Origin: Chlamydiota bacterium
Lineage (GTDB): Bacteria; Auribacterota; Tritonobacteria; UBA1439
DNA: 64,000 nt
Direction: 5' to 3'
Assembly (NCBI GenBank): GCA_012729785.1
Contig: JAAYCL010000038.1
Span: 46,172 to 110,171, forward strand
Shown: one piece after another, positions 1-64,000 of the stretch
Numbering within the stretch: position 1 is the stretch's first letter
Layout of the letters: each line of letters starts with the position of its first letter
Notes under the pieces: generated by a model
Seen by the model: the letters and a program-made list of their open reading frames with translations, nothing else
The model's database searches: none
Told to the model about the DNA's origin: nothing
Position numbers and translations under genes: made by a program

Positions 1-159
1 GTCGCCATTTCGCGCCTGATCTCCTCGCATCCGCCGACAAGGCGGCCGTCTTTTCGAGACGGCGGCCGCGACGCCTTTGCCGTTCCTCTCTTCGCCGTGA
101 AATCGCCGCCCCCACGTTCTCGACGCGGTCCCATGGCCCGCCGCGGCGGCAGCTGATGG

Positions 160-165
160 TATACT
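160..165 (+). promoter_or_regulatory. Candidate -10 box TATACT for the flavoprotein gene
   Basis: TATACT in the context GGTATACTGTG lies 32 bases before the chosen ATG at 198. No convincing -35 is visible at 16-18 bases upstream. The call rests on the same hexamer recurring before at least six other genes in this window. Confidence 0.4.
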
Positions 166-197
166 GTGACGCACCGCACACAGGGAGGGCACGCCTC

Positions 198-773
198 ATG
201 AAGGTCGTCGCGTTCAACGGGAGCGCCCGGAGGGACGGGAACACCGCGATACTCATCCGGGCGGTATTCGCGGAGCTCCAGCGGGAAGGGATCGAGACCG
301 AGCTGATACAGCTCGCCGGGGAGCGGATCGGCGGCTGCACGGCCTGCGGCGCCTGCCTGAAGAACAAGAACCGCCGCTGCGCGATCGACGACGACATCGC
401 GAACACCTGCATCGCGAAGATGTTCGAAGCGGACGGCGTCATCCTCGGATCCCCCACCTACTTCGCCGACGCCACGGCGGAGATGAAGGCCCTGATCGAC
501 CGGGCCGGCTACGTCGCGCGGGCGAACGGCGACATGCTCCGGCGCAAGGCCGGCGCGGCGGTCGTGGCGGCGCGGCGCGGCGGGGCGATTCACACCTTCG
601 ACACGCTCAACCATTTCTTCTTCATCGGCCAGATGGTCGTCCCCGGATCCTGCTACTGGAACGTCGGGATCGGGAGGGAGATCGGCGAGGTGGAGCGGGA
701 CGAGGAGGGGATGGAGACGATGCGCCTCCTCGGCGAGAACATGGCCTGGCTGCTGAAGAAGCTCAACGGATAG
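198..773 (+). CDS. Iron-sulfur flavoprotein (NADPH-dependent FMN reductase family)
   Basis: This 191-aa protein has a flavodoxin-like fold with an N-terminal FMN phosphate loop ([11 protein letters not shown], residues 6-16). A compact cysteine cluster C47-x2-C50-x2-C53-x7-C61 follows, the spacing known from Isf-type iron-sulfur flavoproteins that bind a [4Fe-4S] cluster. Such proteins move electrons between ferredoxin and flavin in anaerobes. The ATG at 198 is preferred over the in-frame ATG at 156, because a purine-rich GGGAGGG lies just before it and the extra residues do not resemble the family. A TATACT hexamer lies at 160-165 and a strong terminator follows. The physiological electron partner is unknown. 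Confidence 0.85.
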
Positions 774-813
774 CGAATGCCGGAGCACGTTGTGTAGTCA
801 CCGCACACGGCGG

Positions 814-858
814 AATCCCCGGGCGTTTCGGAACCCGGGGATTTTTTATCCTTTTTTT
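814..858 (+). terminator. Rho-independent terminator after the flavoprotein gene
   Basis: A perfect 10-bp stem (814-823 with 834-843, AATCCCCGGG paired with CCCGGGGATT) encloses a 10-base loop. It is followed by a T-rich tract interrupted only by ATCC. This is a classic intrinsic terminator 40 bases past the stop codon. Confidence 0.85.
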
Positions 859-860
859 GT

Positions 861-889
861 TTGACATACCTGCGCCGGTATGCCAGTAT
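861..889 (+). promoter_or_regulatory. Candidate sigma-70 promoter for the 60-aa gene
   Basis: TTGACA (861-866) is followed after 17 bases by CAGTAT (884-889), which is preceded by TG as in extended -10 elements. It starts immediately after the terminator of the previous gene. The -35 is a perfect match and the -10 is weak. Confidence 0.5.
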
Positions 890-972
890 GCGCCCGAGGG
901 CTGCAACGGGTGTCGTGGAACACGTCGTCATACCAGTCTCAAACCAACTCAACTACCGGAGCGGGGGCGTCC

Positions 973-1155
973 ATGGACGAGCGGATGATGCACGAGGATT
1001 GCGTGGCGGGGAGGAGCTACCTGGTCGACATCAAGGGGAAGAGGTTCGAGGCCCGCTTCAAGGGCTACCCCGACGGCGACCAGTACAACCCGGTCTTCGA
1101 GATCCGGGACGGGCAGGGAAGCGTCAAGATTCTGGGGGAGTGCCGGGTGGAGTAG
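973..1155 (+). CDS. Small protein of unknown function (60 aa)
   Basis: This 60-aa acidic protein is not a family I recognise. The chosen ATG (973) gives a protein beginning MDERMMHEDC. A longer reading from 880 would add a Ser/Thr-rich stretch that looks non-coding and overlaps the candidate promoter. The remainder (FEARFKGYPDGDQYNPVFEI) has alternating hydrophobic and charged residues, as in a small beta domain. The gene sits alone between two intrinsic terminators with its own promoter, which supports a real monocistronic unit. No membrane segment or signal peptide is visible. Confidence 0.6.
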   Translation: MDERMMHEDCVAGRSYLVDIKGKRFEARFKGYPDGDQYNPVFEIRDGQGSVKILGECRVE

Positions 1156-1190
1156 CGTTCCGGCGACAGGGGCAGCGCCGGATCACGCGG

Positions 1191-1223
1191 GGGGAGGGCC
1201 TGCAGGCCCTCCCCTTTTTCTTT
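1191..1223 (+). terminator. Rho-independent terminator after the 60-aa gene
   Basis: A perfect 10-bp stem (GGGGAGGGCC at 1191-1200, GGCCCTCCCC at 1205-1214) with a TGCA loop is followed by TTTTTCTTT. It lies 35 bases after the stop codon. Confidence 0.9.
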
Positions 1224-1348
1224 CCGGGGCGCGGCGCATTTCGCGGACGCCCGCAGCGTGCCGAACGCGCCCGAGCCGCGCTGCCGCCCGGGCCGCGGAT
1301 ACCCCCGCCGCGGCCGGCCTTCTTTCCCCTGCGCGGCCCCGCCTTTGC

Positions 1349-1354
1349 TATACT
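1349..1354 (+). promoter_or_regulatory. -10 box TATACT immediately before rnr (leaderless arrangement)
   Basis: TATACT in the context TTTGCTATACTATG ends only 8 bases before the rnr ATG at 1363. Transcription starting about 7 bases after the -10 would begin at or next to the start codon. A TTTCCC about 20 bases upstream is the best, but poor, -35 candidate. Confidence 0.5.
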
Positions 1355-1362
1355 ATGATCCC

Positions 1363-3546
1363 ATGAGCCGGAATCGTCTCCCCTCCCCCGAACAGATCCT
1401 GGGATTCATCGCATCCCCGCGCTACCGCCCGATGCGGCGGGCCGAGCTGTGCCGCGCGTTCGAACTCTCCGGCGACGACGCCCGCGATCTCCGCAAGACG
1501 CTCAAGGAACTCGAGCGCGCCGGGCGCCTCGTCCGGGTCAAGGGGAGCCGCTACGCCGTCCCTGCGGAGGTGAACCTCGTCACCGGGAAGCTCCAGGTGC
1601 ACCCGCGCGGATTCGGCTTCGTCGAGCCCGCCGGAGAGGCCGGCGGCGACGTGTACATCCACGGCGAGAACATGGGCGGCGCGATGCACGGCGACACCGT
1701 GGCGGTCAGGATGCTCGAGGAGGGGCGCGGGCGCCGCGGGCGGGGCGACGGGCGGCGCGAGGGGCGCGTCGTCGAGATCCTCGCGCGCGCCAACGAGATC
1801 GTCGTGGGGACGGTCGAGAAGACCGGCGCCCTGCTGCGCGTCGCCCCCGACAACCCGCGCCTCGTGCGCGACGTCTACATCGCCGCCGGCGACGCCGGGG
1901 GGGCGCGGCCGGGACAGAAGGTCCTCGTCCGGGTCACGAACTGGGGCACGCAGCAGGCGAACCCCGAGGGGGTGATCACGGAGGTGCTCGGCGAGGCGGG
2001 CGAGCCGGAGACCGACCTCCTCGCCATCATCCACGACCACAAGCTCCGCATCCAGTACCCGCCGGCGGCGCTCAAAGAGGCGCGGAGCGTCGCCCAAAAG
2101 CCCGGCCCGGCCGACCTCGGGGGGCGCGAGGATTTGCGCGGGGAGATCATCTTCACCGTGGACCCGGAGACCGCGAAGGACTTCGACGACGCGGTCTCCC
2201 TCTCCCGGAAGGGGACCGACTGGATCCTCGGCGTGCACATCGCCGACGTCTCGCACTACGTCCGGCCGGGAGGCCCGATCGACGACGAGGCGCGCCGCCG
2301 CGGCACGAGCGTCTACTTCCCGGGGCGCGTCCTGCCGATGCTCCCCGAGGCCCTCTCCAACGACGCCTGCAGCCTCAGGGAGGGCGAGGACCGCCTCGCC
2401 CTGAGCGCCTTCGTCACCGTCTCCCCCGAGGGGGTCGTGAAGGCGAGCCGCTTCGCCCCGACCGTCATCCGCTCGCGCAGGCGCTTCACCTACGCCCGGG
2501 TGAGCGCCCTCCTCGGCGGCGAGGCGCTCCCGGAGGGGGAGGCCGAGCGCCTCATCCTCCCGGTCTTGCGGGAGATGGAGCGGCTGGCGGGCCTCCTCAG
2601 GAGGCGCCGATTCGCGCGCGGCGCCATCAATCTCGACATGCCGGAGGCGGTGATCGAGTTCGACGACGAGGGGCGCATCGCCGCCGTGCGGCGCGAGGAG
2701 CACGACATCTCCCACATCCTGATCGAGGAGTTCATGCTCGCGGCCAACGAGGCGGTCGGCGCCTTCTTCACCGCCCGGCGCGCCCCCGCGCTCTGGCGGG
2801 TGCACGAGAAGCCCGACGAGAAGAAGCTCCTGGAGTACCTCGACCTGATCAAGCCGTTCGGGCACACGATACGCGACTTCCGCGATCCCCGGGCCATCCA
2901 GCAGTTCCTCGACCGGGTGCAGGGGAAACCGGAGGCGTACGCCCTCCACCTCAGCTTCCTGCGCTCCCTGAAACTCGCCGTCTACTCGACCCGCAACGTC
3001 GGCCACTACGGCCTCGGCTGCCCGCACTACCTCTACTTCACCTCCCCGATCCGGCGCTACCCGGACCTCGTCACGCACCGGTTCTTGAAGGAGCTCTGCG
3101 CCGGCGCAAAGGTGTCGCCGCCCGCGGATCTGCCGGGGCTGGCCGCGCACTGTTCCGAGGCCGAGCAGACCGCGGAGGACGCCGAGCGGGAGTGCGTGAA
3201 ACTGCGGAAGCTCCAGTACCTCAGCGGGCACCTCCTGGACGGGACGATCGACGAGTTGCAGGGGGTCATCACCGGCGTCCGCGACTTCGGCTTCACCGTC
3301 TACCTGAACGACTACCTCCTCGACGGGCTCGTGCACGTCTCCTCGCTCACCGACGACTTCTACCGGATGGCCAAAAACCGCTCCTGCATCACGGGCGAAC
3401 GGACGCGGCGCAGGTTCCGGGTGGGGGAGATCGTCACCGTCAGGATCTCGCGCGTGGACCTTCCGACGAGGCAGGTGGATTTCATCCTCGCCGGGCCGAG
3501 CGCGATCCGCCCGCCGCGGAGCTCCCGGCGGCGCGGATTCAGATAG
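1363..3546 (+). CDS. rnr: Ribonuclease R (RNB-family 3'-5' exoribonuclease)
   Basis: This 727-aa protein is a processive 3'-to-5' exoribonuclease that degrades structured RNA. In order it shows an N-terminal winged-helix segment (residues 10-65), a cold-shock-type domain starting near GKLQVHPRGFGFVEP (75-89), a second OB domain, and the RNB catalytic domain. The RNB signature TVDPETAKDFDDAVSL (about 265-280) carries the metal-binding aspartates. A C-terminal S1 domain begins near residue 625 and a basic tail follows (RPPRSSRRRGFR). The ATG at 1363 gives the usual RNase R N-terminus and lies 8 bases after a TATACT box, with no clear ribosome binding site. The V-ATPase operon follows after 82 bases with no terminator, so read-through is possible. 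Confidence 0.95.
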   Translation: MSRNRLPSPEQILGFIASPRYRPMRRAELCRAFELSGDDARDLRKTLKELERAGRLVRVKGSRYAVPAEVNLVTGKLQVHPRGFGFVEPAGEAGGDVYIHGENMGGAMHGDTVAVRMLEEGRGRRGRGDGRREGRVVEILARANEIVVGTVEKTGALLRVAPDNPRLVRDVYIAAGDAGGARPGQKVLVRVTNWGTQQANPEGVITEVLGEAGEPETDLLAIIHDHKLRIQYPPAALKEARSVAQKPGPADLGGREDLRGEIIFTVDPETAKDFDDAVSLSRKGTDWILGVHIADVSHYVRPGGPIDDEARRRGTSVYFPGRVLPMLPEALSNDACSLREGEDRLALSAFVTVSPEGVVKASRFAPTVIRSRRRFTYARVSALLGGEALPEGEAERLILPVLREMERLAGLLRRRRFARGAINLDMPEAVIEFDDEGRIAAVRREEHDISHILIEEFMLAANEAVGAFFTARRAPALWRVHEKPDEKKLLEYLDLIKPFGHTIRDFRDPRAIQQFLDRVQGKPEAYALHLSFLRSLKLAVYSTRNVGHYGLGCPHYLYFTSPIRRYPDLVTHRFLKELCAGAKVSPPADLPGLAAHCSEAEQTAEDAERECVKLRKLQYLSGHLLDGTIDELQGVITGVRDFGFTVYLNDYLLDGLVHVSSLTDDFYRMAKNRSCITGERTRRRFRVGEIVTVRISRVDLPTRQVDFILAGPSAIRPPRSSRRRGFR

Positions 3547-3628
3547 CCGCGGCGCGGCGGGAAAACGAAGCAGGCGCTGCCGGCCGGTGGAACCGCGGAA
3601 ACGCCGCGAGGCGGAGGAGGGGGTTCGC

Positions 3629-3943
3629 ATGCCGATGAAGGACGCCGTCGAGCAGGTGCTGCGGGCCGAGGCGGACGGCAGGAAACGCCTCGCGCAGGCG
3701 CGTCTCGAGGCCGACGCGATGCGCGCCGACGCCGAGCGGAAGGCGGCGGAGATCGCCGCGCGGGCGGAGCGGGAGGCGCGCGAGGAGACCAACCGCGTGC
3801 GGTCCGCCGCGCGCCTCGCCGGCGAGGCCGAGCGGGAGCGCATCCTGCGGGAGGCGCAGGAAAACGCCGCGCGCGCCGCGCGCGAGAAGGAGCCGCTCCT
3901 CGACGGGGCGGCGAAGGCCGTCATGGAGTTTCTGCTGGGATGA
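3629..3943 (+). CDS. V/A-type ATPase subunit H/G (peripheral stalk)
   Basis: This 104-aa protein is almost entirely a charged Ala/Arg/Glu-rich coiled coil, as expected for the G/H stalk subunit that pairs with subunit E to form the stator of rotary V/A-type ATPases. Sequence conservation in this family is low, so the call rests on composition, length and being first in an otherwise complete operon. GAGGAGG lies 9 bases before the ATG at 3629. The stop overlaps the next start as ATGA. An upstream in-frame ATG at 3587 would add 14 residues but has a poorer ribosome binding site. Confidence 0.75.
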   Translation: MPMKDAVEQVLRAEADGRKRLAQARLEADAMRADAERKAAEIAARAEREAREETNRVRSAARLAGEAERERILREAQENAARAAREKEPLLDGAAKAVMEFLLG

Positions 3944-4968
3944 TATCGCTCGCGAGATACGCATTCCTGAACGCGTTCCTGCGCGCGCGGCTGCGCGCGC
4001 GGCTCGACGAGCGGTTTTTCGCCTCCCTCGCCCGCGCCGCGGACCTCCAGGAGGCGGCCGCGATGCTCCTCGACACCGAGTACCGCCCCGTCGCGGCCGC
4101 GATCGAGCGCGGCGCGGCGCCGGAGGCGGCGGAGAAGCTCCTCATCGAGCTCGAGATCGAGCGCCACCGCGCGATCCTCCGCCATGCGAAGGGGGCCGTG
4201 GCGGAATTCGTCTTCGCGCTGCTGGAACTGTACGACGTGGGGAAGGTGGAGCGGATCATCCGCATCTGGAGCGAGAAGGCGTGGGAGGAACGCGACGGGA
4301 TCATCGCGGAGACGATCTGCCGCGAGATCCCGGTGGAGGCGATGCTGAAGGCCTCCGGCATCGAGGAGATCATCCTGCTCCTGGAGGAGACCCCGTACCG
4401 AAAGCCGCTCGTCTCCGCCTACCCGCGGTACCGCCGGACCGGGAAGCTGTTCACCCTCGAGTCGGCGATCGAGATCGACTACTACCGGCGCCTGGGCGAG
4501 GCCGTGCGCGGGCTCGGCCGCGCGGACCGGCTCGCGGCGGCGCGGATCATCGGCACCGAGGTGGACATCCGCAACATCGAGAACCTCCTCCGCCTGATGC
4601 GCTACACCGGGCTGACCGCGGAGGAGGCGCGGCGGACGCTGCTCCCCGGCGGCCACCGGCTGCGCGAGGATCTCCTGCTGCGCGCCTACACGGCGAAAAG
4701 CCCCCGCCTCGTCGTCGAGACCCTGGGGGGCGTCTCCCTCCCCCCCCCCTCCGCCGCGCGCGAGGCCGACGCGCTGGAGCAGTTGCGGTTCGTGGGGACG
4801 CTCCTCGAGGAGGCGCTCGCCTCGGAGGCTCGGCACGCGCTCGCCGGGTTCCCGTTCGGCATCGGGACCGTCATCGCGTACCTGTCCCTCTCCCGGGCGG
4901 AGTCGTGGCGGATCCGGAGGATACTGGCGGGAAAGAGTCTCGGCATCGCGGCGGAGCAGCTCGTCTGA
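3940..4968 (+). CDS. ntpC: V-type ATP synthase subunit C (central stalk cap, d-like)
   Basis: This 342-aa, largely helical protein matches the size of the V/A-ATPase C/d subunit, the funnel-shaped cap joining the central rotor stalk to the membrane c-ring. Family-like stretches include the N-terminal ARYAFLNAFLRARLRARL region and the ADRLAAARIIGTEVDIRNI segment near residues 190-208. It overlaps the stalk gene by 4 bases (ATGA), which suggests translational coupling. It is followed by the membrane subunit I after 47 bases. Confidence 0.85.
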   Translation: MISLARYAFLNAFLRARLRARLDERFFASLARAADLQEAAAMLLDTEYRPVAAAIERGAAPEAAEKLLIELEIERHRAILRHAKGAVAEFVFALLELYDVGKVERIIRIWSEKAWEERDGIIAETICREIPVEAMLKASGIEEIILLLEETPYRKPLVSAYPRYRRTGKLFTLESAIEIDYYRRLGEAVRGLGRADRLAAARIIGTEVDIRNIENLLRLMRYTGLTAEEARRTLLPGGHRLREDLLLRAYTAKSPRLVVETLGGVSLPPPSAAREADALEQLRFVGTLLEEALASEARHALAGFPFGIGTVIAYLSLSRAESWRIRRILAGKSLGIAAEQLV

Positions 4969-5015
4969 ACCGCCGCGGGGGCGGCGGTTCGGCAGCCCGG
5001 CCGTCTGGAGGCAAC

Positions 5016-7395
<2,380 letters not shown>

Positions 7396-7426
7396 CCGGC
7401 GCGGCGCGCGCCAAAAGGAATCGATC

Positions 7427-7729
7427 GTGGGCTACCTCGTCATCGGCGACGACCAGACGGTGACCGGCTTCCGCCTCGCGGGGATCGAGGGGCGGGCGGC
7501 GCGGACGCCGTACGAGGCGCGGGAGGCGTTGAAGGCCGCCGCGGCGGCCGGGGAGGTCTCGGTCGTCGTGATCACCGAACGGATCGCGGCCGCGGTGAAG
7601 GCCGAAATCGACGCCTGCCGCCTCCGCGGGAAACCGCTTGTCGTCGAGATCCCGGACCGGCGCGGCCCGATGGAGGGGCGCAAGACCATCCGGGAGCTGG
7701 TCAAGGCCGCGGTGGGCGTCACCGTATGA
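7427..7729 (+). CDS. ntpF: V-type ATP synthase subunit F (central stalk)
   Basis: This 100-aa protein has the F-subunit Rossmann-like fold signature: GYLVIGDDQTVTGFRLAGI at the start, VVVITERIAAAV in the middle and a C-terminal helix GRKTIRELVKAAVGV. It forms the rotor stalk with subunit D. The start is GTG, with AAAAGGA 8 bases upstream. The stop overlaps the next start as ATGA. The length is normal for the family. Confidence 0.92.
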   Translation: MGYLVIGDDQTVTGFRLAGIEGRAARTPYEAREALKAAAAAGEVSVVVITERIAAAVKAEIDACRLRGKPLVVEIPDRRGPMEGRKTIRELVKAAVGVTV

Positions 7730-8391
7730 ACGCAAACGCACGGCCCGGCCGAGCCGGGGAGACGGAGATGGAACCGCAGGGAGCCGCCGACCTCTGCCGC
7801 AGGATCGCCGAGGACGCCGCGGCGCAGGCCGCCGAACTGCTCCGCCTCGCCGCCGAGAAGGCGTCCGCCCGCATCGCGCAGGCGGAGGCGGAGGCGGCGC
7901 GCCTCCGCGAGGAGGCGGTCCTCCGGGGCCGCGCCGCGGCCGCGCAGGAGGAGACGCGCCTCCTCGCAAAGGTGCGCCTCGATGCGCGCCGGAACGAGCT
8001 CGCGGAGCGCGAGCGGCTCATCGAGGAGGTGATGGGCCGCGTGCGGCGGAGGATCGCGGGACTGCGCCTGGAGCCTGGGTACGCCGGGGTGCTGAAGCGG
8101 CTCGCCGCCGAGGCCGTCCTGGAACTCGGCGAGCGGGAGGCGGAGATCCTCCTCCCCCCCGGAGACCGGGAGCGGCTCGACGGCGCGGCGCTCCGCGAGA
8201 TCGCCGAGGCGCTCGCGCGGGAGGGGATCGCGGACGCATCCGTCGCCGTCGCGGCGGAGCCGGCCCCGGGCGTCGGCGCGGTCGCGCGGTCGCGCACGGG
8301 GCGGGTCTCGGTGGACAACACCCTCGAGGCGAAGATCTTCCGGAACGGCAGGGAGATCCGGCTGCTGGTCTCGAAGGCGCTGTTCGGGTAG
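7726..8391 (+). CDS. ntpE: V-type ATP synthase subunit E (peripheral stalk)
   Basis: This 221-aa protein has a long N-terminal Ala/Glu/Arg coiled coil (about 20-100) and a globular C-terminal domain ending in TGRVSVDNTLEAKIF, a typical E-subunit motif (about 190-205). It pairs with the H/G subunit to form the stator stalks that hold the A3B3 head. It overlaps subunit F by 4 bases. A second ATG at 7768, preceded by GGGGAGACGG, is an alternative start that would remove 14 residues. Confidence 0.9.
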   Translation: MNANARPGRAGETEMEPQGAADLCRRIAEDAAAQAAELLRLAAEKASARIAQAEAEAARLREEAVLRGRAAAAQEETRLLAKVRLDARRNELAERERLIEEVMGRVRRRIAGLRLEPGYAGVLKRLAAEAVLELGEREAEILLPPGDRERLDGAALREIAEALAREGIADASVAVAAEPAPGVGAVARSRTGRVSVDNTLEAKIFRNGREIRLLVSKALFG

Positions 8392-8437
8392 AGGGAGGCG
8401 CGGCGGCGACGCGGAGACGCGGCGCCTCTGAAGGGGC

Positions 8438-10234
8438 ATGGGCATGAATGCGATTACCACGGGCGGAAGGGTGATCGGGCGGGTGAGCCGGGTCGTCGGG
8501 CCGCTCGTGCAGGCGCGCGGCGTCAAGGACGCGCAGATGCTCGAGCTGGCCGAGGTCGGCGCCGACCGCCTCGTCGGCGAGATCGTCCGCCTCGACGGGG
8601 AGCGGGCCGCCCTCCAGGTCTACGAGGACACGACCGGCCTCAAGCCCGGCGAGCCCATCTACGGCACCGGGATGCCGCTCTCGGCGGAGCTCGGTCCCGG
8701 CCTTCTCGGAGGGATCTTCGACGGCATCCAGCGACCGCTCGCCGCGATACGGGACGCGGGGGGACAGTATATCCGGCGCGGCATCCACCTGCCGGTCCTC
8801 GACCGGGAGCGGACCTGGCCTGTCGCGCCGCGCCTGCGGGCCGGCGACCCGGTCCGCGCCGGCGCGGTCATCGCCGCCGTCCAAGAGACGGGGAGCATCG
8901 AGCACCGCGTGCTGGCGCCGCCGGGGGCCGAGGGGAGAATCACGTCGATCGCGCCCGAGGGTGAGTACCGCCTCAACGACACGATCGCCGTCATCTCCGG
9001 CCCCGGGGGGGAGCGGGCGGTGACGCTCTGCCGGCGCTGGCCGGTGCGCAGGGGCCTCCCGTACGCGCGGAAGATGCCGCCGGCGGCCGTGCTCGCCACC
9101 GGGCAGCGCGTGATCGACACCCTCTTCCCGGTCGCCAAGGGGGGCACCGTGGTGCTCCCCGGGGGGTTCGGCACCGGCAAGACGATGCTCCAGCATGCCC
9201 TCGCCAAGTGGTGCGACGCCCAGGTGATCGTCTTCATCGGCTGCGGGGAGCGCGGGAACGAGATGACCGACGTGCTCACCGAGTTCCCCAAGCTCCTCGA
9301 TCCCCGCACCGGGAGGCCGCTGATGGAGCGGACGATCCTGATCGCCAACACCTCGAACATGCCGGTGGCGGCGCGCGAGGCGTCGATCTACACCGGCATC
9401 ACCCTCGCCGAGTATTACCGGGACATGGGCTACCATGTCGCGGTGATGGCCGACTCCACCTCGCGGTGGGCCGAGGCGCTGCGGGAGCTCTCCGGGCGCC
9501 TCGAGGAGCTCCCCGCGGACGAGGGGTTCCCCTCCTACCTCCCCACCCGCCTCGCCGAGTTCTACGAGCGCGGCGGCGCGGTGACGACGCTCGGCGGGGA
9601 GGAGGGATCCGTGACGGTGATCGGCTCCGTGTCGCCGCCGGGGGGCGACTTCTCCGAGCCGGTGACCCAGCACTCCAAGCGCTTCGTGCGCGCCCTCTGG
9701 CTGCTCGACCGCAAGCTGGCCAACGCCCGCCACTACCCCGCGGTCAGTTGGATCGACTCGTACAGCGAGTACGTCGAGGAGCTCGCCCCCTGGTGGGAGG
9801 CGCAGGGCTTCCCGCAGTGGCGGGAACTGCGCGCCGAGATCATGGGGCTCCTCCAGCAGGAGAACCGCCTCCAGCAGGTGGTCAAGCTGGTGGGGCCCGA
9901 CGTCCTCCCGGATTCCCAGCGCATCGTGCTGGAGACCTGCGCCCTCTTCAAGAACTCGTTCCTCCAGCAGGACGCCTTCAGCGCCCGGGACGCCTACACG
10001 CCGGCGGAGAAGCAGATGAAGATGCTCTCGCTCATCCTCCGCTTCCACCGGCTCGGGAGCCGCGCCCTGCAGAAGGGGGCCACCCTCGTCGCCGTGCGCG
10101 GGCTCCCCTCCTACCGGGAGATGATGCGGATGCGGCAGACGGTGCCCAACGACGACCTCTCCGCGCTCGACCGGATGGGGGAGGAACTCGAGCGCTCGAT
10201 CGCCGAACTGGAGGCGCGCTATGGGCGGCGCTGA
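8438..10234 (+). CDS. ntpA: V-type ATP synthase catalytic subunit A
   Basis: This 598-aa catalytic subunit hydrolyses or synthesises ATP in the A3B3 head. The Walker A P-loop GGFGTGKT (242-249) holds Lys248. The non-homologous insert typical of V-type A subunits sits between residues 110 and 200 ([21 protein letters not shown] and following). Other family blocks include [13 protein letters not shown] and [22 protein letters not shown]. The length is normal. The next gene (B) starts 14 bases inside the 3' end. An ATG two codons downstream is an equally possible start. Confidence 0.97.
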
Positions 10235-11615
10235 GCGGGCGGCGGGCGCCCGCGAGTACCGCGGGATCTCCGAGGTGCTCGGACCGCTCGTGATCGTCAG
10301 GGGCGCGGGGAGCGTGGGCTTCAACGAGCTCGCCGAGGTCCGCGGCGCGGACGGCGAGACCCGTCTCGGCCTCGTCCTGGAGACGTCGGACGAACTGGCC
10401 GCCCTGCAGATCTTCGAAGGGACGATGGGGCTCACCATCCCGGACACCCGGGTGCGCTTCCGCGGGCGGCCGCTCGAGCTTTCCGTGTCGAGGGAGATGC
10501 TCGGGCGCGTCTTCGACGGCATCGGGCGCCCGCGCGACGGCGGCCCTGAGCCGATCGGAGGAACCCTCCTCGACGTCAACGGCCTCCCGATCAATCCGAC
10601 CGCGCGCGAATACCCGAAGCGGTTCATCCAGACCGGCATCTCCGCCATCGACGGGATGAACACCCTCATCCGCGGGCAGAAGCTCCCGATCTTCTCCGGG
10701 AGCGGCCTGCCCCACAACCGCCTCGCCGCGCAGATCGCCCGGCAGGCGAGGATCCTCGGCGAGGAGACCCGGTTCGCGGTCGTCTTCGCGGCGATGGGGA
10801 TCAAGTACGACACCGCCCGCTTCTTCACCGACAGTTTCGAGGAGAGCGGGGCGTTGGAGAACGCGGCGCTCTTCCTCAACCTCGCCGACGACCCCCCGGT
10901 GGAGCGGCTGATCACGCCGCGGGCCGCCCTGACGCTCGCCGAACACCTCGCCTTCGACGAGGGGATGCACGTGCTGGTCGTCCTCACCGACGTCTCGAAC
11001 TACTGCGAGAGTCTGCGCGAGATCGCGACGGTGCGGGGGGACATCCCGAGCCGGAAAGGGTACCCGGGGTACCTGTACAGCGACCTCGCGAGCATCTACG
11101 AGCGCGCCGGGATGGTCCGCGGGATCCCCGGCTCGATCACGCAGATCCCCATCCTGACGATGCCGAACGACGACATCACGCACCCGATCCCCGATCTCAC
11201 CGGCTTCATCACGGAGGGGCAGATCGTGCTGGATCGGGATCTCTTCGGGCGCGGGATCTACCCCCCCGTCGCGGGCCTCCCGTCGCTCTCCCGCCTGATG
11301 AAGGACGGGATCGGCGAGGGGATCACCCGCGCGGACCACGCGCACCTCGCCGGGCAGCTCTTCGAGGCGTACTCCCACGTAAAGGATCTCCGCGCCCTCG
11401 CCTCCGTCATCGGGGAGGAAGAGCTGAGCCCGCTCGACACCGCCTACCTCGCCTTCGGCAGGGAGTTCGAGGGGTCGTTTTTGCGCCAGGGGGAGCACGA
11501 GGATCGGCCGATCGAGCGCACACTCGACCTCGGTTGGCAGATGCTGCGCCTCCTCCCCCGGGAGGAGCTCCACCGGATGACGGACGAGGAGATGGAACGG
11601 CACTACCCGCGGTAG
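10221..11615 (+). CDS. ntpB: V-type ATP synthase regulatory subunit B
   Basis: This 464-aa protein is homologous to subunit A but has no P-loop: the equivalent position reads [19 protein letters not shown], the usual B-subunit sequence. It forms the non-catalytic nucleotide sites of the A3B3 head. Other diagnostic blocks are [21 protein letters not shown] and [20 protein letters not shown]. It starts inside the A gene (14-base overlap), which implies translational coupling. The length is typical. Confidence 0.97.
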
Positions 11616-11653
11616 TGTCGACACGCCCCGACGATCGAGGAGAAAGCGCCGCA

Positions 11654-12301
11654 ATGCCGCGAGACGCGATAGCCCCGACGAAGTCGAACCTGCTCGCCGC
11701 GGCGGCGAGCCTCGCCTTCGCCCGCGAGGGGCACGAGCTCCTCACGAAGAAGCGCGATATCCTCGTCGCCGAGCTCCTCGACCTCGCGGCGGAGGCCGCG
11801 CACACGCAGCGGCGGCTCGACGAGAAGCTCGGGGAGGCGTTCGCCGCGCTGGACCGGGCGGTGCTCGACTCGGGGCGGCGCGCCGTCCGCGAGGCGTCGT
11901 GGGCCGTCGACGCGAGGGTGGAGACGCGCGTCTCCGAGCGCAGGGTGATGGGGGTCGGCCTCCCGGTCGTGCACTCCACCGCCCGCGGCGAACCGCCGTT
12001 CTACCCCGCGCGGCAGACCGGATTCCGGCTCGACGAGGCGCAGCGGCTCTTCGCCGAGGCGGTGAAACTCCTCGACGCGTTCACCGGGATGTTCAACTCG
12101 GTCCTCCGCCTCGCGGCCGAGGTCAAGAAGAGCATGCGGCGCGTGAACGCGCTCGAAAAAATCTATATCCCCGACTACACGGACGTCCTACAATACATCG
12201 CGAACACCCTCGAGGAATCCGAGCGGGAGTCGTTCTTCGTCCTCAAGATGATCAAGGCGCGCCTTTCCGGCGCGCGGAGCGGGGCCCGGGGGGGCGGCTG
12301 A
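11654..12301 (+). CDS. ntpD: V-type ATP synthase subunit D (rotor shaft)
   Basis: This 215-aa protein forms the central rotor shaft. It opens with the family signature IAPTKSNLLAAAASLAFAREGHELLTKKRDIL, and its C-terminal helix contains RRVNALEKIYIPDY, a conserved D-subunit block. The ATG at 11654 has GAGGAGAAAG 7-16 bases upstream. An in-frame upstream start at 11534 would overlap subunit B and add a Pro/Gly-rich extension unlike the family. It completes the nine-subunit set. Confidence 0.93.
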   Translation: MPRDAIAPTKSNLLAAAASLAFAREGHELLTKKRDILVAELLDLAAEAAHTQRRLDEKLGEAFAALDRAVLDSGRRAVREASWAVDARVETRVSERRVMGVGLPVVHSTARGEPPFYPARQTGFRLDEAQRLFAEAVKLLDAFTGMFNSVLRLAAEVKKSMRRVNALEKIYIPDYTDVLQYIANTLEESERESFFVLKMIKARLSGARSGARGGG

Positions 12302-12305
12302 ACGT

Positions 12306-12800
12306 ATGGCGCAGGCCCGCGGCATCGGGAGGATACTGGTCAGCATCGGCGGGAACGAGCGTTCCCTCCTCGCCGCCCAGTACGCGGTGGCGCTCGCGCG
12401 CCTCCTCGGCGCCGAGCTCATCGCCGTCTATGTGGTGGACACGAAGATACTCGCCGGCCTCCTGAAGGCGCGCATCTTCATCCAGATGGAGGAGAGGGAC
12501 TACGCGCGCGATTTCGAGGAGAACGGGCGCCGGTACCTGAACCATGTCCGGGATTTGGCCGAGGCGAAGGGGGTCCCGATCTCCACGATCCTCGAGAAGG
12601 GCGAGGTCCACACGATCGTCACCGCGAAGGCGCGCGAGATGAGGGCGGATTTGCTGGTGATGGGGGAACCCGACGCCCCCGCCTCGCGGAGGGACTACTA
12701 CTTCAACGAGGGGGAGCGGATCTTCCGCGAGGCGCAGTGCCCGGTCCTCGTCGTGAAGGGGGAGGAGAGGATCCGCGCGCTGTACGACGGCGTGGAATAG
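12306..12800 (+). CDS. Universal stress protein family (Usp), probably non-ATP-binding
   Basis: This 164-aa single UspA domain starts with GRILVSIGGNERSLLAAQYAVALARLLGAEL and ends with REAQCPVLVVKGEE. In ATP-binding Usps the motif G-x2-G-x9-G-S/T follows the LLVMG strand. Here the sequence is MGEPDAPASRRDYYFNEGERIF, which lacks that spacing, so ATP binding is doubtful. It begins 4 bases after subunit D and is likely in the same transcript. A role linked to energy status is an inference from position only. Confidence 0.85.
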   Translation: MAQARGIGRILVSIGGNERSLLAAQYAVALARLLGAELIAVYVVDTKILAGLLKARIFIQMEERDYARDFEENGRRYLNHVRDLAEAKGVPISTILEKGEVHTIVTAKAREMRADLLVMGEPDAPASRRDYYFNEGERIFREAQCPVLVVKGEERIRALYDGVE

Positions 12801-12966
12801 CCCCCCGGCCGCGGATCCGCGCGCCTGCCGGCAGGCGGGGACGCGCGCAGACAGGTTTCGGCCGCGGCTGAAGACGCGGTTTCTTGCGTCAGCGAAGGTT
12901 CGCCTGTATCCGCGGCGGGAGACCTCGTCGTCGCCTCCGCGGCAAGAGACACGGAAAGGCACCGCC

Positions 12967-13431
12967 ATGCAACTGACCGAACTGCTCACCCCGAACCTGA
13001 TCCGGATCGGGCTCCAAAGCCGCGACAAGCGCGGCATCGTCGAGGAGCTCGTCGGCATACTGGCCTCGGCCGGGAAGGTCGCCGACGAGGGGCAACTCGT
13101 GGAGGCGGCGATGCGGCGCGAGGCCGAGGCGACCACCGGACTCGCGCGCGGGGTCGCGATCCCGCACTGCAAGACCGACGCCGTCCGCGAGCTCACCTGC
13201 TCGCTGGCCGTTGCGCCCGACGGCCGCGATTTCGAGGCGATGGACGGGAAGCCGTCGTTCATCTTCTTCTTCCTCTCCGCCCCCACCGGGATGTCGGGCC
13301 CCCACGTCAAGGCGCTCGCCAACATCGCCGCGCTCTCCCAGAGCGACGCGTTCCTCGAGAGGCTCCGCACCGCCGCGACGCCGGAGGACGCGTTCCGCAT
13401 CATCGCCGAGGAGGAGACGCGCGAGGACTGA
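12967..13431 (+). CDS. PTS EIIA-like protein (fructose/nitrogen type)
   Basis: This 154-aa PTS EIIA type-2 domain has the phosphorylatable histidine at His67 in GVAIPHCK. It starts MQLTELLTPNLIRIGLQSRDKRGIVEELV, as in PtsN-like proteins. No EIIB/EIIC, HPr or EI gene is nearby, so a regulatory rather than a sugar-transport role is more likely. It lies 166 bases after the Usp gene at the end of the V-ATPase run. A short palindrome (GCCTGCCGGCAGGC) in the gap may separate the transcripts. Confidence 0.88.
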   Translation: MQLTELLTPNLIRIGLQSRDKRGIVEELVGILASAGKVADEGQLVEAAMRREAEATTGLARGVAIPHCKTDAVRELTCSLAVAPDGRDFEAMDGKPSFIFFFLSAPTGMSGPHVKALANIAALSQSDAFLERLRTAATPEDAFRIIAEEETRED

Positions 13432-13444
13432 GCGCGGGGCCGTG

Positions 13445-15454
13445 ATGCCGATGGCCGCACCCCACCCGTACCCCGCCCCAGGCGCCCGGCGCACTTGGCC
13501 GTTGCTGCTCCTCGCCGCGGCCGCCTGCGCCGCCTGCATCGTGCAGACGCAGCGCCTCGACACCCTCCCCCCCTCGAGGGACGAGGCCGACTGCCTCCGC
13601 CTCGGCCTCCGCTGGCGGGCGGCGTTCGACCGGCCCCTGCGGGAACGGCCCCGTCTCGTGGCGGCGCTCGTCTCCTCTGAATCGGCCCCGCTCCTGCACG
13701 CGGCGGCGGCCCCCTGTCTCTCGCGCGTCGGGCGTACGCGCGCGGCGGCCGTCCTCGCGAACATCCCGTTCCTCGCCCTTCTCCTTGTCTCGGTCTACTG
13801 CATCGGGAGCATCCTCCACGGCGAGGGGACGGGCGCGGGGGCGGCGGCGCTCGCCGTATCCTACCCGCTCGCCCTCGGCCTCTCGAGACAGTACCTGCCC
13901 GGGACGGCCGACGCGGCGCTGGCCGCCGCCGCGGTCTGCGCGGCGCTTTGCGCCGAACGCTCGCGCACGATCCCCTGGCACCTCCTCCTCGGCCTCGCCT
14001 TCGGGATGGGCACCCTCTCCTCCCCCCTCTTCCCGCTCTTCGCCGCCCCCCCGATCGCCTGGATCCTGTTCGGGCCCCGCCGCACGCTGCGCTACCGCGG
14101 CACGCCCTCCCGGAGGGCGTTGCTGCGCCTCCTCGCCCTCGCCGTCGCCGCCGCGACGGCCGCGCCGTGCATCCCGCGACTCGCGGCGGCGTGGGGAGGG
14201 CTCTTCCAAGGAGTGTCCCCGCGCGGCTTCTTCCGGTTCCCGCGTCTCCTCGTCGACTCCGTCTTCTTTCTCCCGATGGCGCTGCTCCTCCTCGCCGGCA
14301 TCAGTTCCGCGGCGGTCCGCCGCAGGGCGGATCCCGCCCTGCTCCTCTGGCTTTTCGTCCCGCTCCTTGTCCTCTCTCTCTCCGGCGCGGGCGATCCCCG
14401 GCTCTTCGCCCCGGCGCTTCCGGCCGCCGCCCTGCTCACCGCCGCGGGGATCGCGATGCTCCAGCGCCCCGCGTGGCGGCGCGGCCTCGCCGCCGCCGCG
14501 CTCCTCGCGGCGGCGCTGAACGCCGCCGCCTTCACCTTCCCCTCCGCCGCCGCCCTGCTCGACCTCTCGATCCCCCTCCGCCCGGGCGGGGCCGGGCTGC
14601 CGGTCGTCCGCGGCGTCATCCCCGCCGCCGGCATCGGCGTTCCCCTCCGCGAGGAGTGGCGCATCGACGAGATCCTGCGCGACCTCTCGGCGCAGGCGGG
14701 GCCCGGCGGGACCTCGCTGGGCTGGTTCCTGGCGCCGCACCCGCGGTTCCACGGCGCAGCCCTCATCTACCGCCTCGAGGCCGGGCGTTACCGGATCTCC
14801 GCCGCGGCCCCCGGGGACGCCGCGTTCATCATCACGCGCCTCGTCGGGGCGGGGCAGCGGGAGGAACTCAGACGGTTCACCGCCCCCTGGCTCCACCTCG
14901 ACACGATCAAATCCTACCCGCTCCCGGACGGGTCCGAGGCGGCGCTGCACCGCGCGATCCTCACCCGGCGCCGCCGCTACGACGCGGCGGGGCTTCCCGG
15001 GGAGACGGGAGAGATTCGCGCCCCCGACGCGGGGGCGGGTCCCGGGCGGGCGCGCGGCGCGAACCGGGATTCCTCGCCGCCCGGCGTCCTCGCCGCGACC
15101 CCCGCCCACCCGCTCGATCCCGGCGCCTACCGTCTGACGGTCCTGATGCGGTGCAGGGGCGCGCGCCCCGGCGCACCCCTCGCGCGGATCGAGCTCTCCG
15201 GGGCGAACGGCGGGATCCTCGCGGAGCGCGAGATCGCCCTGCCGGAGGGCGGGGATTCCGGCGGCTACCGGTCGGTCGATCTCGACTTCGCCCTGCCGCG
15301 CCGGGAGGCGCTCGCGGCGCGCGTCGTCCACACCGGCGCGGCGGACCTCGAGATCGACACGATCTCCATCGCCCCGCGCCTGCCACGCGGCGCGGGACGC
15401 GCCCCGACGCCTTTCCCCGCCGCCCCGCCGCGCGGCGGCGGAGCCGCCGATTGA
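13445..15454 (+). CDS. GT39-like membrane glycosyltransferase family protein
   Basis: This 669-aa protein has an N-terminal membrane half with about nine to ten hydrophobic segments up to residue 350 and a long extracytoplasmic C-terminal half. The first loop holds PPSRDEADCLRLG (about 42-54). An acidic pair at this place is the catalytic site of GT39/ArnT-like glycosyltransferases that use polyprenyl-phosphate sugars. The C-terminal domain has beta-rich segments and no motif I recognise. The start is uncertain among GTG 13442, ATG 13445 and ATG 13451. The substrate is unknown. Confidence 0.65.
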   Translation: MPMAAPHPYPAPGARRTWPLLLLAAAACAACIVQTQRLDTLPPSRDEADCLRLGLRWRAAFDRPLRERPRLVAALVSSESAPLLHAAAAPCLSRVGRTRAAAVLANIPFLALLLVSVYCIGSILHGEGTGAGAAALAVSYPLALGLSRQYLPGTADAALAAAAVCAALCAERSRTIPWHLLLGLAFGMGTLSSPLFPLFAAPPIAWILFGPRRTLRYRGTPSRRALLRLLALAVAAATAAPCIPRLAAAWGGLFQGVSPRGFFRFPRLLVDSVFFLPMALLLLAGISSAAVRRRADPALLLWLFVPLLVLSLSGAGDPRLFAPALPAAALLTAAGIAMLQRPAWRRGLAAAALLAAALNAAAFTFPSAAALLDLSIPLRPGGAGLPVVRGVIPAAGIGVPLREEWRIDEILRDLSAQAGPGGTSLGWFLAPHPRFHGAALIYRLEAGRYRISAAAPGDAAFIITRLVGAGQREELRRFTAPWLHLDTIKSYPLPDGSEAALHRAILTRRRRYDAAGLPGETGEIRAPDAGAGPGRARGANRDSSPPGVLAATPAHPLDPGAYRLTVLMRCRGARPGAPLARIELSGANGGILAEREIALPEGGDSGGYRSVDLDFALPRREALAARVVHTGAADLEIDTISIAPRLPRGAGRAPTPFPAAPPRGGGAAD

Positions 15455-15479
15455 CGCGGGGCGCCCGATCGTCTATACT
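15451..15479 (+). promoter_or_regulatory. Sigma-70 type promoter TTGACG-17-TATACT
   Basis: TTGACG (15451-15456) and TATACT (15474-15479) are separated by exactly 17 bases. The -35 overlaps the stop codon of the preceding membrane protein gene. The predicted start of transcription lies about 45 bases before the 67-aa gene. It is one of the best promoter matches in the window. Confidence 0.75.
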
Positions 15480-15532
15480 AGTGCCGATATGCCGGGGAAG
15501 ACGCATCCCGGCGGACCTGAACGGGGGGACCG

Positions 15533-15736
15533 ATGGCAGCCAAGAGCAACGCGTTTCAGAAGATGCAGTACGACGAGATCGCGGAGCGGGCCCGCCTGTT
15601 CCAGCGGCTCGCGCACAGCAAGGAGCACGCCAAGCAGCGCATCCTCCAGAACCTGCGGTGGGAGTTCTCCTCCGCCCCCTCCGCGGCGATCGAGAAGAAG
15701 GTCGATGAGATCGTCAATCGCGTCTACGGCGCGTAG
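15533..15736 (+). CDS. Small protein of unknown function (67 aa)
   Basis: This 67-aa charged, probably helical protein starts MAAKSNAFQKMQYDEIAERA and ends KKVDEIVNRVYGA. I do not recognise the family. It has no signal peptide or membrane segment and so should be cytosolic. A strong promoter directly upstream and GGGGGGACC before the ATG support expression. Its 3' end overlaps the next gene by 32 bases, so the two are probably co-expressed. Confidence 0.75.
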   Translation: MAAKSNAFQKMQYDEIAERARLFQRLAHSKEHAKQRILQNLRWEFSSAPSAAIEKKVDEIVNRVYGA

Positions 15737-16079
15737 CGTCCCTGCCCGGGCGTTCCTCCTTGCGGCGGCGATCGCGGCGGCGTCCGTGGTCGGCGCCGAG
15801 ACGCCTCCGCCCGCCGCGGACGCGGACGGGCTCGAACGGTTCCTCTGCAGCGCGGAGCCGTGGGCGGGTGACGACGTCCGTTTCGTCACCGACATGCTCC
15901 TCAAATGGCGGCCCGATTACCAAAAACTCTCCACCGGCGAATTCAGGGTCTATGTCCGGGACGTCCTCCTCGGGCTCCAGCCGCCGGGCGAGCGCTACAC
16001 GATAGACACCACCAAGAGGGGCTCGATTCTCTTCGAGCGGAAGGACGGCGACATCTTCTGCACCATGCGGCAGCCGTGA
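15705..16079 (+). CDS. Secreted small protein of unknown function (124 aa)
   Basis: This 124-aa protein has a signal peptide (basic start, hydrophobic ARAFLLAAAIAAASVVGA, likely cleavage after GAE or nearby) and a mature part of about 95 residues. The mature part contains two cysteines (FLCSAEPW, IFCTMRQP) that could form a disulfide. I do not recognise the family. It starts inside the preceding 67-aa gene in another frame, and the overlap suggests coupling. The call relies on the clear signal peptide and continuous reading frame. Confidence 0.65.
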   Translation: MRSSIASTARSVPARAFLLAAAIAAASVVGAETPPPAADADGLERFLCSAEPWAGDDVRFVTDMLLKWRPDYQKLSTGEFRVYVRDVLLGLQPPGERYTIDTTKRGSILFERKDGDIFCTMRQP

Positions 16080-16124
16080 CGCACCGCCCCGGCGCCATCG
16101 CCCCCCGGCACAGGCGGTCCCCCG

Positions 16125-16958
16125 ATGCGCATTGACCTGCACGTCCACACAAACGCCTCCGACGGCCTCTTCGCCCCCGCCGAGGTGGTGCGGAAGGCCC
16201 GCGAAGCCGGGCTCTCGGCGCTGGGGATCGCCGACCACGACACCGTCAACGGCGTCGAGGAGGCGCTCCAGGCGGCCGGAGAGGAGCGGATCGAGGTCGT
16301 GCCGGCGGTTGAGATCAACGCCTACCACGGGGCGTTCGAGTACCATATCCTCGGCTACTTCCTCGACCACCGCGACGAACGCCTCGGCCGCGCCCTCGCG
16401 GAGCTGCGAGAGGCGCGGATCGTCCGGATGCGCCGCATCGTCGAGAAGCTCGGCGCGCTCGGGATGGAGGTCGATCCCGAAGAGATCTTTGCCGCGGCCG
16501 GCGGCGGCTCCGTCGGAAGGCCCCACATCGCCCGCGTGATGCTCCAGAGGCGTTACGTCTCCTCGATGCGCGAGGCGTTCGACCGCTTCATCGGGGAGGG
16601 GAAGCCCGCCTACGCCCCGCGCTCGAAACTCGCCCCCGGGGAGGCGATCGCCCTCATCCGGGAGGCCAGCGGCGTCGCGGTCCTCGCGCACCCGGGCCTC
16701 TGGGGGGGCGACGAGCTCATCCCGCAGCTGGCGGCCTGGGGCATCGCCGGCATCGAGGTGTACACGCCCGACCATACCGGCGCGCAGCGGGAGCGCTACC
16801 GCGGGTTCGCCCGCGACCTCGGGCTCATCCAGACCGGCGGCAGCGACTACCACGGGTGGAAGGACAACTCGGGGAACACGCTCGGCGCCGCGGCGACCCC
16901 TCCCGGGGAGTTCAGGCGCCTCGCGGAGCTCGCCGGCGCCGCCCGGGTCTGGCCGTGA
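16125..16958 (+). CDS. PHP-domain phosphoesterase (RNase AM / nucleoside bisphosphate phosphatase type)
   Basis: This 277-aa PHP protein has motif I HVHTNASDG (His6, His8), motif II ADHDT (Asp37, His38), the EIN segment, a conserved AHPG and the final SDYHG. These residues bind a three-metal centre. The short single-domain form resembles YciV/RNase AM-type phosphatases that act on 3',5'-bisphosphonucleotides or 5' RNA ends. The exact substrate cannot be told from sequence. The next gene (DUF362) starts 39 bases downstream in the same direction. Confidence 0.88.
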   Translation: MRIDLHVHTNASDGLFAPAEVVRKAREAGLSALGIADHDTVNGVEEALQAAGEERIEVVPAVEINAYHGAFEYHILGYFLDHRDERLGRALAELREARIVRMRRIVEKLGALGMEVDPEEIFAAAGGGSVGRPHIARVMLQRRYVSSMREAFDRFIGEGKPAYAPRSKLAPGEAIALIREASGVAVLAHPGLWGGDELIPQLAAWGIAGIEVYTPDHTGAQRERYRGFARDLGLIQTGGSDYHGWKDNSGNTLGAAATPPGEFRRLAELAGAARVWP

Positions 16959-16997
16959 CGCCGGACTGAACGCCCGCCGCGGCGGGGGGAGGCCACG

Positions 16998-18119
16998 ATG
17001 AAATCGAACGTCTACTTCACCGACCTCAGGGCGAAGTCGGGGGAGTCGCTCCTCGACAAGACCGCCCGGCTCTTCGACCTCGTCGGTTTCGGCGGCCTCC
17101 TGCGGCCCGGCGACAAGGTCGCGGTCAAGCTCCATTGGGGCGAGTGGGGCAACGTCGCCTTCCTCCCCCCCCCGTTCGCCCGCCGCCTGGTGGAGAAGGT
17201 GCGGGAGGCGGGCGGGAAACCGTTCCTGACCGACACGAACACGCTCTACACCGGCGGGCGCCACAATGCGATCGACCATATCCTCACCGCCCTGAAGAAC
17301 GGCTTCTCCGTCGCCTCCGCCGGGGCCCCGATCATCATCGCCGACGGGCTCAGCGGCGGCGATTCAGTCGAGGTGCCCGCGGACGGGAAACGGGTGCCGA
17401 GCGTGCGGGTCGCCGGGGCGATCTACTGCGCGGACGCGATCCTCTCCCTCGCCCATTTCAAGGGGCACGAGCTCTTCGGCTTCGGCGGCGCGCTCAAGAA
17501 CATCGCGATGGGGTGCACGACCCCCGCCGGGAAGCAGATCCTCCACTCCGACGTGAAACCGAAGGTGGACCGCGGCCGCTGCATCGCCTGCGGGCGGTGC
17601 GTCCGCTCCTGCGCCCACGGGGCCATCCGCCTCGCGGAAGGAGGGAAGGCGGGGATCGACACGGACAGATGCGTCGGCTGCGGCGAGTGCGTGGCGGTCT
17701 GCCCGGCCGAGGCGATCCCGGTCAACTGGGAGACCGCCGCGGAGCCGCTGCTGGAGAAGTCCGCCGAGTACGTCAAGGCCATCCTCGCGAACAAGGGGGG
17801 GCGCGCGGCGTTCTTCAACTTCCTCCTGCGGATGTCGCCTGAATGCGACTGCTACGAATGGAACGACGCCCCGTTCGTCGCCGACATCGGGATCGTGGCC
17901 TCCCGCGACCCGGTGGCGATCGACCAGGCCTCCACGGACCTGGTGAACGCGGGACAGGTGCTCTCCTCGTCGCGCCTGAAGGGGAAGAACCCGGACGGGG
18001 ACGCGATCACGGCCGCCACCGGGGTGAAGGGCTGGCGGAGGATACTGGAGTACGCCGAGGAGATCGGCGTGGGCACGCGGAGCTACGAGCTCGTGCGGAT
18101 CGGCGGAAAGCGAACGTAG
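16998..18119 (+). CDS. DUF362 protein with two [4Fe-4S] ferredoxin motifs
   Basis: This 373-aa protein has a DUF362 domain split by a bacterial ferredoxin-like insert. The insert has two CxxCxxCxxxC clusters, C195-C198-C201-C205 and C225-C228-C231-C235. DUF362 blocks seen are VAVKLHWGEWGN near the start, LAHFKGHELFGFGGALKNIAMG and ASRDPVAIDQAS. Such proteins are common in anaerobes, and their reaction is not established. GGGGGGAGGCC before the ATG is a good ribosome binding site. A Tat-exported, cluster-free relative lies at 25.4-26.8 kb. Confidence 0.9.
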   Translation: MKSNVYFTDLRAKSGESLLDKTARLFDLVGFGGLLRPGDKVAVKLHWGEWGNVAFLPPPFARRLVEKVREAGGKPFLTDTNTLYTGGRHNAIDHILTALKNGFSVASAGAPIIIADGLSGGDSVEVPADGKRVPSVRVAGAIYCADAILSLAHFKGHELFGFGGALKNIAMGCTTPAGKQILHSDVKPKVDRGRCIACGRCVRSCAHGAIRLAEGGKAGIDTDRCVGCGECVAVCPAEAIPVNWETAAEPLLEKSAEYVKAILANKGGRAAFFNFLLRMSPECDCYEWNDAPFVADIGIVASRDPVAIDQASTDLVNAGQVLSSSRLKGKNPDGDAITAATGVKGWRRILEYAEEIGVGTRSYELVRIGGKRT

Positions 18120-18124
18120 TCTCC

Positions 18125-18215
18125 GCCGCGAATCGTCCCGGATAGGTCCGTGCCGCGGATCGACACGGACGGACGCCTCCGCGGAGAGCCGCGGCATCCG
18201 CGACGGGAGGCGGTG
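18125..18215. repeat. Degenerate CGCGGAT-type intergenic repeat
   Basis: The gap between the DUF362 gene and queD holds GCCGCGGATCGACACGGACG and several TCCGCGG/CCGCGGA inverted segments. It resembles the better copies at 43.9, 49.8, 60.4 and 62.6 kb. It is degenerate, so the call is tentative. Confidence 0.45.
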
Positions 18216-18256
18216 CCGTCCCAGCCGCGGCCACAGAGAGGTATGCCGGAGGGCCG

Positions 18257-18613
18257 ATGAAGAGGGAACGGGGCGAATTCCTTGTCACGGTAACCGGGCG
18301 CTTCGACGCCGCCCACCGTCTCCGTCTCGCCGGCGCCCCGTGCGAACGGCTCCACGGGCACGGCTGGCGGATCGAGGCGTCGTTCACCGGCCCGCTGGGC
18401 GCGGACGGCATCGTCCGCGACTTCGTCGCGCTTGAGCGGGAGCTGGAGGAGCGCGTGATCTCGGCGCTCGACCACAGGGACCTGAACGAGCTGTTCGAGA
18501 AGCCGACCACCGAGCTCATCGCTCGCTGGATCTGGGACCGGCTCGCCCCGCTCGGCGTCGCCGAGGTGAAGCTATGGGAAACGCCGAACTACTCGGTGAC
18601 GTACCGCGGCTGA
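18257..18613 (+). CDS. queD: 6-carboxytetrahydropterin synthase (QueD/PTPS family)
   Basis: This 118-aa enzyme converts dihydroneopterin triphosphate to 6-carboxytetrahydropterin in queuosine or related deazapurine synthesis. Zinc ligands are His20 (FDAAHRL), His33 and His35 (RLHGHGW). The catalytic Cys29 lies in CxxxHGH, and DHRDLNE (72-78) and the C-terminal Glu108 (WETPN) complete the active site. No other queuosine genes are nearby. The HEAT-repeat gene begins inside its 3' end. Confidence 0.92.
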   Translation: MKRERGEFLVTVTGRFDAAHRLRLAGAPCERLHGHGWRIEASFTGPLGADGIVRDFVALERELEERVISALDHRDLNELFEKPTTELIARWIWDRLAPLGVAEVKLWETPNYSVTYRG

Positions 18614-19725
18614 GGCCGCGCCCCGCGGCGCGGGCCGGCCGGCCGCTGCGCGGGCGCCTCGCGGCCGCCTGCTGCGGCATGCTCCTCGTCCCCCTCCCCT
18701 CCCCCGCCGCCGACGGCGAGGCGGCCGACGCGTACCTGGAGCGGGTCAGGACGCTCGCGGGGCACGTGGCCGGCGGCACGATGGAGACCCGAAGGACCAC
18801 CGCCGCGCTTCTGCGGGGGATGGGGAAGCCGGTGCTCCAGTACCTCGAGGCCGAGCTGAAGGCGCCCGAAACCGGCCGGCGGGCGCGCGCCGCCCTTGTC
18901 CTCGGCGAGATCGGGGAGCCCGCGGCGTTCCCGGCCCTCCGCGAGGCGCTGCAGGACCCCGACGGGCCGGTGCGCGCGCAGGCGGCGGCGGCGATCGGCA
19001 AGCTCGGCCTCGAGGGCGCGCCCGCCGTGCTCGCCCCGCTCCTCGACGATCCGAACGAGTCGGCGCGTGCGGAGGCGGTCCGCGTGATGGGGGAGCTCCG
19101 AATGCCGGAGCACACGGGGAAGATCAGGCGCCTCCTCTCCGACCCCTCCGAGAAGGTCAGGGCCTGCGCCCTCGCGGCGGCGGGCAACCTCCGCGACAAG
19201 GAGTCGGTTCCCGCCGCCCTGAAGGCGATCGAGGAACCGTCCGCCCGCGTCAGGAACAGCGCCGCAATCGCCCTCGGGAAGATCGGCGACCGCGCCGCGC
19301 TCCCCCGGCTCAGGAAGGCGCTGGAGGATTCCGACGCGTGGGTCCGCAGCTCGGCCGCCGCCGCCCTGGGGGAGATGGGCGACGCCGACGCGGTCCCGCT
19401 CATCGAGAAGGCCGCCGGCGACGAAACCCCACACGTGCGCGGCGCGGCCGCCGCGGCGCTCGGCGCGCTCAAGGCGCCGCGATCGATCCCCGCCCTCTGC
19501 GCCCTTCTCCAGGACTCGAACCCGAGCGGCTTCTCCCTGCTCGTTCCCTACCGCCGAACCGAGGTCAGGGAGGAGGCCGCGGAGGCCCTCGGGAAGATCA
19601 CCGGCGACGCGCGGGGCTTCTCGCGAACGGCCGATCCGGCGTCGCGCGAGGAGGCCCTCGAGCGCTGGAGGGCATGGTGCCTGGACCGGACCGCGACGCC
19701 CCTGCCGGGAACCGGCCCGCCTTGA
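18574..19725 (+). CDS. Secreted HEAT-repeat (PBS-lyase type) protein
   Basis: This 383-aa protein consists of about eight to nine helical HEAT repeats (for example ALVLGEIGEPAAFPALREAL, AAIALGKIGDRAALPRLRKAL, AAALGEMGDADAVPLI). An N-terminal basic and hydrophobic segment (RGRLAAACCGMLLVPLPSPAADG) looks like a signal peptide. HEAT repeats act as protein-binding scaffolds, and no catalytic motif is present. The ATG at 18574 lies 40 bases inside queD. A start nearer the hydrophobic segment is possible but lacks a better codon. Confidence 0.75.
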   Translation: MGNAELLGDVPRLRPRPAARAGRPLRGRLAAACCGMLLVPLPSPAADGEAADAYLERVRTLAGHVAGGTMETRRTTAALLRGMGKPVLQYLEAELKAPETGRRARAALVLGEIGEPAAFPALREALQDPDGPVRAQAAAAIGKLGLEGAPAVLAPLLDDPNESARAEAVRVMGELRMPEHTGKIRRLLSDPSEKVRACALAAAGNLRDKESVPAALKAIEEPSARVRNSAAIALGKIGDRAALPRLRKALEDSDAWVRSSAAAALGEMGDADAVPLIEKAAGDETPHVRGAAAAALGALKAPRSIPALCALLQDSNPSGFSLLVPYRRTEVREEAAEALGKITGDARGFSRTADPASREEALERWRAWCLDRTATPLPGTGPP

Positions 19726-19771
19726 AGGCGCGCATCCCCCCCTCTCGCCGGAATCGGCCGCCGGAATCCTC

Positions 19772-19800
19772 TTTCCCGGACGGGGCGGATTAAGTACTAT
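19772..19800 (+). promoter_or_regulatory. Candidate glnA promoter
   Basis: TTTCCC (19772-19777) and TACTAT (19795-19800) are separated by 17 bases in the 120-base gap before glnA. Both boxes are partial matches. No NtrC-type or sigma-54 element (GG-N10-GC) was obvious. Confidence 0.4.
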
Positions 19801-19844
19801 AGCGCCGCAGCCGACATGCACGGCGCATCCGGAGGGATACCGCG

Positions 19845-21173
19845 ATGGCACGGACGAAATCAGAGGTTCTGGAACTCGTCAAGAAGCACAATGTCAGGTT
19901 CATACGCCTCTGGTTCACCGACGTTCTCGGCCGGCTCAAGGGCTTCTCCATCACACGCACCGAGCTGGCCGAGGCCCTGGAGACCGGGATGGGCTTCGAC
20001 GGCTCCTCGATCGAGGGGTTCGCGCGGATCGAGGAGAGCGATATGGTCGCGATGCCCGACCCGTCCACCTTCTGCCTGCTCCCTTGGAGACCGAAGAACG
20101 AAGGCTGCGAGGCCCGGATGTTCTGCGACATCGTCACGCCGGACGGAAACCCGTACGAGGGCGACCCGCGCTATGCCCTCAAGCGCGCCCTGAAGCACGC
20201 CGCCGACCTCGGTTACCGCTGGATGGTCGGGCCCGAGCTGGAGTATTTCTACTTCAAGAACGACCGGGCGGCCGATGTCCTCGACCGGGGCGGCTACTTC
20301 GACATGGTCCCGATGGACCTCGGCGCCGACCTCCGCCGCGAGACGATCCAGATCCTCGAGGATATGGGGATCCAGGTCGAGTACGACCACCACGAGGTGG
20401 CGCCGAGTCAGCACGAGATCGACCTGCGCTACGCCGACGCGCTCGCGATGGCCGACCACGCGATGACCTACCGGCTGGTGGTCAAGCAGGTCGCCCAGAT
20501 GCGCGGGGTCTACGCCACGTTCATGCCCAAGCCGATCGAGGGGCAGAACGGGAGCGGGATGCACGTCCACCAGTCGCTCAACAAGGGGGACCGGAACGCC
20601 TTCTTCGACGCGAAGGACCCGTACCATCTCTCCGACGTCGCCAAGTCGTACACCGCCGGCATCCTCGCGCACGCGAAGGAGTTCTGCATCGTCACCAACC
20701 AGTGGATCAACTCGTACAAGCGGCTCGTCCCCGGCTACGAAGCCCCGGTCTACATCTCCTGGGCGCAGCGCAACCGTTCGACGATGGTGCGCGTGCCGCT
20801 GTACAAGCCCGGGAAGGAGAAGGCGACGCGGATCGAGTTCAGGGCGCCGGACCCCGCCTGCAACCCGTACCTCGCGTTCGCCGCGATGCTCGCCGCGGGG
20901 CTCGAGGGGATCGAGAAGAAGTACACCATCCCCGCGCCGATGGAGGACGACATCTTCGAGTTCAGCCCGCAGGAGCGCGACGCGGCCGGGATCAAGACGC
21001 TCCCGGGGAGCCTCTACGCGGCGATCGTCGAGGCGGAGAGGAGCGCGTTCCTGCACAGGGCGCTCGGGGACCACATCTTCCAGAAGCTCATCGAGAACAA
21101 GAAGATCGAGTGGGACCGGTACCGGGTCCACGTCTCCCGGTACGAGATCGACAAGTATCTGGCGATCCTGTAG
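19845..21173 (+). CDS. glnA: Glutamine synthetase, type I (alpha-like, non-adenylylated)
   Basis: This 442-aa enzyme makes glutamine from glutamate, ammonia and ATP. Landmarks are FDGSSIEGF (51-59), the metal-binding GPELEYF and HEVAPSQHEID, NGSGMHVHQS (235-244) and the glutamate-binding NSYKRLVPGYEAPVY. The short length and the loop DIFEFSPQER (369-378) fit the GS-I-alpha type. The adenylylated tyrosine of enteric GS is replaced here by Phe371, so control by adenylylation is not expected. Confidence 0.97.
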   Translation: MARTKSEVLELVKKHNVRFIRLWFTDVLGRLKGFSITRTELAEALETGMGFDGSSIEGFARIEESDMVAMPDPSTFCLLPWRPKNEGCEARMFCDIVTPDGNPYEGDPRYALKRALKHAADLGYRWMVGPELEYFYFKNDRAADVLDRGGYFDMVPMDLGADLRRETIQILEDMGIQVEYDHHEVAPSQHEIDLRYADALAMADHAMTYRLVVKQVAQMRGVYATFMPKPIEGQNGSGMHVHQSLNKGDRNAFFDAKDPYHLSDVAKSYTAGILAHAKEFCIVTNQWINSYKRLVPGYEAPVYISWAQRNRSTMVRVPLYKPGKEKATRIEFRAPDPACNPYLAFAAMLAAGLEGIEKKYTIPAPMEDDIFEFSPQERDAAGIKTLPGSLYAAIVEAERSAFLHRALGDHIFQKLIENKKIEWDRYRVHVSRYEIDKYLAIL

Positions 21174-21200
21174 AACCGGTTGTGCGGATCCGCGCCCGAT

Positions 21201-21215
21201 CCCGCAAAAAGCGGG
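21201..21215. terminator. Short hairpin between convergent glnA and CHASE2 genes
   Basis: CCCGC-AAAAA-GCGGG lies in the 52-base gap between two convergent genes, where a bidirectional terminator would be expected. The stem is only 5 bp and lacks a T-tract, so this is weak. Confidence 0.3.
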
Positions 21216-21225
21216 CGGGACCCTG

Positions 21226-22509
21226 CTACGAGACGCGGGCCCCCCGCCGGCCCGGGACCCCGTACGCGACCCACGACACGACGGCGCTCACCGCGGGATA
21301 GAACGGGCGGATCTCCTCCCCGTGCGCCGCGAAGGCGACAATCCCCGCCCCCGCGCAGACGGCGAGCGCCGCGGCGAGGGCCGCCCACCCGCGCCGCGCC
21401 CCCCGGCCGCTCCGCCTGAAGATCCCGCGCGCGACGAAGGGGAAGACGGCCGCGAGCGCGAGTTCGAGGAGCGCCGCGAGGCGCGGCCGCCGCAGGAACC
21501 GCCCGGCGAGGAGGGCGTCGACCGTTTCCGCGTGGAGGAGCGCCGCGGGCGCGGAGGCCGGGAGACGGCCCCATCGCCGCGCCGGGAGGGGCGCCTCGCA
21601 CTCCCCGAGGACAACCACCTTCCCCGCCCATTGCGACGCCTCCGCGCGCCCGAACAGGACATCCGCGGCGGAGACGATCTTCGGCCCCCTCCCCCCGCGC
21701 GAGGGAACAAGCCGCAGCATCCCGCGCGCATCGATGGGAATCAACCGCCCGTCGAGCTCGATCCCATCCGCCGCGCCGCCCTTGAGCCGCAGCGTCACCC
21801 GCGCCGTCTTCAGAACGGTCGAGGCGAGAGCGAGCGGGAGACTCATCAGGAAGCCGTCCCCCTCCGCGGAGACGAGAGGCGCCCCGCGCACCATCGGGTC
21901 CCCGCCGCGGGGAAATCGGGGAAGGCTGGAGGGGGGCTCCCGGCTATCCCGATCCTCCGGACGGGGAACATTCGTGAACCCCGCCGATGACGTCGATTCC
22001 GCGAGAGCGACATCCACGCATCCGGTGCCGTCCGCCTTCGGCATCCGATATTCGCGCGCCTTCCCCCACGGGTTGGTGACATAGCGGATGCGGGCGTTGC
22101 GGGGCGCGGGCGGCCCGCCAGCGGACGACTGGTACCCGAACCTGAGCGCGAAGCCGCTCGCCACGTTTCCCGCCCGCCGCGCGGCATCGGCGAGCGGCCG
22201 CCCCCCGTCGGACGAGGCGGGGCACGAAACGACGCCGATGGCGCGCGGGTTGCCGCGGGCGATCCGGTCCAGGAGCCGCCCCGCCACCGACGCCGGCCAC
22301 GGCCACGGCCCGACCTCGCGGCGGCTCGCGGCGTCCGCGGCGATCACGACGCAGACGTTTCGGGCGGGGGCGTTCGGGACGAGGAGGAGGACGAGATCCT
22401 GCGCGCGCGCGGCCCACGGGCGCAGGAACGCCGGCTCCGCGGCGGCGAACGCGGCCATGCAGGCGGCGAGCAGGCACGCCCCCGCCCCGTCCCGCACCCG
22501 CATCCCCAT
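21226..22509 (-). CDS. CHASE2-domain membrane protein without an output domain
   Basis: This 427-aa protein has an N-terminal membrane anchor (10-30), a long extracytoplasmic CHASE2-type sensor domain and three C-terminal membrane helices. The sensor includes the segments RNVCVVIAADAASRREVGPWPWP and ADVLFGRAEASQWAGKVVVLGE. CHASE2 proteins normally continue into a histidine kinase, cyclase or diguanylate cyclase. This one stops after the last helix with only a few residues (VPGRRGARVS). A signalling partner could act in trans, but none is adjacent. It converges on glnA. Confidence 0.75.
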   Translation of the reverse strand: MGMRVRDGAGACLLAACMAAFAAAEPAFLRPWAARAQDLVLLLVPNAPARNVCVVIAADAASRREVGPWPWPASVAGRLLDRIARGNPRAIGVVSCPASSDGGRPLADAARRAGNVASGFALRFGYQSSAGGPPAPRNARIRYVTNPWGKAREYRMPKADGTGCVDVALAESTSSAGFTNVPRPEDRDSREPPSSLPRFPRGGDPMVRGAPLVSAEGDGFLMSLPLALASTVLKTARVTLRLKGGAADGIELDGRLIPIDARGMLRLVPSRGGRGPKIVSAADVLFGRAEASQWAGKVVVLGECEAPLPARRWGRLPASAPAALLHAETVDALLAGRFLRRPRLAALLELALAAVFPFVARGIFRRSGRGARRGWAALAAALAVCAGAGIVAFAAHGEEIRPFYPAVSAVVSWVAYGVPGRRGARVS

Positions 22510-22636
22510 CCCTCCCGTCTTTAGGCCGCCGCGCGACGGCGCACCGGCTATGGATCTCGAGGACCGCGCCGAACCGCTTCGCGTGCACCGCCGGCGCCTG
22601 CATGCTACCGCGCCCGAGGCCCGGCGTCAACGCCCG

Positions 22637-23527
22637 CTACCGGGCGCGTGGATGGAATTTTGCGTGGATCCCCTTGAGGCGGTTTGTGTCGACGTGCGTG
22701 TAGGTCTGCGTCGTGGAGATGTCGGCGTGCCCGAGCATCTCCTGCACGACCCTGAGATCGGCGCCGTGCGCGAGGAGGTGCGTGGCGAACGTGTGCCGGA
22801 GCGTGTGCGGCGTGATCCCCTTCCCGATCCCCGCCAGGCGGGCGTGCTGCGTGACGATCCGCCAGACCCCCTGGCGGGTGAACCCTCTCCCGCGGCGCGT
22901 GAGGAAGAGGACGCCGGGGGAGGCGGGGCGGGCGAACGCGGGGCGCGTCTCGGCGAGGTAGCTTTTCACGGCCTTCCGCGCCTGCCGCCCCAGCGGCACG
23001 ATCCGCTCCTTCGACCCCTTCCCCAGGCACCGGAGGTACCCGACCTCGAGGTTCACCTCCTCCGTCTTCAATCCCGCGACCTCGGAGACCCGCAGCCCGG
23101 TGGCGTACATCAGCTCGAGGATCGCCCGGTCGCGGCGGCCCTCGTGCGTGCCGGGCCGGGGCGCGGCGAGGAGCCGCTCGGTCTCCTCCACCGAGAGCAC
23201 CTCGGGGAGGTGTTTCCAGATCTTCGGGCTCTCGAGGACGTCGGTGATGTCGGCGCGCACGTACCGATTGGAGGCGAGGAAACGGAAGAAGACCTTGAGC
23301 GCGGCGAGGAAGCGCGAGAGCGACGAGCCCGCGAGGCCCCGCCGCTTCTCCGCCATCAGGTGCTCCCCGATCAGCTCGCGCGTCACGCCGTCGAGCGTGC
23401 GCACCCCGCGCTTCTCCAGGAACGCGAGCAGCCCGAGGAGGTCGCTCCGGTAGGCGGCGATCGTGAGGGGGGAGAGCCCCCGCTCGACGGCGAGGTAGTT
23501 CAGAAACTCATCGAGGAAAACCCGCAT
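22637..23527 (-). CDS. xerD: Tyrosine recombinase XerD/XerC
   Basis: This 296-aa recombinase has the N-terminal SAM-like DNA-binding domain (1-95) and the catalytic domain. Catalytic residues are Arg146 (TGLRVSE), a Lys in the KGSKERIVPL hairpin, His241 and Arg244 (HTLRHTFATHLL), His267 (LGHADI) and Tyr276 (TQTYTH). It resolves chromosome dimers at dif with a partner Xer protein. Separating XerC from XerD by eye is unsafe; the symbol follows overall resemblance. No phage or integron context is present. The MBL hydrolase gene lies 9 bases upstream in the same operon. Confidence 0.9.
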   Translation of the reverse strand: MRVFLDEFLNYLAVERGLSPLTIAAYRSDLLGLLAFLEKRGVRTLDGVTRELIGEHLMAEKRRGLAGSSLSRFLAALKVFFRFLASNRYVRADITDVLESPKIWKHLPEVLSVEETERLLAAPRPGTHEGRRDRAILELMYATGLRVSEVAGLKTEEVNLEVGYLRCLGKGSKERIVPLGRQARKAVKSYLAETRPAFARPASPGVLFLTRRGRGFTRQGVWRIVTQHARLAGIGKGITPHTLRHTFATHLLAHGADLRVVQEMLGHADISTTQTYTHVDTNRLKGIHAKFHPRAR

Positions 23528-23536
23528 GGCGCACCG

Positions 23537-24190
23537 TCAGAGCCGGAGATAGGGGTTGGAGTTCCGCTCCCTGCCGAGCGTCGTCTCCGGCCCGTGCCCG
23601 GGGAGGAGCAGCGTCTCGTCGGGCAACGGCAGTATCCTGTCCCTGATCGACGCCTCGAGCGCCTCCTGCGAGCCCCCCGGAAGGTCGGTCCTCCCGACGG
23701 AGCCGGCGAAGAGCGTGTCGCCGCTCAGGAGGATCGGCGGGGAGCTCAGATCGTGGAGGAGACAGATGCCCCCGGGCGAGTGGCCCGGCGTGTGGACGAC
23801 CCTGAAAACGATTTCTCCCGGAGCGATCGCGTCCCCGTCCTCGAGCAGGGCGTCGGGAGGGGGCGGGGGTTCGAACGGCAGGCCGAGCCTTTGCAGCAGC
23901 GGCTCCGCATGCCGCAGCATCGCCGCCTCGGCGCGGTGCATCAGGACCGGGACGCCGAAGCGGGCCTTCAGGGCGGCGTTGGCGCCCGCGTGATCGGGGT
24001 GGGCGTGCGTGTTGACGATGCAGCGCGGCCTGAGGCCTTCCTCCAGCACCCGCGCGGCGATCCGGTCCGCGTCGCCGCCCGGGTCGACGATCGCCGCCTC
24101 GCGGGTCCGCGGGCAGGCCGCGACATAGCAGTTGGCCTGCAGCGGGCCGACGACGAGCCGGTGAATCAGGGGACGAGTCGCGGTTTTCAT
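23537..24190 (-). CDS. MBL-fold hydrolase (glyoxalase II-like)
   Basis: This 217-aa metallo-beta-lactamase fold enzyme has the zinc motif THAHPDH (61-67). Further metal ligands lie in HTPGHSPGG and SGDTLFAGSVGRTD, and in the final GHGPET. The short form without the C-terminal glyoxalase II domain is common in bacteria and may act on thioesters. The substrate is not determinable. It is the first gene of a two-gene unit with xerD. Confidence 0.88.
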   Translation of the reverse strand: MKTATRPLIHRLVVGPLQANCYVAACPRTREAAIVDPGGDADRIAARVLEEGLRPRCIVNTHAHPDHAGANAALKARFGVPVLMHRAEAAMLRHAEPLLQRLGLPFEPPPPPDALLEDGDAIAPGEIVFRVVHTPGHSPGGICLLHDLSSPPILLSGDTLFAGSVGRTDLPGGSQEALEASIRDRILPLPDETLLLPGHGPETTLGRERNSNPYLRL

Positions 24191-24256
24191 CGGGGCGCCG
24201 TCCCGTATCCTACCATGTTCGGGCGCGGAGTGCGACGGGGGCCCGGGGGCGACGCC

Positions 24257-25447
24257 CTATCGCCAGCCAAAGCCGCGAGCGGAGTAGGGGTCCGTACCGG
24301 CGGAGAGAAAACCGGAGGGACGGCGTGAAGACGGTGGCTGGAAGTTGGCCGGCACCACCGCGGGCGTCGCCCCCCCGTCGAGGGGGTCAGTCGAGAGATG
24401 GGATTCGATGAGATCGCTGTAGCCGTCCCGATCGGTGTCGGGGCGGCGCGCGTCCAGGTCGGTGCCGGAGGGGCCGGCGTCGGGATCATACGGCGCGTAG
24501 GAGGACGGGTCACCGTCGTAGCCGACCTCGTCGCGGTCCCCGACTCCGTCGCCGTCGGAATCCGCCAGATTCGGATCCGTGCCGAAACGCACCACCTCGT
24601 CGCCGTCGCCGAGGAGATCCCCGTCACTGTCAGGAGAGAGCGGATCGGTGCCCCACACATGCACCTCGGCGCCGTCGTTCAACTCGTCCCCATCCGTGTC
24701 GGAGGCGAGGGGATTCGTCCCGCGGACGGAGACCTCGTCCCCGTCGCTCAATCCGTCCCCGTCCGTGTCGAGGCTCGTCGGGTCCGTCCCGGCCCGGTAC
24801 TCGGCCAGGTCGTTCAGCCAGTCGCCATCCCCGTCGGCGGTTCCGTCGTGCGAGAGATCCCCGAAGAAACGGACCTCAAAGGCGTCACCCATCCCGTCGT
24901 CGTCGCCGTCATCGTTGATGACGAGCGTCTCGTCGCACCACGCGAAGCCGTACTCGCCCGCGGGGAGGTCCGCCTCCCATGCGGCGAAATAGGGCGGCCA
25001 CTCGAACGGAAGATACGAGGTGCCGCTCAGGCGGCATGAGATGACGAGCGACGAGCCCGCCGGGAGCGGATTCGCCCGCTCCTCGTACCTGCCCGGTTCC
25101 TCGAGTATCCAGTGGTGCGCGTTCGTCTCCGGGTACACGTCGTGCGTCGATACCTCGTACAGGTAGTCGGCGAGGGGGGCGCCGTCTATCGACACCCCGA
25201 TCGTTTCGACGTCATAGGCGGCGGGGATATGCTCGGTGAAGACCAGCCCGCGCAGGGAGGAGGCGCTGAGGTTGTCGATGCGAACGGTGAGCTCGAGGGG
25301 GATGCCGGGCATGATGAGCAGGGACTCGTACTCCCTCCCGACGGCGACGGCCACGCCCTCGGGATACACGTGCCCCGACGCCCGGGTGTGCGCCGGGACC
25401 AGGAGCGCCGCCGCGAGTACCGCTGAAGGCAACCTCATCAGATCCAT
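24257..25447 (-). CDS. Secreted thrombospondin type-3-like calcium-binding repeat protein 1
   Basis: This 396-aa exported protein has a signal peptide (LPSAVLAAALLVPAHTRA) and a beta-rich domain of about 160 residues. Six or so DxDxDG-type repeats follow (such as DTDGDGLSDGDEV, DSDGDLLGDGDEV, DTDRDGYSDLIESH), each expected to bind calcium. The last 20 residues match a pattern PSGF-x5-D-x2-S-x-RG-[FY]-GW that is also present in the second repeat protein upstream. The start codon overlaps the end of the DUF362 gene by 10 bases; a second ATG at 25438 abuts that stop. It is likely co-transcribed with that gene. Confidence 0.85.
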   Translation of the reverse strand: MDLMRLPSAVLAAALLVPAHTRASGHVYPEGVAVAVGREYESLLIMPGIPLELTVRIDNLSASSLRGLVFTEHIPAAYDVETIGVSIDGAPLADYLYEVSTHDVYPETNAHHWILEEPGRYEERANPLPAGSSLVISCRLSGTSYLPFEWPPYFAAWEADLPAGEYGFAWCDETLVINDDGDDDGMGDAFEVRFFGDLSHDGTADGDGDWLNDLAEYRAGTDPTSLDTDGDGLSDGDEVSVRGTNPLASDTDGDELNDGAEVHVWGTDPLSPDSDGDLLGDGDEVVRFGTDPNLADSDGDGVGDRDEVGYDGDPSSYAPYDPDAGPSGTDLDARRPDTDRDGYSDLIESHLSTDPLDGGATPAVVPANFQPPSSRRPSGFLSAGTDPYSARGFGWR

Positions 25448-26763
25448 GCCCCCTCGTAGTAGTACTCCACGAGCCGCTGAACGTCGATCGCCGAGGCGCC
25501 GCCCTCGCGGTGCTTCTTCGACATCATATCGAGCGCCCCCCGCACGCCGTGCGCCACCATGATGCCGCTCTCCTGGCTGTTCGCCGCGTAGCCGTAGCCC
25601 CGGATCGTCGTCTCGGCCTGCGCGAGGTAGTTCTTCAACCTCCCCGCGTTGTCGGGATGGTGTCGAGCGTCGCCGGTGGCAGGGTAGAGAACGTATTTCG
25701 AGGCGACGACGTCGAGCGCCACCGGGTCTACAGAGGCGAGCAGCGTCGCCGTGTGCGGGGCGAGGCTCTCGCTGTAGGTCTCGCAGCCCGGCCCGCCGCT
25801 CTTCACTACATGGATTGCGTCCAGCACGTGCAGATCGGCCCTGCGGATTGCCGACCAGATTGTCCCTGTCGTCTTCCCGAGGTCCAGGTAGTGGTACGGT
25901 GACGTGCCGAAGGGCGCGAGCTCCATCGAGAGGAGGCCGTAGGAGTGCTTGAGGGCCCCCGTCACCTGCGCCCCGCCGTGGTCTTTCAAGACCGGCACGT
26001 TGATGAGGCGGAGCCGGTCCTCGTAGGCCGCGCCGTTCCAGATGCCGTTCTTCAGGTTTATCTTGGTCCCGAAGGGGGTCGTGATCTTCGGGTAGGTGAC
26101 CGTGCCGAAGGCCACATAGCCGTCGCGCGTCTGATCTCCCTCTGTCACCCCCACGCTCCGGATGGTGTCGAGAAGGTAGGCGCTGATGCGGGTCACCCCG
26201 GAGAACATCGACACGACAGCGTTGAACGACTGCGAGTGGTCCACCGCGTTGGCGTGCACGCCGGGCCCGAGTTCCCCTGGATCCTGGTCGCAGTCGAAAC
26301 TACCCCGCCCCTGCCCGTTCTCGACGATGACGATCTCGCCCGAGAAAGTGTCGGGGTGCTCGATGATCCGCTGGATGAGCCCGCGGAGCACGTCGGTGTT
26401 CGTCGCGCCCCGGTAGCACCACTGGCCGTTCACCTTGATGACCACCACATCGTCCGCGTGGATGATGCCGGTCGGCCCCGTGAGGAGATCGCGCGTAGTG
26501 TCGCTCTGATAGAACGGCCTCTCGCACGAGGAGAAGAGAGAGAGTACGGTATCCAGTCCCGCGTGACGGTTGGCCCCGTGCACGAACGGGTTCTCCGGGA
26601 TGTTCCCCACCCTGAGGACAAGCGTCTTGTCAGTCGAAGCCGCCCACGCTCGGCGCAGCAGACCGCCCTTGAGGGAAAGAGCGAGCGCTGCGCCCCCCGC
26701 GGCTGACGTCTTGATGAACTGGCGCCGGTTCATCTTCCGGCCCGGGCATTGGTGTCGTATCAT
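25438..26763 (-). CDS. Tat-exported DUF362 protein
   Basis: This 441-aa protein has a twin-arginine signal (MNRRQFIKTSAAGGAALALSL), so it should be folded in the cytosol and exported. The rest is DUF362-like: VVVIKVNGQW, LINVPVLKDHGGAQVTGALKHSYG and LLASVDPVALDVVASKYVLYP. Unlike the relative at 17-18 kb it has no ferredoxin cysteine clusters. The start at 26763 has AGGGAGAG upstream. The ATG at 26733, immediately before the RR motif, is an alternative. It is the first gene of a pair with the repeat protein at 24.3-25.4 kb. Confidence 0.85.
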   Translation of the reverse strand: MIRHQCPGRKMNRRQFIKTSAAGGAALALSLKGGLLRRAWAASTDKTLVLRVGNIPENPFVHGANRHAGLDTVLSLFSSCERPFYQSDTTRDLLTGPTGIIHADDVVVIKVNGQWCYRGATNTDVLRGLIQRIIEHPDTFSGEIVIVENGQGRGSFDCDQDPGELGPGVHANAVDHSQSFNAVVSMFSGVTRISAYLLDTIRSVGVTEGDQTRDGYVAFGTVTYPKITTPFGTKINLKNGIWNGAAYEDRLRLINVPVLKDHGGAQVTGALKHSYGLLSMELAPFGTSPYHYLDLGKTTGTIWSAIRRADLHVLDAIHVVKSGGPGCETYSESLAPHTATLLASVDPVALDVVASKYVLYPATGDARHHPDNAGRLKNYLAQAETTIRGYGYAANSQESGIMVAHGVRGALDMMSKKHREGGASAIDVQRLVEYYYEGAWI

Positions 26764-26812
26764 AATCTCTCCCTGCAAGAGATACGGATGCGACCATACA
26801 CTTTTCATCTCT

Positions 26813-26841
26813 ACGCTAGCATCATCCAGCCTGAATATCAA
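26813..26841 (-). promoter_or_regulatory. Candidate promoter of the Tat-DUF362/repeat-protein pair
   Basis: On the minus strand TTGATA (26841-26836) and TAGCGT (26818-26813) are separated by 17 bases, in an unusually AT-rich stretch 50 bases upstream of the DUF362 start. The boxes are partial matches. Confidence 0.45.
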
Positions 26842-26905
26842 TAGTTACTTTTACTATTAACATGCAAAACTCTCACCCACATTCAGCGGTCCTACCGTAC
26901 CCAGT

Positions 26906-27448
26906 TCAGGCCCACCCGTAGCCTCGCGGGCTCGGGGAGTCCGCGGCGTCCACGCAAAATCCAGACGGATTCCTTGAATTCGCTGCACGCCGGAGGTTGA
27001 GGCGGACGCCACCGGAAGGAGCGCCTTCCCCCGTGTCCCATCCGCACTGTGCCTCTATGTAATCGCTGTAGCCGTCATTGTCGGAATCCGGACTCGTGGC
27101 CGAGGTGAGGAAGCTGAGGATCTCCTCCCCGTCGTCGAGGCTGTCGCCGTCGTGGTCGTCATTGCGCGGATCGGCAGGGCACTGCTCCAGCTCATCCCGG
27201 CTGGTCAGCCCGTCCCCGTCCCGGTCACCGTCCAAGTCGTCAGAGGCATCGCGCGGGTCGGTCCCATCATGGAGCTCCGCGAGGTCGCCCGTGCCCCCGC
27301 CATCGGTGTTGATCCCGCACCCCGCCATGAAGGGGACGGAAAACGTTCTGCCCTCGACGGCACCGATGTAGCGGGGGATTCTGCCGATTACTGCGTCGCG
27401 GAGATCGACGGTGGCGGCGGGGGCCACGCGGGGAGCGCACGCATGCAC
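26906..27448 (-). CDS. Thrombospondin type-3-like calcium-binding repeat protein 2 (5' end possibly frameshifted)
   Basis: This 180-aa frame contains three or four Asp-rich calcium-binding repeats (DLDGDRDGDGLTSRDEL, DDHDGDSLDDGEEI, DSDNDGYSDYIEA). It ends in the same PSGF-x5-D-x2-S-x-RGYGW tail as protein 1. It opens without a usable signal peptide. In a neighbouring frame starting at GTG 27486 there is a good signal-peptide-like sequence (MKAGCIISSAVALCMRALPAW) that would join the frame if one base were gained or lost within about 27413-27435. Either the gene is frameshifted or the sequence has an error there. Confidence 0.65.
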   Translation of the reverse strand: MHACAPRVAPAATVDLRDAVIGRIPRYIGAVEGRTFSVPFMAGCGINTDGGGTGDLAELHDGTDPRDASDDLDGDRDGDGLTSRDELEQCPADPRNDDHDGDSLDDGEEILSFLTSATSPDSDNDGYSDYIEAQCGWDTGEGAPSGGVRLNLRRAANSRNPSGFCVDAADSPSPRGYGWA

Positions 27449-27516
27449 AAGGCAACGGCGCTACTGATGATGCAGCCGGCTTTCACCGCTGCCCCCACGG
27501 TGCAGGTAGGGCGTAT

Positions 27517-27578
27517 CGAAATGGCTTCGTCCGATTATTCCGGCTTCCGTTTCCCGGCGTATTTCGGAAGCCATTTCG
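27517..27578. repeat. Overlapping inverted repeats (alternative hairpins)
   Basis: CGAAATGGCTTC (27517-27528) is a perfect 12-bp inverted repeat of 27567-27578. GGCTTCCG (27542-27549) pairs perfectly with CGGAAGCC (27565-27572). The two hairpins share their right arm and cannot form together. They lie between a flippase-like gene and repeat protein 2. No T-tract follows. Confidence 0.5.
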
Positions 27579-27626
27579 GAGGATTCCCCCGACGGAACGC
27601 GGGCTGCTACGCGAGGGAACGCGAAT

Positions 27627-28670
27627 TCAGCGGGGTGTTCCGCCGGGGCGCAGGAGGGGCGCCCCGAGGACGGCCAGGGCGAGGGCGCCGAGCGTGTAGC
27701 CGAAGACCTGCGTGATCACGTGGGCGGAGACGCCGGAGAGCACCGCGAGGTCCTTCGGGTAACCGAGGAGATAGAACGCCCCCGCCCATACCCCCTCGTA
27801 CGCCCCGAAGCCGCCGATCCCGCTCACCGGCGTGCTCGCGGAGAGCTCTGCGAGCGACGCCCCGACGAAAACCGGCCAGAACCCGATGCGGCGGAGCGTG
27901 TAGACGTCCGGATCGATCGGGTTGAGGATCGCGTAGACGAGGAACATCAGGCACGCGTACTTGAGCGCCCGGACGATGAACGAGAGCCAGAGCGCGCGCC
28001 CGAACAGCCCGGCGCGCGCGATCCGCTCGACGCGATCCGCCGTGCGCGCGCAGATCTCCTCCACCGCCGCCCTCTTCAGGCGCGGCGGGCGGAGCCGCGC
28101 GCCGGCCCGCCCCGCCGCGCGGAGCAGGGACGGCAGGTACAGCAAGACCGTGACGGAGAGGAGGAAGAAGGCGGCGGCGACCGCGGCGAGGAGCATCGGC
28201 GACACCCCGAGCCTCCACCCGCCCACCATCGCGATTCCGATCGCCATCAGCGGGACCATCACGACCATGTCCAGGAGGAAGGCCAGCGCCCAGATGGAGG
28301 TTCCCGCATCCACCGGATAGCCGAAGCGGGTGCGCAGGACCACGATGTAGACCGTCGAGCCAATCCGCGCCGGGAGGAGGTCGGCGAAGAGGTTCCGCAC
28401 GAAGGTCACGAGGAGCATCTGCCATCGCCCGATCGTGACGCCGGCGCCCGCGGCGCGGACGAGCAGCATGTACCGCTCGTTGCGGAACAGGGTCGAGAGA
28501 AGACTCAGTGCCGTGTAGGCCAGCAGTCCCGGCACGGAGGCGCTCCGCACGGAGCGGGCGATCTCCCCCGGGCTGACCACCGTCAGGAGATAGCCGATCA
28601 CCCCCACGCTCACGATCGCGGAGGCCGCGACGTACCACGTGTGCCTGCCGCCCGGCAGCCGCATCCTCAC
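27627..28670 (-). CDS. Flippase-like / lysylphosphatidylglycerol synthase TM-region family protein
   Basis: This 347-aa polytopic membrane protein has about eight hydrophobic segments. It contains the family patterns FRNERYMLLVRAAG, VRNLFADLLPARIGS near residues 55-105 and SGIGGFGAYEGVWAG near 300. It lacks the cytosolic aminoacyl-transferase domain of MprF, so it belongs to the stand-alone transmembrane family (UPF0104-type) thought to move or use lipid-linked groups. The substrate is unknown. The short gene upstream may not be related. Confidence 0.82.
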   Translation of the reverse strand: MRMRLPGGRHTWYVAASAIVSVGVIGYLLTVVSPGEIARSVRSASVPGLLAYTALSLLSTLFRNERYMLLVRAAGAGVTIGRWQMLLVTFVRNLFADLLPARIGSTVYIVVLRTRFGYPVDAGTSIWALAFLLDMVVMVPLMAIGIAMVGGWRLGVSPMLLAAVAAAFFLLSVTVLLYLPSLLRAAGRAGARLRPPRLKRAAVEEICARTADRVERIARAGLFGRALWLSFIVRALKYACLMFLVYAILNPIDPDVYTLRRIGFWPVFVGASLAELSASTPVSGIGGFGAYEGVWAGAFYLLGYPKDLAVLSGVSAHVITQVFGYTLGALALAVLGAPLLRPGGTPR

Positions 28671-28820
28671 CCTTCCCCCGGCGAGCCGCCGGGTATACGT
28701 GCCTTCGAACGCGCCCCCCGTCCCGGCCGCTCCCGGGCGGGACAGGCCCGTGTGCGCACGGTCGACGCCCTCGCCGCGCCTCCCGCCGCCGGCGCCCGCT
28801 CCCCCCCCTCAGGCGTCGTT

Positions 28821-29198
28821 TCAGGTTCCAGGGGCCCGGCCGGCGGGGCCGTCGAAAACACAGCGCCCGGCGAGCACGAACGCCTGCGGACCGCAACCGC
28901 GGCGCACCGCGGTTCCGAGGCCGGAGCGGAAGGTGCGGCACCAGCGGCACCGCCCGTCTTTGCCCCGGCCTGTGATGCGAAGCTCCATCCGCCCCCTGTC
29001 GAGGGAGGCGAGGTTCACCGCCACCGCTTCGAGCTTCGCCTTGCCGTGGGCCCAGCTGCTGATGTCGCGGACCAGGGCCGGCATCGGGGCCCCGTCGAAG
29101 CGCAGCAGCCAGCGGCATCCCTGCCCGCGTCCCCCGTCTCGATCGAAATCGAGCGTCAGCGACCCCCGGTGCAACTCCCCCGCCGCTTTCCCGTCCAT
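28821..29198 (-). CDS. Hypothetical protein (125 aa)
   Basis: This 125-aa protein is not recognised. It is Arg/Gly rich, with alternating hydrophobic residues (KLEAVAVNLASLDRGRMELRITG) that suggest a beta domain, and five cysteines including CRWC. A purine-rich GGGGTGGGG before the ATG could serve as ribosome binding site. With GC-rich DNA, chance frames of this size occur, so the gene needs support from homologs. Confidence 0.4.
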   Translation of the reverse strand: MDGKAAGELHRGSLTLDFDRDGGRGQGCRWLLRFDGAPMPALVRDISSWAHGKAKLEAVAVNLASLDRGRMELRITGRGKDGRCRWCRTFRSGLGTAVRRGCGPQAFVLAGRCVFDGPAGRAPGT

Positions 29199-29287
29199 AC
29201 CCCACCCCCTTTCACCCTACTAGTCGCGAAAAGGGGCGGATCCATTACAAGGTATTTTGCGTATTGTAACAAAAACCGAACGCCGCA

Positions 29288-30262
29288 TCAGGCCAATACC
29301 GAAACCGCCGGCGAACGCACAACCCGCCGCGCCGTCTCCCCCGGCCCGAAGCGGGCGCCCGGCAGCGCGACCACCTCCTCGAGACGGCTCCCTGCCCCGA
29401 CGCGGCACCCCTCCCCGAGAACCACCGCGGGGCCGATGACGCTGCCCGCCTCTATCGTGCAGCCCGGCCCGACGAGCGCCGGGGGGCTGAATCTCGCGCC
29501 GGGGAAGCGGCGCGGGAGCGGATCCCCGTCCGCCGAAACGCGGAGGGCGCCGGGCAGCGCGCCGCGCAGCACCTCCGCGTTGGCGTCGAGGTAGGCCGCG
29601 AGCGTCCCGATGTCCCTCCAGTACCCGGTCACCCGGTGCCCGGCGATGCGCTCCCCCGCCGCGAGCATCGGGAGGTAGCCGTCCCGCACGATGCACGACG
29701 GCGCCCCCGTGGGGAGGCGGCGGAATATCTCGGGCGAGAGGATATGGATCCCCGTGAAGACGGCGGGGGAGAGGCCCCCGCCGCCCCCGACCCCGCCGAT
29801 GCGCCGCACCATCCCGTCCGCGCCCACCTCGATCTTCGAATACCGGCCGGAGGGGTCCCAGTCGGCGAGCAGCATCGTCGCCGCCGCGCCCGCCTCGATG
29901 TGCCTGCGCACCGCCGCGCGCAAATCCGCGTCGGTGAGCGCGTCGGCGTTCGCGAGGATGAACGGCTCGTCCGCGAAGAACCGCTCGACCTTCTTGAGCC
30001 CGCCGCCGGTCCCCAGCAGTTCCGGCTCCGGCGAGTAGCTGATGTGCAGCGCCCCGCCGTACGAATCCCCGAGGGCGGCGCGCACCCGTCCGCCGAGGTG
30101 GTGAAGATTCACGACGACCTCGCGCACCCCCGCGCGGGCGAGAAGATCGAGGACGTAGTGTATCTGTGGGCGGTTCGCCACCGGGAGGAGCGGTTTCGGG
30201 AGCTCGTCGGTGAGCGGCCTGAGGCGCGTTCCAAGGCCGGCCGCCAACAGCATCGCCCGCAT
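29288..30262 (-). CDS. murU: Sugar-1-phosphate nucleotidyltransferase, probable MurU
   Basis: This 324-aa nucleotidyltransferase starts with the signature LLAAGLGTRLRPLTDELPKP. Asp and Gly residues in FILANADALTD follow. A C-terminal left-handed beta-helix of hexapeptide repeats (about 250-310) is present, which short MurU enzymes lack. It begins one base after the stop of the AmgK-like kinase. That pairing is the known arrangement for salvage of N-acetylmuramate to UDP-MurNAc, in which MurU uridylylates MurNAc-1-phosphate. By sequence alone a mannose- or glucose-1-phosphate enzyme remains possible. Confidence 0.75.
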   Translation of the reverse strand: MRAMLLAAGLGTRLRPLTDELPKPLLPVANRPQIHYVLDLLARAGVREVVVNLHHLGGRVRAALGDSYGGALHISYSPEPELLGTGGGLKKVERFFADEPFILANADALTDADLRAAVRRHIEAGAAATMLLADWDPSGRYSKIEVGADGMVRRIGGVGGGGGLSPAVFTGIHILSPEIFRRLPTGAPSCIVRDGYLPMLAAGERIAGHRVTGYWRDIGTLAAYLDANAEVLRGALPGALRVSADGDPLPRRFPGARFSPPALVGPGCTIEAGSVIGPAVVLGEGCRVGAGSRLEEVVALPGARFGPGETARRVVRSPAVSVLA

Positions 30263-30263
30263 C

Positions 30264-31274
30264 TCAGCCCTCCCCCCGGAGCTGCGGCACGAGGCGGCCG
30301 AGCGCCCGGATGCACCGGTCCAGGAACGGGAATCTCGGGGCGGCCTCGCGCACGTAGGCGAACGTCGGCGCGAGGGCGTCCAGGTAGCGCCGGTTCCCGC
30401 GCACGACGGCCATGTAGCCGAAGGTGCCGCAGGCCTTGAGGTTCCTCTGGATCCCCGCGAGGTCGAAACGCTCCACGAACTCGTCCCTGTCCCGCCACTC
30501 GATCCCGCGGTCGCGGCTCGCGTCGAGGTAGTACGCCGCCATCTCCGCGCGGAACGCCCGGTCGAGCACGGTGTAGGAGTCCTTGAGGAGCGAGGCGAGG
30601 TCGTACTGGCACGGCCCCATCCGCGCATCCTGGAAATCCACCACGCCGAGCCGGTCCCCGACCACCATCAGGTTGCGGCTGTGGTAATCGCGGTGGTTGA
30701 GCACCCGCGGCATCGCGGCGAGGCGCCGGCACAGCTCCGCGAACCCCGCCCGGATCTCCTCCCGCGCGGCGGGGGACGGCGCGGCGCCGAGGAGCCCCTC
30801 CACCGTGTGGCGGAGGAAGAAATCGAGCTCCTCCATCAGCTTCGTTTCGTCGAAGTGGCGGTGGAACGCCGGACAGTCGCGCACGCCGCAGCTCCCCGAG
30901 ACGTGAACGGAGAGCATCGCGTCGACGGCGAGGCGGTAGAGGCGGCGGCGCTCCGGCGGGGCCGCAGCGCGGAGGCATTCCTCGAGCGTCAGGTCGCCGA
31001 GATCCTCCATCAGCACGATGCCGCGGCCCCGGTCCCATTCGTAGATCTCCGGCACCGGGACGCCACAGGAGGCGAGGAGGTCGCGCACCTCGATGAAGTC
31101 CCGATCCGCCTCCCGGGAGGGCTCGTCGCGCGTCATCAGGACCGCCGTGCCCGCGCCGCGCCTGACGCGGTAGAACGAGCGCGTGGAGGCGTCCCCCGCC
31201 AGGCGCGCCGGGGCCCCGCAGAGCCCGCGGACGCGCAGGAACTCCTCCACCCTGTTTTCCTTTGACTGCCGCAT
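30264..31274 (-). CDS. amgK: Anomeric MurNAc/GlcNAc kinase (AmgK-like)
   Basis: This 336-aa aminoglycoside-phosphotransferase-fold kinase has the GDASTRSFYRV loop (28-37), the Brenner motif HRDYHSRN (194-201) and DFQDA (213-217), followed by GPCQYDLASLLKDSY. The block HRDxHSRN...DFQDA..GP..YDLxSLLxDxY matches AmgK, which phosphorylates the anomeric carbon of N-acetylmuramate. It is directly followed by the MurU-like gene, and LdcA and Mpl lie divergently upstream. Function is inferred from motif and context. Confidence 0.8.
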   Translation of the reverse strand: MRQSKENRVEEFLRVRGLCGAPARLAGDASTRSFYRVRRGAGTAVLMTRDEPSREADRDFIEVRDLLASCGVPVPEIYEWDRGRGIVLMEDLGDLTLEECLRAAAPPERRRLYRLAVDAMLSVHVSGSCGVRDCPAFHRHFDETKLMEELDFFLRHTVEGLLGAAPSPAAREEIRAGFAELCRRLAAMPRVLNHRDYHSRNLMVVGDRLGVVDFQDARMGPCQYDLASLLKDSYTVLDRAFRAEMAAYYLDASRDRGIEWRDRDEFVERFDLAGIQRNLKACGTFGYMAVVRGNRRYLDALAPTFAYVREAAPRFPFLDRCIRALGRLVPQLRGEG

Positions 31275-31342
31275 GAAGAATCCCTATGATGGTGCGCCCG
31301 TGTCGCCCGCGGGAAGATCGAGTGTAGCACCACCGTGACCGT

Positions 31343-32275
31343 ATGACCAGCGCCATCACGCCCCCGCCGCTGGGCGCGGGCGATACCGTCGGCATCGCCG
31401 CCCCCGCGAGCCCGTTCGACCGCGAATGTTTTCTCCGCGGGGTCCGCCTCCTCGAGGAGGCGGGTCACCGGACGCTGTTCGAGGAGGGGATCTTCTCCCG
31501 GGACCGGTACCTCGCGGGAAGCGACCGGCGGCGGGCCGGGGAGCTCTCGAGGCTCTTCGCCGACCAGGACGTGAAGGCGGTCTTCTGCGCCCGCGGCGGG
31601 TACGGCTCGCAGCGCCTCCTGCCGCTGCTCGATCCGAAGCTGTTCCGGGGCAACCCGAAGATCTTCGTCGGCTACAGCGACCTCACCGCCGTCCACGCCT
31701 TCCTCGGGACGGCGTGCGGCCTCGTCACGTTCCACGGCCCGCTGGTCACCGAGATGGGCCGGATGGAGCCGCCCGCCTTCCGCGCGCTGCTGGCGCAACT
31801 CGGCCGGACGGCGCCGTGGGGGGAGGTCGCCGCCGGGCTCGAGACGCTGCGCGGGGGGGCGGCGGAGGGGCCGCTCGCGGGCGGGAGCCTCACCGTCTTC
31901 TGCGCGCTACTCGGCACGCCGTACGCCGCGGAGACCGCGGGGCGGATCCTCCTCCTCGAGGACCGAGGCGAGAAGCCGTACGAGATCGACCGGCTCTTCT
32001 CCTCGCTCAGGTTCTCAGGCGCGCTCGACGAGGCGCGGGGGCTTCTGCTCGGGCGCTTCGTCCCGCCCGCGGGATGGAAGGAGGGGGCGGAGCGCTACGG
32101 GGAGGAGGTTCGGCGCATCGCCCTCGAGGCGACGGAGGAGTCCGGCTGCCCGGTCCTCGCCGGATTCCCCGCGGGGCATTTCGACGGGAGCATCCTCTTC
32201 CCGCTCGGGGCGCGGGCCTCCCTCGACGGCACGCGCGGAACGGTGACGCTCACGGAGCCGTGCCTGGCGGGATGA
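31343..32275 (+). CDS. ldcA: Muropeptide LD-carboxypeptidase (peptidase S66)
   Basis: This 310-aa S66 serine peptidase cuts the terminal D-alanine from tetrapeptides derived from cell-wall turnover. The catalytic triad is Ser112 (VGYSDLTA), Glu206 (LLLEDRGEKPYEIDRL) and His279 (GFPAGHFDG). The length matches cytosolic LdcA. It precedes mpl by 31 bases on the same strand and is divergent from amgK. A microcin-C-immunity (MccF) role is possible for the family but unlikely in this context. Confidence 0.88.
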   Translation: MTSAITPPPLGAGDTVGIAAPASPFDRECFLRGVRLLEEAGHRTLFEEGIFSRDRYLAGSDRRRAGELSRLFADQDVKAVFCARGGYGSQRLLPLLDPKLFRGNPKIFVGYSDLTAVHAFLGTACGLVTFHGPLVTEMGRMEPPAFRALLAQLGRTAPWGEVAAGLETLRGGAAEGPLAGGSLTVFCALLGTPYAAETAGRILLLEDRGEKPYEIDRLFSSLRFSGALDEARGLLLGRFVPPAGWKEGAERYGEEVRRIALEATEESGCPVLAGFPAGHFDGSILFPLGARASLDGTRGTVTLTEPCLAG

Positions 32276-32306
32276 GGCGCGGCCGCAACGAAAGGGACTT
32301 GTCGGG

Positions 32307-33701
32307 ATGAATATACACCTCTGCGCCATCTGCGGGATGGGGATGGGCTCGCTCGCGCAGCTCCTCAGGGAGAGCGGGCACCGGGTCGGCGGCTCGGACG
32401 CCGGCCCGTACCCGCCGATGTCGGACCTCCTCGCCCGCCTGGGCGTCGAGGTGAAGATCGGCTTCAGTCCCACGCACATCCCCCCGGACACCGAGCTCGT
32501 GGTCGTCGGCAACGCCGTGCGGGCCGACAACCCAGAGGTGCAGGAGACGATCCGCCGCGGCCTGCGCTACCTCTCGTTCCCCGCCGCCCTGGAGGAGATG
32601 TACCTCTCCCGCCGGACGAACGTCGTCGTCGCCGGCACGCACGGCAAGACGACCTGCTCGTCGCTGATCGCGTGGATCCTCACCCGCGCGGGCCTCGAAC
32701 CCGGCTTCCTCATCGGGGGGGTGCTCCGCAACTTCGGCGGCTCGAGCGCCTCCGGCCGCGGGCCCCACTTCGTCGTCGAGGGGGACGAGTACCACACGGC
32801 CTTCTTCGATCGGAACCCGAAGTTCCTGCACTACCGCCCGTCGATCGGCGTCCTCACGAGCGTCGACTTCGATCACGCCGACATCTTCAGCGGCCTCGAC
32901 GCCTGCAAGGAGACGTTCAGGCGATTCGCCGCCCTCGTCCCCTCCTCGGGGACGCTCGTCGCCTGCGCCGACGACCCGCACGTCCGGGGGATAGCGGCGG
33001 ATGCGCCTTCCGCCTCGGTCGCGACGTACGGCTTCCGCGAAGGCGCGGACTGGCGCCTCTCCGGCTTCGAGGCGACGGCGGCCGGCGCCCGTTTCACCCT
33101 CTCCCGCCGCGGCGGCGACAGGCACCTCGTCGAATCGCCGCTCGCCGGCGCGCACAACGCGCGCAACGCCGCGGCGGCGTTCGCCGCCGCCTCGGCGCTC
33201 GGCGTCCCCCCCGACACGATCCTCCAGGGGATCGCCTCCTTCCAGGGGGTGAAACGCCGGCAGGAGGTGCGCGGGGAGGCGCGCGGCGTGACGGTCGTCG
33301 ACGACTTCGCGCACCACCCCACCGAGGTGCGCGAGACCATCGAGGCGCTGAAGGGACGCTACGCGGGGCGGCGGATCTGGGCGGTCTGGGAGCCGCGGAC
33401 GAACTCCAGCCGGAGGAGCTTCTTCCAGGACGAGTACCCGGGGGCGTTCCTGGGGGCGGACCGGGTCGTCGTCGCGGGGGTCTTCCGCGCCGAGCAGATC
33501 GAGGAGACACGGCGCTTCTCGCCGCAGAAACTCGCCGCCGACCTCGCGAGGCGGGGCGTGCACGCGCGTTATATCGAGCGCGTGGACGAGATCCTCGCGG
33601 CGCTCCTGGCGGAGTGCGTTCCGGGGGACGTCGTCCTCATCATGTCCAACGGGAGCTTCGAGGATCTCCACGAGCGCCTGCTCGCGGGGCTCGTCGGCTA
33701 G
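32307..33701 (+). CDS. mpl: UDP-MurNAc:murein tripeptide ligase
   Basis: This 464-aa Mur-ligase-fold enzyme attaches the recycled L-Ala-D-Glu-meso-Dap tripeptide to UDP-MurNAc. The N-terminal domain has HLCAICGMGMGSLAQLLRESGHRVGGSD, typical of Mpl. The P-loop GTHGKTT is at 110-116. The central EGDEYHTAFFD and the HNARNAAAA and DDFAHHPTEV blocks are those of Mpl/MurC. The glycine motif CGMGMGSLA and position after LdcA favour Mpl over MurC. The presence of Mpl implies a meso-diaminopimelate wall. Confidence 0.93.
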   Translation: MNIHLCAICGMGMGSLAQLLRESGHRVGGSDAGPYPPMSDLLARLGVEVKIGFSPTHIPPDTELVVVGNAVRADNPEVQETIRRGLRYLSFPAALEEMYLSRRTNVVVAGTHGKTTCSSLIAWILTRAGLEPGFLIGGVLRNFGGSSASGRGPHFVVEGDEYHTAFFDRNPKFLHYRPSIGVLTSVDFDHADIFSGLDACKETFRRFAALVPSSGTLVACADDPHVRGIAADAPSASVATYGFREGADWRLSGFEATAAGARFTLSRRGGDRHLVESPLAGAHNARNAAAAFAAASALGVPPDTILQGIASFQGVKRRQEVRGEARGVTVVDDFAHHPTEVRETIEALKGRYAGRRIWAVWEPRTNSSRRSFFQDEYPGAFLGADRVVVAGVFRAEQIEETRRFSPQKLAADLARRGVHARYIERVDEILAALLAECVPGDVVLIMSNGSFEDLHERLLAGLVG

Positions 33702-33768
33702 CCGCCCGTTCCCGTCGAGCCGTTCAGACGCGCGCCGGGCGGTCCGGCGCTCTCCTCGCCGCCGGCCG

Positions 33769-35427
33769 TCAGAAATCCCCCGCCACCGGCACCGGCTCGT
33801 TTCCGTTCGAGGCCGGGCGGCGGCCGTCCAGGTGGACAAGTTCGACCGTGCAGAGGCCCGCGATGCGCGCCCCCTCGAGGTCGTACTGCGCGAAGATCGC
33901 GCCCCCGAGCCGCTTGAGCGGCAGGAGCGTCCGCAGAGGCCCGTTCGTGAGGACGACCGCGCCGGGGGAGGGGCGGGAGATGCGGGGGATCCCCTCGATC
34001 CTGCGCGCCCACCGGGCCACGAGCGGGTGCGACAGGCAGAGGGCGGCGCAGGACCGGCTGCGGGCGAGGGCGCTCGCGACGAATTCCCCGGCCCGCACGG
34101 CGCCGAGCCCCCGGAGGCGCTCCCTCTCCGGCACGCCGAGCACCTCGGCCGCGTAGCGCAGCGCGTCGCCGCCGCGGATCGGAACGAACTCCGCGGCGGG
34201 GCACGCCCGCTCGGGCCCGAGCCCCTCGAGCAGCAGCTCCGCCGCGGCCCGGGGGTCGGGGCAGAACAGCCGGAGGGAGGACAGGGCCGCGGGGGCGGGA
34301 GGCGAAGGGCCTCGCGGGGCGCCGCCCGAGAAGCCGAGAAGTCGGAAGAGCGCGCTCCCCTCCCATCCCCCCGCCGCGATGCGGATCCGCCCGCGGGCGC
34401 TCCCGAAGAACCGCGGGATGGCGCCGACGGCCAAAACCAGCCCGGCGAGGCCCTGCGCGCCGATGCCCGCCGCCTCGCGTTCGAGGCGCTTCACCAGCCG
34501 CCTGCGGCGGGGGCCGCGCGCGATCCCGGCGACCGCCTCGGCGCAGCGGGCGGCGAGCGCCCGGAGATCCGCCGCCGGGGAACCGTGCAAAACGGGCGGG
34601 GAGAACGGGAACGGCGGCAGGCGGACGTCGCAGCCCGCGGCGACCTCCGCCGTGTTGGCGAGGAACGAGTCCGGGAAACCGAGCGCCCGCATCTCGTCGA
34701 GGCCCTTGAGCCAGATCGACCGGGTCGTCACGGCGAAGTCGCTCACCTTCCCGAAACGGGTCTTGACGATGATGTCGTGCGCGACCCAGTCCTCGGGGTG
34801 GGCGTAGTGGACGTCGTTGGTGACCACGGCCTTCAGCCCGCGGCGCGGCGCGAGCTCGAGGATCGCGGCGTTGGATATCTCCTGCTCCGCGTAGCCGAGG
34901 CTGGACATCTCGGGGTGGAAATCGTCGCCGAAGATCTCCAGGTAGCGCCGGAGTTCCCGCTCCCCCGCCGCCCGGCCCCGCCGGATGATCGCGAGGGGGA
35001 ACGACCCCCAGAAGCAGGCGCTCGAGCAGGAGAGGCCCCGGTGGTATCTCTCCAGGAGCGACCAGTCCACCGTCCCGCGGTTGCCGCGAAAGCAGCGGTC
35101 GAGCCACGCATCGCTGGTGAGGGAGACCAGGTTGCGGTACCCCTCGGCGTTCTTAGCGATGAGGACGAGGTGGTTGCGGTAGGGGTCGTTTCGGGCGATG
35201 GAGTCGAACGCGTCGTCGACGAAGTAGCACTCGCAGCCCAGGAGCGGGTTCATCCCGCGCCCGCGGGCCGCCCGGTAGAACCGCGGCGCGAAGGCGAGCT
35301 CGCCGTGGTCGGTGATCGCCATCGCCCGCTGCCCGAGCGCGGCGGCGCGGGCGAGCCCCTCGTCGAGCCCGAGGGCGCTGTCGGAGTAGGAGCCCCAGAA
35401 GTGGCTGTGGAGATGCGCGAATTCCAT
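33769..35427 (-). CDS. Truncated, polymerase-dead DnaE paralog with intact-looking PHP domain
   Basis: This 552-aa protein aligns by eye with the first half of DNA polymerase III alpha. The PHP part keeps HLHSH (5-9), ITDHGE (38-43), CECYF, LVLIAKNAEGYRNLVSLTS (87-105) and TNDVHYAHPEDWVAHD (203-218). The palm part is recognisable but eroded: the GRGS block reads AAGGWEGSAL (351-360). The catalytic DxD before FC reads LRL (385-387), so both aspartates are lost. IEGIPR and FAQYDLEGARIAGL (512-525) correspond to the DnaE region just before its conserved KMDFLGL, and the protein ends soon after. Fingers, beta-binding and C-terminal domains are missing. A nuclease or phosphatase role of the PHP domain is inferred. 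Confidence 0.8.
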   Translation of the reverse strand: MEFAHLHSHFWGSYSDSALGLDEGLARAAALGQRAMAITDHGELAFAPRFYRAARGRGMNPLLGCECYFVDDAFDSIARNDPYRNHLVLIAKNAEGYRNLVSLTSDAWLDRCFRGNRGTVDWSLLERYHRGLSCSSACFWGSFPLAIIRRGRAAGERELRRYLEIFGDDFHPEMSSLGYAEQEISNAAILELAPRRGLKAVVTNDVHYAHPEDWVAHDIIVKTRFGKVSDFAVTTRSIWLKGLDEMRALGFPDSFLANTAEVAAGCDVRLPPFPFSPPVLHGSPAADLRALAARCAEAVAGIARGPRRRRLVKRLEREAAGIGAQGLAGLVLAVGAIPRFFGSARGRIRIAAGGWEGSALFRLLGFSGGAPRGPSPPAPAALSSLRLFCPDPRAAAELLLEGLGPERACPAAEFVPIRGGDALRYAAEVLGVPERERLRGLGAVRAGEFVASALARSRSCAALCLSHPLVARWARRIEGIPRISRPSPGAVVLTNGPLRTLLPLKRLGGAIFAQYDLEGARIAGLCTVELVHLDGRRPASNGNEPVPVAGDF

Positions 35428-35457
35428 TGCGTGCGGCGGCCCCGGTCGAGGGATCAC

Positions 35458-35463
35458 AGTATA
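35458..35463 (-). promoter_or_regulatory. -10 box TATACT for the DnaE-like gene
   Basis: On the minus strand TGTGCTATACTGTGATCC places TATACT 30 bases before the ATG at 35427. It faces away from a second TATACT at 35525-35530, forming a divergent promoter pair. No clear -35 is visible. Confidence 0.5.
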
Positions 35464-35524
35464 GCACAGGCCCCCGCGCCTCGCGACGCCGTCCGCCTCG
35501 TCCCCACGCGCCCCGGCGGCGTGC

Positions 35525-35530
35525 TATACT
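35525..35530 (+). promoter_or_regulatory. -10 box TATACT for the cold shock gene
   Basis: GTGCTATACTGTAG gives a TATACT 25 bases before the ATG at 35556, leaving room for the ribosome binding site GGGAAGGAG. The surroundings are nearly identical to the minus-strand box at 35458 (TGCTATACTGT in both). Confidence 0.55.
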
Positions 35531-35555
35531 GTAGCCCGCGGGAAGGAGCGGGCCC

Positions 35556-35822
35556 ATGGCGAACGGGATCGTGAAATGGTTCAACGACCGTAAGGGGTAC
35601 GGCTTCATCGCCCCCGAAGGCGGCGAGGCGGAGATCTTCGTCCACTACACCTCGATCGCCGGGAACGGATTCAAGACGCTCTCCCCGGGCGAGGCGGTGG
35701 AATTCGACGAGGCGCCCGGCCCCCGCGGCCCCCAGGCCGTGAACGTAACGCGGCGCGGTCCCCGCGTGGCGCCCCCGATCCCCGCGCCGGCGCCCCGCGC
35801 GCACAAGGAGACTCCGCGATGA
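35556..35822 (+). CDS. Cold shock domain protein with proline-rich tail
   Basis: This 88-aa protein has a CspA-type RNA-binding domain (1-67) with RNP1 KGYGFI (13-18) and RNP2 IFVHY (27-31). It is followed by a basic Pro-rich tail (GPRVAPPIPAPAPRAHKE) not found in standard 66-70 aa cold shock proteins. It acts as an RNA chaperone in the cytosol. The stop overlaps the next ATG by four bases (ATGA). A GGGAAGGAG ribosome binding site lies upstream. Confidence 0.93.
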   Translation: MANGIVKWFNDRKGYGFIAPEGGEAEIFVHYTSIAGNGFKTLSPGEAVEFDEAPGPRGPQAVNVTRRGPRVAPPIPAPAPRAHKETPR

Positions 35823-36367
35823 TCCCCGCTCGAACGACCGTGCGCCTCGCCCTCGCCGTTTCCTGCCTCGCCGCCCTCGCCTCCTGCGCGGGCGGGGGGC
35901 GGGCGATGGCGCGCTACTACGCCAACCACCCGGAGATGATGGCGCGCCTCTTGAAGGTCCGGGTTCTCTTCGTGCAGGAGGTCCGGGGCGCGCCCGGCGA
36001 GGACGCCGCCCGGGAGATGCGGGAATGCATCGTCGACGAGCTCGAACGCCGCGGACGCGGGCGCTTCCGGCTCGCCGCCTCCCCCGCGCAGGCCGACGCG
36101 GTCGTCGAAACGGAGATGACGGAGGAGCTGGGGCCGGTCCCCGAGGAGGAGCCGCTCCTGTTCACGCTCGAGGAGAAGATCGTCTCGAGGAAGGTCGTCT
36201 ACGCGCGGATGAAGCTCGCCGACCCGAAGACGGGGCGGCTCATCTACAAGACGGACACGCGGGAGGGGGCCGAGATCGCCGTGGATTCGATCGCGAAGGC
36301 CGCCCACACGGTGGTCAGGAACCTGATGCAGGAGATCGAGCGCTGCCGAAGGTCGATCGCGCCCTGA
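35819..36367 (+). CDS. Lipoprotein of unknown function (182 aa)
   Basis: This 182-aa protein has an N-terminal basic/hydrophobic segment and lipobox LASC (cysteine near residue 23), so it should be lipid-anchored. The mature part resembles small envelope lipoproteins that bind or assemble on the membrane (ADAVVETEMTEELGP, LADPKTGRLIYKTDTREG), but I cannot name the family. It overlaps the cold shock gene by four bases and is co-transcribed with it. Confidence 0.8.
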   Translation: MIPARTTVRLALAVSCLAALASCAGGGRAMARYYANHPEMMARLLKVRVLFVQEVRGAPGEDAAREMRECIVDELERRGRGRFRLAASPAQADAVVETEMTEELGPVPEEEPLLFTLEEKIVSRKVVYARMKLADPKTGRLIYKTDTREGAEIAVDSIAKAAHTVVRNLMQEIERCRRSIAP

Positions 36368-36430
36368 ACAGGCGCGGCGAAGCGGCGCAGGCAACGAGGG
36401 GCGCGGGGATGCGCCCGGGATGGGTGAACC

Positions 36431-37060
36431 GTGAGGAAGCTGCTCCACATCAACGCCGCGCCGCGCGGGGACGAGTCCCGGACGCTCAGGGTCTCGGCGG
36501 CGTTCCTCGAGACGTTCCGATCCGCCCGCCCCGGCTGCGCGGTGGACGAGCTGAACCTCTGGGAGGAGAAACTCCCGCCGCTCACCGTCCCGGTGGTGCG
36601 GGGGAAGTACGCGCTCCTCGGGGGGAAGGAACTCGAGGGGCCGATGCGGGACGCATGGGCGGGGGTGCTCCGGCATATCGAGCGCTTCCTCTCCGCGGAC
36701 GCGTTCCTTGTCAGCACCCCGATGTGGAACTTCTGCGTCCCGTACGTGCTCAAGCACTACCTCGACGTCATCCTCCAGCCGCGGTACCTGTTCCGCTACA
36801 CGGCGACGGGGGTCGAGGGGCTCGCGAAGGGGAGACCGATGGTCGTCGTCTCGAGCCGCGGCGGCGACTACGCCCCCGGGAGCCCGATGCGCTCGTACGA
36901 CTTCCTCGAGCCGTACCTTCGGACGGCGTTCGGCTTCGCCGGGATCGAGGGGATCGTCTTCGTCGCCGCCCAGCCGATGGACGCCGCCGGCCCCGAGGCC
37001 GCGGAGACCGCCCTCGAGAAGGCGAAAACGCTCGCGCGCGAAGCCGCGCGAAAACTCTGA
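36431..37060 (+). CDS. azoR: FMN-dependent NADH:quinone/azo reductase
   Basis: This 209-aa flavodoxin-fold reductase has the AzoR features NAAPRGDESRTLRVSAAF (8-25), STPMWNFCVPYVLKHYLD (about 94-111) and SSRGGDYAPGSPM (141-153). It reduces quinones and azo compounds with NADH through FMN. The start is GTG at 36431. The length is normal. It precedes the BASS transporter gene by 10 bases, suggesting one operon, although a functional link is not evident. Confidence 0.88.
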   Translation: MRKLLHINAAPRGDESRTLRVSAAFLETFRSARPGCAVDELNLWEEKLPPLTVPVVRGKYALLGGKELEGPMRDAWAGVLRHIERFLSADAFLVSTPMWNFCVPYVLKHYLDVILQPRYLFRYTATGVEGLAKGRPMVVVSSRGGDYAPGSPMRSYDFLEPYLRTAFGFAGIEGIVFVAAQPMDAAGPEAAETALEKAKTLAREAARKL

Positions 37061-37070
37061 CCCCCGCCGG

Positions 37071-38024
37071 ATGAAGACGCTCCTCACCGCGAGGAACCTG
37101 CTTCTGTTCGGGGCGATCGCGCTCGGCCTCCTCCTCGGGGAGCGCGTCGCGCCGCTCGACCCGCTCGCGATGCCGATTTTGATGCTCATCATGACCGTCT
37201 CGCTGAGCGGCCTCCCGTGGGGGCGCTTCCGCCGTCCGCTCGACCTCCTGCGCCCGATGGCCGTCGGGGCCGTCCTGAACATGCTCGTTCTCGGGGGGAC
37301 GACGCTCGCCCTCACCTGGGCGTTCGTCGACGACCCGGCGCTGCGGGCGGGATTCGTTTTGGTCGCCGCGGCGCCGCCGGGGGTCGCCGTCATTCCGTTC
37401 ACCAGGTTCTGCGCCGGGGACCTCACGATCTCCACCGCCGGGCTGATCGGCGGTTTCGCCGTCTCCCCGCTCGTCGCGCCGCTCATCACCGCCGCCTTCC
37501 TCGGCGAGGGGACGCTCGCCCCCTGGCATCTCCTTCCCGCGCTCTTCAAGCTCCTCGTCGTCCCGTTCGTCGCGGCGCAGCTGATCATCCGCCTGGGGCT
37601 CGCGCAGCGTGTCGCACGGCGACACGGCACGGTCGTCAACTGGGGGTTTGCCGTCATCGTTCTGGCCGCGGTCGGGATCAACCGGGAGACGTTCCTCGGC
37701 CGCTTCGACCTCCTCCTCTGGGCGGGCGTTACGGCGGCGGCGAGCGTCTTCGGGACCGCGGGGACGCTCAACGCCCTGCTTCGGCGGGCGGGCGTGGAAC
37801 GCGAAAAGCGGGCGAGTTTGGTGCTCCTCGGGACCGTCAAGATGTCCGCGTTCTCGACCGCGGTCGGCCTCGCCCTGATCGGCAGGACCGCCTCCGTTCC
37901 CGGCGTCCTCGTGACGACGTTCAACATCATCTTCCTGATGCTGGCCCCGCACTGGCTCGGCGCGGGGCGCGAGGACGCGCCCCCGCGGGGCGCCTCGATT
38001 GACACGCGGGCGGGGATGGTCTAG
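37071..38024 (+). CDS. Bile acid:sodium symporter (BASS)/auxin-efflux-like transporter
   Basis: This 317-aa membrane protein has about nine to ten hydrophobic helices. AAPPGVAVIPFTRFCAGD near 100-117 resembles the crossover motif of the BASS/AEC-type fold, and a second broken helix is likely near VLLGTVKMSAF. The substrate is unknown; family members carry organic anions or metalloid oxyanions. The ATG at 37071 begins MKTLLTARNLLLFGAIALGLLLG. The stop codon TAG (38022-38024) is part of the -10 box of the tRNA-Leu promoter. Confidence 0.7.
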   Translation: MKTLLTARNLLLFGAIALGLLLGERVAPLDPLAMPILMLIMTVSLSGLPWGRFRRPLDLLRPMAVGAVLNMLVLGGTTLALTWAFVDDPALRAGFVLVAAAPPGVAVIPFTRFCAGDLTISTAGLIGGFAVSPLVAPLITAAFLGEGTLAPWHLLPALFKLLVVPFVAAQLIIRLGLAQRVARRHGTVVNWGFAVIVLAAVGINRETFLGRFDLLLWAGVTAAASVFGTAGTLNALLRRAGVEREKRASLVLLGTVKMSAFSTAVGLALIGRTASVPGVLVTTFNIIFLMLAPHWLGAGREDAPPRGASIDTRAGMV

Positions 38025-38027
38025 AAT
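37999..38027 (+). promoter_or_regulatory. tRNA-Leu promoter TTGACA-17-TAGAAT
   Basis: TTGACA (37999-38004) and TAGAAT (38022-38027) are separated by 17 bases and lie 14 bases before the tRNA. The promoter is embedded in the last codons of the preceding transporter gene. Confidence 0.88.
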
Positions 38028-38041
38028 GCCGATCCTACGGT

Positions 38042-38128
38042 GCGGAAGTGGCGGAACTGGCAGACGCGCTAGATTCAGGGTCTAGTCCCGGCAACGGGGT
38101 GGGGGTTCAACTCCCCCCTTCCGCACCA
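38042..38128 (+). tRNA. tRNA-Leu (CAG)
   Basis: This 87-base tRNA has a 7-bp acceptor stem GCGGAAG/CTTCCGC, discriminator A and an encoded CCA (38126-38128). The anticodon stem CTAGA/TCTAG encloses loop TTCAGGG with anticodon CAG at 38076-38078. A long variable arm (class II) and the T-loop GTTCAACTC are typical of leucine tRNAs. Confidence 0.97.
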
Positions 38129-38230
38129 ACAATCAGGTCGCCCGTCCCCGGAAGCTCCCTTTTCTTTACGCGGCCGCGCCGGCAGCCGCAACGCGTCGAC
38201 TCGTTGATCTTCGATAGGTGCCGGTCGTTC

Positions 38231-38266
38231 CCGATCCCGATTCCGATCCCGATCCCGATTTCGATT
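38231..38266. repeat. Hexanucleotide tandem repeat (CCGATC/T)6
   Basis: Six consecutive 6-base units (CCGATC, CCGATT, CCGATC, CCGATC, CCGATT, TCGATT) lie about 100 bases after tRNA-Leu and 30 bases beyond the 3' end of the minus-strand gene at 38297. No function is evident. Confidence 0.8.
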
Positions 38267-38296
38267 TCAGGGGGGTTGGAGGACTCGAACAGTCGC

Positions 38297-38770
38297 TCAC
38301 GGAGAGAGTTCGGAGAGGACGAGGCGCGCGTTCGCGAGACGGCAGGCGCGACGTATCGCGGCGAGGTACGGCTTCAGGTTCGGACGGCCCTTCAGCGGCT
38401 CGTGGAAGAAACGCACCGAACGGATCCGCTTCCGGGAGAGGTACGCCGCGACGCGAGGGACCAATGCGGCGACCTCGCCTGCGAGAAGGAGATGGTCGTA
38501 GTACGGGATCTGGGCGTAGGGCCCGAGCAGGCCGAACTCCCCGGAGAGGATGGCGAAACGACTCCCCGCCTCCCGGCTCATCCGGTGGACGAGGCGGATG
38601 CGCGGCGAGAGGTAGCGCCGGATGGAGGGCATCGGGGCCCGCGACCCGTGCTTGACCGCCGAGCAGTAGGTGCAGTAGAGCGTCCCGGAGGCCGAGCAGG
38701 GGGGCGCAAAGGATGCTTCGGGCCTCTCGGCGCACACTGAACGGGTGATTCCGAGCGCCCGCCGCTTCAC
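38297..38770 (-). CDS. Conserved hypothetical protein, DUF6884/YaaA-like (157 aa)
   Basis: This 157-aa cytosolic protein contains YCTYCSAVK (CxxC), a RYLSPRI segment and FAILSGEFGLLGPYAQIPYYDHLL. The last is reminiscent of the DUF6884/YaaA-type pattern in which an LS.k.GLL segment precedes a PYD motif. The function of such proteins is not settled. The GTG at 38770 is chosen because GGGAGGGG lies just before it; reading further upstream would overlap the LytM gene. The name is tentative. Confidence 0.6.
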   Translation of the reverse strand: MKRRALGITRSVCAERPEASFAPPCSASGTLYCTYCSAVKHGSRAPMPSIRRYLSPRIRLVHRMSREAGSRFAILSGEFGLLGPYAQIPYYDHLLLAGEVAALVPRVAAYLSRKRIRSVRFFHEPLKGRPNLKPYLAAIRRACRLANARLVLSELSP

Positions 38771-38823
38771 GAGCCCCTCCCTTTTCAGACGACGCGTCCC
38801 GCCGAGGTCCGACCCCGGACCCG

Positions 38824-39825
38824 TTACGAAGCGGACGGACGTTTCCGCCCGAAGAACTCCCACGGGTTCACCGGCAGGGAGTCGCCGTCGCTCAGCGGGT
38901 CGCCCAGCCGGACCTCGATGTGCACCCAGCCCTCCCCGCCTGAGACGCCGTCTGCGCCGCCCGCCGTGCCGATTTTCGTCCCCGGGAGAACCCCCTGCCC
39001 CGCCTCCACCTCGATCGAGCCCAGGTGCGCGTAGCGGATGCTGTAGCCGTCGGGGTGCGCCACGTAGACGCAGTTCCCGTACTCCTTCAGCGTCGCGCCC
39101 TTGTCGGGCCGCCCGGGAGGGAAATCGTGTGTGACGCCGCCGCCGGACGTCAGCGCGGAGGCCTTCCGCTCGCCGGCCCGCGACACGAGCGCCACCCTCC
39201 CGACCGCGGCCGCCGAGACCGGCGTCTGGTCTGCCCGGCCGGAGAGATCGACGCCGCGCTGGAGCCGTTTGAAGCCGTTGGCGTCGATATAGACCGCCCC
39301 GAACTCGCCCTCCTTCCCCGGGGCGAGCGGTTCGCGGTCGACCACCCGCGACGGGGAGAACTCACGCAGCGGCGGGGCGTAGCGGAGGTCGAGCCTGGTC
39401 GCATCACCCATCCAGCGCGTCAGCTCCGCCACGGAACGGAGGTCGGGGACGCAGGCCCCGGGGATGCAGGTGGGGATGTTGTCGACGAGCCCCGCCTCCT
39501 CCCAGGCGATTTCCGCCCGCGGCTCGTCCCGGTGCGCGAGCACGCTGACGTACGCGCGCGCCTGCGCGTACCTGAAGACCTCTCCCGACAGCGTCCGGTA
39601 GCCGCTCCAGCGGACACCGTCGGGATCGCCCGGCCCCTGCCAGAGCTCGCCGGACTTGACGTAGAAGACCATCCTCAGCGCCCCGCGGTCGCGCGGCGCG
39701 TAGCGCTCGAGCGCGGCGGTTGCGAACCCGTCCACCGGGGCGAGAAAGCGCTGCCGCTCCTCCCCGGCCGCGAGGTCGTGGAGAAGGAACTGGAGCAGCA
39801 GCAGGAACGGAACGGGAAACGGCAT
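38824..39825 (-). CDS. Degenerate M23/LytM-domain secreted protein
   Basis: This 333-aa protein has a signal peptide (FPVPFLLLLQFLLHDLAAG) and a C-terminal M23 fold (about 175-325). Landmarks are the strand block TPVSAAAVGRVALVS and YAHLGSIEVEAGQGVLPGTKIGTAGGAD. Metal ligands of active LytM enzymes are partly missing. The HxxxD-type site reads Q189-R-G-V-D193, keeping only the Asp. The HxH site reads W300-V-H302, keeping only the second His. It may bind peptidoglycan or activate an amidase, as EnvC-type proteins do. It lies in line with the Skp-like and aconitase genes. Confidence 0.82.
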   Translation of the reverse strand: MPFPVPFLLLLQFLLHDLAAGEERQRFLAPVDGFATAALERYAPRDRGALRMVFYVKSGELWQGPGDPDGVRWSGYRTLSGEVFRYAQARAYVSVLAHRDEPRAEIAWEEAGLVDNIPTCIPGACVPDLRSVAELTRWMGDATRLDLRYAPPLREFSPSRVVDREPLAPGKEGEFGAVYIDANGFKRLQRGVDLSGRADQTPVSAAAVGRVALVSRAGERKASALTSGGGVTHDFPPGRPDKGATLKEYGNCVYVAHPDGYSIRYAHLGSIEVEAGQGVLPGTKIGTAGGADGVSGGEGWVHIEVRLGDPLSDGDSLPVNPWEFFGRKRPSAS

Positions 39826-39863
39826 CGGCGGTCACCCGGCCGGGGCGGAGCGGCGCGCGGCCG

Positions 39864-40388
39864 CTACCTCTCCCCGCCCTTCTTGTCGAGGCGCCTGTTG
39901 AGCTCCTCCACGACCTCCCTCGTCATGTCCATCCCCTCGCCGGCGTAGGCGACCGCCGAGGAATCCACGATGACGCGGATGCCGCGCCTGCGCGCGAACG
40001 CCCCGGCGGCGGCCCGCAGCTCGCCCATCAGCGTTGCGTACTCCTCCCCGGTCTTGTCCATCAGCGTGCGGGTCGCGGTGCGGCGGAACAACTCGACCGC
40101 CGCACTCTTCTCCCGGATGAGGGTTTCGCGTTCGCGGCGGGCCTCCTCGTCCAGTATCCCGGGCTCCTTGACCAGCGCGTCGATCTCGTCGAGCATCCCC
40201 TGACCCTTCTTCTCGAGGTCGCGCTTCTCCTTGTCGAGCGTCGCGTGGACCGCCTGCGCCTTCCTGTACCCTTTGAGGACCGCCTCCATGTCGATCACCG
40301 CGACCGGTTCCGCGCCCCGCCCGCACCCGCAGAGAAGCGCGGCGGCGGCCGAGGCTCCGATCCATCGTCCCGCGACCGCCGCCCTCAT
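39864..40388 (-). CDS. Skp/OmpH-like periplasmic lipoprotein
   Basis: This 174-aa protein has a signal segment ending in LCGC (lipidation at Cys22), followed by a long charged helical region with the OmpH pattern. That pattern is VAVIDMEAVLKGYRKAQ at the start and FARRRGIRVIVDSSAVAYAGEGMDMTREVVEELN at the end. Skp-type chaperones escort outer-membrane proteins; a lipidated version would be membrane-anchored. It overlaps the aconitase stop by four bases (ATGA). It implies a diderm envelope. Confidence 0.85.
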   Translation of the reverse strand: MRAAVAGRWIGASAAAALLCGCGRGAEPVAVIDMEAVLKGYRKAQAVHATLDKEKRDLEKKGQGMLDEIDALVKEPGILDEEARRERETLIREKSAAVELFRRTATRTLMDKTGEEYATLMGELRAAAGAFARRRGIRVIVDSSAVAYAGEGMDMTREVVEELNRRLDKKGGER

Positions 40389-42337
40389 CGAGGGGCCTCC
40401 GTTCTGGCGCGGTCCGCGCGATTCCGGATGTCGTTGAGCAGCCCCCCGGCGAGCAGGATGCGCCGCCCGCGCGCGGAGAGCTCCAACCGCGCGGACACCG
40501 TCTTGTCCAGGCACGCGTTCCGCATGATCACCCGATCCCCCGACCGCACCGCCTCCCGCAGCCCCTCGATCAGGATCCGGTCCCCCGCGCGAAGCGCCGC
40601 GAGATCCTCCGCCCGGTCGAGGAGGAGCGGGACGATCCCGAAGTTCACGAGGTTGGCCAGGTGAATCCTCGCGAACGAGCGGGCGGCGACCGCGGCGATC
40701 CCGAGGTAGCGCGGGACGAGCGCGGCGTGCTCCCGGCTCGACCCCTGGCCGTAGTTCTCGCCCGCGACGATGAGCCCCGTCCCCGCCGCCTTCGCCCGCG
40801 CGACGAAGCCGGGGTCGAGGCGGCCGAAGGCGTGCTCCGCGAGGGCGGGGATGTTGGAGCGCAGGGGGAGGATCTTCGCCCCCGCGGGCATGATGTCGTC
40901 GGTGCTGACGTTGTCGCCGAGGACGAGCGTCACGGAGCCCTCCAGCCGGTCGGCGAGGGCGGGGAAGCGCGGCAACGGCTTGATCTTCGGCCCCTTCACG
41001 ACCGCCACCGCCCGCCGGTTGCGCGGCGGCCGGACGAGCATCCCGTCGTCCACGAGGAACCGCGCGGGGAGCCGCAACGCCCTCGGGCGGCCGAGACGGC
41101 GCGGGTCCGCGATCTCGCCCGCGAGCGCGGAGGCGACCGCCGTCGCGACGCTGCACAGGTAGACGCCCGCGTCGGGCGTCCCCGCGCGCCCCTTGAAGTT
41201 CCGGTTGAAGGTCCTCAGCGACACGCCCCCCGAGGAGGGCGCCTGTCCCATCCCGATGCAGGGGCCGCAGGCGTTCTCGAGGAGGCGGGCGCCCGCCTCG
41301 AGCATCGCGTCGAGCGCGCCGCACGCGGCGAGCATCCGGAGCACCTGCCGGGAGCCCGGCGAGACGGTCAAACTGACGCCGGGGGCGATCCGGCGGCCCT
41401 TGAGCATCGCCGCCGCCTCCCGCATGTCGCGCAGAGAGGAGTTGGTGCAGGAGCCGATGCACACCTGGTCCACCCGCGTCCCGGCGAGCTCCCGCGCCGC
41501 GCGGACGTTGTCGGGGCTGTGCGGGGTCGCGACGAGCGGCTCGAGCGCCGCGAGGTCCAGGTCGACGGTCCCGGCGTACGCGGCCGCGGCGTCGGCGGCG
41601 AGCGGGCGCCACGCCTTCAGGCGCCCCTGCGCGGCGAGGAAGCGCCGCGCCTGCGCGTCCGAGGGGAATACGGAGGAGGTGAGCCCCAGCTCCGTCCCCA
41701 TGTTCGCGATCGTCGCGCGCTCGGGGACGGTGAGGCCGGCGAGCGCCGGACCGCCGTACTCGAGCAGTTTCCCCCTCCCCCACTTCACCCCGAATCGCCG
41801 GAGCAGCTCGAGGATGACGTCCTTGGCGGAGACCCACGGGGGGAGCTTCCCCGCCAGCCTCACCAGGACGACTTCGGGCATCGTGAAAACGAACGGCTCG
41901 CCCGCCATCGCGGCGGCGACATCGAGCCCCCCGGCGCCGACGGCGAGCATCCCGAGCCCCCCGCAGGTGGGGGTGTGGCTGTCAGAGCCCAGCAGCGTCG
42001 CCCCGGGCACGGCGAACCGCTCGAGGTGCACCTGGTGGCAGATGCCGTTCCCGGGAGGGGAAAACCAGGCGCCGTAGCGCGCCGCCGCCGTCTGGAGGTA
42101 GCGGTGGTCGTCGGCGTTCTCGGGGCCCGCCTGGAGCGTGTTGTGGTCGACGTAGCTCACGGAGAGGCGCGCGCGCGTCCGGTCGAGGCCGAGCGCCTCG
42201 AACTGGAGAAAGGCGAGCGTGCCGGTGGCGTCCTGCGTGAGGGTCTGGTCGATCCGCAGCGCGATCTCCCCGCCCGCGGCGTGACGCCCCGAGACGAGGT
42301 GCGCGGCGACGATCTTTTCCGTGAGTGTCTTGGGCAT
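40385..42337 (-). CDS. Aconitate hydratase
   Basis: This 650-aa enzyme interconverts citrate and isocitrate with a [4Fe-4S] cluster. Cluster cysteines lie in CIGSCTNSS and ENACGPCIGMG. Other signatures are GSDSHTPTCGGLGMLAVGAGG and the C-terminal swivel domain with NVSTDDIMPAG and GQGSSREHAAL. The length fits the short single-chain aconitase group rather than the roughly 900-aa AcnA. A homoaconitase or isopropylmalate-type substrate cannot be fully excluded. The Skp-like gene follows with coupled translation. Confidence 0.93.
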   Translation of the reverse strand: MPKTLTEKIVAAHLVSGRHAAGGEIALRIDQTLTQDATGTLAFLQFEALGLDRTRARLSVSYVDHNTLQAGPENADDHRYLQTAAARYGAWFSPPGNGICHQVHLERFAVPGATLLGSDSHTPTCGGLGMLAVGAGGLDVAAAMAGEPFVFTMPEVVLVRLAGKLPPWVSAKDVILELLRRFGVKWGRGKLLEYGGPALAGLTVPERATIANMGTELGLTSSVFPSDAQARRFLAAQGRLKAWRPLAADAAAAYAGTVDLDLAALEPLVATPHSPDNVRAARELAGTRVDQVCIGSCTNSSLRDMREAAAMLKGRRIAPGVSLTVSPGSRQVLRMLAACGALDAMLEAGARLLENACGPCIGMGQAPSSGGVSLRTFNRNFKGRAGTPDAGVYLCSVATAVASALAGEIADPRRLGRPRALRLPARFLVDDGMLVRPPRNRRAVAVVKGPKIKPLPRFPALADRLEGSVTLVLGDNVSTDDIMPAGAKILPLRSNIPALAEHAFGRLDPGFVARAKAAGTGLIVAGENYGQGSSREHAALVPRYLGIAAVAARSFARIHLANLVNFGIVPLLLDRAEDLAALRAGDRILIEGLREAVRSGDRVIMRNACLDKTVSARLELSARGRRILLAGGLLNDIRNRADRARTEAPR

Positions 42338-42373
42338 ACTCTCCCGTGAAGACCCGGGTGGTCAGAAGCCGGG

Positions 42374-42400
42374 AGTCGGGATCCGGAACGGGTCCCGACT
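42374..42400. repeat. Inverted repeat upstream of aconitase
   Basis: AGTCGGGA (42374-42381) and TCCCGACT (42393-42400) form an 8-bp stem with an 11-base loop, 40-60 bases upstream of the aconitase start. A related GGGAGCCGG-like sequence lies at 42728-42760. It may be a small intergenic repeat or an operator. Confidence 0.4.
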
Positions 42401-42730
42401 AGGCCTCCGGCGGCGCGCCTATTTCTTCGAGCAACCGCAGGGCCCCGGAAACGTCCCCGCGGCCAAACCCCTTTGCCGGAATCCGACAGTATCGCGCGTG
42501 TTCGACGGCACCCTGCGCGACGTCGACGAGCCGGGTCTGTCCGCCTTCCCGCGTCGCCCGAATCCTTCCGCGACGGTCGGGGCGATCGACACCGCGGGGC
42601 GCCGGGATCGCGAGACCGGGCCGCAGGTTTCAGATCCGGGGGATGTCCGAGATGGACGGCACGCCGAACGCGCGAATCGGAGGGCCTCGTGCCGCACCGC
42701 CGGGTCGGCAGATGCCGCCCGCATCCTCAT
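42399..42730 (-). pseudogene. Decayed four-helix-bundle (23S rRNA intervening-sequence type) protein gene
   Basis: Between aconitase and the DUF2582 gene there is no intact gene. One minus-strand frame gives GPVSRSRRPAVSIAPTVAEGFGRR, matching the hallmark (sQLRRAavSIaaNIAEGfgR) of four-helix-bundle proteins. The frame then shifts, and the next frame gives RLVDVAQGAVEHARYC and GFGRGDVSGALRLLEEIG up to a TAG at 42399-42401. These match the downstream part of the same family (iA.GSleEarY..., ...lleEi). A frameshift near 42515-42535 and no proper start suggest a relic. Confidence 0.55.
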
Positions 42731-42772
42731 CCCGGCTCCCGGCGTCCGGATTCCGGCTCCCGATCGGTCATG

Positions 42773-42973
42773 CTATCGCAGCACGATCTTCAGGCGGGCC
42801 TTGACCTTCTCGAACCTGATCCTGTTTTCCCGCGCGAGCCACCCGAGCGCCATCTGGAGCTCGTCGTACGGGCAGTTGAGCGCCTTGATGAGCTCCGCCG
42901 GCGTGGCCGCCTTCTTCCGGCGCAGCTGCTCGTACACCCTCCCCGCCGTCTCGCCGATCTTCCCCCAGAGCAT
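42773..42973 (-). CDS. Winged-helix protein (DUF2582-like)
   Basis: This 66-aa protein begins WGKIGETAGRVYEQL and continues ATPAELIKALNCPYDELQMALGWLARENRI, a winged-helix pattern seen in the DUF2582 family of small putative DNA-binding proteins. A longer reading from 43072 would add a basic/hydrophobic stretch not typical of the family. A TATCAT at 43029-43024 could be its -10 box. The target is unknown. Confidence 0.75.
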   Translation of the reverse strand: MLWGKIGETAGRVYEQLRRKKAATPAELIKALNCPYDELQMALGWLARENRIRFEKVKARLKIVLR

Positions 42974-43233
42974 CCGCAGTCCCCACCCGGCCAGGGCCGC
43001 GCCCGCCGCGGCCCGCCGGAGAAATGATACTACATCGGGAGGGAGGAATGGAGTTTTTTGGGGTCGGACCACGATATCTCGTTGGGGCGGTTATGGTTGA
43101 GTCTTTTTAGGGCCTCAAAATAGGCCTTGGACGCGTTTTTGGGGGGGTGAAAACAGCGTGTACGCGCGGCAAGAGCGCAGGGCGGACACCCGAACCTCGA
43201 TGCTGTAGTAAAAATGAGCGCGGGGACGAACGC

Positions 43234-43803
43234 CTACCGCGCCCCCGCCCCGGGACCGAGCAGTGCGAAGAGCTCGTCGTTGGAGAGGACGCGGGCGACG
43301 TAGCGGGAGAGGTAGGCGAGCGTCACCTTCTCGTGCGCGGCGTCGTAGGTGTCGACGCAGTCGCGGGCGATGATCACGTCGTAGTCGCGCTGGTAGGCGT
43401 CCAGCGCGGTGACCCGGATGCAGGCGTGCGTGAGGAACCCCGCGAGGACGAGCGTGTCGTAGCCGCGGACCTTGAGGAACCGGTCGAGGCCGGTGCCGTG
43501 AAAGGCGCTCCAGCGGGTCTTGTGGATGACCGGCTCGTCCGGCCTCCTGCCGACCGACTCGAGCTCTTTGGCCCCGTCCGTCCCCTCGACGCAGATCCTG
43601 AAGTCGTCCCGCACCATCTGCCGGGTCCAGGTGCTCCGGTCCTCCTTGTGCAGGGTCAGGATATGCACGATCGGGATCTTCCGCTTCCTGAAAAACGCCG
43701 CGAGGAGGCGCACGCTCTCGTCGAACGCCGCGGCCGGCTTGCGGAGCGTGAAGAGGCGCGGGAAGTCCTTCTGGAGGTCTATGGTGAGGAGGACGGGATT
43801 CAT
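43234..43803 (-). CDS. Isochorismatase-family cysteine hydrolase
   Basis: This 189-aa hydrolase has the family catalytic triad Asp9 (TIDLQKDF), Lys95 (HKTRWSAF) and Cys128 (FLTHACIR). The family includes nicotinamidases, N-carbamoyl hydrolases and isochorismatases. The nicotinamidase zinc site (DxHxxx..H) is not obvious here. The substrate is unknown. The gene stands alone between a regulator-like gene and the repeat region before the alcohol dehydrogenase. Confidence 0.88.
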   Translation of the reverse strand: MNPVLLTIDLQKDFPRLFTLRKPAAAFDESVRLLAAFFRKRKIPIVHILTLHKEDRSTWTRQMVRDDFRICVEGTDGAKELESVGRRPDEPVIHKTRWSAFHGTGLDRFLKVRGYDTLVLAGFLTHACIRVTALDAYQRDYDVIIARDCVDTYDAAHEKVTLAYLSRYVARVLSNDELFALLGPGAGAR

Positions 43804-43887
43804 TTTCGTGCGTTTATATCACATCGCGCGGGGAGGGGCAACAGAATGAACGCCGGCACAGCTACTGTTGTGCCACGAAGATAGCGG

Positions 43888-44013
43888 GTAACGTTTCACC
43901 ACGGAGGACACAGAGAAAACGCGGCTTCTTTTTTGCCGCGGATTTACGCGGACCAGCACGGATAAAGAATCCGTCTCGTTAGACAATCCGTGGAGATCCG
44001 CACGATCCGTGGC
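43888..44013. repeat. Palindromic intergenic repeat element, copy 1
   Basis: The element starts with TAACGTTTCACCACGGAGG, continues with GCCGCGGATTTACGCGGACC, AGCACGGAT and AATCCGT, and ends with AATCCGTGGAGATCCGCACG and ATCCGTGGC. The right part is an imperfect inverted copy of the left. Its opening matches the inverted end of copy 2 at 49.7-49.9 kb. It lies just upstream of the alcohol dehydrogenase promoter. Confidence 0.75.
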
Positions 44014-44030
44014 ACGCAGTTCTTTTTCGC

Positions 44031-44059
44031 TTCACCCGCGCCCCCTCGCGGCGTACACT
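44031..44059 (+). promoter_or_regulatory. Candidate promoter of the alcohol dehydrogenase gene
   Basis: TTCACC (44031-44036) and TACACT (44054-44059) are 17 bases apart and 20 bases upstream of the ATG at 44080, directly after the palindromic repeat. Confidence 0.5.
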
Positions 44060-44079
44060 ATCGCGGGGAGCCGACGACG

Positions 44080-45228
44080 ATGCCCGTGCACGAGTTCTTC
44101 ATCCCCCCCGGTGTCATCTACGGCCCCGGCGCCCTTGCCCGGCTCGGCGAGGAGGCGGGGCGGCTCGGCCGCAAGGCGCTCCTCGTCGCCGGGAGGGGGT
44201 CGCTCCGGCGCGGCGGCGCGCTCGAGAGGATCGAACGCCTCCTTGGGGCCGCCGGCGTCGAAACGGTCCTGTTCGAAGGGGTCGAAGGGGACCCGTCCGC
44301 CGAGACGGTGGATCGCGGCGTCGCCGCGGCGCTCGACGGGGCGTGCGACCTGGTCGTGGCGGCGGGCGGCGGGAGCGCGATCGACGCGGGCAAGGCGATC
44401 GCGGGGATCGCGACCAACGGCGGCTCGACGTACGACTACCTCGAGGGGAAGGAGATCCGCCTTCCCCCCCTCCCCTTCGTCGCGGTCCCCACCACCGCGG
44501 GAACCGGCGCCGAGGTCACGAAGAACGCGGTCATCACCGACCGCCGGCGCGGCCGCAAACAGAGCATACGCCACCGTTTCCTCGTCCCCTCCGCCGCCGT
44601 CGTGGACCCCGAACTCACCTTCTCGCTCCCGCCCGCTCCGACCGCCGCGACGGGGATGGACGCCCTCGCCCAGCTCGTCGAGCCGTACGTCTCGAGGCGG
44701 AGCACGCCGCTGACCGACACGCTCGCCCTGCGCGGGATACAACTGACGGGGAGCTGTCTCGCGCGCGCGGTCCGGGACGGGGGCGACGCGGAGGCCCGCG
44801 CCGGGATGTCGTTCGCGGCGCTGCTCAGCGGGATGGCGCTGGCCAACGCCGGGCTCGGCGCGGCGCACGCCCTCTCCCATCCGCTCGGCGTCCGCTTCAA
44901 CGTCCCGCACGGCTGCGCCTGCGCGATCCTGCTCCCCCGAGTGATGGCGTTCAACCTCCCCGCCGCCGCGCAGAGATACGCCGATGTCGCCGCGGCGCTG
45001 GGCGAGGAGGTCCGGGGGCTCGCGGTCGAGGATGCCGCCCGCAGGGCGGTCGAACGCGTCCGGCGCCTCGCCGCGGAGATCGGCATTCCGCCCGGCCTCT
45101 CCGCGTTCGGGGTGCGGGAGAAGGATTTCGCGGCGATTGCGCGGGAGGCGCGCGGGTCGAGCCTCGAGGGGAACCCGGTCGCGGCGGACGAGGGGGCGCT
45201 CGTGCGCATACTCCGTGCGGCGCTCTAG
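44080..45228 (+). CDS. Iron-containing alcohol dehydrogenase (type III)
   Basis: This 382-aa enzyme has the NAD(P) site GGGSAIDAGK (96-105), PTTAGTGAEVTKNAVI (137-152) and the metal region GMDALAQLVEPYVS. In that region Asp194 is kept and Gln198 takes the place of the usual first His. His263, His267 and His277 (AAHALSHPLG..FNVPHGC) follow. The Gln form occurs in one branch of the family; activity with iron or another metal is uncertain. It likely reduces an aldehyde in fermentation. The ATG at 44080 gives the usual N-terminus. Confidence 0.9.
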   Translation: MPVHEFFIPPGVIYGPGALARLGEEAGRLGRKALLVAGRGSLRRGGALERIERLLGAAGVETVLFEGVEGDPSAETVDRGVAAALDGACDLVVAAGGGSAIDAGKAIAGIATNGGSTYDYLEGKEIRLPPLPFVAVPTTAGTGAEVTKNAVITDRRRGRKQSIRHRFLVPSAAVVDPELTFSLPPAPTAATGMDALAQLVEPYVSRRSTPLTDTLALRGIQLTGSCLARAVRDGGDAEARAGMSFAALLSGMALANAGLGAAHALSHPLGVRFNVPHGCACAILLPRVMAFNLPAAAQRYADVAAALGEEVRGLAVEDAARRAVERVRRLAAEIGIPPGLSAFGVREKDFAAIAREARGSSLEGNPVAADEGALVRILRAAL

Positions 45229-45329
45229 TCCGCGCGGCCTCATCGCGTCTCGGCGCGCATTGTGGTCTTTGGTCCTTGGGATTTGAACCTTGGGCTATGG
45301 GATTCTGGATTTCATCACGGAGGTCTGCC

Positions 45330-45662
45330 ATGCAGCGCGTGAACGAGAAGGAACAGTCGTACCGCCACGGCGACTCGGGGCCCAAGTATTTGATGCGCGG
45401 GCCGCGGTTCGAGTGGGGGATCATCCGCCTGAAGGCGGGGGAGAAGATGGGGCGCCACGGGCACAAAGAGGTCGAGGAGACGTTCTACTTCTTCGAGGGG
45501 GCGCCGACGCTCCTCGTCAACGAGACCCCGCAGCGGGTCCGAGAGGGGGATGTGTTCCGCCTCGAACCCGGCGAGCGCCACGACATCGTGAACGACACGC
45601 CCGCCCCCATCCGAGTGATCTTCATCAAGACGCCGTACCTGCCGGAGGACAAGATCAACTGA
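45330..45662 (+). CDS. Cupin-domain protein (110 aa)
   Basis: This 110-aa single cupin has motif 1 GRHGHKEVEETFYFFEG (metal-binding His, His, Glu) and motif 2 around LEPGERHDIVND. Such proteins bind a divalent metal and act as isomerases, dioxygenases or sugar-binding sensors; nothing narrows this one down. CACGGAGG lies 6 bases before the ATG. The stop is 2 bases from the convergent MFS gene. Confidence 0.88.
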   Translation: MQRVNEKEQSYRHGDSGPKYLMRGPRFEWGIIRLKAGEKMGRHGHKEVEETFYFFEGAPTLLVNETPQRVREGDVFRLEPGERHDIVNDTPAPIRVIFIKTPYLPEDKIN

Positions 45663-45664
45663 CG

Positions 45665-46858
45665 CTATCGAGCTGTCGCGCTATCGAGCGAGCGGGAGCG
45701 GCGGACCGATATCCCCCACCGCGCAACTTCCCACGCGGCGGTCCCGGCGAGGAGCGCCGCGCACAGGATGAACGGGGAGCGCAGGCCGAGGTACTGGGCG
45801 GCGAAGCCCCCCAACAGCGGCCCCAGGAAGAACGCCGACCCCACCATCAGCTCGTGGATCCCCGATCTGCGCCCCGCATCCCCGTCCCCGCAGAGGCTGT
45901 AGTAGAGGCTCGAGTAGTACGACAGGCCGAGCGCGATCCCGATCAGCGAGAACGCAAACGCGAGCAGCGGCACCGAGACGGTCTGGAAGATGATCAGCAT
46001 CCCCGCCGCCGCGAGGCCGTGCACCGCCACCAGCGGCCCGTAGCGGAAATGCCAGGCGCGGGTCGCGCGCAGGACGATGAAGAAGGCGGACTGCGCGGCC
46101 CCCACCATGAAGAGCAGGCAGCCGATGAGCTGCGGGGAAAGGTCCCGGACGGAGGCGAGCTTCGGATAGAGCGACTGGACGTTGGAGAGGCAGAAGAAAC
46201 TCGCGAAGTTCGCCCAGAGCACCAGGGAGAGGAACTCGGCGGCGTTGTTGCGGCGGGCGGCTTCGTCGGCGGGCGGCGGGGGGGGCGGGGCGGCGGCGGA
46301 GGTCTGTTTCCGCAGGAGCAGGAGCAGCAGGACGAGCGAGGAGTTCGTCAGCATCGCGTAGCACCAGGGGAGTCGGTAGTCGACGGCGAAGAGGAAGCCG
46401 CCGATCATCGGCCCGACCATGATGCCCAGGCTCCAGGCGAGGTTGAACAAACCGAGGCGCTCCGCGAGCCGTTCGCGTCCGCCCACCTCGGAGAGCCACG
46501 CCTGGAGCGGGGGCCAGAAGAAGGCGGAGAAGAAATAGCCGCAGATGGCGATGATGAACAGGTCCCTGAGACCCGAGACGGCGAAGATGAACGAATCCAC
46601 CGCGACGAGAAGGGCGCAGCAGAAGATGAGCGAACCGCGCCGCCCGCCCGCCCTCGCGCGGACCCGGTCCGAGAGCCCCCCCCCGAACGGGCAGGCGAGG
46701 GTATAGACGAACGCACCGGCGGCGCCGAGGATCCCGAGCTGGAGCGGCGAGGCGCAGAAACGGATCCCGAGGAGCGGGAAGGCGACCACCAGCACGCCGG
46801 TGGCGCTGTTCATGATAAAGGCGAACGCGTAGAGGATGCGGGGGCGCAGCGTGATCAC
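45665..46858 (-). CDS. MFS transporter
   Basis: This 397-aa protein has 12 predicted membrane segments. A loop-2/3 motif like that of the major facilitator superfamily (FGGGLSDRVRARAGGRR, about 58-74) is present, and a Pro-rich central loop (SAAAPPPPPPADEAARR) separates the two six-helix halves. The substrate is unknown. The gene converges on the cupin gene. Its start has no strong ribosome binding site, and the next minus-strand gene ends 63 bases upstream. Confidence 0.88.
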   Translation of the reverse strand: MITLRPRILYAFAFIMNSATGVLVVAFPLLGIRFCASPLQLGILGAAGAFVYTLACPFGGGLSDRVRARAGGRRGSLIFCCALLVAVDSFIFAVSGLRDLFIIAICGYFFSAFFWPPLQAWLSEVGGRERLAERLGLFNLAWSLGIMVGPMIGGFLFAVDYRLPWCYAMLTNSSLVLLLLLLRKQTSAAAPPPPPPADEAARRNNAAEFLSLVLWANFASFFCLSNVQSLYPKLASVRDLSPQLIGCLLFMVGAAQSAFFIVLRATRAWHFRYGPLVAVHGLAAAGMLIIFQTVSVPLLAFAFSLIGIALGLSYYSSLYYSLCGDGDAGRRSGIHELMVGSAFFLGPLLGGFAAQYLGLRSPFILCAALLAGTAAWEVARWGISVRRSRSLDSATAR

Positions 46859-46921
46859 AGACTCATTCCTTGCCGCCCGATCGGACGGAGGGGGGGAGGA
46901 ACGGGAACGCCCCCGCGCGGA

Positions 46922-47125
46922 TCAAAACGCAATGCGTATCTTTCTGTCGGCCTCGGGCTCGACGACGACGTCCTTCCCGAACAGCGTGACGTCGCGCTCC
47001 TTGCCGATCTCGTCGCTGTACCTCTCGTAGGCCTTGACCCCCTTCCCCACGGGGGTGTTGTCCGCGACGCCGCAGCCGCAGACGGCCGCGAGGCACGCGA
47101 GGCAGGCGACGGTGACGCATCTCAT
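46922..47125 (-). CDS. Small lipoprotein (67 aa)
   Basis: This 67-aa protein is a signal peptide with a lipobox-like VCGC (cysteine near residue 18) and a short charged mature part (DEIGKERDVTLFGKDVVVEPEADRK). A small DNA-binding/HNH gene lies 31 bases upstream in the same direction. The function is unknown; the size fits small envelope lipoproteins. Confidence 0.7.
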   Translation of the reverse strand: MRCVTVACLACLAAVCGCGVADNTPVGKGVKAYERYSDEIGKERDVTLFGKDVVVEPEADRKIRIAF

Positions 47126-47156
47126 CGGCGACCCCCTCTTCCCGACAGGCGAGGCG

Positions 47157-47708
47157 TTAGTCCCTGCTCACGAGTCTGAGGTTGGATATCTCCACGTTGG
47201 ACTTGTCGCCGTCTATGTGGTAGACCTTCTCCCGGCGGCGCAGCGGCCTTCCGAGGTACTCCTCCATCTTGAGCCGGTGGAGGTATTTTCCCTTGTTTTT
47301 CCCCGCGGTGATGACGATCGAGCCGTCCGGCCGCTTGAACTGCCCGGTCTTGAACCGGGGGTGGCGCTCCCCCGACGGGACGCCCTTCAGCGGGATCTTG
47401 CACTTCTTCAGATGCACATAGATGGTCCCGGGGTCCACGCCGCACTCCTTGGCGATATCCGCGAGGGACCGGTCCTCCCGACGGTACCGGCGCTCGAGCC
47501 ATTCCCGGTCGTGGTAGTTCTTGATCGGCGGTCTCAGCCCGAATTCGATCTTCTTGAGCGACGCGTACTGGCGCGTGAAGCCGAAGACGGCGCCGATCTC
47601 CTCGAGCGTTCTCCCTTCCCGCAGGAGCGCGCAGAAGCGCTTGTAGCCGCCGACCTCGCTGTAACGCCTGTTGAATCTCTGTATCGCCTTTTCCAGGTTT
47701 TTCGCCAT
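47157..47708 (-). CDS. HNH nuclease-domain protein with two helix-turn-helix segments
   Basis: This 183-aa protein has helix-turn-helix-like segments at 31-55 (GRTLEEIGAVFGFTRQYASLKKIE) and 80-104 (RSLADIAKECGVDPGTIYVHLKK), then an HNH domain. The HNH pattern is HRLKMEEYLGRPLRRREKVYHIDGDKSNVEISNL, with His144, His164, Asp166, Asn171 and Asn176. The family includes free-standing homing nucleases. The usual HHID reads YHID here, so one histidine is replaced. No intron or intein is visible around it. Confidence 0.82.
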   Translation of the reverse strand: MAKNLEKAIQRFNRRYSEVGGYKRFCALLREGRTLEEIGAVFGFTRQYASLKKIEFGLRPPIKNYHDREWLERRYRREDRSLADIAKECGVDPGTIYVHLKKCKIPLKGVPSGERHPRFKTGQFKRPDGSIVITAGKNKGKYLHRLKMEEYLGRPLRRREKVYHIDGDKSNVEISNLRLVSRD

Positions 47709-47904
47709 TGCGGAAACCCCCGTACGATCGCCGCCGCGCGCAGAAGACCGCGGGGCGGTGCTACAAGGACCGATATTCGACAAACTACCACATACGATCC
47801 GTACTGTCAATGCAGATGCCGCGGCGCGGAACGCGACGAAGCGAACCCGAACGGGCCACGGGCCGCCTGAATCCGCTCCACTCGAGCCCGCGGGGCAATG
47901 GCGC

Positions 47905-47934
47905 TTGACCTGCCCGCGCGCCGTCGTGTAGAGT
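47905..47934 (+). promoter_or_regulatory. Candidate promoter TTGACC-18-TAGAGT
   Basis: TTGACC (47905-47910) and TAGAGT (47929-47934) are 18 bases apart, about 57 bases upstream of the exported protein gene at 47991. Confidence 0.6.
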
Positions 47935-47990
47935 GTTCGCGCCCCTCCCGGGATCCGGGAGGCGCGTGCGCGTCATCGCGGAGACAGAAG

Positions 47991-48644
47991 ATGCGACTTC
48001 CTCTCATCGCCGTCATTCTCGCCGCCGCGGCCCTGCCGGCGCGGGCCGAGGAGCGGCCCCGGTACCCGTTCAAGAGCGCCGTGGTGGTCTACAAGATCAG
48101 CGGTACGATACAGGAGGGAACGCAGACCCTCTTCATCGACGACCACGGGCGCACAACGAGGACCGAGCGCGACACCACGCTCACCCTGCTCGGGCGCACG
48201 CAGAAGGAATCCATCGTCGAGATCGACGACGGCGAGTGGATCTACCGCATCGATCAGATCAAGAAAACCGCGGAGAAGACCCCGAGCTATGCGAGGCTCG
48301 CGCGAGAGATGGTGCGCTCGATGAGCCCCGCCCAGAAGACGGCCTTCGAGGAGATCGGCAGGGAACTCACCCGGGGGCACGCCATCTCGGGAGAGGTCGC
48401 CGGCAAGGGGAAGGAGAAGGTGCTCGGGCGCGACTGCGATCTGTACGAGGCGATGGGGATGACAACCTGGCTCTGGAACAATCTCCCCCTCAAAAAGAAG
48501 AGCCCCTCGCTCGGCGACATGGTCCAGGAGGCGGTCGAGCTGAAGGTGGACGTGCCCATCCCCCCGGAAAAGTTCCTCCCGCCGCGGGGGATGAGGATCC
48601 TCGAGGCCGGGCGTGTCGTGGACGACCCCCAGCCCCTTCGCTGA
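47991..48644 (+). CDS. Exported protein, DUF4412-like (217 aa)
   Basis: This 217-aa protein has a signal peptide (LPLIAVILAAAALPARA) and a mature domain of alternating strands (SAVVVYKISGTIQEGTQTLFIDDHGRTTRTE, VLGRDCDLYEAMGMTTWLW). It resembles the beta-rich DUF4412/LolA-like group of envelope proteins. The resemblance is weak and the function unknown. The ATG at 47991 is preceded by GGAGACAGAAG. The region after the gene (48645-48904) holds no gene I can support. Confidence 0.7.
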   Translation: MRLPLIAVILAAAALPARAEERPRYPFKSAVVVYKISGTIQEGTQTLFIDDHGRTTRTERDTTLTLLGRTQKESIVEIDDGEWIYRIDQIKKTAEKTPSYARLAREMVRSMSPAQKTAFEEIGRELTRGHAISGEVAGKGKEKVLGRDCDLYEAMGMTTWLWNNLPLKKKSPSLGDMVQEAVELKVDVPIPPEKFLPPRGMRILEAGRVVDDPQPLR

Positions 48645-48904
48645 GACGGCGGCGCCCCGCACCCGTTCCGTATCCTCTTCCCGAAAAGATCCTCTTTTAC
48701 CGGCGCTTCCGGCGGAGACAGGAGGGCACACAAGCCGGCACATCGTTCCCACCCGCCCGCGCATACCTGCACGCCCCCGGTTTCGAAGATCCGTCTTCTC
48801 CCGCGGCATGCAGTCGCGCCCCATGCGCCCGGAAGGATATCGAACCGCTCCCCGGGCGACGGCGAAAAGAGGGCGAAAGGAGACGCGCGCGCGGGGGAAA
48901 AGGG

Positions 48905-49666
48905 TTAGAGGTAGCCCGCAGTGCGGGCGATGGCGCGGATCGATGCGATGAACGGCGAATCGTCCGGGAGGGCGAAGATCGATCCTCCCGCGAGGCTGAC
49001 GCGGGCGACCTCCGGATCGCGGGCGAGCGTGCCGCAGCAGGTGAACGCGGGATCCGCGGAGAGATCCCCGATCCTCTCCGGCGGGTAGTCGTACCCCGCC
49101 GCCAAATAGAACCGCTCGAAGCGGATCTGGATCTCCTCCGCGATTCTCCTCGCCCTCCGCGCGTTGTCGAGGGCCTTCTTCGACCCCCCGACGACGGCGA
49201 AGATGTCGTCGATCGAGGCGGTGATCCTCCGGTTCAGGTGCTCGAGACCGGCCGGCGAGTCGATGAGGACGAAGCGGTAGCCCCCCTCGAGCCGCGCGAT
49301 GAGCCCCTTGAGGATGCTGTTCGGCCGGCAGTAGCATCCCTCCGACCATTTTGTGCCGAGGGAGAACAGGTCGAACCGTTCCCCCTCGTAGAGCCCGTGA
49401 TGGCTCAGGAGGTAGTCCACCTTCTCCGTCAGCGGCGCCTTCTCGAGCCGGGGATCGATGCGGCCCGCCTTCACGTCGAAGAGGAGCTCCGAGATGCTCT
49501 TGACCCCCTCCCGCTCGACCTCCACGCCCATCGCCTCGGCGAGGTTCTGGTCGGGATCGGCGTCGATCAGGAGGAGCGGCCCTTTCTCGGAGAGCACGCG
49601 GGCGAGGCCCGCGATGAAACAGGTCTTCCCCACGCCTCCACGCCCGATCGACGCGATCTTCTTCAC
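48905..49666 (-). CDS. cooC: CooC-type MinD/ParA-family ATPase
   Basis: This 253-aa deviant Walker A ATPase has P-loop GRGGVGKT (8-15), Walker-type IDADPDQN (34-41), FVLIDSPAG and a GCYCRPN motif (Cys111, Cys113). The CxC pair is typical of CooC/AcsF proteins that insert nickel into CO dehydrogenase. The signature lysine of the deviant motif is Arg9 here. No CO dehydrogenase or acetyl-CoA synthase gene is in this window. The start is GTG, 7 bases after a TATACT box, consistent with a leaderless mRNA. Confidence 0.85.
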   Translation of the reverse strand: MKKIASIGRGGVGKTCFIAGLARVLSEKGPLLLIDADPDQNLAEAMGVEVEREGVKSISELLFDVKAGRIDPRLEKAPLTEKVDYLLSHHGLYEGERFDLFSLGTKWSEGCYCRPNSILKGLIARLEGGYRFVLIDSPAGLEHLNRRITASIDDIFAVVGGSKKALDNARRARRIAEEIQIRFERFYLAAGYDYPPERIGDLSADPAFTCCGTLARDPEVARVSLAGGSIFALPDDSPFIASIRAIARTAGYL

Positions 49667-49673
49667 GCAGCGA

Positions 49674-49701
49674 AGTATAGCCGCCCCGGCGCCGTTGTCA
49701 A
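49674..49701 (-). promoter_or_regulatory. cooC promoter TTGACA-16-TATACT, leaderless arrangement
   Basis: On the minus strand TTGACA (49701-49696) and TATACT (49679-49674) are 16 bases apart. The GTG start codon at 49666 begins 7 bases after the -10 box, so transcription should start at the first codon. Confidence 0.75.
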
Positions 49702-49722
49702 GGCGGCGCGCGGCATCAACTG

Positions 49723-49888
49723 CTTCACCACGGAGAGCGCGGAGAACAATGCGTCAGACACGGATTAACACGGATCGTACGGATATCCACGGATAAGGAA
49801 ATGGATATTCTATCCGCGCTGATCCGCGTAAATCCGCGGCGAAATACACTGCACCTTCTCCGTGTCCCCGTGGTGAAACGGTAACCTA
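49723..49888. repeat. Palindromic intergenic repeat element, copy 2
   Basis: This 166-base element opens with TTCACCACGGAGAGCGCGGAG and closes with its inverted counterpart CTTCTCCGTGTCCCCGTGG and TGAA. Inside, CACGGATTAACACGGAT and ATCCACGGAT are matched in inverted order by ATCCGCGCTGATCCGCGTAA and ATCCGCGG. The whole can fold into one long hairpin. It lies between divergent cooC and ackA and ends just before the ackA promoter. Confidence 0.85.
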
Positions 49889-49900
49889 CCCAAAGGACAG

Positions 49901-49930
49901 TTGACCCGCCCGCGGGGCTTCTGCTACGCT
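49901..49930 (+). promoter_or_regulatory. Candidate ackA promoter TTGACC-18-TACGCT
   Basis: TTGACC (49901-49906) and TACGCT (49925-49930) lie 18 bases apart. The -10 box ends 10 bases before the ackA ATG at 49941, so the 5' leader would be only a few bases at most. Confidence 0.5.
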
Positions 49931-49940
49931 GTCGCCGCAG

Positions 49941-51143
49941 ATGAAGATCCTCGTCCTCAACTCCGGCTCCTCCTCGATCAAGTACCAGGTCTTCGATATC
50001 GACTCCCGCGAGACCCTTCTCGCGAAGGGGCTCATCGAACGGATCGGGCTGAAGAATTCCGCGGTGGCGCACTCCGTCTCCGAGAAGCCACCGTTTTCGC
50101 GGACCGGCGAGATCCGGGATCACACCGTCGCCATCGAGGAGATCCTCTCCCTCCTCACCCATCCAGAGCAGGGCGTGGTGCGCGACCTCCGCGAGATCGA
50201 GGGGGTCGGACACCGGATCGTGCACGGCGGCGAGAAGTTCGCCGAGTCGGTCCTCGTCGACGACGCGGTGTACGCGGCGATCAAGGAGTGCGTCGAGCTC
50301 GCCCCGCTCCACAACCCGCCGAACCTCCTCGGCATCGAGGCGTGCCGGAAACTTTTGCCGGGCGTCCCGCAGGCGGCGGTCTTCGACACCGCGTTCCACC
50401 AGACGATGCCTCCGCGGGCGTACGCGTACGCAATCCCGTACAGGATGTACCTCACGCACAAGATCCGCCGCTACGGCTTCCACGGCACCTCGCACATGTA
50501 CGTCTCCCGGGAGGCGGCGCGCCTCCTCGCCAGGCCGCTCGAATCGCTCAAGATCGTCACCTGCCATCTCGGGAACGGCTGCAGCGTGGCCGCGGTGGAC
50601 AGCGGCGTCTCCGTGGACACCTCGATGGGGTTCACCCCGCTCGAGGGGCTGGTGATGGGCTCCCGGAGCGGCGACCTCGATCCGTACGTGCCGCTCTACC
50701 TGATGGAGCGGGAGCGGATGGGGATCTCGGAGATGAGCGATCTCCTCAACAAGAAGAGCGGCCTCGTCGGGATCTGCGGCAAGAAGGACATGCGCGACAT
50801 CATCGAGGACGCGCGCGCCGGGTCGAAGGCGGCGCTCCTGGCCATCGAGGTCTTCACCTACCGCGTCGCCAAGTATATCGGCGCCTACGCCGCGGCGATG
50901 AACGGCCTCGACGCGATCGTCTTCACCGCGGGGATGGGCGAACGGAGCGCCCCGATACGCTCCCGCATCCTCGCCTTCGCGACCTTCCTCGGCCTCGAGG
51001 TGGACGAGGAGAAAAACCGGCGCGGCGAGACGATCTTCTCCACGCCCCGGTCGAAGGTCGCCGCGATGATGATCCCCACGAACGAGGAGCTGGTCATCGC
51101 CCGTGACACGCACCGCCTGATCACGGCGCGGGCCCGCGCGTAG
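49941..51143 (+). CDS. ackA: Acetate kinase
   Basis: This 400-aa acetate kinase makes ATP from acetyl phosphate. It opens with the signature MKILVLNSGSSSIKYQVFD and contains GHRIVHGGEKF, FDTAFHQTMPP, GFHGTSH, LGNGCSVAAVDSG and VFTAGMGE. The length is normal. No phosphotransacetylase gene is adjacent. A promoter and a palindromic repeat lie immediately upstream, and no ribosome binding site is evident, consistent with a very short leader. Confidence 0.97.
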   Translation: MKILVLNSGSSSIKYQVFDIDSRETLLAKGLIERIGLKNSAVAHSVSEKPPFSRTGEIRDHTVAIEEILSLLTHPEQGVVRDLREIEGVGHRIVHGGEKFAESVLVDDAVYAAIKECVELAPLHNPPNLLGIEACRKLLPGVPQAAVFDTAFHQTMPPRAYAYAIPYRMYLTHKIRRYGFHGTSHMYVSREAARLLARPLESLKIVTCHLGNGCSVAAVDSGVSVDTSMGFTPLEGLVMGSRSGDLDPYVPLYLMERERMGISEMSDLLNKKSGLVGICGKKDMRDIIEDARAGSKAALLAIEVFTYRVAKYIGAYAAAMNGLDAIVFTAGMGERSAPIRSRILAFATFLGLEVDEEKNRRGETIFSTPRSKVAAMMIPTNEELVIARDTHRLITARARA

Positions 51144-51251
51144 CCGCGCCCCCCCATCCCCCTCCGGCACACGGGGGGAAAAGGCGCGTGGGCGCGATCC
51201 GTTCCCCCCGGCGCGGGGGGACGGCGGGCGCGCGTCGCGCATGGAGGCCTT

Positions 51252-53384
51252 GTGGCGATGCTCTCGTCCGCGCTCATCCTCTCGTTCCTCCTGACCGCCT
51301 CACCCGCGGCGGAGCGTCTTCTCGACGACGCGCAGGCGGAGCTCTCCGGCGACTGGGAGCTCTTCCGCTCCGCCTCCGCCCTCGGCGGCTGGGCGGCCCG
51401 GACCGGGCCGGGGAGCGGCGGCAGCGTCGCGACCTACCGTCCCGCGCTCGACCAGGAGGGGATCTACGAACTCTTTCTCCGCTGGCCCGCCGCAGCCGGG
51501 ACGCTCGCCGCGGATCTCCCGGTCTTCGTCCGCGCCGCCGGCGGGGTCCGCCACGCCCGCGTAAATCTGCGCGACGGCGGCGGCGTGTGGCGGAGCATCG
51601 GCGAGTACCGTCTCGGCGCCGGGGCGGAGATCGCGATCACGGACATGGGCGGCGGCGACGCAATCGCCGACGCGGTGCGCCTGGTCCTGAAGCGCCCCGT
51701 TTCGGCGCCGCGACGGATCTTTTATGCCGCCCCGGGCGGCAGCGACGCGAATCCCGGCACTCCCGACGCGCCGTGGGCGACGCTCCAGAAGGCGGCCGCC
51801 GTGCTCGAGGCGGGCGACACGGTGTATGTCCGCGCGGGATCGTACGCGGGCGGCGTGGTTCCGCTCAAAACCGGGAGCGACCACCGCTACATCTCGTTCC
51901 GCGCCGCCCCGGGCGAGACGCCCGTCGTCTCGGGCGGGGCGGGGCACGGCTTCGACCTGTCGGGGAAAGGGTGGATCCGCATCGAGGGGTTCAACGTCGA
52001 GGGGAACGCGGGAAACGGCATCCACCTCGGGGAGTTTGCGCACGATATCGAGATTCTGGACTGCGCGCTCGACGGCAACGGCGGGGACAACCGGTGGAGC
52101 GCGGGACTGATGCTCCTTAGGGGATGCGCGCGGATCCACCTCCGGGGCTGCCGCGCGCGCGACAACGCGGGATTCGGCTTTGCGAGCGACGGGGACACTC
52201 CGCGCGCATCCTTCGTCACGCTGGAGCGCTGCGAGGCGCGCCGCAACGGGAACGACGGGTTCGGCTTCTACGCGGAACGCGCGCTCCTGACCGGCTGCGT
52301 CTCCCGCGACAACGGCTGGAACATCGCCGACAACGGCGACGGCTTCGATCTCCTCCATTCCCGCGACGCGATCCTCGACCGGTGCCTCTGCGCCGGCAAC
52401 AACGCGCACGCGTTCAAGCTGGGCAACGGGCGATACGTGGTCGTCAACTGCCTGAGCGCGGACACGCAGAAGGAGGGATACGGGCGCTACCCTGGGATCG
52501 CCTTCCTCGGCGCCGACTCCTCGGGGATCGCCGCCAACTGCGGCGTGCGCGGGATCTCGTTGGCCGGAACGGGTCCGTACGCGCTCCGGAACTGCGTCAT
52601 CCGCAAGAACGGGAACAGCTCCCCGATCAGCGCGGCGATCTACTGCGAAAACGTTTCCGCGTCGCTCTCCTCCGATTACAATCTGTTCCTGCCCGACATC
52701 CGCTACGGCGTCAATTTCGACCCGCTCTGCCACCGCGGCCCCGCCGAGGGGGGGGTCTCGTACCGCTCGCTCGCGGAGTGGCAGGCGGCGGGGTACGACG
52801 CGCACTCCTCCACCGCGGTCGAGAGCCCCTACGCAAACGAGGCGGCGCTCGATTTCAGGCCCCGGCCCGGATCCGCCGTTATCGACGCCGGGACGAGCGA
52901 CCGAACGCCGGGGGTCGATTTCGAGGGCTGCGCGAGGAGGTGGAGCGACCCGCCGGGCGCGGGCGCGGGATCGCGCCCGTACCACGACATCGGCGCGGTG
53001 GAATGTCGGGAAGACGGGCCGTGCGCCGCCCCGCTCCGGCTTCTAGCCGACGGGACGCTGTTCCCGCGGGGAGCGGGGCTCCGGCTCGCCGCGGCGGTGC
53101 AGCCGACGAGCCGACGTTTCGACGCCTACGCGGTGCTGGCGGGGCCCGCGGGGACGTACTCGATCCTGCCGGGTGGGCGCCTCGCCCCCGGCATCCGGCG
53201 ATACCTGGGGGCTGTCCGGGGGATCGAGGCGGAGACGAAGGCGGCGCTCCTGGAGATCGAGGTGCCCGCGAATATCCCGGCGGGCGCCTGGACCTTGCAC
53301 GCCGGTCTCGTGCCGCCGCAGGCGCCGCCGGCGCTCGTCAACGCCTTCGCGCTGGACACGTTGCGGCTGGCGGTGCGCGACTAG
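51252..53384 (+). CDS. Secreted right-handed beta-helix protein with golvesin/xanthan-lyase-type CBM-like domain
   Basis: This 710-aa exported protein has a signal peptide (LSSALILSFLLTASPAA). A domain of about 130 residues follows (RLLDDAQAELSGDWELF, ELFLRWPAAAG, WRSIGEYRLG, DAIADAVRL) that resembles the golvesin/xanthan-lyase CBM-like module. Next comes a parallel beta-helix opening with FYAAPGGSDANPGTPDAPW and running to about residue 590. The C-terminal 110 residues form another beta domain. The beta-helix type includes polysaccharide lyases, but I see no certain catalytic residues. The GTG at 51252 has GGAGG upstream; ATG 51258 is an alternative. Confidence 0.82.
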   Translation: MAMLSSALILSFLLTASPAAERLLDDAQAELSGDWELFRSASALGGWAARTGPGSGGSVATYRPALDQEGIYELFLRWPAAAGTLAADLPVFVRAAGGVRHARVNLRDGGGVWRSIGEYRLGAGAEIAITDMGGGDAIADAVRLVLKRPVSAPRRIFYAAPGGSDANPGTPDAPWATLQKAAAVLEAGDTVYVRAGSYAGGVVPLKTGSDHRYISFRAAPGETPVVSGGAGHGFDLSGKGWIRIEGFNVEGNAGNGIHLGEFAHDIEILDCALDGNGGDNRWSAGLMLLRGCARIHLRGCRARDNAGFGFASDGDTPRASFVTLERCEARRNGNDGFGFYAERALLTGCVSRDNGWNIADNGDGFDLLHSRDAILDRCLCAGNNAHAFKLGNGRYVVVNCLSADTQKEGYGRYPGIAFLGADSSGIAANCGVRGISLAGTGPYALRNCVIRKNGNSSPISAAIYCENVSASLSSDYNLFLPDIRYGVNFDPLCHRGPAEGGVSYRSLAEWQAAGYDAHSSTAVESPYANEAALDFRPRPGSAVIDAGTSDRTPGVDFEGCARRWSDPPGAGAGSRPYHDIGAVECREDGPCAAPLRLLADGTLFPRGAGLRLAAAVQPTSRRFDAYAVLAGPAGTYSILPGGRLAPGIRRYLGAVRGIEAETKAALLEIEVPANIPAGAWTLHAGLVPPQAPPALVNAFALDTLRLAVRD

Positions 53385-53475
53385 CGGGGCGGGCGAGGAG
53401 CGGCCGCGAAGGCGTGTTCCGTCTCCCGCCGCGGGGGGATGGAGCGGTCCGGCCCGAACGAACGGCGCGGCGCCC

Positions 53476-54213
53476 TCAGCGCATCGCCGCGAGCGCCTCC
53501 TGCATCTCGCCGAGGCCGTTCTTCACCAATACGAGCTCCTGGATCCCCCCCGACTTCTGGACCGCATTCCCGTATATCTGCAGGGCGCGCCGGAGGCACC
53601 AAGCCGCCTTCCCCCTCTCTTCCCGCCGGGCATAGAGCCCCGCCAGTTTCCCGTACTGTCGCGCGATGAGCACGGCGGTCTCGAGCGAGTCGGGGTCGGC
53701 GTCCAGGGCGGTGAAGAAGGAGAGGATGACCTTCGCGTGATCCTCGGGCCTCGCCGCGTCTCCGCGCGCCTCCGTCTCCCGCAGCTCCCTCCGCGCCCGG
53801 TCGAGCCAGAACCCCGAGCCCCGCGCCTCTTCCGAAGCCCTCGACTCCCTCCACGGGGCCACGGGGATGCCCCACTTCTCCCGGAGCGGGTTCGAATGGA
53901 TCGAGAGGTCGGCGGTGTGTGCGGCCCCCGCGCGGAGATACCCTATGGCGATCCCCGCGGCGGAGCGTTTGAGCCCCTTCGACAGGGCGATATAGTCGTC
54001 GAGGCGTTTGACCTTCGTTTTCCCGATGGAAATGATCCGGTCGCCGGGCTGGAGACCCGCCTGCGCGGCCGGGCTCCCCGGGGCGACGCTCAGGATTTCC
54101 ACGGCGCCGTTATCCCCCTCGACGATCTCCAGCCCCTCGAGGACGGAGCGAGCGGACACGCCGGAGGCGAACAGGCACAGGAGGGCGCACAGCGCCGCCA
54201 TTCTCGGCTTCAT
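53476..54213 (-). CDS. Secreted PDZ-domain protein (245 aa)
   Basis: This 245-aa protein has a signal peptide (MAALCALLCLFASGVSA), one PDZ domain (about 25-100, with VAPGSPAAQAGLQPGDRIISIG) and a helical C-terminal region that may be TPR-like. No protease domain is present. It is the last gene of the VWA/Bat gene set but has its own strong promoter. The ATG at 54213 (54219 is an alternative) lies 7 bases after a TATACT box, with no ribosome binding site, so it is probably translated from a leaderless mRNA. Confidence 0.85.
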   Translation of the reverse strand: MKPRMAALCALLCLFASGVSARSVLEGLEIVEGDNGAVEILSVAPGSPAAQAGLQPGDRIISIGKTKVKRLDDYIALSKGLKRSAAGIAIGYLRAGAAHTADLSIHSNPLREKWGIPVAPWRESRASEEARGSGFWLDRARRELRETEARGDAARPEDHAKVILSFFTALDADPDSLETAVLIARQYGKLAGLYARREERGKAAWCLRRALQIYGNAVQKSGGIQELVLVKNGLGEMQEALAAMR

Positions 54214-54220
54214 CACCATG

Positions 54221-54249
54221 AGTATAGCGCCGGGGGGACGCCGCGGCAA
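54221..54249 (-). promoter_or_regulatory. PDZ-gene promoter TTGCCG-17-TATACT, leaderless arrangement
   Basis: On the minus strand TTGCCG (54249-54244) and TATACT (54226-54221) are 17 bases apart. The -10 box ends 7 bases before the ATG at 54213, so the transcript would begin at or next to the start codon. The promoter overlaps the 46-base gap after the upstream VWA gene. Confidence 0.7.
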
Positions 54250-54259
54250 GGGCCGGTCC

Positions 54260-55618
54260 TCACCGCCTCGCGCGGCCCGCCCAACGGAGCACCCGCGCCC
54301 AGAAGCCCGCCGATCTTTCCGCCGCCCCCGAACCGCCCGACCAGCGCCCCTCGACATCCGAGGCCCAGACGACCGTCCTTCCCCTCCCGAATCGCCACGA
54401 GGCGAGGAGCGGGTCTTTTTCGCCCCGCAGATCGCTGTAGAGGGCGACGTCGGCGCCGGGCCGGGCCGACAGAATGACGTAGCCCCTGACCTCCGGGATT
54501 TGGCCGCGACGGATCTCCTCCAGGATGGCGCTCTTCCCGCCGAGCTTCGGCACGACGGATCCACTGATGAGGCCGGATTCCACCATCGACTTCCGCGCGT
54601 CCCGGAGGAGGGCGAGCGGGAGTTCATCCACGTCCCCCAGGTGCGTGTAGTCGCCTCCCGTCCCCAGCGCGAGCGCGCGCAGGAAATGGCTGCCGTCCTT
54701 TCGCCCGATGTCCATCGCGGATATGGCGACGCCGTTCCTCGTGTAGTCGGCGATGAGGCCGCGGTAGTCGTACTCGGAGATGTCTTTCGTCATCCCGTCG
54801 GTGATGAGAATGACGCGCTTCACCCTGCAGGCGGAATCCTGGAACTGCCGGAGCGCCTCCTCCAGGGGCCCTGCGAGACGCGTGTCGCCGCCCGTCTGGA
54901 GCCGGCGGACGAGGTTGACGATGCGTTCCCGGTCGTCTCCCACGGGCCCCAGCGGCACCAGGACCGAATAGGAGGAGTCGAACGGGATGATCCCGACCAT
55001 GTCGTTCGACTGCATCTGCGTCAGCAGCTCCCCGACGGCCCGCCGCGCGGCCAGCATCTTCCCCCCGAACCCCTCGCCCATGCTCCCCGACTTGTCGACG
55101 AGGAGGACGATGCACAACGGCAGCGCCTCCCTCTTCCCGAATCTGTTCCCCCCGCCCATCGTCACCGGGAGCATCGCTTCCAGCGGCGTTCCGCGGTAGG
55201 CGGCGCCGAGACTTCCCGGTCCGCCGAGCACCACGAGACCGCCGCCGTAGTCGCGCACGTACCGGGCGAGCGCCCGCATCCGCGCGTCGCCGAGGGAGGC
55301 GCGGGGGATGTTGGAGAGGACGACGCAGTCGTAGGCGAGGAAATCCTTGACGTTGTCCGGCACTAGTTCGGGGCCCCCGACGCGCGTCTCGACATCCTCC
55401 GCCGCGAACGCGTTCGCGAGGAACTCCCTCCCCGCGGCCGAGCGGCTCACGCAGAGGATGTTCCGCACGGAGGGTCGGGCGGGGGTGGATGCCGCGGAGA
55501 TTCCCGGCGCGGAGTGCCGCGGCGGCGCACCCGGGACACCGTCCATCTCCGCGGGGCCTGGCGCAGCGGGGACGCAGAGCGTCGCGGCGGCGAGGACAAC
55601 AACGGAAGCTTTTCTCAT
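54260..55618 (-). CDS. Secreted VWA protein with amidotransferase-like domain (452 aa)
   Basis: This 452-aa protein has a signal peptide, a class I glutamine-amidotransferase-like domain without catalytic cysteine (about 50-155, YDCVVLSNIPRASLGDARM, GGGLVVLGGPGSLG) and a VWA domain. The VWA MIDAS is DKSGS (Asp175, Ser177, Ser179). A C-terminal region follows (ALYSDLRGEKDPLLASWRFGRGRTVVWASD). It is a shorter paralog of the next gene upstream, lacking its membrane segments and first VWA domain. The genes are 34 bases apart, which suggests tandem duplication. Confidence 0.85.
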   Translation of the reverse strand: MRKASVVVLAAATLCVPAAPGPAEMDGVPGAPPRHSAPGISAASTPARPSVRNILCVSRSAAGREFLANAFAAEDVETRVGGPELVPDNVKDFLAYDCVVLSNIPRASLGDARMRALARYVRDYGGGLVVLGGPGSLGAAYRGTPLEAMLPVTMGGGNRFGKREALPLCIVLLVDKSGSMGEGFGGKMLAARRAVGELLTQMQSNDMVGIIPFDSSYSVLVPLGPVGDDRERIVNLVRRLQTGGDTRLAGPLEEALRQFQDSACRVKRVILITDGMTKDISEYDYRGLIADYTRNGVAISAMDIGRKDGSHFLRALALGTGGDYTHLGDVDELPLALLRDARKSMVESGLISGSVVPKLGGKSAILEEIRRGQIPEVRGYVILSARPGADVALYSDLRGEKDPLLASWRFGRGRTVVWASDVEGRWSGGSGAAERSAGFWARVLRWAGRARR

Positions 55619-55652
55619 CGCGTGTATTCGGTCTCTCTGTTCCGATCACTCC

Positions 55653-58289
55653 TCACATCCACAGCTTCCTCGCCGCGATATCCAGGAGGAGGAGGGCAAA
55701 GACGAGCGGGAGCAGGTACGGGGCGAGCCCCTCCCGAACGGGGGCCCTCTCCGGGGCGAAGGAGGCCGCGTCGAGGGCCGTATCGACCCCGCCGCCGCCC
55801 GCCCGCGCGATCGCCTCGAGCAGCCGCAGGTTCGTCCCCGTGACGGATTCAGCGGTCGCGGCGGGCTTCGCCGGGCCGCGGCGGAAGAGGGCGACCTCCT
55901 TGCGGCCGGTCACCTTCCCCGCCTCGACCCTCTCCACCGTCACGGAGTCGAGCGAGGGCGGGATGCCGCGCGCCTCGCCCGCCCAGACGTCGGGTGCGAC
56001 CTGGTGGAGCGCCGCGGTTTTTCTCCCCTTCGCCGCGGCCGCGCCTGCGGCGATCCTGAACGAGACCCCCTCCTTCACCGGGCTGAACGACCGCAGCTCC
56101 AGGACGTCGCGCCCCCCGTCGCTCCTGAGGCGCACCAGGTACGAGTCCTGCGACCGCTCGCGCATCGCCCACCGGATGATCTGCGCCCAGAATTTCCCGA
56201 AGATCCTCGACCCGACCATCCCGCCCGACCAGCGCCCCTCCGCGTCGGAGGTCCAGGCGACCGTCTTCCCGAGTCCGCGCCGCCACGAGGCGAGCAGCGG
56301 GTCCTTGAGCTTCCGCGCGTCCGTGTAGAGCGCGACGTCGGCGCTGCGCTTGGCGGCGGTGATGACATAGCCCTCGAGCACCGGCAGCTCCTCCTGCCGG
56401 ATCCCTTTCAAGATCGCGGTCTTCTCGCCGAATCTCGGCACGATCCGCTCCTCGAGGAACCCGGTCTTCTCCAGCACCCTCCGCGCATCCTGGAGGACGA
56501 TCATCGGGAGCGTGGAGGCGTCCTTGACGTGGTAGTAGTCCCCGCCGGTCCCCAACGCGACCGCGCGGAGGAATTCGCTGTCCGCCCCGCGCCCGATGCC
56601 GACGGTGGAGACGGTGACGCCGTTCCGCGCGTACTCGGCGATGAGCGCCCGGTAGTCGTACTCCTTGACGTCCCGCGTCATGCCGTCGGTGAGAACGACG
56701 ACGTGCTTGGCTTTGCACGCCGAGGCGCGCATCTGGCGGAGCGCCTCCTCCATCGGCTTTGAGACGCGCGTGTCGCCGCCGGGATAAATCCTCCGAATGC
56801 GGTCGATGATGAACGGGGCGTTCCCCCCCACGGGACCCAGCGGCACGAGGACCGTATGGAAGGCGTCGAACGGGATGATGCCGACCATGTCGTTGGGCTG
56901 AAGCTGCTTCACGAGCTCCTCGGCCGACCGGCGCGCGGCCACGATCTTCCCCCCGAACCCCTCCGCCATGCTCCCGGACTTGTCGATGACGAGGATGATG
57001 CAGAGCCGCACCGTCTTCTCCCGCTCGTACGGGACGCCCGCCCCCATCGACACGGGCAGCAGCTCCTCCACCGGCGTCCCGCCGTAGCCGCCGGGGCCGA
57101 AGCTGTCGGGCCCGCCGAGCATCACGAGCCCCCCGCCGTGCTCCTCCACGTACCGTTTGAGCAGCTTCATCCTCGCCTCCCCGAGCGCTCGGCGCGGGAC
57201 CCCCGAGAGGACGATGCAGTCGTAGGGGAGAAACCCCTCGAGCGTGTCCGGGATGATCTCCGCCCCCCCGACCTGCGTCTCGATATCCTTCGCCTCGAGC
57301 ACCTCGGCGAGGAAGTTTCTCCCCTCGCTGGTGCCGCCGACGCAGAGGATCCTCGGCCGGTCGACGACGAGGACCGGCGCGCCGACCGTCTCGGGCACCC
57401 CGGCCCCCCCCTCGACGAGCGGGGTGAGCGTCGCCGTGATCCGGTGCGTCCCCGGCTCGGCGATGGCGTACGGGAGCTCGAAGGCGTTCGTGCCCGGCTG
57501 GAGCGGGACGGGCCACTCCTTGACGAGCTTCTCCCCGGCGCGCAGCTCGAGAGACCCGTGCGCCGCCGCCTCCCCGCGGTTCTCGGCGATGATCCGCACC
57601 ACGAACCGCTCGGAGACGGAGACCTCCTCCGGGAGGTCGAGGCGCACGAGCGAGAGGCGCGTCTCCCGCGGGCGGGGCGGCGGCGCGAGGCAGTCGATCC
57701 GCACGCCGTCCCGTCCCGCCTCGACGGCCGCCGCGACGGCGTCCCCGGAGTTTTCGTTGCCGTCGCTGAAGATCAGGAGACGTCGAGGGCCGGAGGGCGG
57801 AAAGGCGAGACAGGCCGACTTGATCGCGGCGGAGATATCGGTCGCATCGGTGAGGATATCCGGGGAGAAGGCGCCGGCGGAGACGTCGCGGGAGAGCCCC
57901 TGCGCCATCTCGCTCCCGCGCGCGAACAGGACAACCCCCTTCGTCGCCGCCGCGGCCGCGAGGGCGAACAGCTCCCGCGCGCGCCCCTCCGCCCATTCCC
58001 GCCCCTCCGGGCCCATGCTGTCGGAGACATCCACCGCCGCGATGACGGAGGGGGGGCGCACCTCCTCCGTCCTGCGGCTAAGGCCCGCGAGGAGGAGGAT
58101 GCAGAGGACGAACGCCGCGGTGCGGGCGAGGAGGGCGGCGAGCAGCCGCAGCGGCCGCCCGCGCCGCAGGGCGAATGCCCCCATCACCCAGAGTGCGAGC
58201 ACCATGCGCAGCCAGGCGAGGTGCTCGGGGCGCGCGAACTCCAGCCCGTGACGCGCGGCGAGACGCACAAGGTATGCCGTGAAATCCAT
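55653..58289 (-). CDS. Membrane protein with two VWA domains and an amidotransferase-like domain (878 aa)
   Basis: This 878-aa protein has two N-terminal membrane segments (about 27-68) and VWA domain 1 with MIDAS DVSDS (Asp87, Ser89, Ser91). An immunoglobulin-like stretch (215-310), an amidotransferase-like domain (313-415, YDCIVLSGVPRRALGEARM) and VWA domain 2 with DKSGS (Asp436, Ser438, Ser440) follow. It ends with a beta domain and a C-terminal membrane helix. VWA domains bind metal and protein partners in the periplasm. The upstream gap holds a 22-bp hairpin. Confidence 0.88.
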   Translation of the reverse strand: MDFTAYLVRLAARHGLEFARPEHLAWLRMVLALWVMGAFALRRGRPLRLLAALLARTAAFVLCILLLAGLSRRTEEVRPPSVIAAVDVSDSMGPEGREWAEGRARELFALAAAAATKGVVLFARGSEMAQGLSRDVSAGAFSPDILTDATDISAAIKSACLAFPPSGPRRLLIFSDGNENSGDAVAAAVEAGRDGVRIDCLAPPPRPRETRLSLVRLDLPEEVSVSERFVVRIIAENRGEAAAHGSLELRAGEKLVKEWPVPLQPGTNAFELPYAIAEPGTHRITATLTPLVEGGAGVPETVGAPVLVVDRPRILCVGGTSEGRNFLAEVLEAKDIETQVGGAEIIPDTLEGFLPYDCIVLSGVPRRALGEARMKLLKRYVEEHGGGLVMLGGPDSFGPGGYGGTPVEELLPVSMGAGVPYEREKTVRLCIILVIDKSGSMAEGFGGKIVAARRSAEELVKQLQPNDMVGIIPFDAFHTVLVPLGPVGGNAPFIIDRIRRIYPGGDTRVSKPMEEALRQMRASACKAKHVVVLTDGMTRDVKEYDYRALIAEYARNGVTVSTVGIGRGADSEFLRAVALGTGGDYYHVKDASTLPMIVLQDARRVLEKTGFLEERIVPRFGEKTAILKGIRQEELPVLEGYVITAAKRSADVALYTDARKLKDPLLASWRRGLGKTVAWTSDAEGRWSGGMVGSRIFGKFWAQIIRWAMRERSQDSYLVRLRSDGGRDVLELRSFSPVKEGVSFRIAAGAAAAKGRKTAALHQVAPDVWAGEARGIPPSLDSVTVERVEAGKVTGRKEVALFRRGPAKPAATAESVTGTNLRLLEAIARAGGGGVDTALDAASFAPERAPVREGLAPYLLPLVFALLLLDIAARKLWM

Positions 58290-58325
58290 ACGGTCCTGTC
58301 CGAAAACCCAGTTCCTGCCCAGAGG

Positions 58326-58375
58326 TTATCCACAACCCAAGGGCACACCTAAGTGTGCCCTGGGGTTGTGGATAC
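58326..58375. repeat. 22-bp near-perfect hairpin with DnaA-box-like ends
   Basis: Arms 58327-58348 and 58353-58374 pair over 22 bp with one A-G mismatch and a 4-base CTAA loop. The left end reads TTATCCACA (58326-58334), identical to the E. coli DnaA box consensus. The right end gives TTGTGGATAC, the same sequence inverted with the last base changed. The hairpin directly follows the stop of the BatA-like gene, 86 bases before the next gene. Confidence 0.85.
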
Positions 58376-60367
58376 CTATATCCGTCCCCCCCCGGCCGAG
58401 GGAGGGCTCACGCTCTCTCCTGCCTCCGCAGGGGCGGGCGCAAGCGGCCGCCGTCGCATGCCGAACAGCAGCCAGTCCGCCAGCATCAGCGCCGCCGCGA
58501 GAAGCAGGAACAGGGGGCTTCGATCGGGAGGCGCGGACGGCGGCATGCGCACCGAGACCACCTCTGCCGCCGACACGCGGTCGCCGGCGTCGGCCTCGGT
58601 CCGCAAATCCGACTCCGCGCGGCTGCAGAGATTCGCCGCGAACGATCGGCTCTCCCCCTCCCCGGTCAGGAGGTAACGCCCCGCGTAGTCGGTCCCCGCG
58701 AAGACAAGCGGCTCGCCGCGCGCGGCGGTCACGGCGGTCTCGTTACCGCGAGGGTCGATGACCGTGGCGGCCGCCTCCTCGCCTTCGGCGCCCCCCGTCT
58801 CGGGAAGGAGGGTTTCGTACGGCTCTCCGGTCTTCAGCTGCGCCCGATCGTCCTCGGCGAGCCAGTTGAGGGTGTTGAGGAGCAACACGAGCGCGGGGAG
58901 GGATTCGACCTTCCGGTGGTCGATCTCGGCCGCGTCGTACGCCATGACCGCGACCTTTCTCCCGCGATGTCGCCCGCAGAGGAGAAGGGGGATGTCGCCC
59001 CCCCCCGTCGCCGAGATGACGACGGGCCGCGCCCACCTCGGCGTCTCGAGGAGCCGCGCGCCGCTCAACCGGACGCCGTTCAGCCCCCGGAGGTTCTCGC
59101 CGATCGGATGGCTCTCGTCCCAGTTGAGGAACTCGATCCCCGTCGCCCAGTCGCCCCTGACGGGCGCGACGGCGCTCTTCACCGGGGGGCATATGAGGAG
59201 AAGGTTGGCCGCGGGCATCTCCTCCGGCTCGCACCGGTGGAAGATGACCGTGTGGAAGGAGGCGATATCGGTGGAGACGAACTGCGACGGGTTGCGCGCG
59301 ACGAGCTCGACGTGCGGAATCGCCGCCGCGAGGCCGGTGAACGACCGCAGGCACGCAGGGTCGCGCGTGAACAGGGCGATCCGCTCGGTGCGGCGGCCGG
59401 TGAGGAGCGCCCAGGCGCGGTTGTCGGCCGGGAGGGAGTCCGAGGGCTCGAGGACGATCTCGACGGCCCCCTCGGGGAGGGTCTCCCCCACCGCGGTGGT
59501 GAGCGACGCGCCGGGGGCCAGGGAGACGGGCCGCGAGGCGATCCCCCTCCCGCCCGCGAGCGCGCGGAGCGTCCCCGCGAAGCGGGAGGCCGAAAGGTTC
59601 TCCACGGTCACGTAGGCGGAGGCGATCTGCCGCGCGGAGAAGAGGTCGGTGTGCACCGCGAGCGAGGTGATGGCCGCATTCCCCTTCGGCGCGCCGACGC
59701 GGTCGACGCGGATCGCCCCGCCCGCCGTCTCCCTCCCGAGGCCGAGCGAGTCGGCGCTCCGGTCGGTGAAGATGCGCAGATGCGTCTCCTCGGCCGCCGC
59801 CTCGGGCAGGCGGCGGCGCTTCTCCCCCTCGCGCAGGAGCGCCATCGCGGTCCCGAGCGCCGGGGCCATCCTGTCGGGGGTGTCGGCGGGGAAAAGCTTC
59901 GCGAGGCGCGCCTCGACCGCGTCATGGTCGGTCTCCCCGGTCGCAAGCGCCTCGGCCCGCGCCCCCGCGGCGATGAGCGTCACCCGGTCGCCCGCGCCGA
60001 GGCGCCGCACCAGGCGCACGGCGCCTTCCCGGGCGAGGTCGAAGCGGCTTCTCTTCCCCTCGAGCGCCTGCATGCTCGCCGAGCGGTCCAGCACCAGGAT
60101 GAAGTGCCGCCGCCGCTCGGAAACCGCCGTCCCCCGCCAATACGGGCGGCAGGCCGCGAGGATGAGGGCGATGAGGATCGCGAGCTGCACCCAGAAGAGG
60201 AGGTCGGCGCGGAAGAGGCTGCTCCGCACGACGCTCTCCTTCAGCACGCGCCAGGGGATGATGCTCGAGATCTCGACACGCCGCTTTTTGCGGCTCCGCC
60301 GATAGATCCAGATGAGCGCCGGGATCGAGGCGAGGTAGGCGAGGCCGGCGAGATTCAGGAAACCCAT
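58376..60367 (-). CDS. BatA-like membrane protein with VWA domain (663 aa)
   Basis: This 663-aa protein starts with the BatA N-terminal pattern FLNLAGLAYLASIPALIWIYRRSRKKRRVEISSI and a second membrane helix (55-73). A VWA domain (MIDAS DRSAS, Asp94, Ser96, Ser98), a long beta-rich periplasmic region and a C-terminal membrane helix before the tail follow. It belongs to the MoxR/Bat-type gene clusters. The ATG at 60367 lies 6 bases after a TACACT box within a repeat element. Confidence 0.88.
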   Translation of the reverse strand: MGFLNLAGLAYLASIPALIWIYRRSRKKRRVEISSIIPWRVLKESVVRSSLFRADLLFWVQLAILIALILAACRPYWRGTAVSERRRHFILVLDRSASMQALEGKRSRFDLAREGAVRLVRRLGAGDRVTLIAAGARAEALATGETDHDAVEARLAKLFPADTPDRMAPALGTAMALLREGEKRRRLPEAAAEETHLRIFTDRSADSLGLGRETAGGAIRVDRVGAPKGNAAITSLAVHTDLFSARQIASAYVTVENLSASRFAGTLRALAGGRGIASRPVSLAPGASLTTAVGETLPEGAVEIVLEPSDSLPADNRAWALLTGRRTERIALFTRDPACLRSFTGLAAAIPHVELVARNPSQFVSTDIASFHTVIFHRCEPEEMPAANLLLICPPVKSAVAPVRGDWATGIEFLNWDESHPIGENLRGLNGVRLSGARLLETPRWARPVVISATGGGDIPLLLCGRHRGRKVAVMAYDAAEIDHRKVESLPALVLLLNTLNWLAEDDRAQLKTGEPYETLLPETGGAEGEEAAATVIDPRGNETAVTAARGEPLVFAGTDYAGRYLLTGEGESRSFAANLCSRAESDLRTEADAGDRVSAAEVVSVRMPPSAPPDRSPLFLLLAAALMLADWLLFGMRRRPLAPAPAEAGESVSPPSAGGGRI

Positions 60368-60373
60368 GGGGAT

Positions 60374-60402
60374 AGTGTAACCACAGAGGGCGGCGAGGTC
60401 AC
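60374..60402 (-). promoter_or_regulatory. Candidate promoter GTGACC-17-TACACT before the BatA-like gene
   Basis: On the minus strand GTGACC (60402-60397) and TACACT (60379-60374) lie 17 bases apart. The -10 ends 6 bases before the ATG at 60367. Both boxes lie within a CCACAGAGG-type repeat. Confidence 0.45.
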
Positions 60403-60527
60403 CGAGAAAATCGGAATCCCCGCGGAGCATCGGCGGCGCGCGGGCCCTGCGCGGAAGAGTTGTTGCGGATCTCCGCAACGGAGAGCCCGGTCCGCGAGGA
60501 TCCGCGCCGATCCGCGGCGCGCACCGC
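60377..60527. repeat. Palindromic intergenic repeat element, copy 3 (degenerate)
   Basis: The 184-base gap between DUF58 and the BatA-like gene holds AACCACAGAGG, a perfect hairpin GTTGCGGA/TCCGCAAC (60462-60479) and GATCCGCGCCGATCCGCGG. These are the building blocks of the copies at 43.9 and 49.8 kb, here in a shorter, decayed form. Confidence 0.6.
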
Positions 60528-60551
60528 CTTACGCCCCCTCCGCGGCGGCGC

Positions 60552-61475
60552 TTACTTGATGATCCCTATCCGCGGCAGCTCGCGCAGGACAAACGACTCG
60601 AAATCCACGTCGGTGAGGGCGAGGGCGTAGACGATCCGGTTCGCCCGGCAGAAGTTCTTGAGGTCCCTGATGTGCCCCTCGAGCGCGTCGGCGTACTTCC
60701 TGCGGACGGCGGGGGTGACGGAGACCGTCCGCCGCTCCCGCGTCTCCACGTCCACCACCTCGGCCGAGGAGAGCCCCCGGAACGGGTCCATCTCGCGGGG
60801 GCCGAGGATTTGGATCACCTTCACGTCGTAGTTGAGGTAGCGGAGCAGGTTCAGCCCGCGCCGGCGCGCCGCCGGCTCGAAGAGGAAATCCGAGAGGATG
60901 ATGAAGACGCCGCGGTGGCCCCGCGTGAGGCTGGTGTAGCGCTGCAGGTAGCCGACGAAGTCGGTGCCGCCCCCCGGCTTGATGCCGAACAGGTACTCGC
61001 TGATGGCGAAGATCCCGCTCCGTTTCGAGAAGAAGGGGGGGCCGTTCAGAAACGAGGTGTCCGTCAGGGAGCCGGAGGTCTCGAGGTCCGAGAACGCCGC
61101 CGTCTTCACGCTGGAGTGCGTGGAGAGGCCGACGTAGCAGAGGGCGAGGGCGAGCTTGCGCGCGTAGTCGAACTTCCCGTCGCCCTCGGGATAGAGCATC
61201 GACCTGGACGCGTCGATGAGCACGTGCGTGGAGAAGTCGATATCCTCCTTGAACGTCTTCAGATAGAGCCGCTCGGTGCGCCCGTAGATATTCCAGTCGA
61301 TGTGCCGGATCTCGTCGCCGGGGAGGTAGTTCCGGTAGTCGGCGAACTCGATGCTCGTGCCGCTGATGTTGGCGAGGCGGTCCCCCTTGCGGACGGTGCG
61401 AAACTCCTTCAGGCTCCGGATGGCGAGCGCCTCCAGCCGCCGCAGGAACTCCGGGGAGAATATCTTGGTGAGCAT
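60552..61475 (-). CDS. DUF58-domain protein
   Basis: This 307-aa protein has the DUF58 signature GTSIEFADYRNYLPGDEIRHIDWNIYGRTERLYLKTFKED (about 49-88), with a VWA-like fold beginning VLIDASRSM. DUF58 proteins are standard partners of MoxR AAA ATPases. The gene follows MoxR by 72 bases and precedes the BatA-like gene. The mature protein is cytosolic. Confidence 0.93.
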   Translation of the reverse strand: MLTKIFSPEFLRRLEALAIRSLKEFRTVRKGDRLANISGTSIEFADYRNYLPGDEIRHIDWNIYGRTERLYLKTFKEDIDFSTHVLIDASRSMLYPEGDGKFDYARKLALALCYVGLSTHSSVKTAAFSDLETSGSLTDTSFLNGPPFFSKRSGIFAISEYLFGIKPGGGTDFVGYLQRYTSLTRGHRGVFIILSDFLFEPAARRRGLNLLRYLNYDVKVIQILGPREMDPFRGLSSAEVVDVETRERRTVSVTPAVRRKYADALEGHIRDLKNFCRANRIVYALALTDVDFESFVLRELPRIGIIK

Positions 61476-61547
61476 GGCGCGCCCCCGCCCCTTTCAGTCC
61501 GCCCCCGCGGGTTGCCGTTCATGGCGCCCTGCGGGATCGGACCGGAA

Positions 61548-62585
61548 TCACGGCTGCCGGCCGGCGCGGACCTCGTCGCGGACGCGGCGGAGGATCTCCG
61601 CGGCGGAGACCTTGTCCGCCTCGGCCTCGAAGTTGAGCACGACCCGGTGGTTCAGGGCGGGGACGAGCACGCGGTCGACGTCCTCGTAGCCCACGTTCGC
61701 CCGCCCGTCGAGAAGCGCGGCGACCTTGGCGCCGAGGACGAGGGCCTGCGCCCCCCGCGGGGAGGAACCGTAGTTCACATACCGGTCCACCGGGCGGGCG
61801 TCCGGATCGGCCGCCCGCCTCTTGTCGGGGCGCGTCGAGGTCACGATATCGATGATGTACCGCTCGACCTCGGCCGAGATGAGCACCTCGCGCACGAGCT
61901 GCCGCATCTCCCCGATCTCCTCCGCCGCCTCCGCGGGGTCGAAGGCGGGCACGATCTCGCTCCGCGCGGAGGCGGTGGTGCGCTTGAGGATCTCCCGCAG
62001 CTCGTCGGCGGTCGGGTAGTCGATGAATATCTTCAGCAGGAACCGGTCCACCTGCGCCTCGGGGAGCGGGTAGGTCCCCTCCATCTCGATCGGGTTCTGC
62101 GTCGCGAGGACGAAGAACGGCTCCACGAGCGGGCGGGTCACGCCGCCCGCGCTCACCTGCCGCTCCTCCATCGCCTCCAGCAGCGCCGACTGCGTGCGCG
62201 GCGTCGCCCGGTTGATCTCGTCGGCGAGGAGGATATTGGTGAAGATCGGGCCCGGCGAGAAGTCGAACCTCTTGCCGCCGTGTTCGCCCTCGACGACGAG
62301 CTGCGTGCCGATGATGTCGGCGGGCATCAGGTCGGGGGTGAACTGGATCCGCTTGAAGTCGAAACCAAGCGCGCGGCTCAGCGACTTGACGAGGAGCGTC
62401 TTGCCGAGGCCCGGCACCCCCTCGAGCAGCACGTGGCCGCGCGCGAAGAAGCAGATGAGCACCTGTTCGACGATCTCCGTTTGGCCGACGATCACCCGCC
62501 CGATCTGATCGCGAAGCGCGCCGAAGACCCGCTTGAACTGCTCGATCGCATCCTTGCCCGCGAACCTCCCCGCACGCCCTGCCAT
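61548..62585 (-). CDS. MoxR-family AAA ATPase
   Basis: This 345-aa MoxR-type AAA+ ATPase has Walker A GVPGLGKT (56-63), Walker B IFTNILLADEINRATPRTQSALLEAMEE and the sensor block VLATQNPIEMEGTYPLPEAQ DRF. MoxR proteins are thought to act as chaperones maturing VWA proteins, for which several candidates follow. AAGGAGATATCC precedes the ATG at 62585, a strong ribosome binding site. Confidence 0.95.
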   Translation of the reverse strand: MAGRAGRFAGKDAIEQFKRVFGALRDQIGRVIVGQTEIVEQVLICFFARGHVLLEGVPGLGKTLLVKSLSRALGFDFKRIQFTPDLMPADIIGTQLVVEGEHGGKRFDFSPGPIFTNILLADEINRATPRTQSALLEAMEERQVSAGGVTRPLVEPFFVLATQNPIEMEGTYPLPEAQVDRFLLKIFIDYPTADELREILKRTTASARSEIVPAFDPAEAAEEIGEMRQLVREVLISAEVERYIIDIVTSTRPDKRRAADPDARPVDRYVNYGSSPRGAQALVLGAKVAALLDGRANVGYEDVDRVLVPALNHRVVLNFEAEADKVSAAEILRRVRDEVRAGRQP

Positions 62586-62597
62586 GGATATCTCCTT

Positions 62598-62655
62598 GGT
62601 TCTCTGCCGCGGATTCCCGCAGACCATCACGGATCCGAGTGCGGTTCAACGCGGA
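62598..62655. repeat. Degenerate CGCGGAT-type intergenic repeat
   Basis: TGCCGCGGATTCCCGCAGAC and ATCACGGATCCGAG lie between MoxR and the repeat-rich gene. They share the units of the palindromic elements elsewhere. Confidence 0.5.
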
Positions 62656-62763
62656 ACGCGCACGGTGCAAGGCCGTTGAATCTCTCGGCGTTCAACCTCG
62701 GATCTTCAACCGCTTTTCCATCCGCGGCACGACCGTTATTCCTCTCCCCGACTGCGTCGCACC

Positions 62764-62783
62764 GGGCGGCCTGAAGGCCGCCC
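62764..62783. repeat. Perfect 8-bp hairpin GGGCGGCC-TGAA-GGCCGCCC
   Basis: The hairpin (62764-62771 with 62776-62783) directly adjoins the stop codon of the repeat-rich gene on the minus strand. No T-tract follows, so it may protect the mRNA end or be a dispersed repeat rather than a terminator. Confidence 0.6.
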
Positions 62784-64000
62784 TACGGCGTTCCCGAGTT
62801 GATGCGCCTGAGGATCTCCCGGTACTCCAAAGGCACCGGGGCCGGGCGCACGGCGTCCTCCCCGGCCTGCTCGTCGGAGAGCCGCGCCGCCGGGTCGATC
62901 CCGCGCGCGGGGGCCTGCGTTTCATCCCCGCCGACGCCCTCCGCGGGCGAGAGCGTAAGACGCTTCGACGCCCGCCCCTCCGTCTCATCGCCGGCCTTCA
63001 TCTGCAGGTAGACCCTGTCAGCGACCTCCGAAGGGGGCGCCACGGGGCTGTCGGCGAGGCGGGGGTCGTGCGCCGTTCCGCCGGGGAGCGGCTCTCCTTC
63101 CCCGGCGCCCGGCATCGCCTCCCCCGCCGTCTCCTCGGGGCGTTTCCGAGAGGCGCCGGAACCGGCGGAAGGATCCCGCCCGCTCTCGGCCGCCGATTCG
63201 GCGCCCGCCGCCTGCCCGCCCGCGCCCTCGCCGTCTTTCTCGGCGCTCTTTCCTCCGGCCGCGGCGGACGGGGGCTGGCCCAAGGTCGAGCCTCCCGACT
63301 GCCTTTCCCCGCCGCCCTTCTGCGGTTGTTTGAACGGAAGGCCGGTGCCCGCCTTCTTGGCGGATTTCCCCGCGCCGCCCTTCTCCACTCCTTTCCCGCC
63401 CGGGGCCTCCTCTTTCGCCTGGCCCGAGCCGGTATCCCCCTTCTTCGCGCCCGCGGCGCCCGCCTCCTTCTCCTCGGCGCCCGCCGTCTCCTTCCCCTTC
63501 CCGCCGGGCCCTTCGCCTTTCGCGCCGCCCTTCTCCACGCCTTTCCCGCCCGCCGTCTCCTCTCCCGCCTGGCCCGAGCCGGTATCCCCCTTCTTCGCGC
63601 CCGCGGCGCCCGCCTCCTTCTCCTCTGCGCCCGCCGTCTCCTTCCCCTTCCCGCCGGGCCCTTCGACTTTCGCGGCGCCCTTCTCCACGCCTTTCCCGCC
63701 CGCCGCCGCCTCTCCCGCCTGACCCGAGCCGGCATCTCCCTTCTTCGCGCCCGCGGCGCCCGACTCCTTCTCCTCTGCGCCCGCCGTCTCCTTCCCCTTC
63801 CCGCCGGGCCCTTCGACTTTCGCGGCGCCCTTCTCCACTCCTTTCCCGCCCGGGGCCTCCTCTTTCGCCTGGCCCGAGCCGGTATCCCCCTTCTTCGTGC
63901 CCGTGGCGCCCGACTCCTTCTCCTCTGCGCCCGCCGTCTCCTTCCCCTTCCCGCCGGGCCCTTCAACTTTCGCGGCGCCCTTCTCCACGCCTTTCCCGCC
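62783..64000 (-). CDS. Low-complexity repeat protein, 5' end outside the window
   Basis: At least 405 codons of a Gly/Lys/Glu/Ala-rich protein are visible; the start lies beyond position 64000. The N-proximal part consists of 50-residue repeats (for example EKGAAKVEGPGGKGKETAGAEE). A disordered acidic stretch and a short conserved-looking end PLEYREILRRINSGTP follow. The end resembles the C-terminal tail (PxEYRExxRRY) seen in proteins of Bat/MoxR loci, which is an inference. It is upstream of MoxR and may open the operon. Confidence 0.75.
   Translation of the reverse strand, partial: GGKGVEKGAAKVEGPGGKGKETAGAEEKESGATGTKKGDTGSGQAKEEAPGGKGVEKGAAKVEGPGGKGKETAGAEEKESGAAGAKKGDAGSGQAGEAAAGGKGVEKGAAKVEGPGGKGKETAGAEEKEAGAAGAKKGDTGSGQAGEETAGGKGVEKGGAKGEGPGGKGKETAGAEEKEAGAAGAKKGDTGSGQAKEEAPGGKGVEKGGAGKSAKKAGTGLPFKQPQKGGGERQSGGSTLGQPPSAAAGGKSAEKDGEGAGGQAAGAESAAESGRDPSAGSGASRKRPEETAGEAMPGAGEGEPLPGGTAHDPRLADSPVAPPSEVADRVYLQMKAGDETEGRASKRLTLSPAEGVGGDETQAPARGIDPAARLSDEQAGEDAVRPAPVPLEYREILRRINSGTP
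63381..64000. repeat. 150-bp tandem repeat (at least four full copies)
   Basis: The landmark TTCTCCAC recurs at 63381, 63531, 63681, 63831 and 63981, an exact 150-base period encoding 50 residues per unit on the minus strand. Four complete copies and the beginning of a fifth are visible. Units differ by a few substitutions only, and the array continues past the window. Confidence 0.92.

Follow-up and report, generated by a model that had tools for sequence, protein, structure and literature searches.

A C-terminal tail of exported proteins in Candidatus Auribacterota that looks like a snap-on address tag

Two tailed genes and the distribution of their tail

The window, a stretch of 64,000 nucleotides, carries on its reverse strand two genes encoding TSP3-repeat proteins, both of which would be cargo of the system described below. 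The first (24257..25447) codes for an exported protein of 396 aa with an ordinary N-terminal signal peptide and a clear match to PF18884 (E = 7.7e-15), and the second (26906..27448) for a TSP3-like protein of 180 aa, in which the same model is recovered under its curated cut-off (E = 2e-4). The 396-aa protein ends in PSGFLSAGTDPYSARGFGWR and the 180-aa protein in PSGFCVDAADSPSPRGYGWA, each followed by the stop; their C-terminal tags are respectively NFQPPSSRRPSGFLSAGTDPYSARGFGWR (24260..24346, reverse strand, with the stop TAG directly after it) and RLNLRRAANSRNPSGFCVDAADSPSPRGYGWA (26909..27004, reverse strand, with the stop TGA directly after it). The initial annotation had described one pattern with identical spacing at both ends, following TSP3-type repeats, and the translated ends and profile matches agree with this, the coordinates being correct; it had, however, placed the start of the pattern at PSGF, whereas the tail begins earlier, at [RK][IV]NFQP. 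It had further regarded both proteins as exported, which holds for the first but not for the second ORF as annotated, since this has no in-frame signal peptide. A signal-peptide-like segment, VKAGCIISSAVALCMRALPA (27427..27486, reverse strand), lies just upstream in a frame differing from that of the body, and that gene therefore carries a frameshift or an assembly error. Between the two genes lies a DUF362 protein (25438-26841), which indeed carries the Tat signal ascribed to it; it was set aside as a component of the system, as it lacks the tail and its one apparent link to that system is adjacency. A search of the same genome with the last 60 residues of the 396-aa protein recovered the 180-aa protein (E = 1.6e-7) and several more proteins, and thus the likeness of the two ends is not due to chance.

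The tail is about 30-32 residues long and conforms to the consensus [RK][IV]NFQP-x5-P-x-G[YFW]-x2-D-x-G-x2-[YF]-...-YGW, after which nearly all tails have just 0-4 residues before the stop, with no hydrophobic stretch. At least 80 exported proteins end in it in four related Candidatus Auribacterota genomes (G000, G001, G003 and G006), and of the 96 distinct motif matches in the DNA analysed, 88 lie at a C-terminus. A tail profile run against 44 genomes of the phylum obtained 21, 12, 22 and 37 matches in these four genomes respectively and essentially none in the rest. When the DNA of about 85,000 species was scanned for the pattern, in-frame copies were likewise confined to the Candidatus Auribacterota group; three pattern matches in Bacteroidota and Chloroflexi records proved not to be in-frame copies. 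The tail is matched by none of the NCBIfam, Pfam and PDB sequence models, and a search of PDB sequences with the tail profile was likewise empty. The phylum belongs to the PVC group, and one of the four tail-bearing genomes is that of Candidatus Tritonobacter lacicola.

The bodies preceding the tail are diverse, with 39 Pfam families in 68 tailed proteins, including metallo-beta-lactamase, lamin-tail, GDSL lipase, GH9, GH18 and PQQ propeller domains and peptidases of the C25, S8 and C1 families. An anti-sigma factor ends in the tail as well; 79 of 83 complete tailed proteins have a signal-peptide-like N-terminus. Hence the motif is not restricted to close homologs of the two window proteins but terminates many unrelated exported proteins, as expected for the sorting or recognition tag that had been suggested for it. 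It could be argued that the tail is simply the ordinary C-terminal part of related TSP3 proteins, given that TSP3 repeats are present in 24 of the 68. However, the remaining 44 show no TSP3 match, and as their tails follow diverse other bodies we consider this explanation refuted and give it practically no weight.

The tail as one part of an apparently divided domain

Sequence comparisons established that the tail and the N-terminal segment of the YxiM/malectin-type galactose-binding domain are homologous. Internal copies of the motif run on into a full galactose-binding domain, and a profile of the full domain (A3) matched YxiM (PDB 2o14; E = 1.3e-4), with positions 13-144 of 146 aligned and the tag part included; matches to PF21254 were found below its curated cut-off only. 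The motif is thus the first part of a known, larger fold, so that one of the conditions named in the initial annotation as refuting a sorting signal applies by half; the tailed proteins, which cover domain positions 1 to about 33, lack the remainder of the fold.

Searches with the full-domain profile recovered N-terminally truncated copies in the four tail-rich genomes only. These belong to a secreted protein, here termed the acceptor, which begins right after its signal peptide with the galactose-binding domain minus exactly the tail segment (positions about 42-145). Neither tails nor acceptors therefore contain a whole YxiM-type fold in one chain. The truncation point is identical in all four acceptors, and their cores retain the conserved residues of the domain. 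Searched with the acceptor profile, every tail-rich genome yields a single full-strength match, and the other 40 genomes of the phylum yield nothing beyond weak matches to full-length domains. The acceptors additionally contain further galactose-binding, golvesin-C-like or repeated unknown domains.

In each of the four tail-rich genomes, and in none of the 40 others, the acceptor gene is found at a single locus with genes for an ECF sigma factor and a membrane anti-sigma factor, the latter ending in the same tail as the cargo. The sigma factor of G000 shows sigma-70 regions 2 and 4 (PF04542, PF08281 and TIGR02937, the last at 5e-27). A PF13490 (zf-HC2) domain was detected in the anti-sigma factors of G000, G001 and G006; that of G003 has no match to this model and has lost recognizable zinc-finger residues, but aligns over its length. 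In relatives without this triad the same metallo-beta-lactamase-fold exoproteins end differently, which implies that the tag is exchangeable. The co-occurring partner is accordingly not the membrane protease or transporter anticipated for a sorting signal, but a secreted protein with the complementary part of the domain. As all four genomes are of one class, the co-occurrence of tag and acceptor may reflect a single evolutionary event rather than four.

Structure prediction points in the same direction. An AlphaFold model of an artificial read-through of the two G001 genes, with full-length homologues in the alignment, placed the tag (pLDDT 85-88) on the core (pLDDT 91-97) with a pTM of 0.71. 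Aligned to 2o14 with VIA-align, the acceptor by itself scored Z = 8.3 over 94 residues and the tag+acceptor model Z = 16.3 over 136 residues spanning both parts. Tag and acceptor are thus predicted to reconstitute a complete galactose-binding domain. This model leans on homology, because in an alignment lacking full-length homologues the tag fell to pLDDT 50-60 and was not clearly docked. The latter result, along with the occurrence of whole homologous domains in the same clade, would fit the alternative that the tail, though derived from the domain, acts on its own as a mini-motif for secretion or stability, and that the truncated domain of the triad is a coincidental, non-binding decay product. 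We find this quite improbable: decay does not readily account for one truncation point in four acceptors, right after the signal peptide and beside an anti-sigma gene that ends in the missing piece, for the conserved residues kept in their cores, or for a pattern seen in four of four tail-rich genomes and none of 40 others.

A proposed tag and acceptor system

Based on these observations we propose, with a probability of roughly two in three, that the tail belongs to a non-covalent tag and acceptor system: the exoproteins would snap into a single acceptor, whose occupancy would be read by the tail of the anti-sigma factor. The most specific form of this proposal, which we regard as evenly poised between right and wrong, is a natural split-fold address system: a 32-residue piece on 12-40 exoproteins and the anti-sigma factor, captured by the remainder of the fold on a single secreted scaffold, with the anti-sigma copy as an occupancy sensor tuning the ECF sigma factor. 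Here a domain of about 140 residues would be split such that its first ~32 residues (from the strand NFQP... to YGW) form the C-termini of the 12-40 exoproteins of a genome and the remaining ~110 the N-terminal domain of the one Sec-secreted acceptor. Tagged proteins would leave the cytoplasm via Sec, whereupon the tag would slot into the acceptor domain in place of its missing strands and so keep the cargo on the scaffold by non-covalent contact. The other domains of the scaffold probably bind surface or extracellular polysaccharide. As the anti-sigma factor, encoded directly ahead of the acceptor gene along with the sigma factor, ends on the periplasmic side of the inner membrane in the same tag, free acceptor could bind it and cargo tags could compete for that binding. 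Feedback from the balance between acceptor and cargo would in this way set sigma activity.

The tail looks like a kind of natural snap-on address tag that was previously undescribed. If this is right, an uncultured class of the PVC group would target proteins by a C-terminus that completes the fold of a partner, needing no membrane helix and no peptidase. It would also predict which proteins are together outside these cells, suggest a way in which a cell could meter the scaffold of its exoproteins, by means of an anti-sigma factor bearing the same tag, and provide a natural tag/catcher pair that can be tested in vitro at once.

Relation to known sorting and docking systems

Like the signals of the PEP-CTERM/exosortase, GlyGly-CTERM/rhombosortase and LPXTG/sortase systems, the tail is a short conserved C-terminus on many unrelated exported proteins in a many-to-one relationship with one gene family. 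This raises the alternative of a processed sorting signal, cut off by a membrane or outer-membrane transpeptidase or protease that attaches the cargo to the surface, with the acceptor as an extra component. Such signals are typically C-terminal, restricted to certain lineages and found on proteins with N-terminal signal peptides, as the tail is. Moreover, the triad is surrounded by glycosyltransferase genes, as exosortase is found in exopolysaccharide loci, and in G006 sigma-54 sites precede 8 of 24 tagged genes (0.35 in shuffles), such promoters having also been reported for PEP-CTERM genes (PMC1569441); upstream of the tagged genes of G000, G001 and G003 no sigma-54 sites were found. Nevertheless, we judge a processed signal unlikely. 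The tail has neither the transmembrane helix nor the basic cluster of PEP-CTERM, no NCBIfam C-terminal sorting model matched the scanned tails, and a cleavage signal need neither be part of a known domain nor have its complement encoded elsewhere. Exosortase (PF09721) is present in G001 and G006 but not in the tag-rich G000 and G003, the control genome being matched, and it was dismissed as a universal partner.

The type IX CTD, too, is a C-terminal tag that lacks a membrane helix, and the exoproteins that bear it include C25 peptidases with TSP3 repeats; it is a whole beta-sandwich domain, however, whereas the tail has about 32 residues and is part of a galactose-binding fold. The type IX sorting models TIGR04183 and TIGR04131 did not match the tails, and the translocon protein SprA/Sov (PF14349) had no match in seven genomes, the control likewise showing none. 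One sub-threshold TIGR04183 match lies inside one acceptor. Tag and acceptor together correspond to a YxiM (AGA-YXIM; PF21254, PDB 2o14) or malectin-like domain, the difference being that two separate proteins carry its pieces and that one piece is found on dozens of different proteins.

In cellulosomes many exoenzymes dock non-covalently on one scaffold by a small C-terminal module, as the tail system would; but a dockerin is a complete calcium-binding fold, whereas the tail is a fragment that would complete the fold of its partner. In the donor-strand complementation of chaperone-usher pili and in SpyTag/SpyCatcher a terminal peptide gives a partner domain its missing strands. The tail system differs from these in its fold, in having no chaperone or usher and no known isopeptide bond, and in its use on dozens of unrelated enzymes. 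The putative sensing step recalls PupR-PupB cell-surface signalling with its ECF sigma/anti-sigma pair (PMC7186176), in that a sigma regulator of the inner membrane would use its periplasmic C-terminus to bind a domain of a protein that is secreted or in the envelope. Unlike in that system, the partner here is a truncated domain that is secreted, not a TonB-dependent transducer, and the putative binding peptide is common to dozens of cargo proteins.

Upstream of the cargo genes no shared ECF-type promoter was detected, which speaks against the proposed system: GGAAC-type sites occur in 3 of the 51 regions examined, and no dyad is clearly enriched there above shuffles. A secretin was also considered as a tag-linked partner and discarded; it occurs in tag-rich and tag-free genomes alike, so that there is a way out through the outer membrane, but one unconnected with the tag.

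A common C-terminal tail on exported proteins

The two proteins encoded on the reverse strand at 24257-25447 and 26906-27448 of the window end, as the initial annotation described, in a common C-terminal pattern, which was matched exactly. Their last 60 residues retrieve each other in a search of their own genome (E 1.6e-7), along with at least 7 further proteins with the same ending. The description of both as exported TSP3 proteins holds for the first, which has a signal peptide and TSP3 repeats (PF18884, E 7.7e-15), but the second matches the repeats only marginally and has no signal peptide in frame. The second TSP3 body is preceded by a segment resembling a signal peptide (27427-27486) that is read in a different frame, so this gene represents a frameshift, a pseudogene or an assembly error. 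The Tat-exported DUF362 protein encoded between the two (25438-26841) lacks the tail.

Tail profiles built from ten (A1) and then fifty (A2) tails were searched against 44 genomes of Candidatus Auribacterota, and recovered 21 matches in the window's own genome (G000), 12 in G001 (same genus), 22 in G003 (same family) and 37 in G006 (Candidatus Tritonobacter lacicola, same class). Among the other three genomes of the family, G002 and G005 gave no match and G004 only a copy within a whole domain; the 37 remaining genomes gave none except one internal copy in G026. Of 96 distinct matches in the DNA regions that were read, 88 form the very C-terminal end of their protein, where YGW is in most cases followed by 0-4 residues, and 8 are internal. 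Across 73 tails W is invariant (100%) and G nearly so (99%); the P of NFQP reaches 92%, F 86%, D 85% and a second P 84%, with Q and G at 79% each and N at 78%. A simple hydropathy rule detected a signal-peptide-like N-terminus in 79 of 83 complete tailed ORFs, the start codons being estimates in draft assemblies whose contig ends cut some tails.

The proposed profile search did retrieve unrelated exported proteins, the bodies of 68 tailed ORFs falling into 39 Pfam families. These are led by TSP3 (24), the metallo-beta-lactamase fold (8) and the lamin-tail domain (7), and include GDSL lipases, phytase-like proteins, purple acid phosphatase, PQQ propellers, GH9, GH18, PLD, LamG and peptidases (C25, S8 and C1). 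Ahead of the tail there is often a threonine/proline linker (TPTPTPT) or a stretch of TSP3 repeats. About eight tailed genes cluster within 20 kb on one G000 contig (C40:1-23000; L017, L018), several encoding metallo-beta-lactamase-fold and lamin-tail domains and one a protein of ~1,780 aa.

Scanning ~85,000 species with the DNA pattern NFQP-gap-YGW-x-stop yielded ten matches, a sample rather than a census because nothing but AAC codons and a single residue behind the W fits the pattern. Seven are true tails, six from Candidatus Tritonobacter lacicola (placed by NCBI in Candidatus Auribacterota, PVC group) and one from an uncultured bacterium; three in other phyla were rejected, the copies not being in frame. 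No description of the tail was found in the literature searched, in which a single paper names the phylum.

Relationship of the tail to a galactose-binding domain

Searched by itself, the tail matches nothing among the NCBIfam and Pfam models or the chains of the PDB, in agreement with the initial impression that it resembles no known sorting tag. In the internal copies the tail segment runs on into a domain of ~140 residues. An alignment of six such whole domains (A3) matches the galactose-binding domain at the N-terminus of Bacillus subtilis YxiM (PDB 2o14) over positions 13 to 144 of 146, covering the tail portion; the nearest Pfam family, PF21254 (AGA-YXIM_GBD), scores below its cut-off. 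Sequence comparison thus identifies the tail as the opening ~32 residues of a jelly roll of the galactose-binding (malectin-like) type, cut off right behind YGW. Location inside a larger known domain had been named as evidence against a sorting signal; this applies in part, as internal copies do continue into such a domain, but the tailed proteins lack the rest of it.

A proposed acceptor with a truncated domain and its sigma/anti-sigma neighbors

A search of seven genomes with the full-domain profile detected, in addition to whole domains and tails, copies matching only positions ~42-145. This N-terminally truncated domain occurs once each in G000, G001, G003 and G006, in all four cases behind an ECF sigma factor (Sigma70_r2/r4, TIGR02937, 5e-27 in G000) and an anti-sigma gene, at the start of a Sec-secreted putative acceptor, right where the signal peptide ends. 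The zf-HC2/membrane anti-sigma factors (PF13490 in three of four) themselves end in the tail (...HVQFQPGEAGGMVSGGNARQEGVLRYGWK, ...RIAFQPAGAKISNGYMRDAGQKFGATFSERGEIRHGWH, ...QVNFQPEGDGAQVGYFRDSGEGFDVCMGQNGERRFGWR and ...KINFGPDSATLPEGYHMDVGKAYSASARQRDAKKYGWRG, each followed by a stop). In G000 the triad lies on contig C37, with the sigma factor at 90159-90755, the tailed anti-sigma factor at 91049-91630 and the acceptor at about 91726-93168. Behind the truncated domain are four golvesin-C-like domains in G006, three whole galactose-binding domains in G001 and two repeated unknown domains in G000 and G003. Glycosyltransferase genes surround the triad in G000, G003 and G006. When the four truncated copies were combined into a profile, it gave exactly one strong match per tag-rich genome and only weak matches to whole domains in the rest of the 44; the whole anti-sigma factor profile has the same distribution. 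This co-occurrence may reflect a single origin, because the tag-rich genomes all come from the same class.

The tailed metallo-beta-lactamase-fold exoproteins have close relatives in G002 and G004 (52-61% identity over ~350 residues), two genomes without the tail, and there the C-terminal endings are different; the tail is thus an add-on, found where the triad is found. Another C-terminal region (...FSGVAPGSYVLQGGFVGKSGVIGGIADSPFTVQ before the stop, and similar) is common to several G002 and G004 exoproteins, metallo-beta-lactamase-fold and others (L196, L197, L198 and L199; G004:C109, G002:C19, C156 and C134), and is possibly a replacement tag.

The anti-sigma tail is in frame with the acceptor in G001, G003 and G006. 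Reading the stops as glycine joins the tail through a linker to the acceptor domain in a single read-through chain, a test device and not a natural protein. When the alignment was limited to tails and acceptors, AlphaFold gave pLDDT mostly 76-92 for the acceptor core and 50-60 for the tail, and only the acceptor part matched 2o14 (Z 8.3, 94 residues). With whole-domain homologues added (A7), the tail rose to 85-88 (linker 36-60, pTM 0.71), with strands at 6-11, 23-25 and 42-45. This model matched 2o14 over residues 14 to 156 (136 residues, Z 16.3, rmsd 2.2), a match that is no proof of binding because A7 holds the whole domain; malectin-like receptor domains were next best. The modelling shows that tail and acceptor complement each other within a single fold, from which nothing large is missing.

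Proposed fold completion and known sorting and signalling systems

The sequences, distribution and complementarity of tail and acceptor are directly observed; their best reading, from sequence and modelling, is a tag/acceptor system that would act by fold completion, with cohesin-dockerin and donor-strand systems as comparison. The tag would complete the fold of the acceptor, which would serve as a scaffold outside the cell or in the periplasm, and the copy of the tag on the anti-sigma factor could gauge free acceptor. This logic resembles Pseudomonas cell-surface signalling, in which a periplasmic sigma-regulator domain binds a transducer domain (PMC7186176), although the parts differ.

The main rival is that the tail is a processed sorting signal. 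PEP-CTERM signals require a membrane helix and a basic end (PMC1569441), both of which the tail lacks, and the pairing with exosortase does not hold for it either. None of the type IX tail models fits the tails; a search for type IX SprA gave no match, its control being equally silent. Secretins, a possible exit across the outer membrane, are present in genomes with the tag and in genomes without it.

Of the four tag-rich genomes, G006 and G001 encode a genuine exosortase (PF09721, E 3e-46 or better), at G006:C39:15586-16344 (L147, L153) and G001:C158:3229-3984 (L148, L154), the G006 gene lying a few kb from three clustered tailed genes. No sigma-54 promoter was found upstream of tailed genes in G000, G001 and G003. 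A near-perfect one (TGGCACG-N4-TTGCW) precedes 8 of 24 tailed genes in G006 (0.35 expected from shuffles), including those at 2905 of L076 and 4093 of L079 and others on L087, L073, L081, L089 and L075; a common sigma-54 site has likewise been reported for PEP-CTERM genes (PMC1569441).
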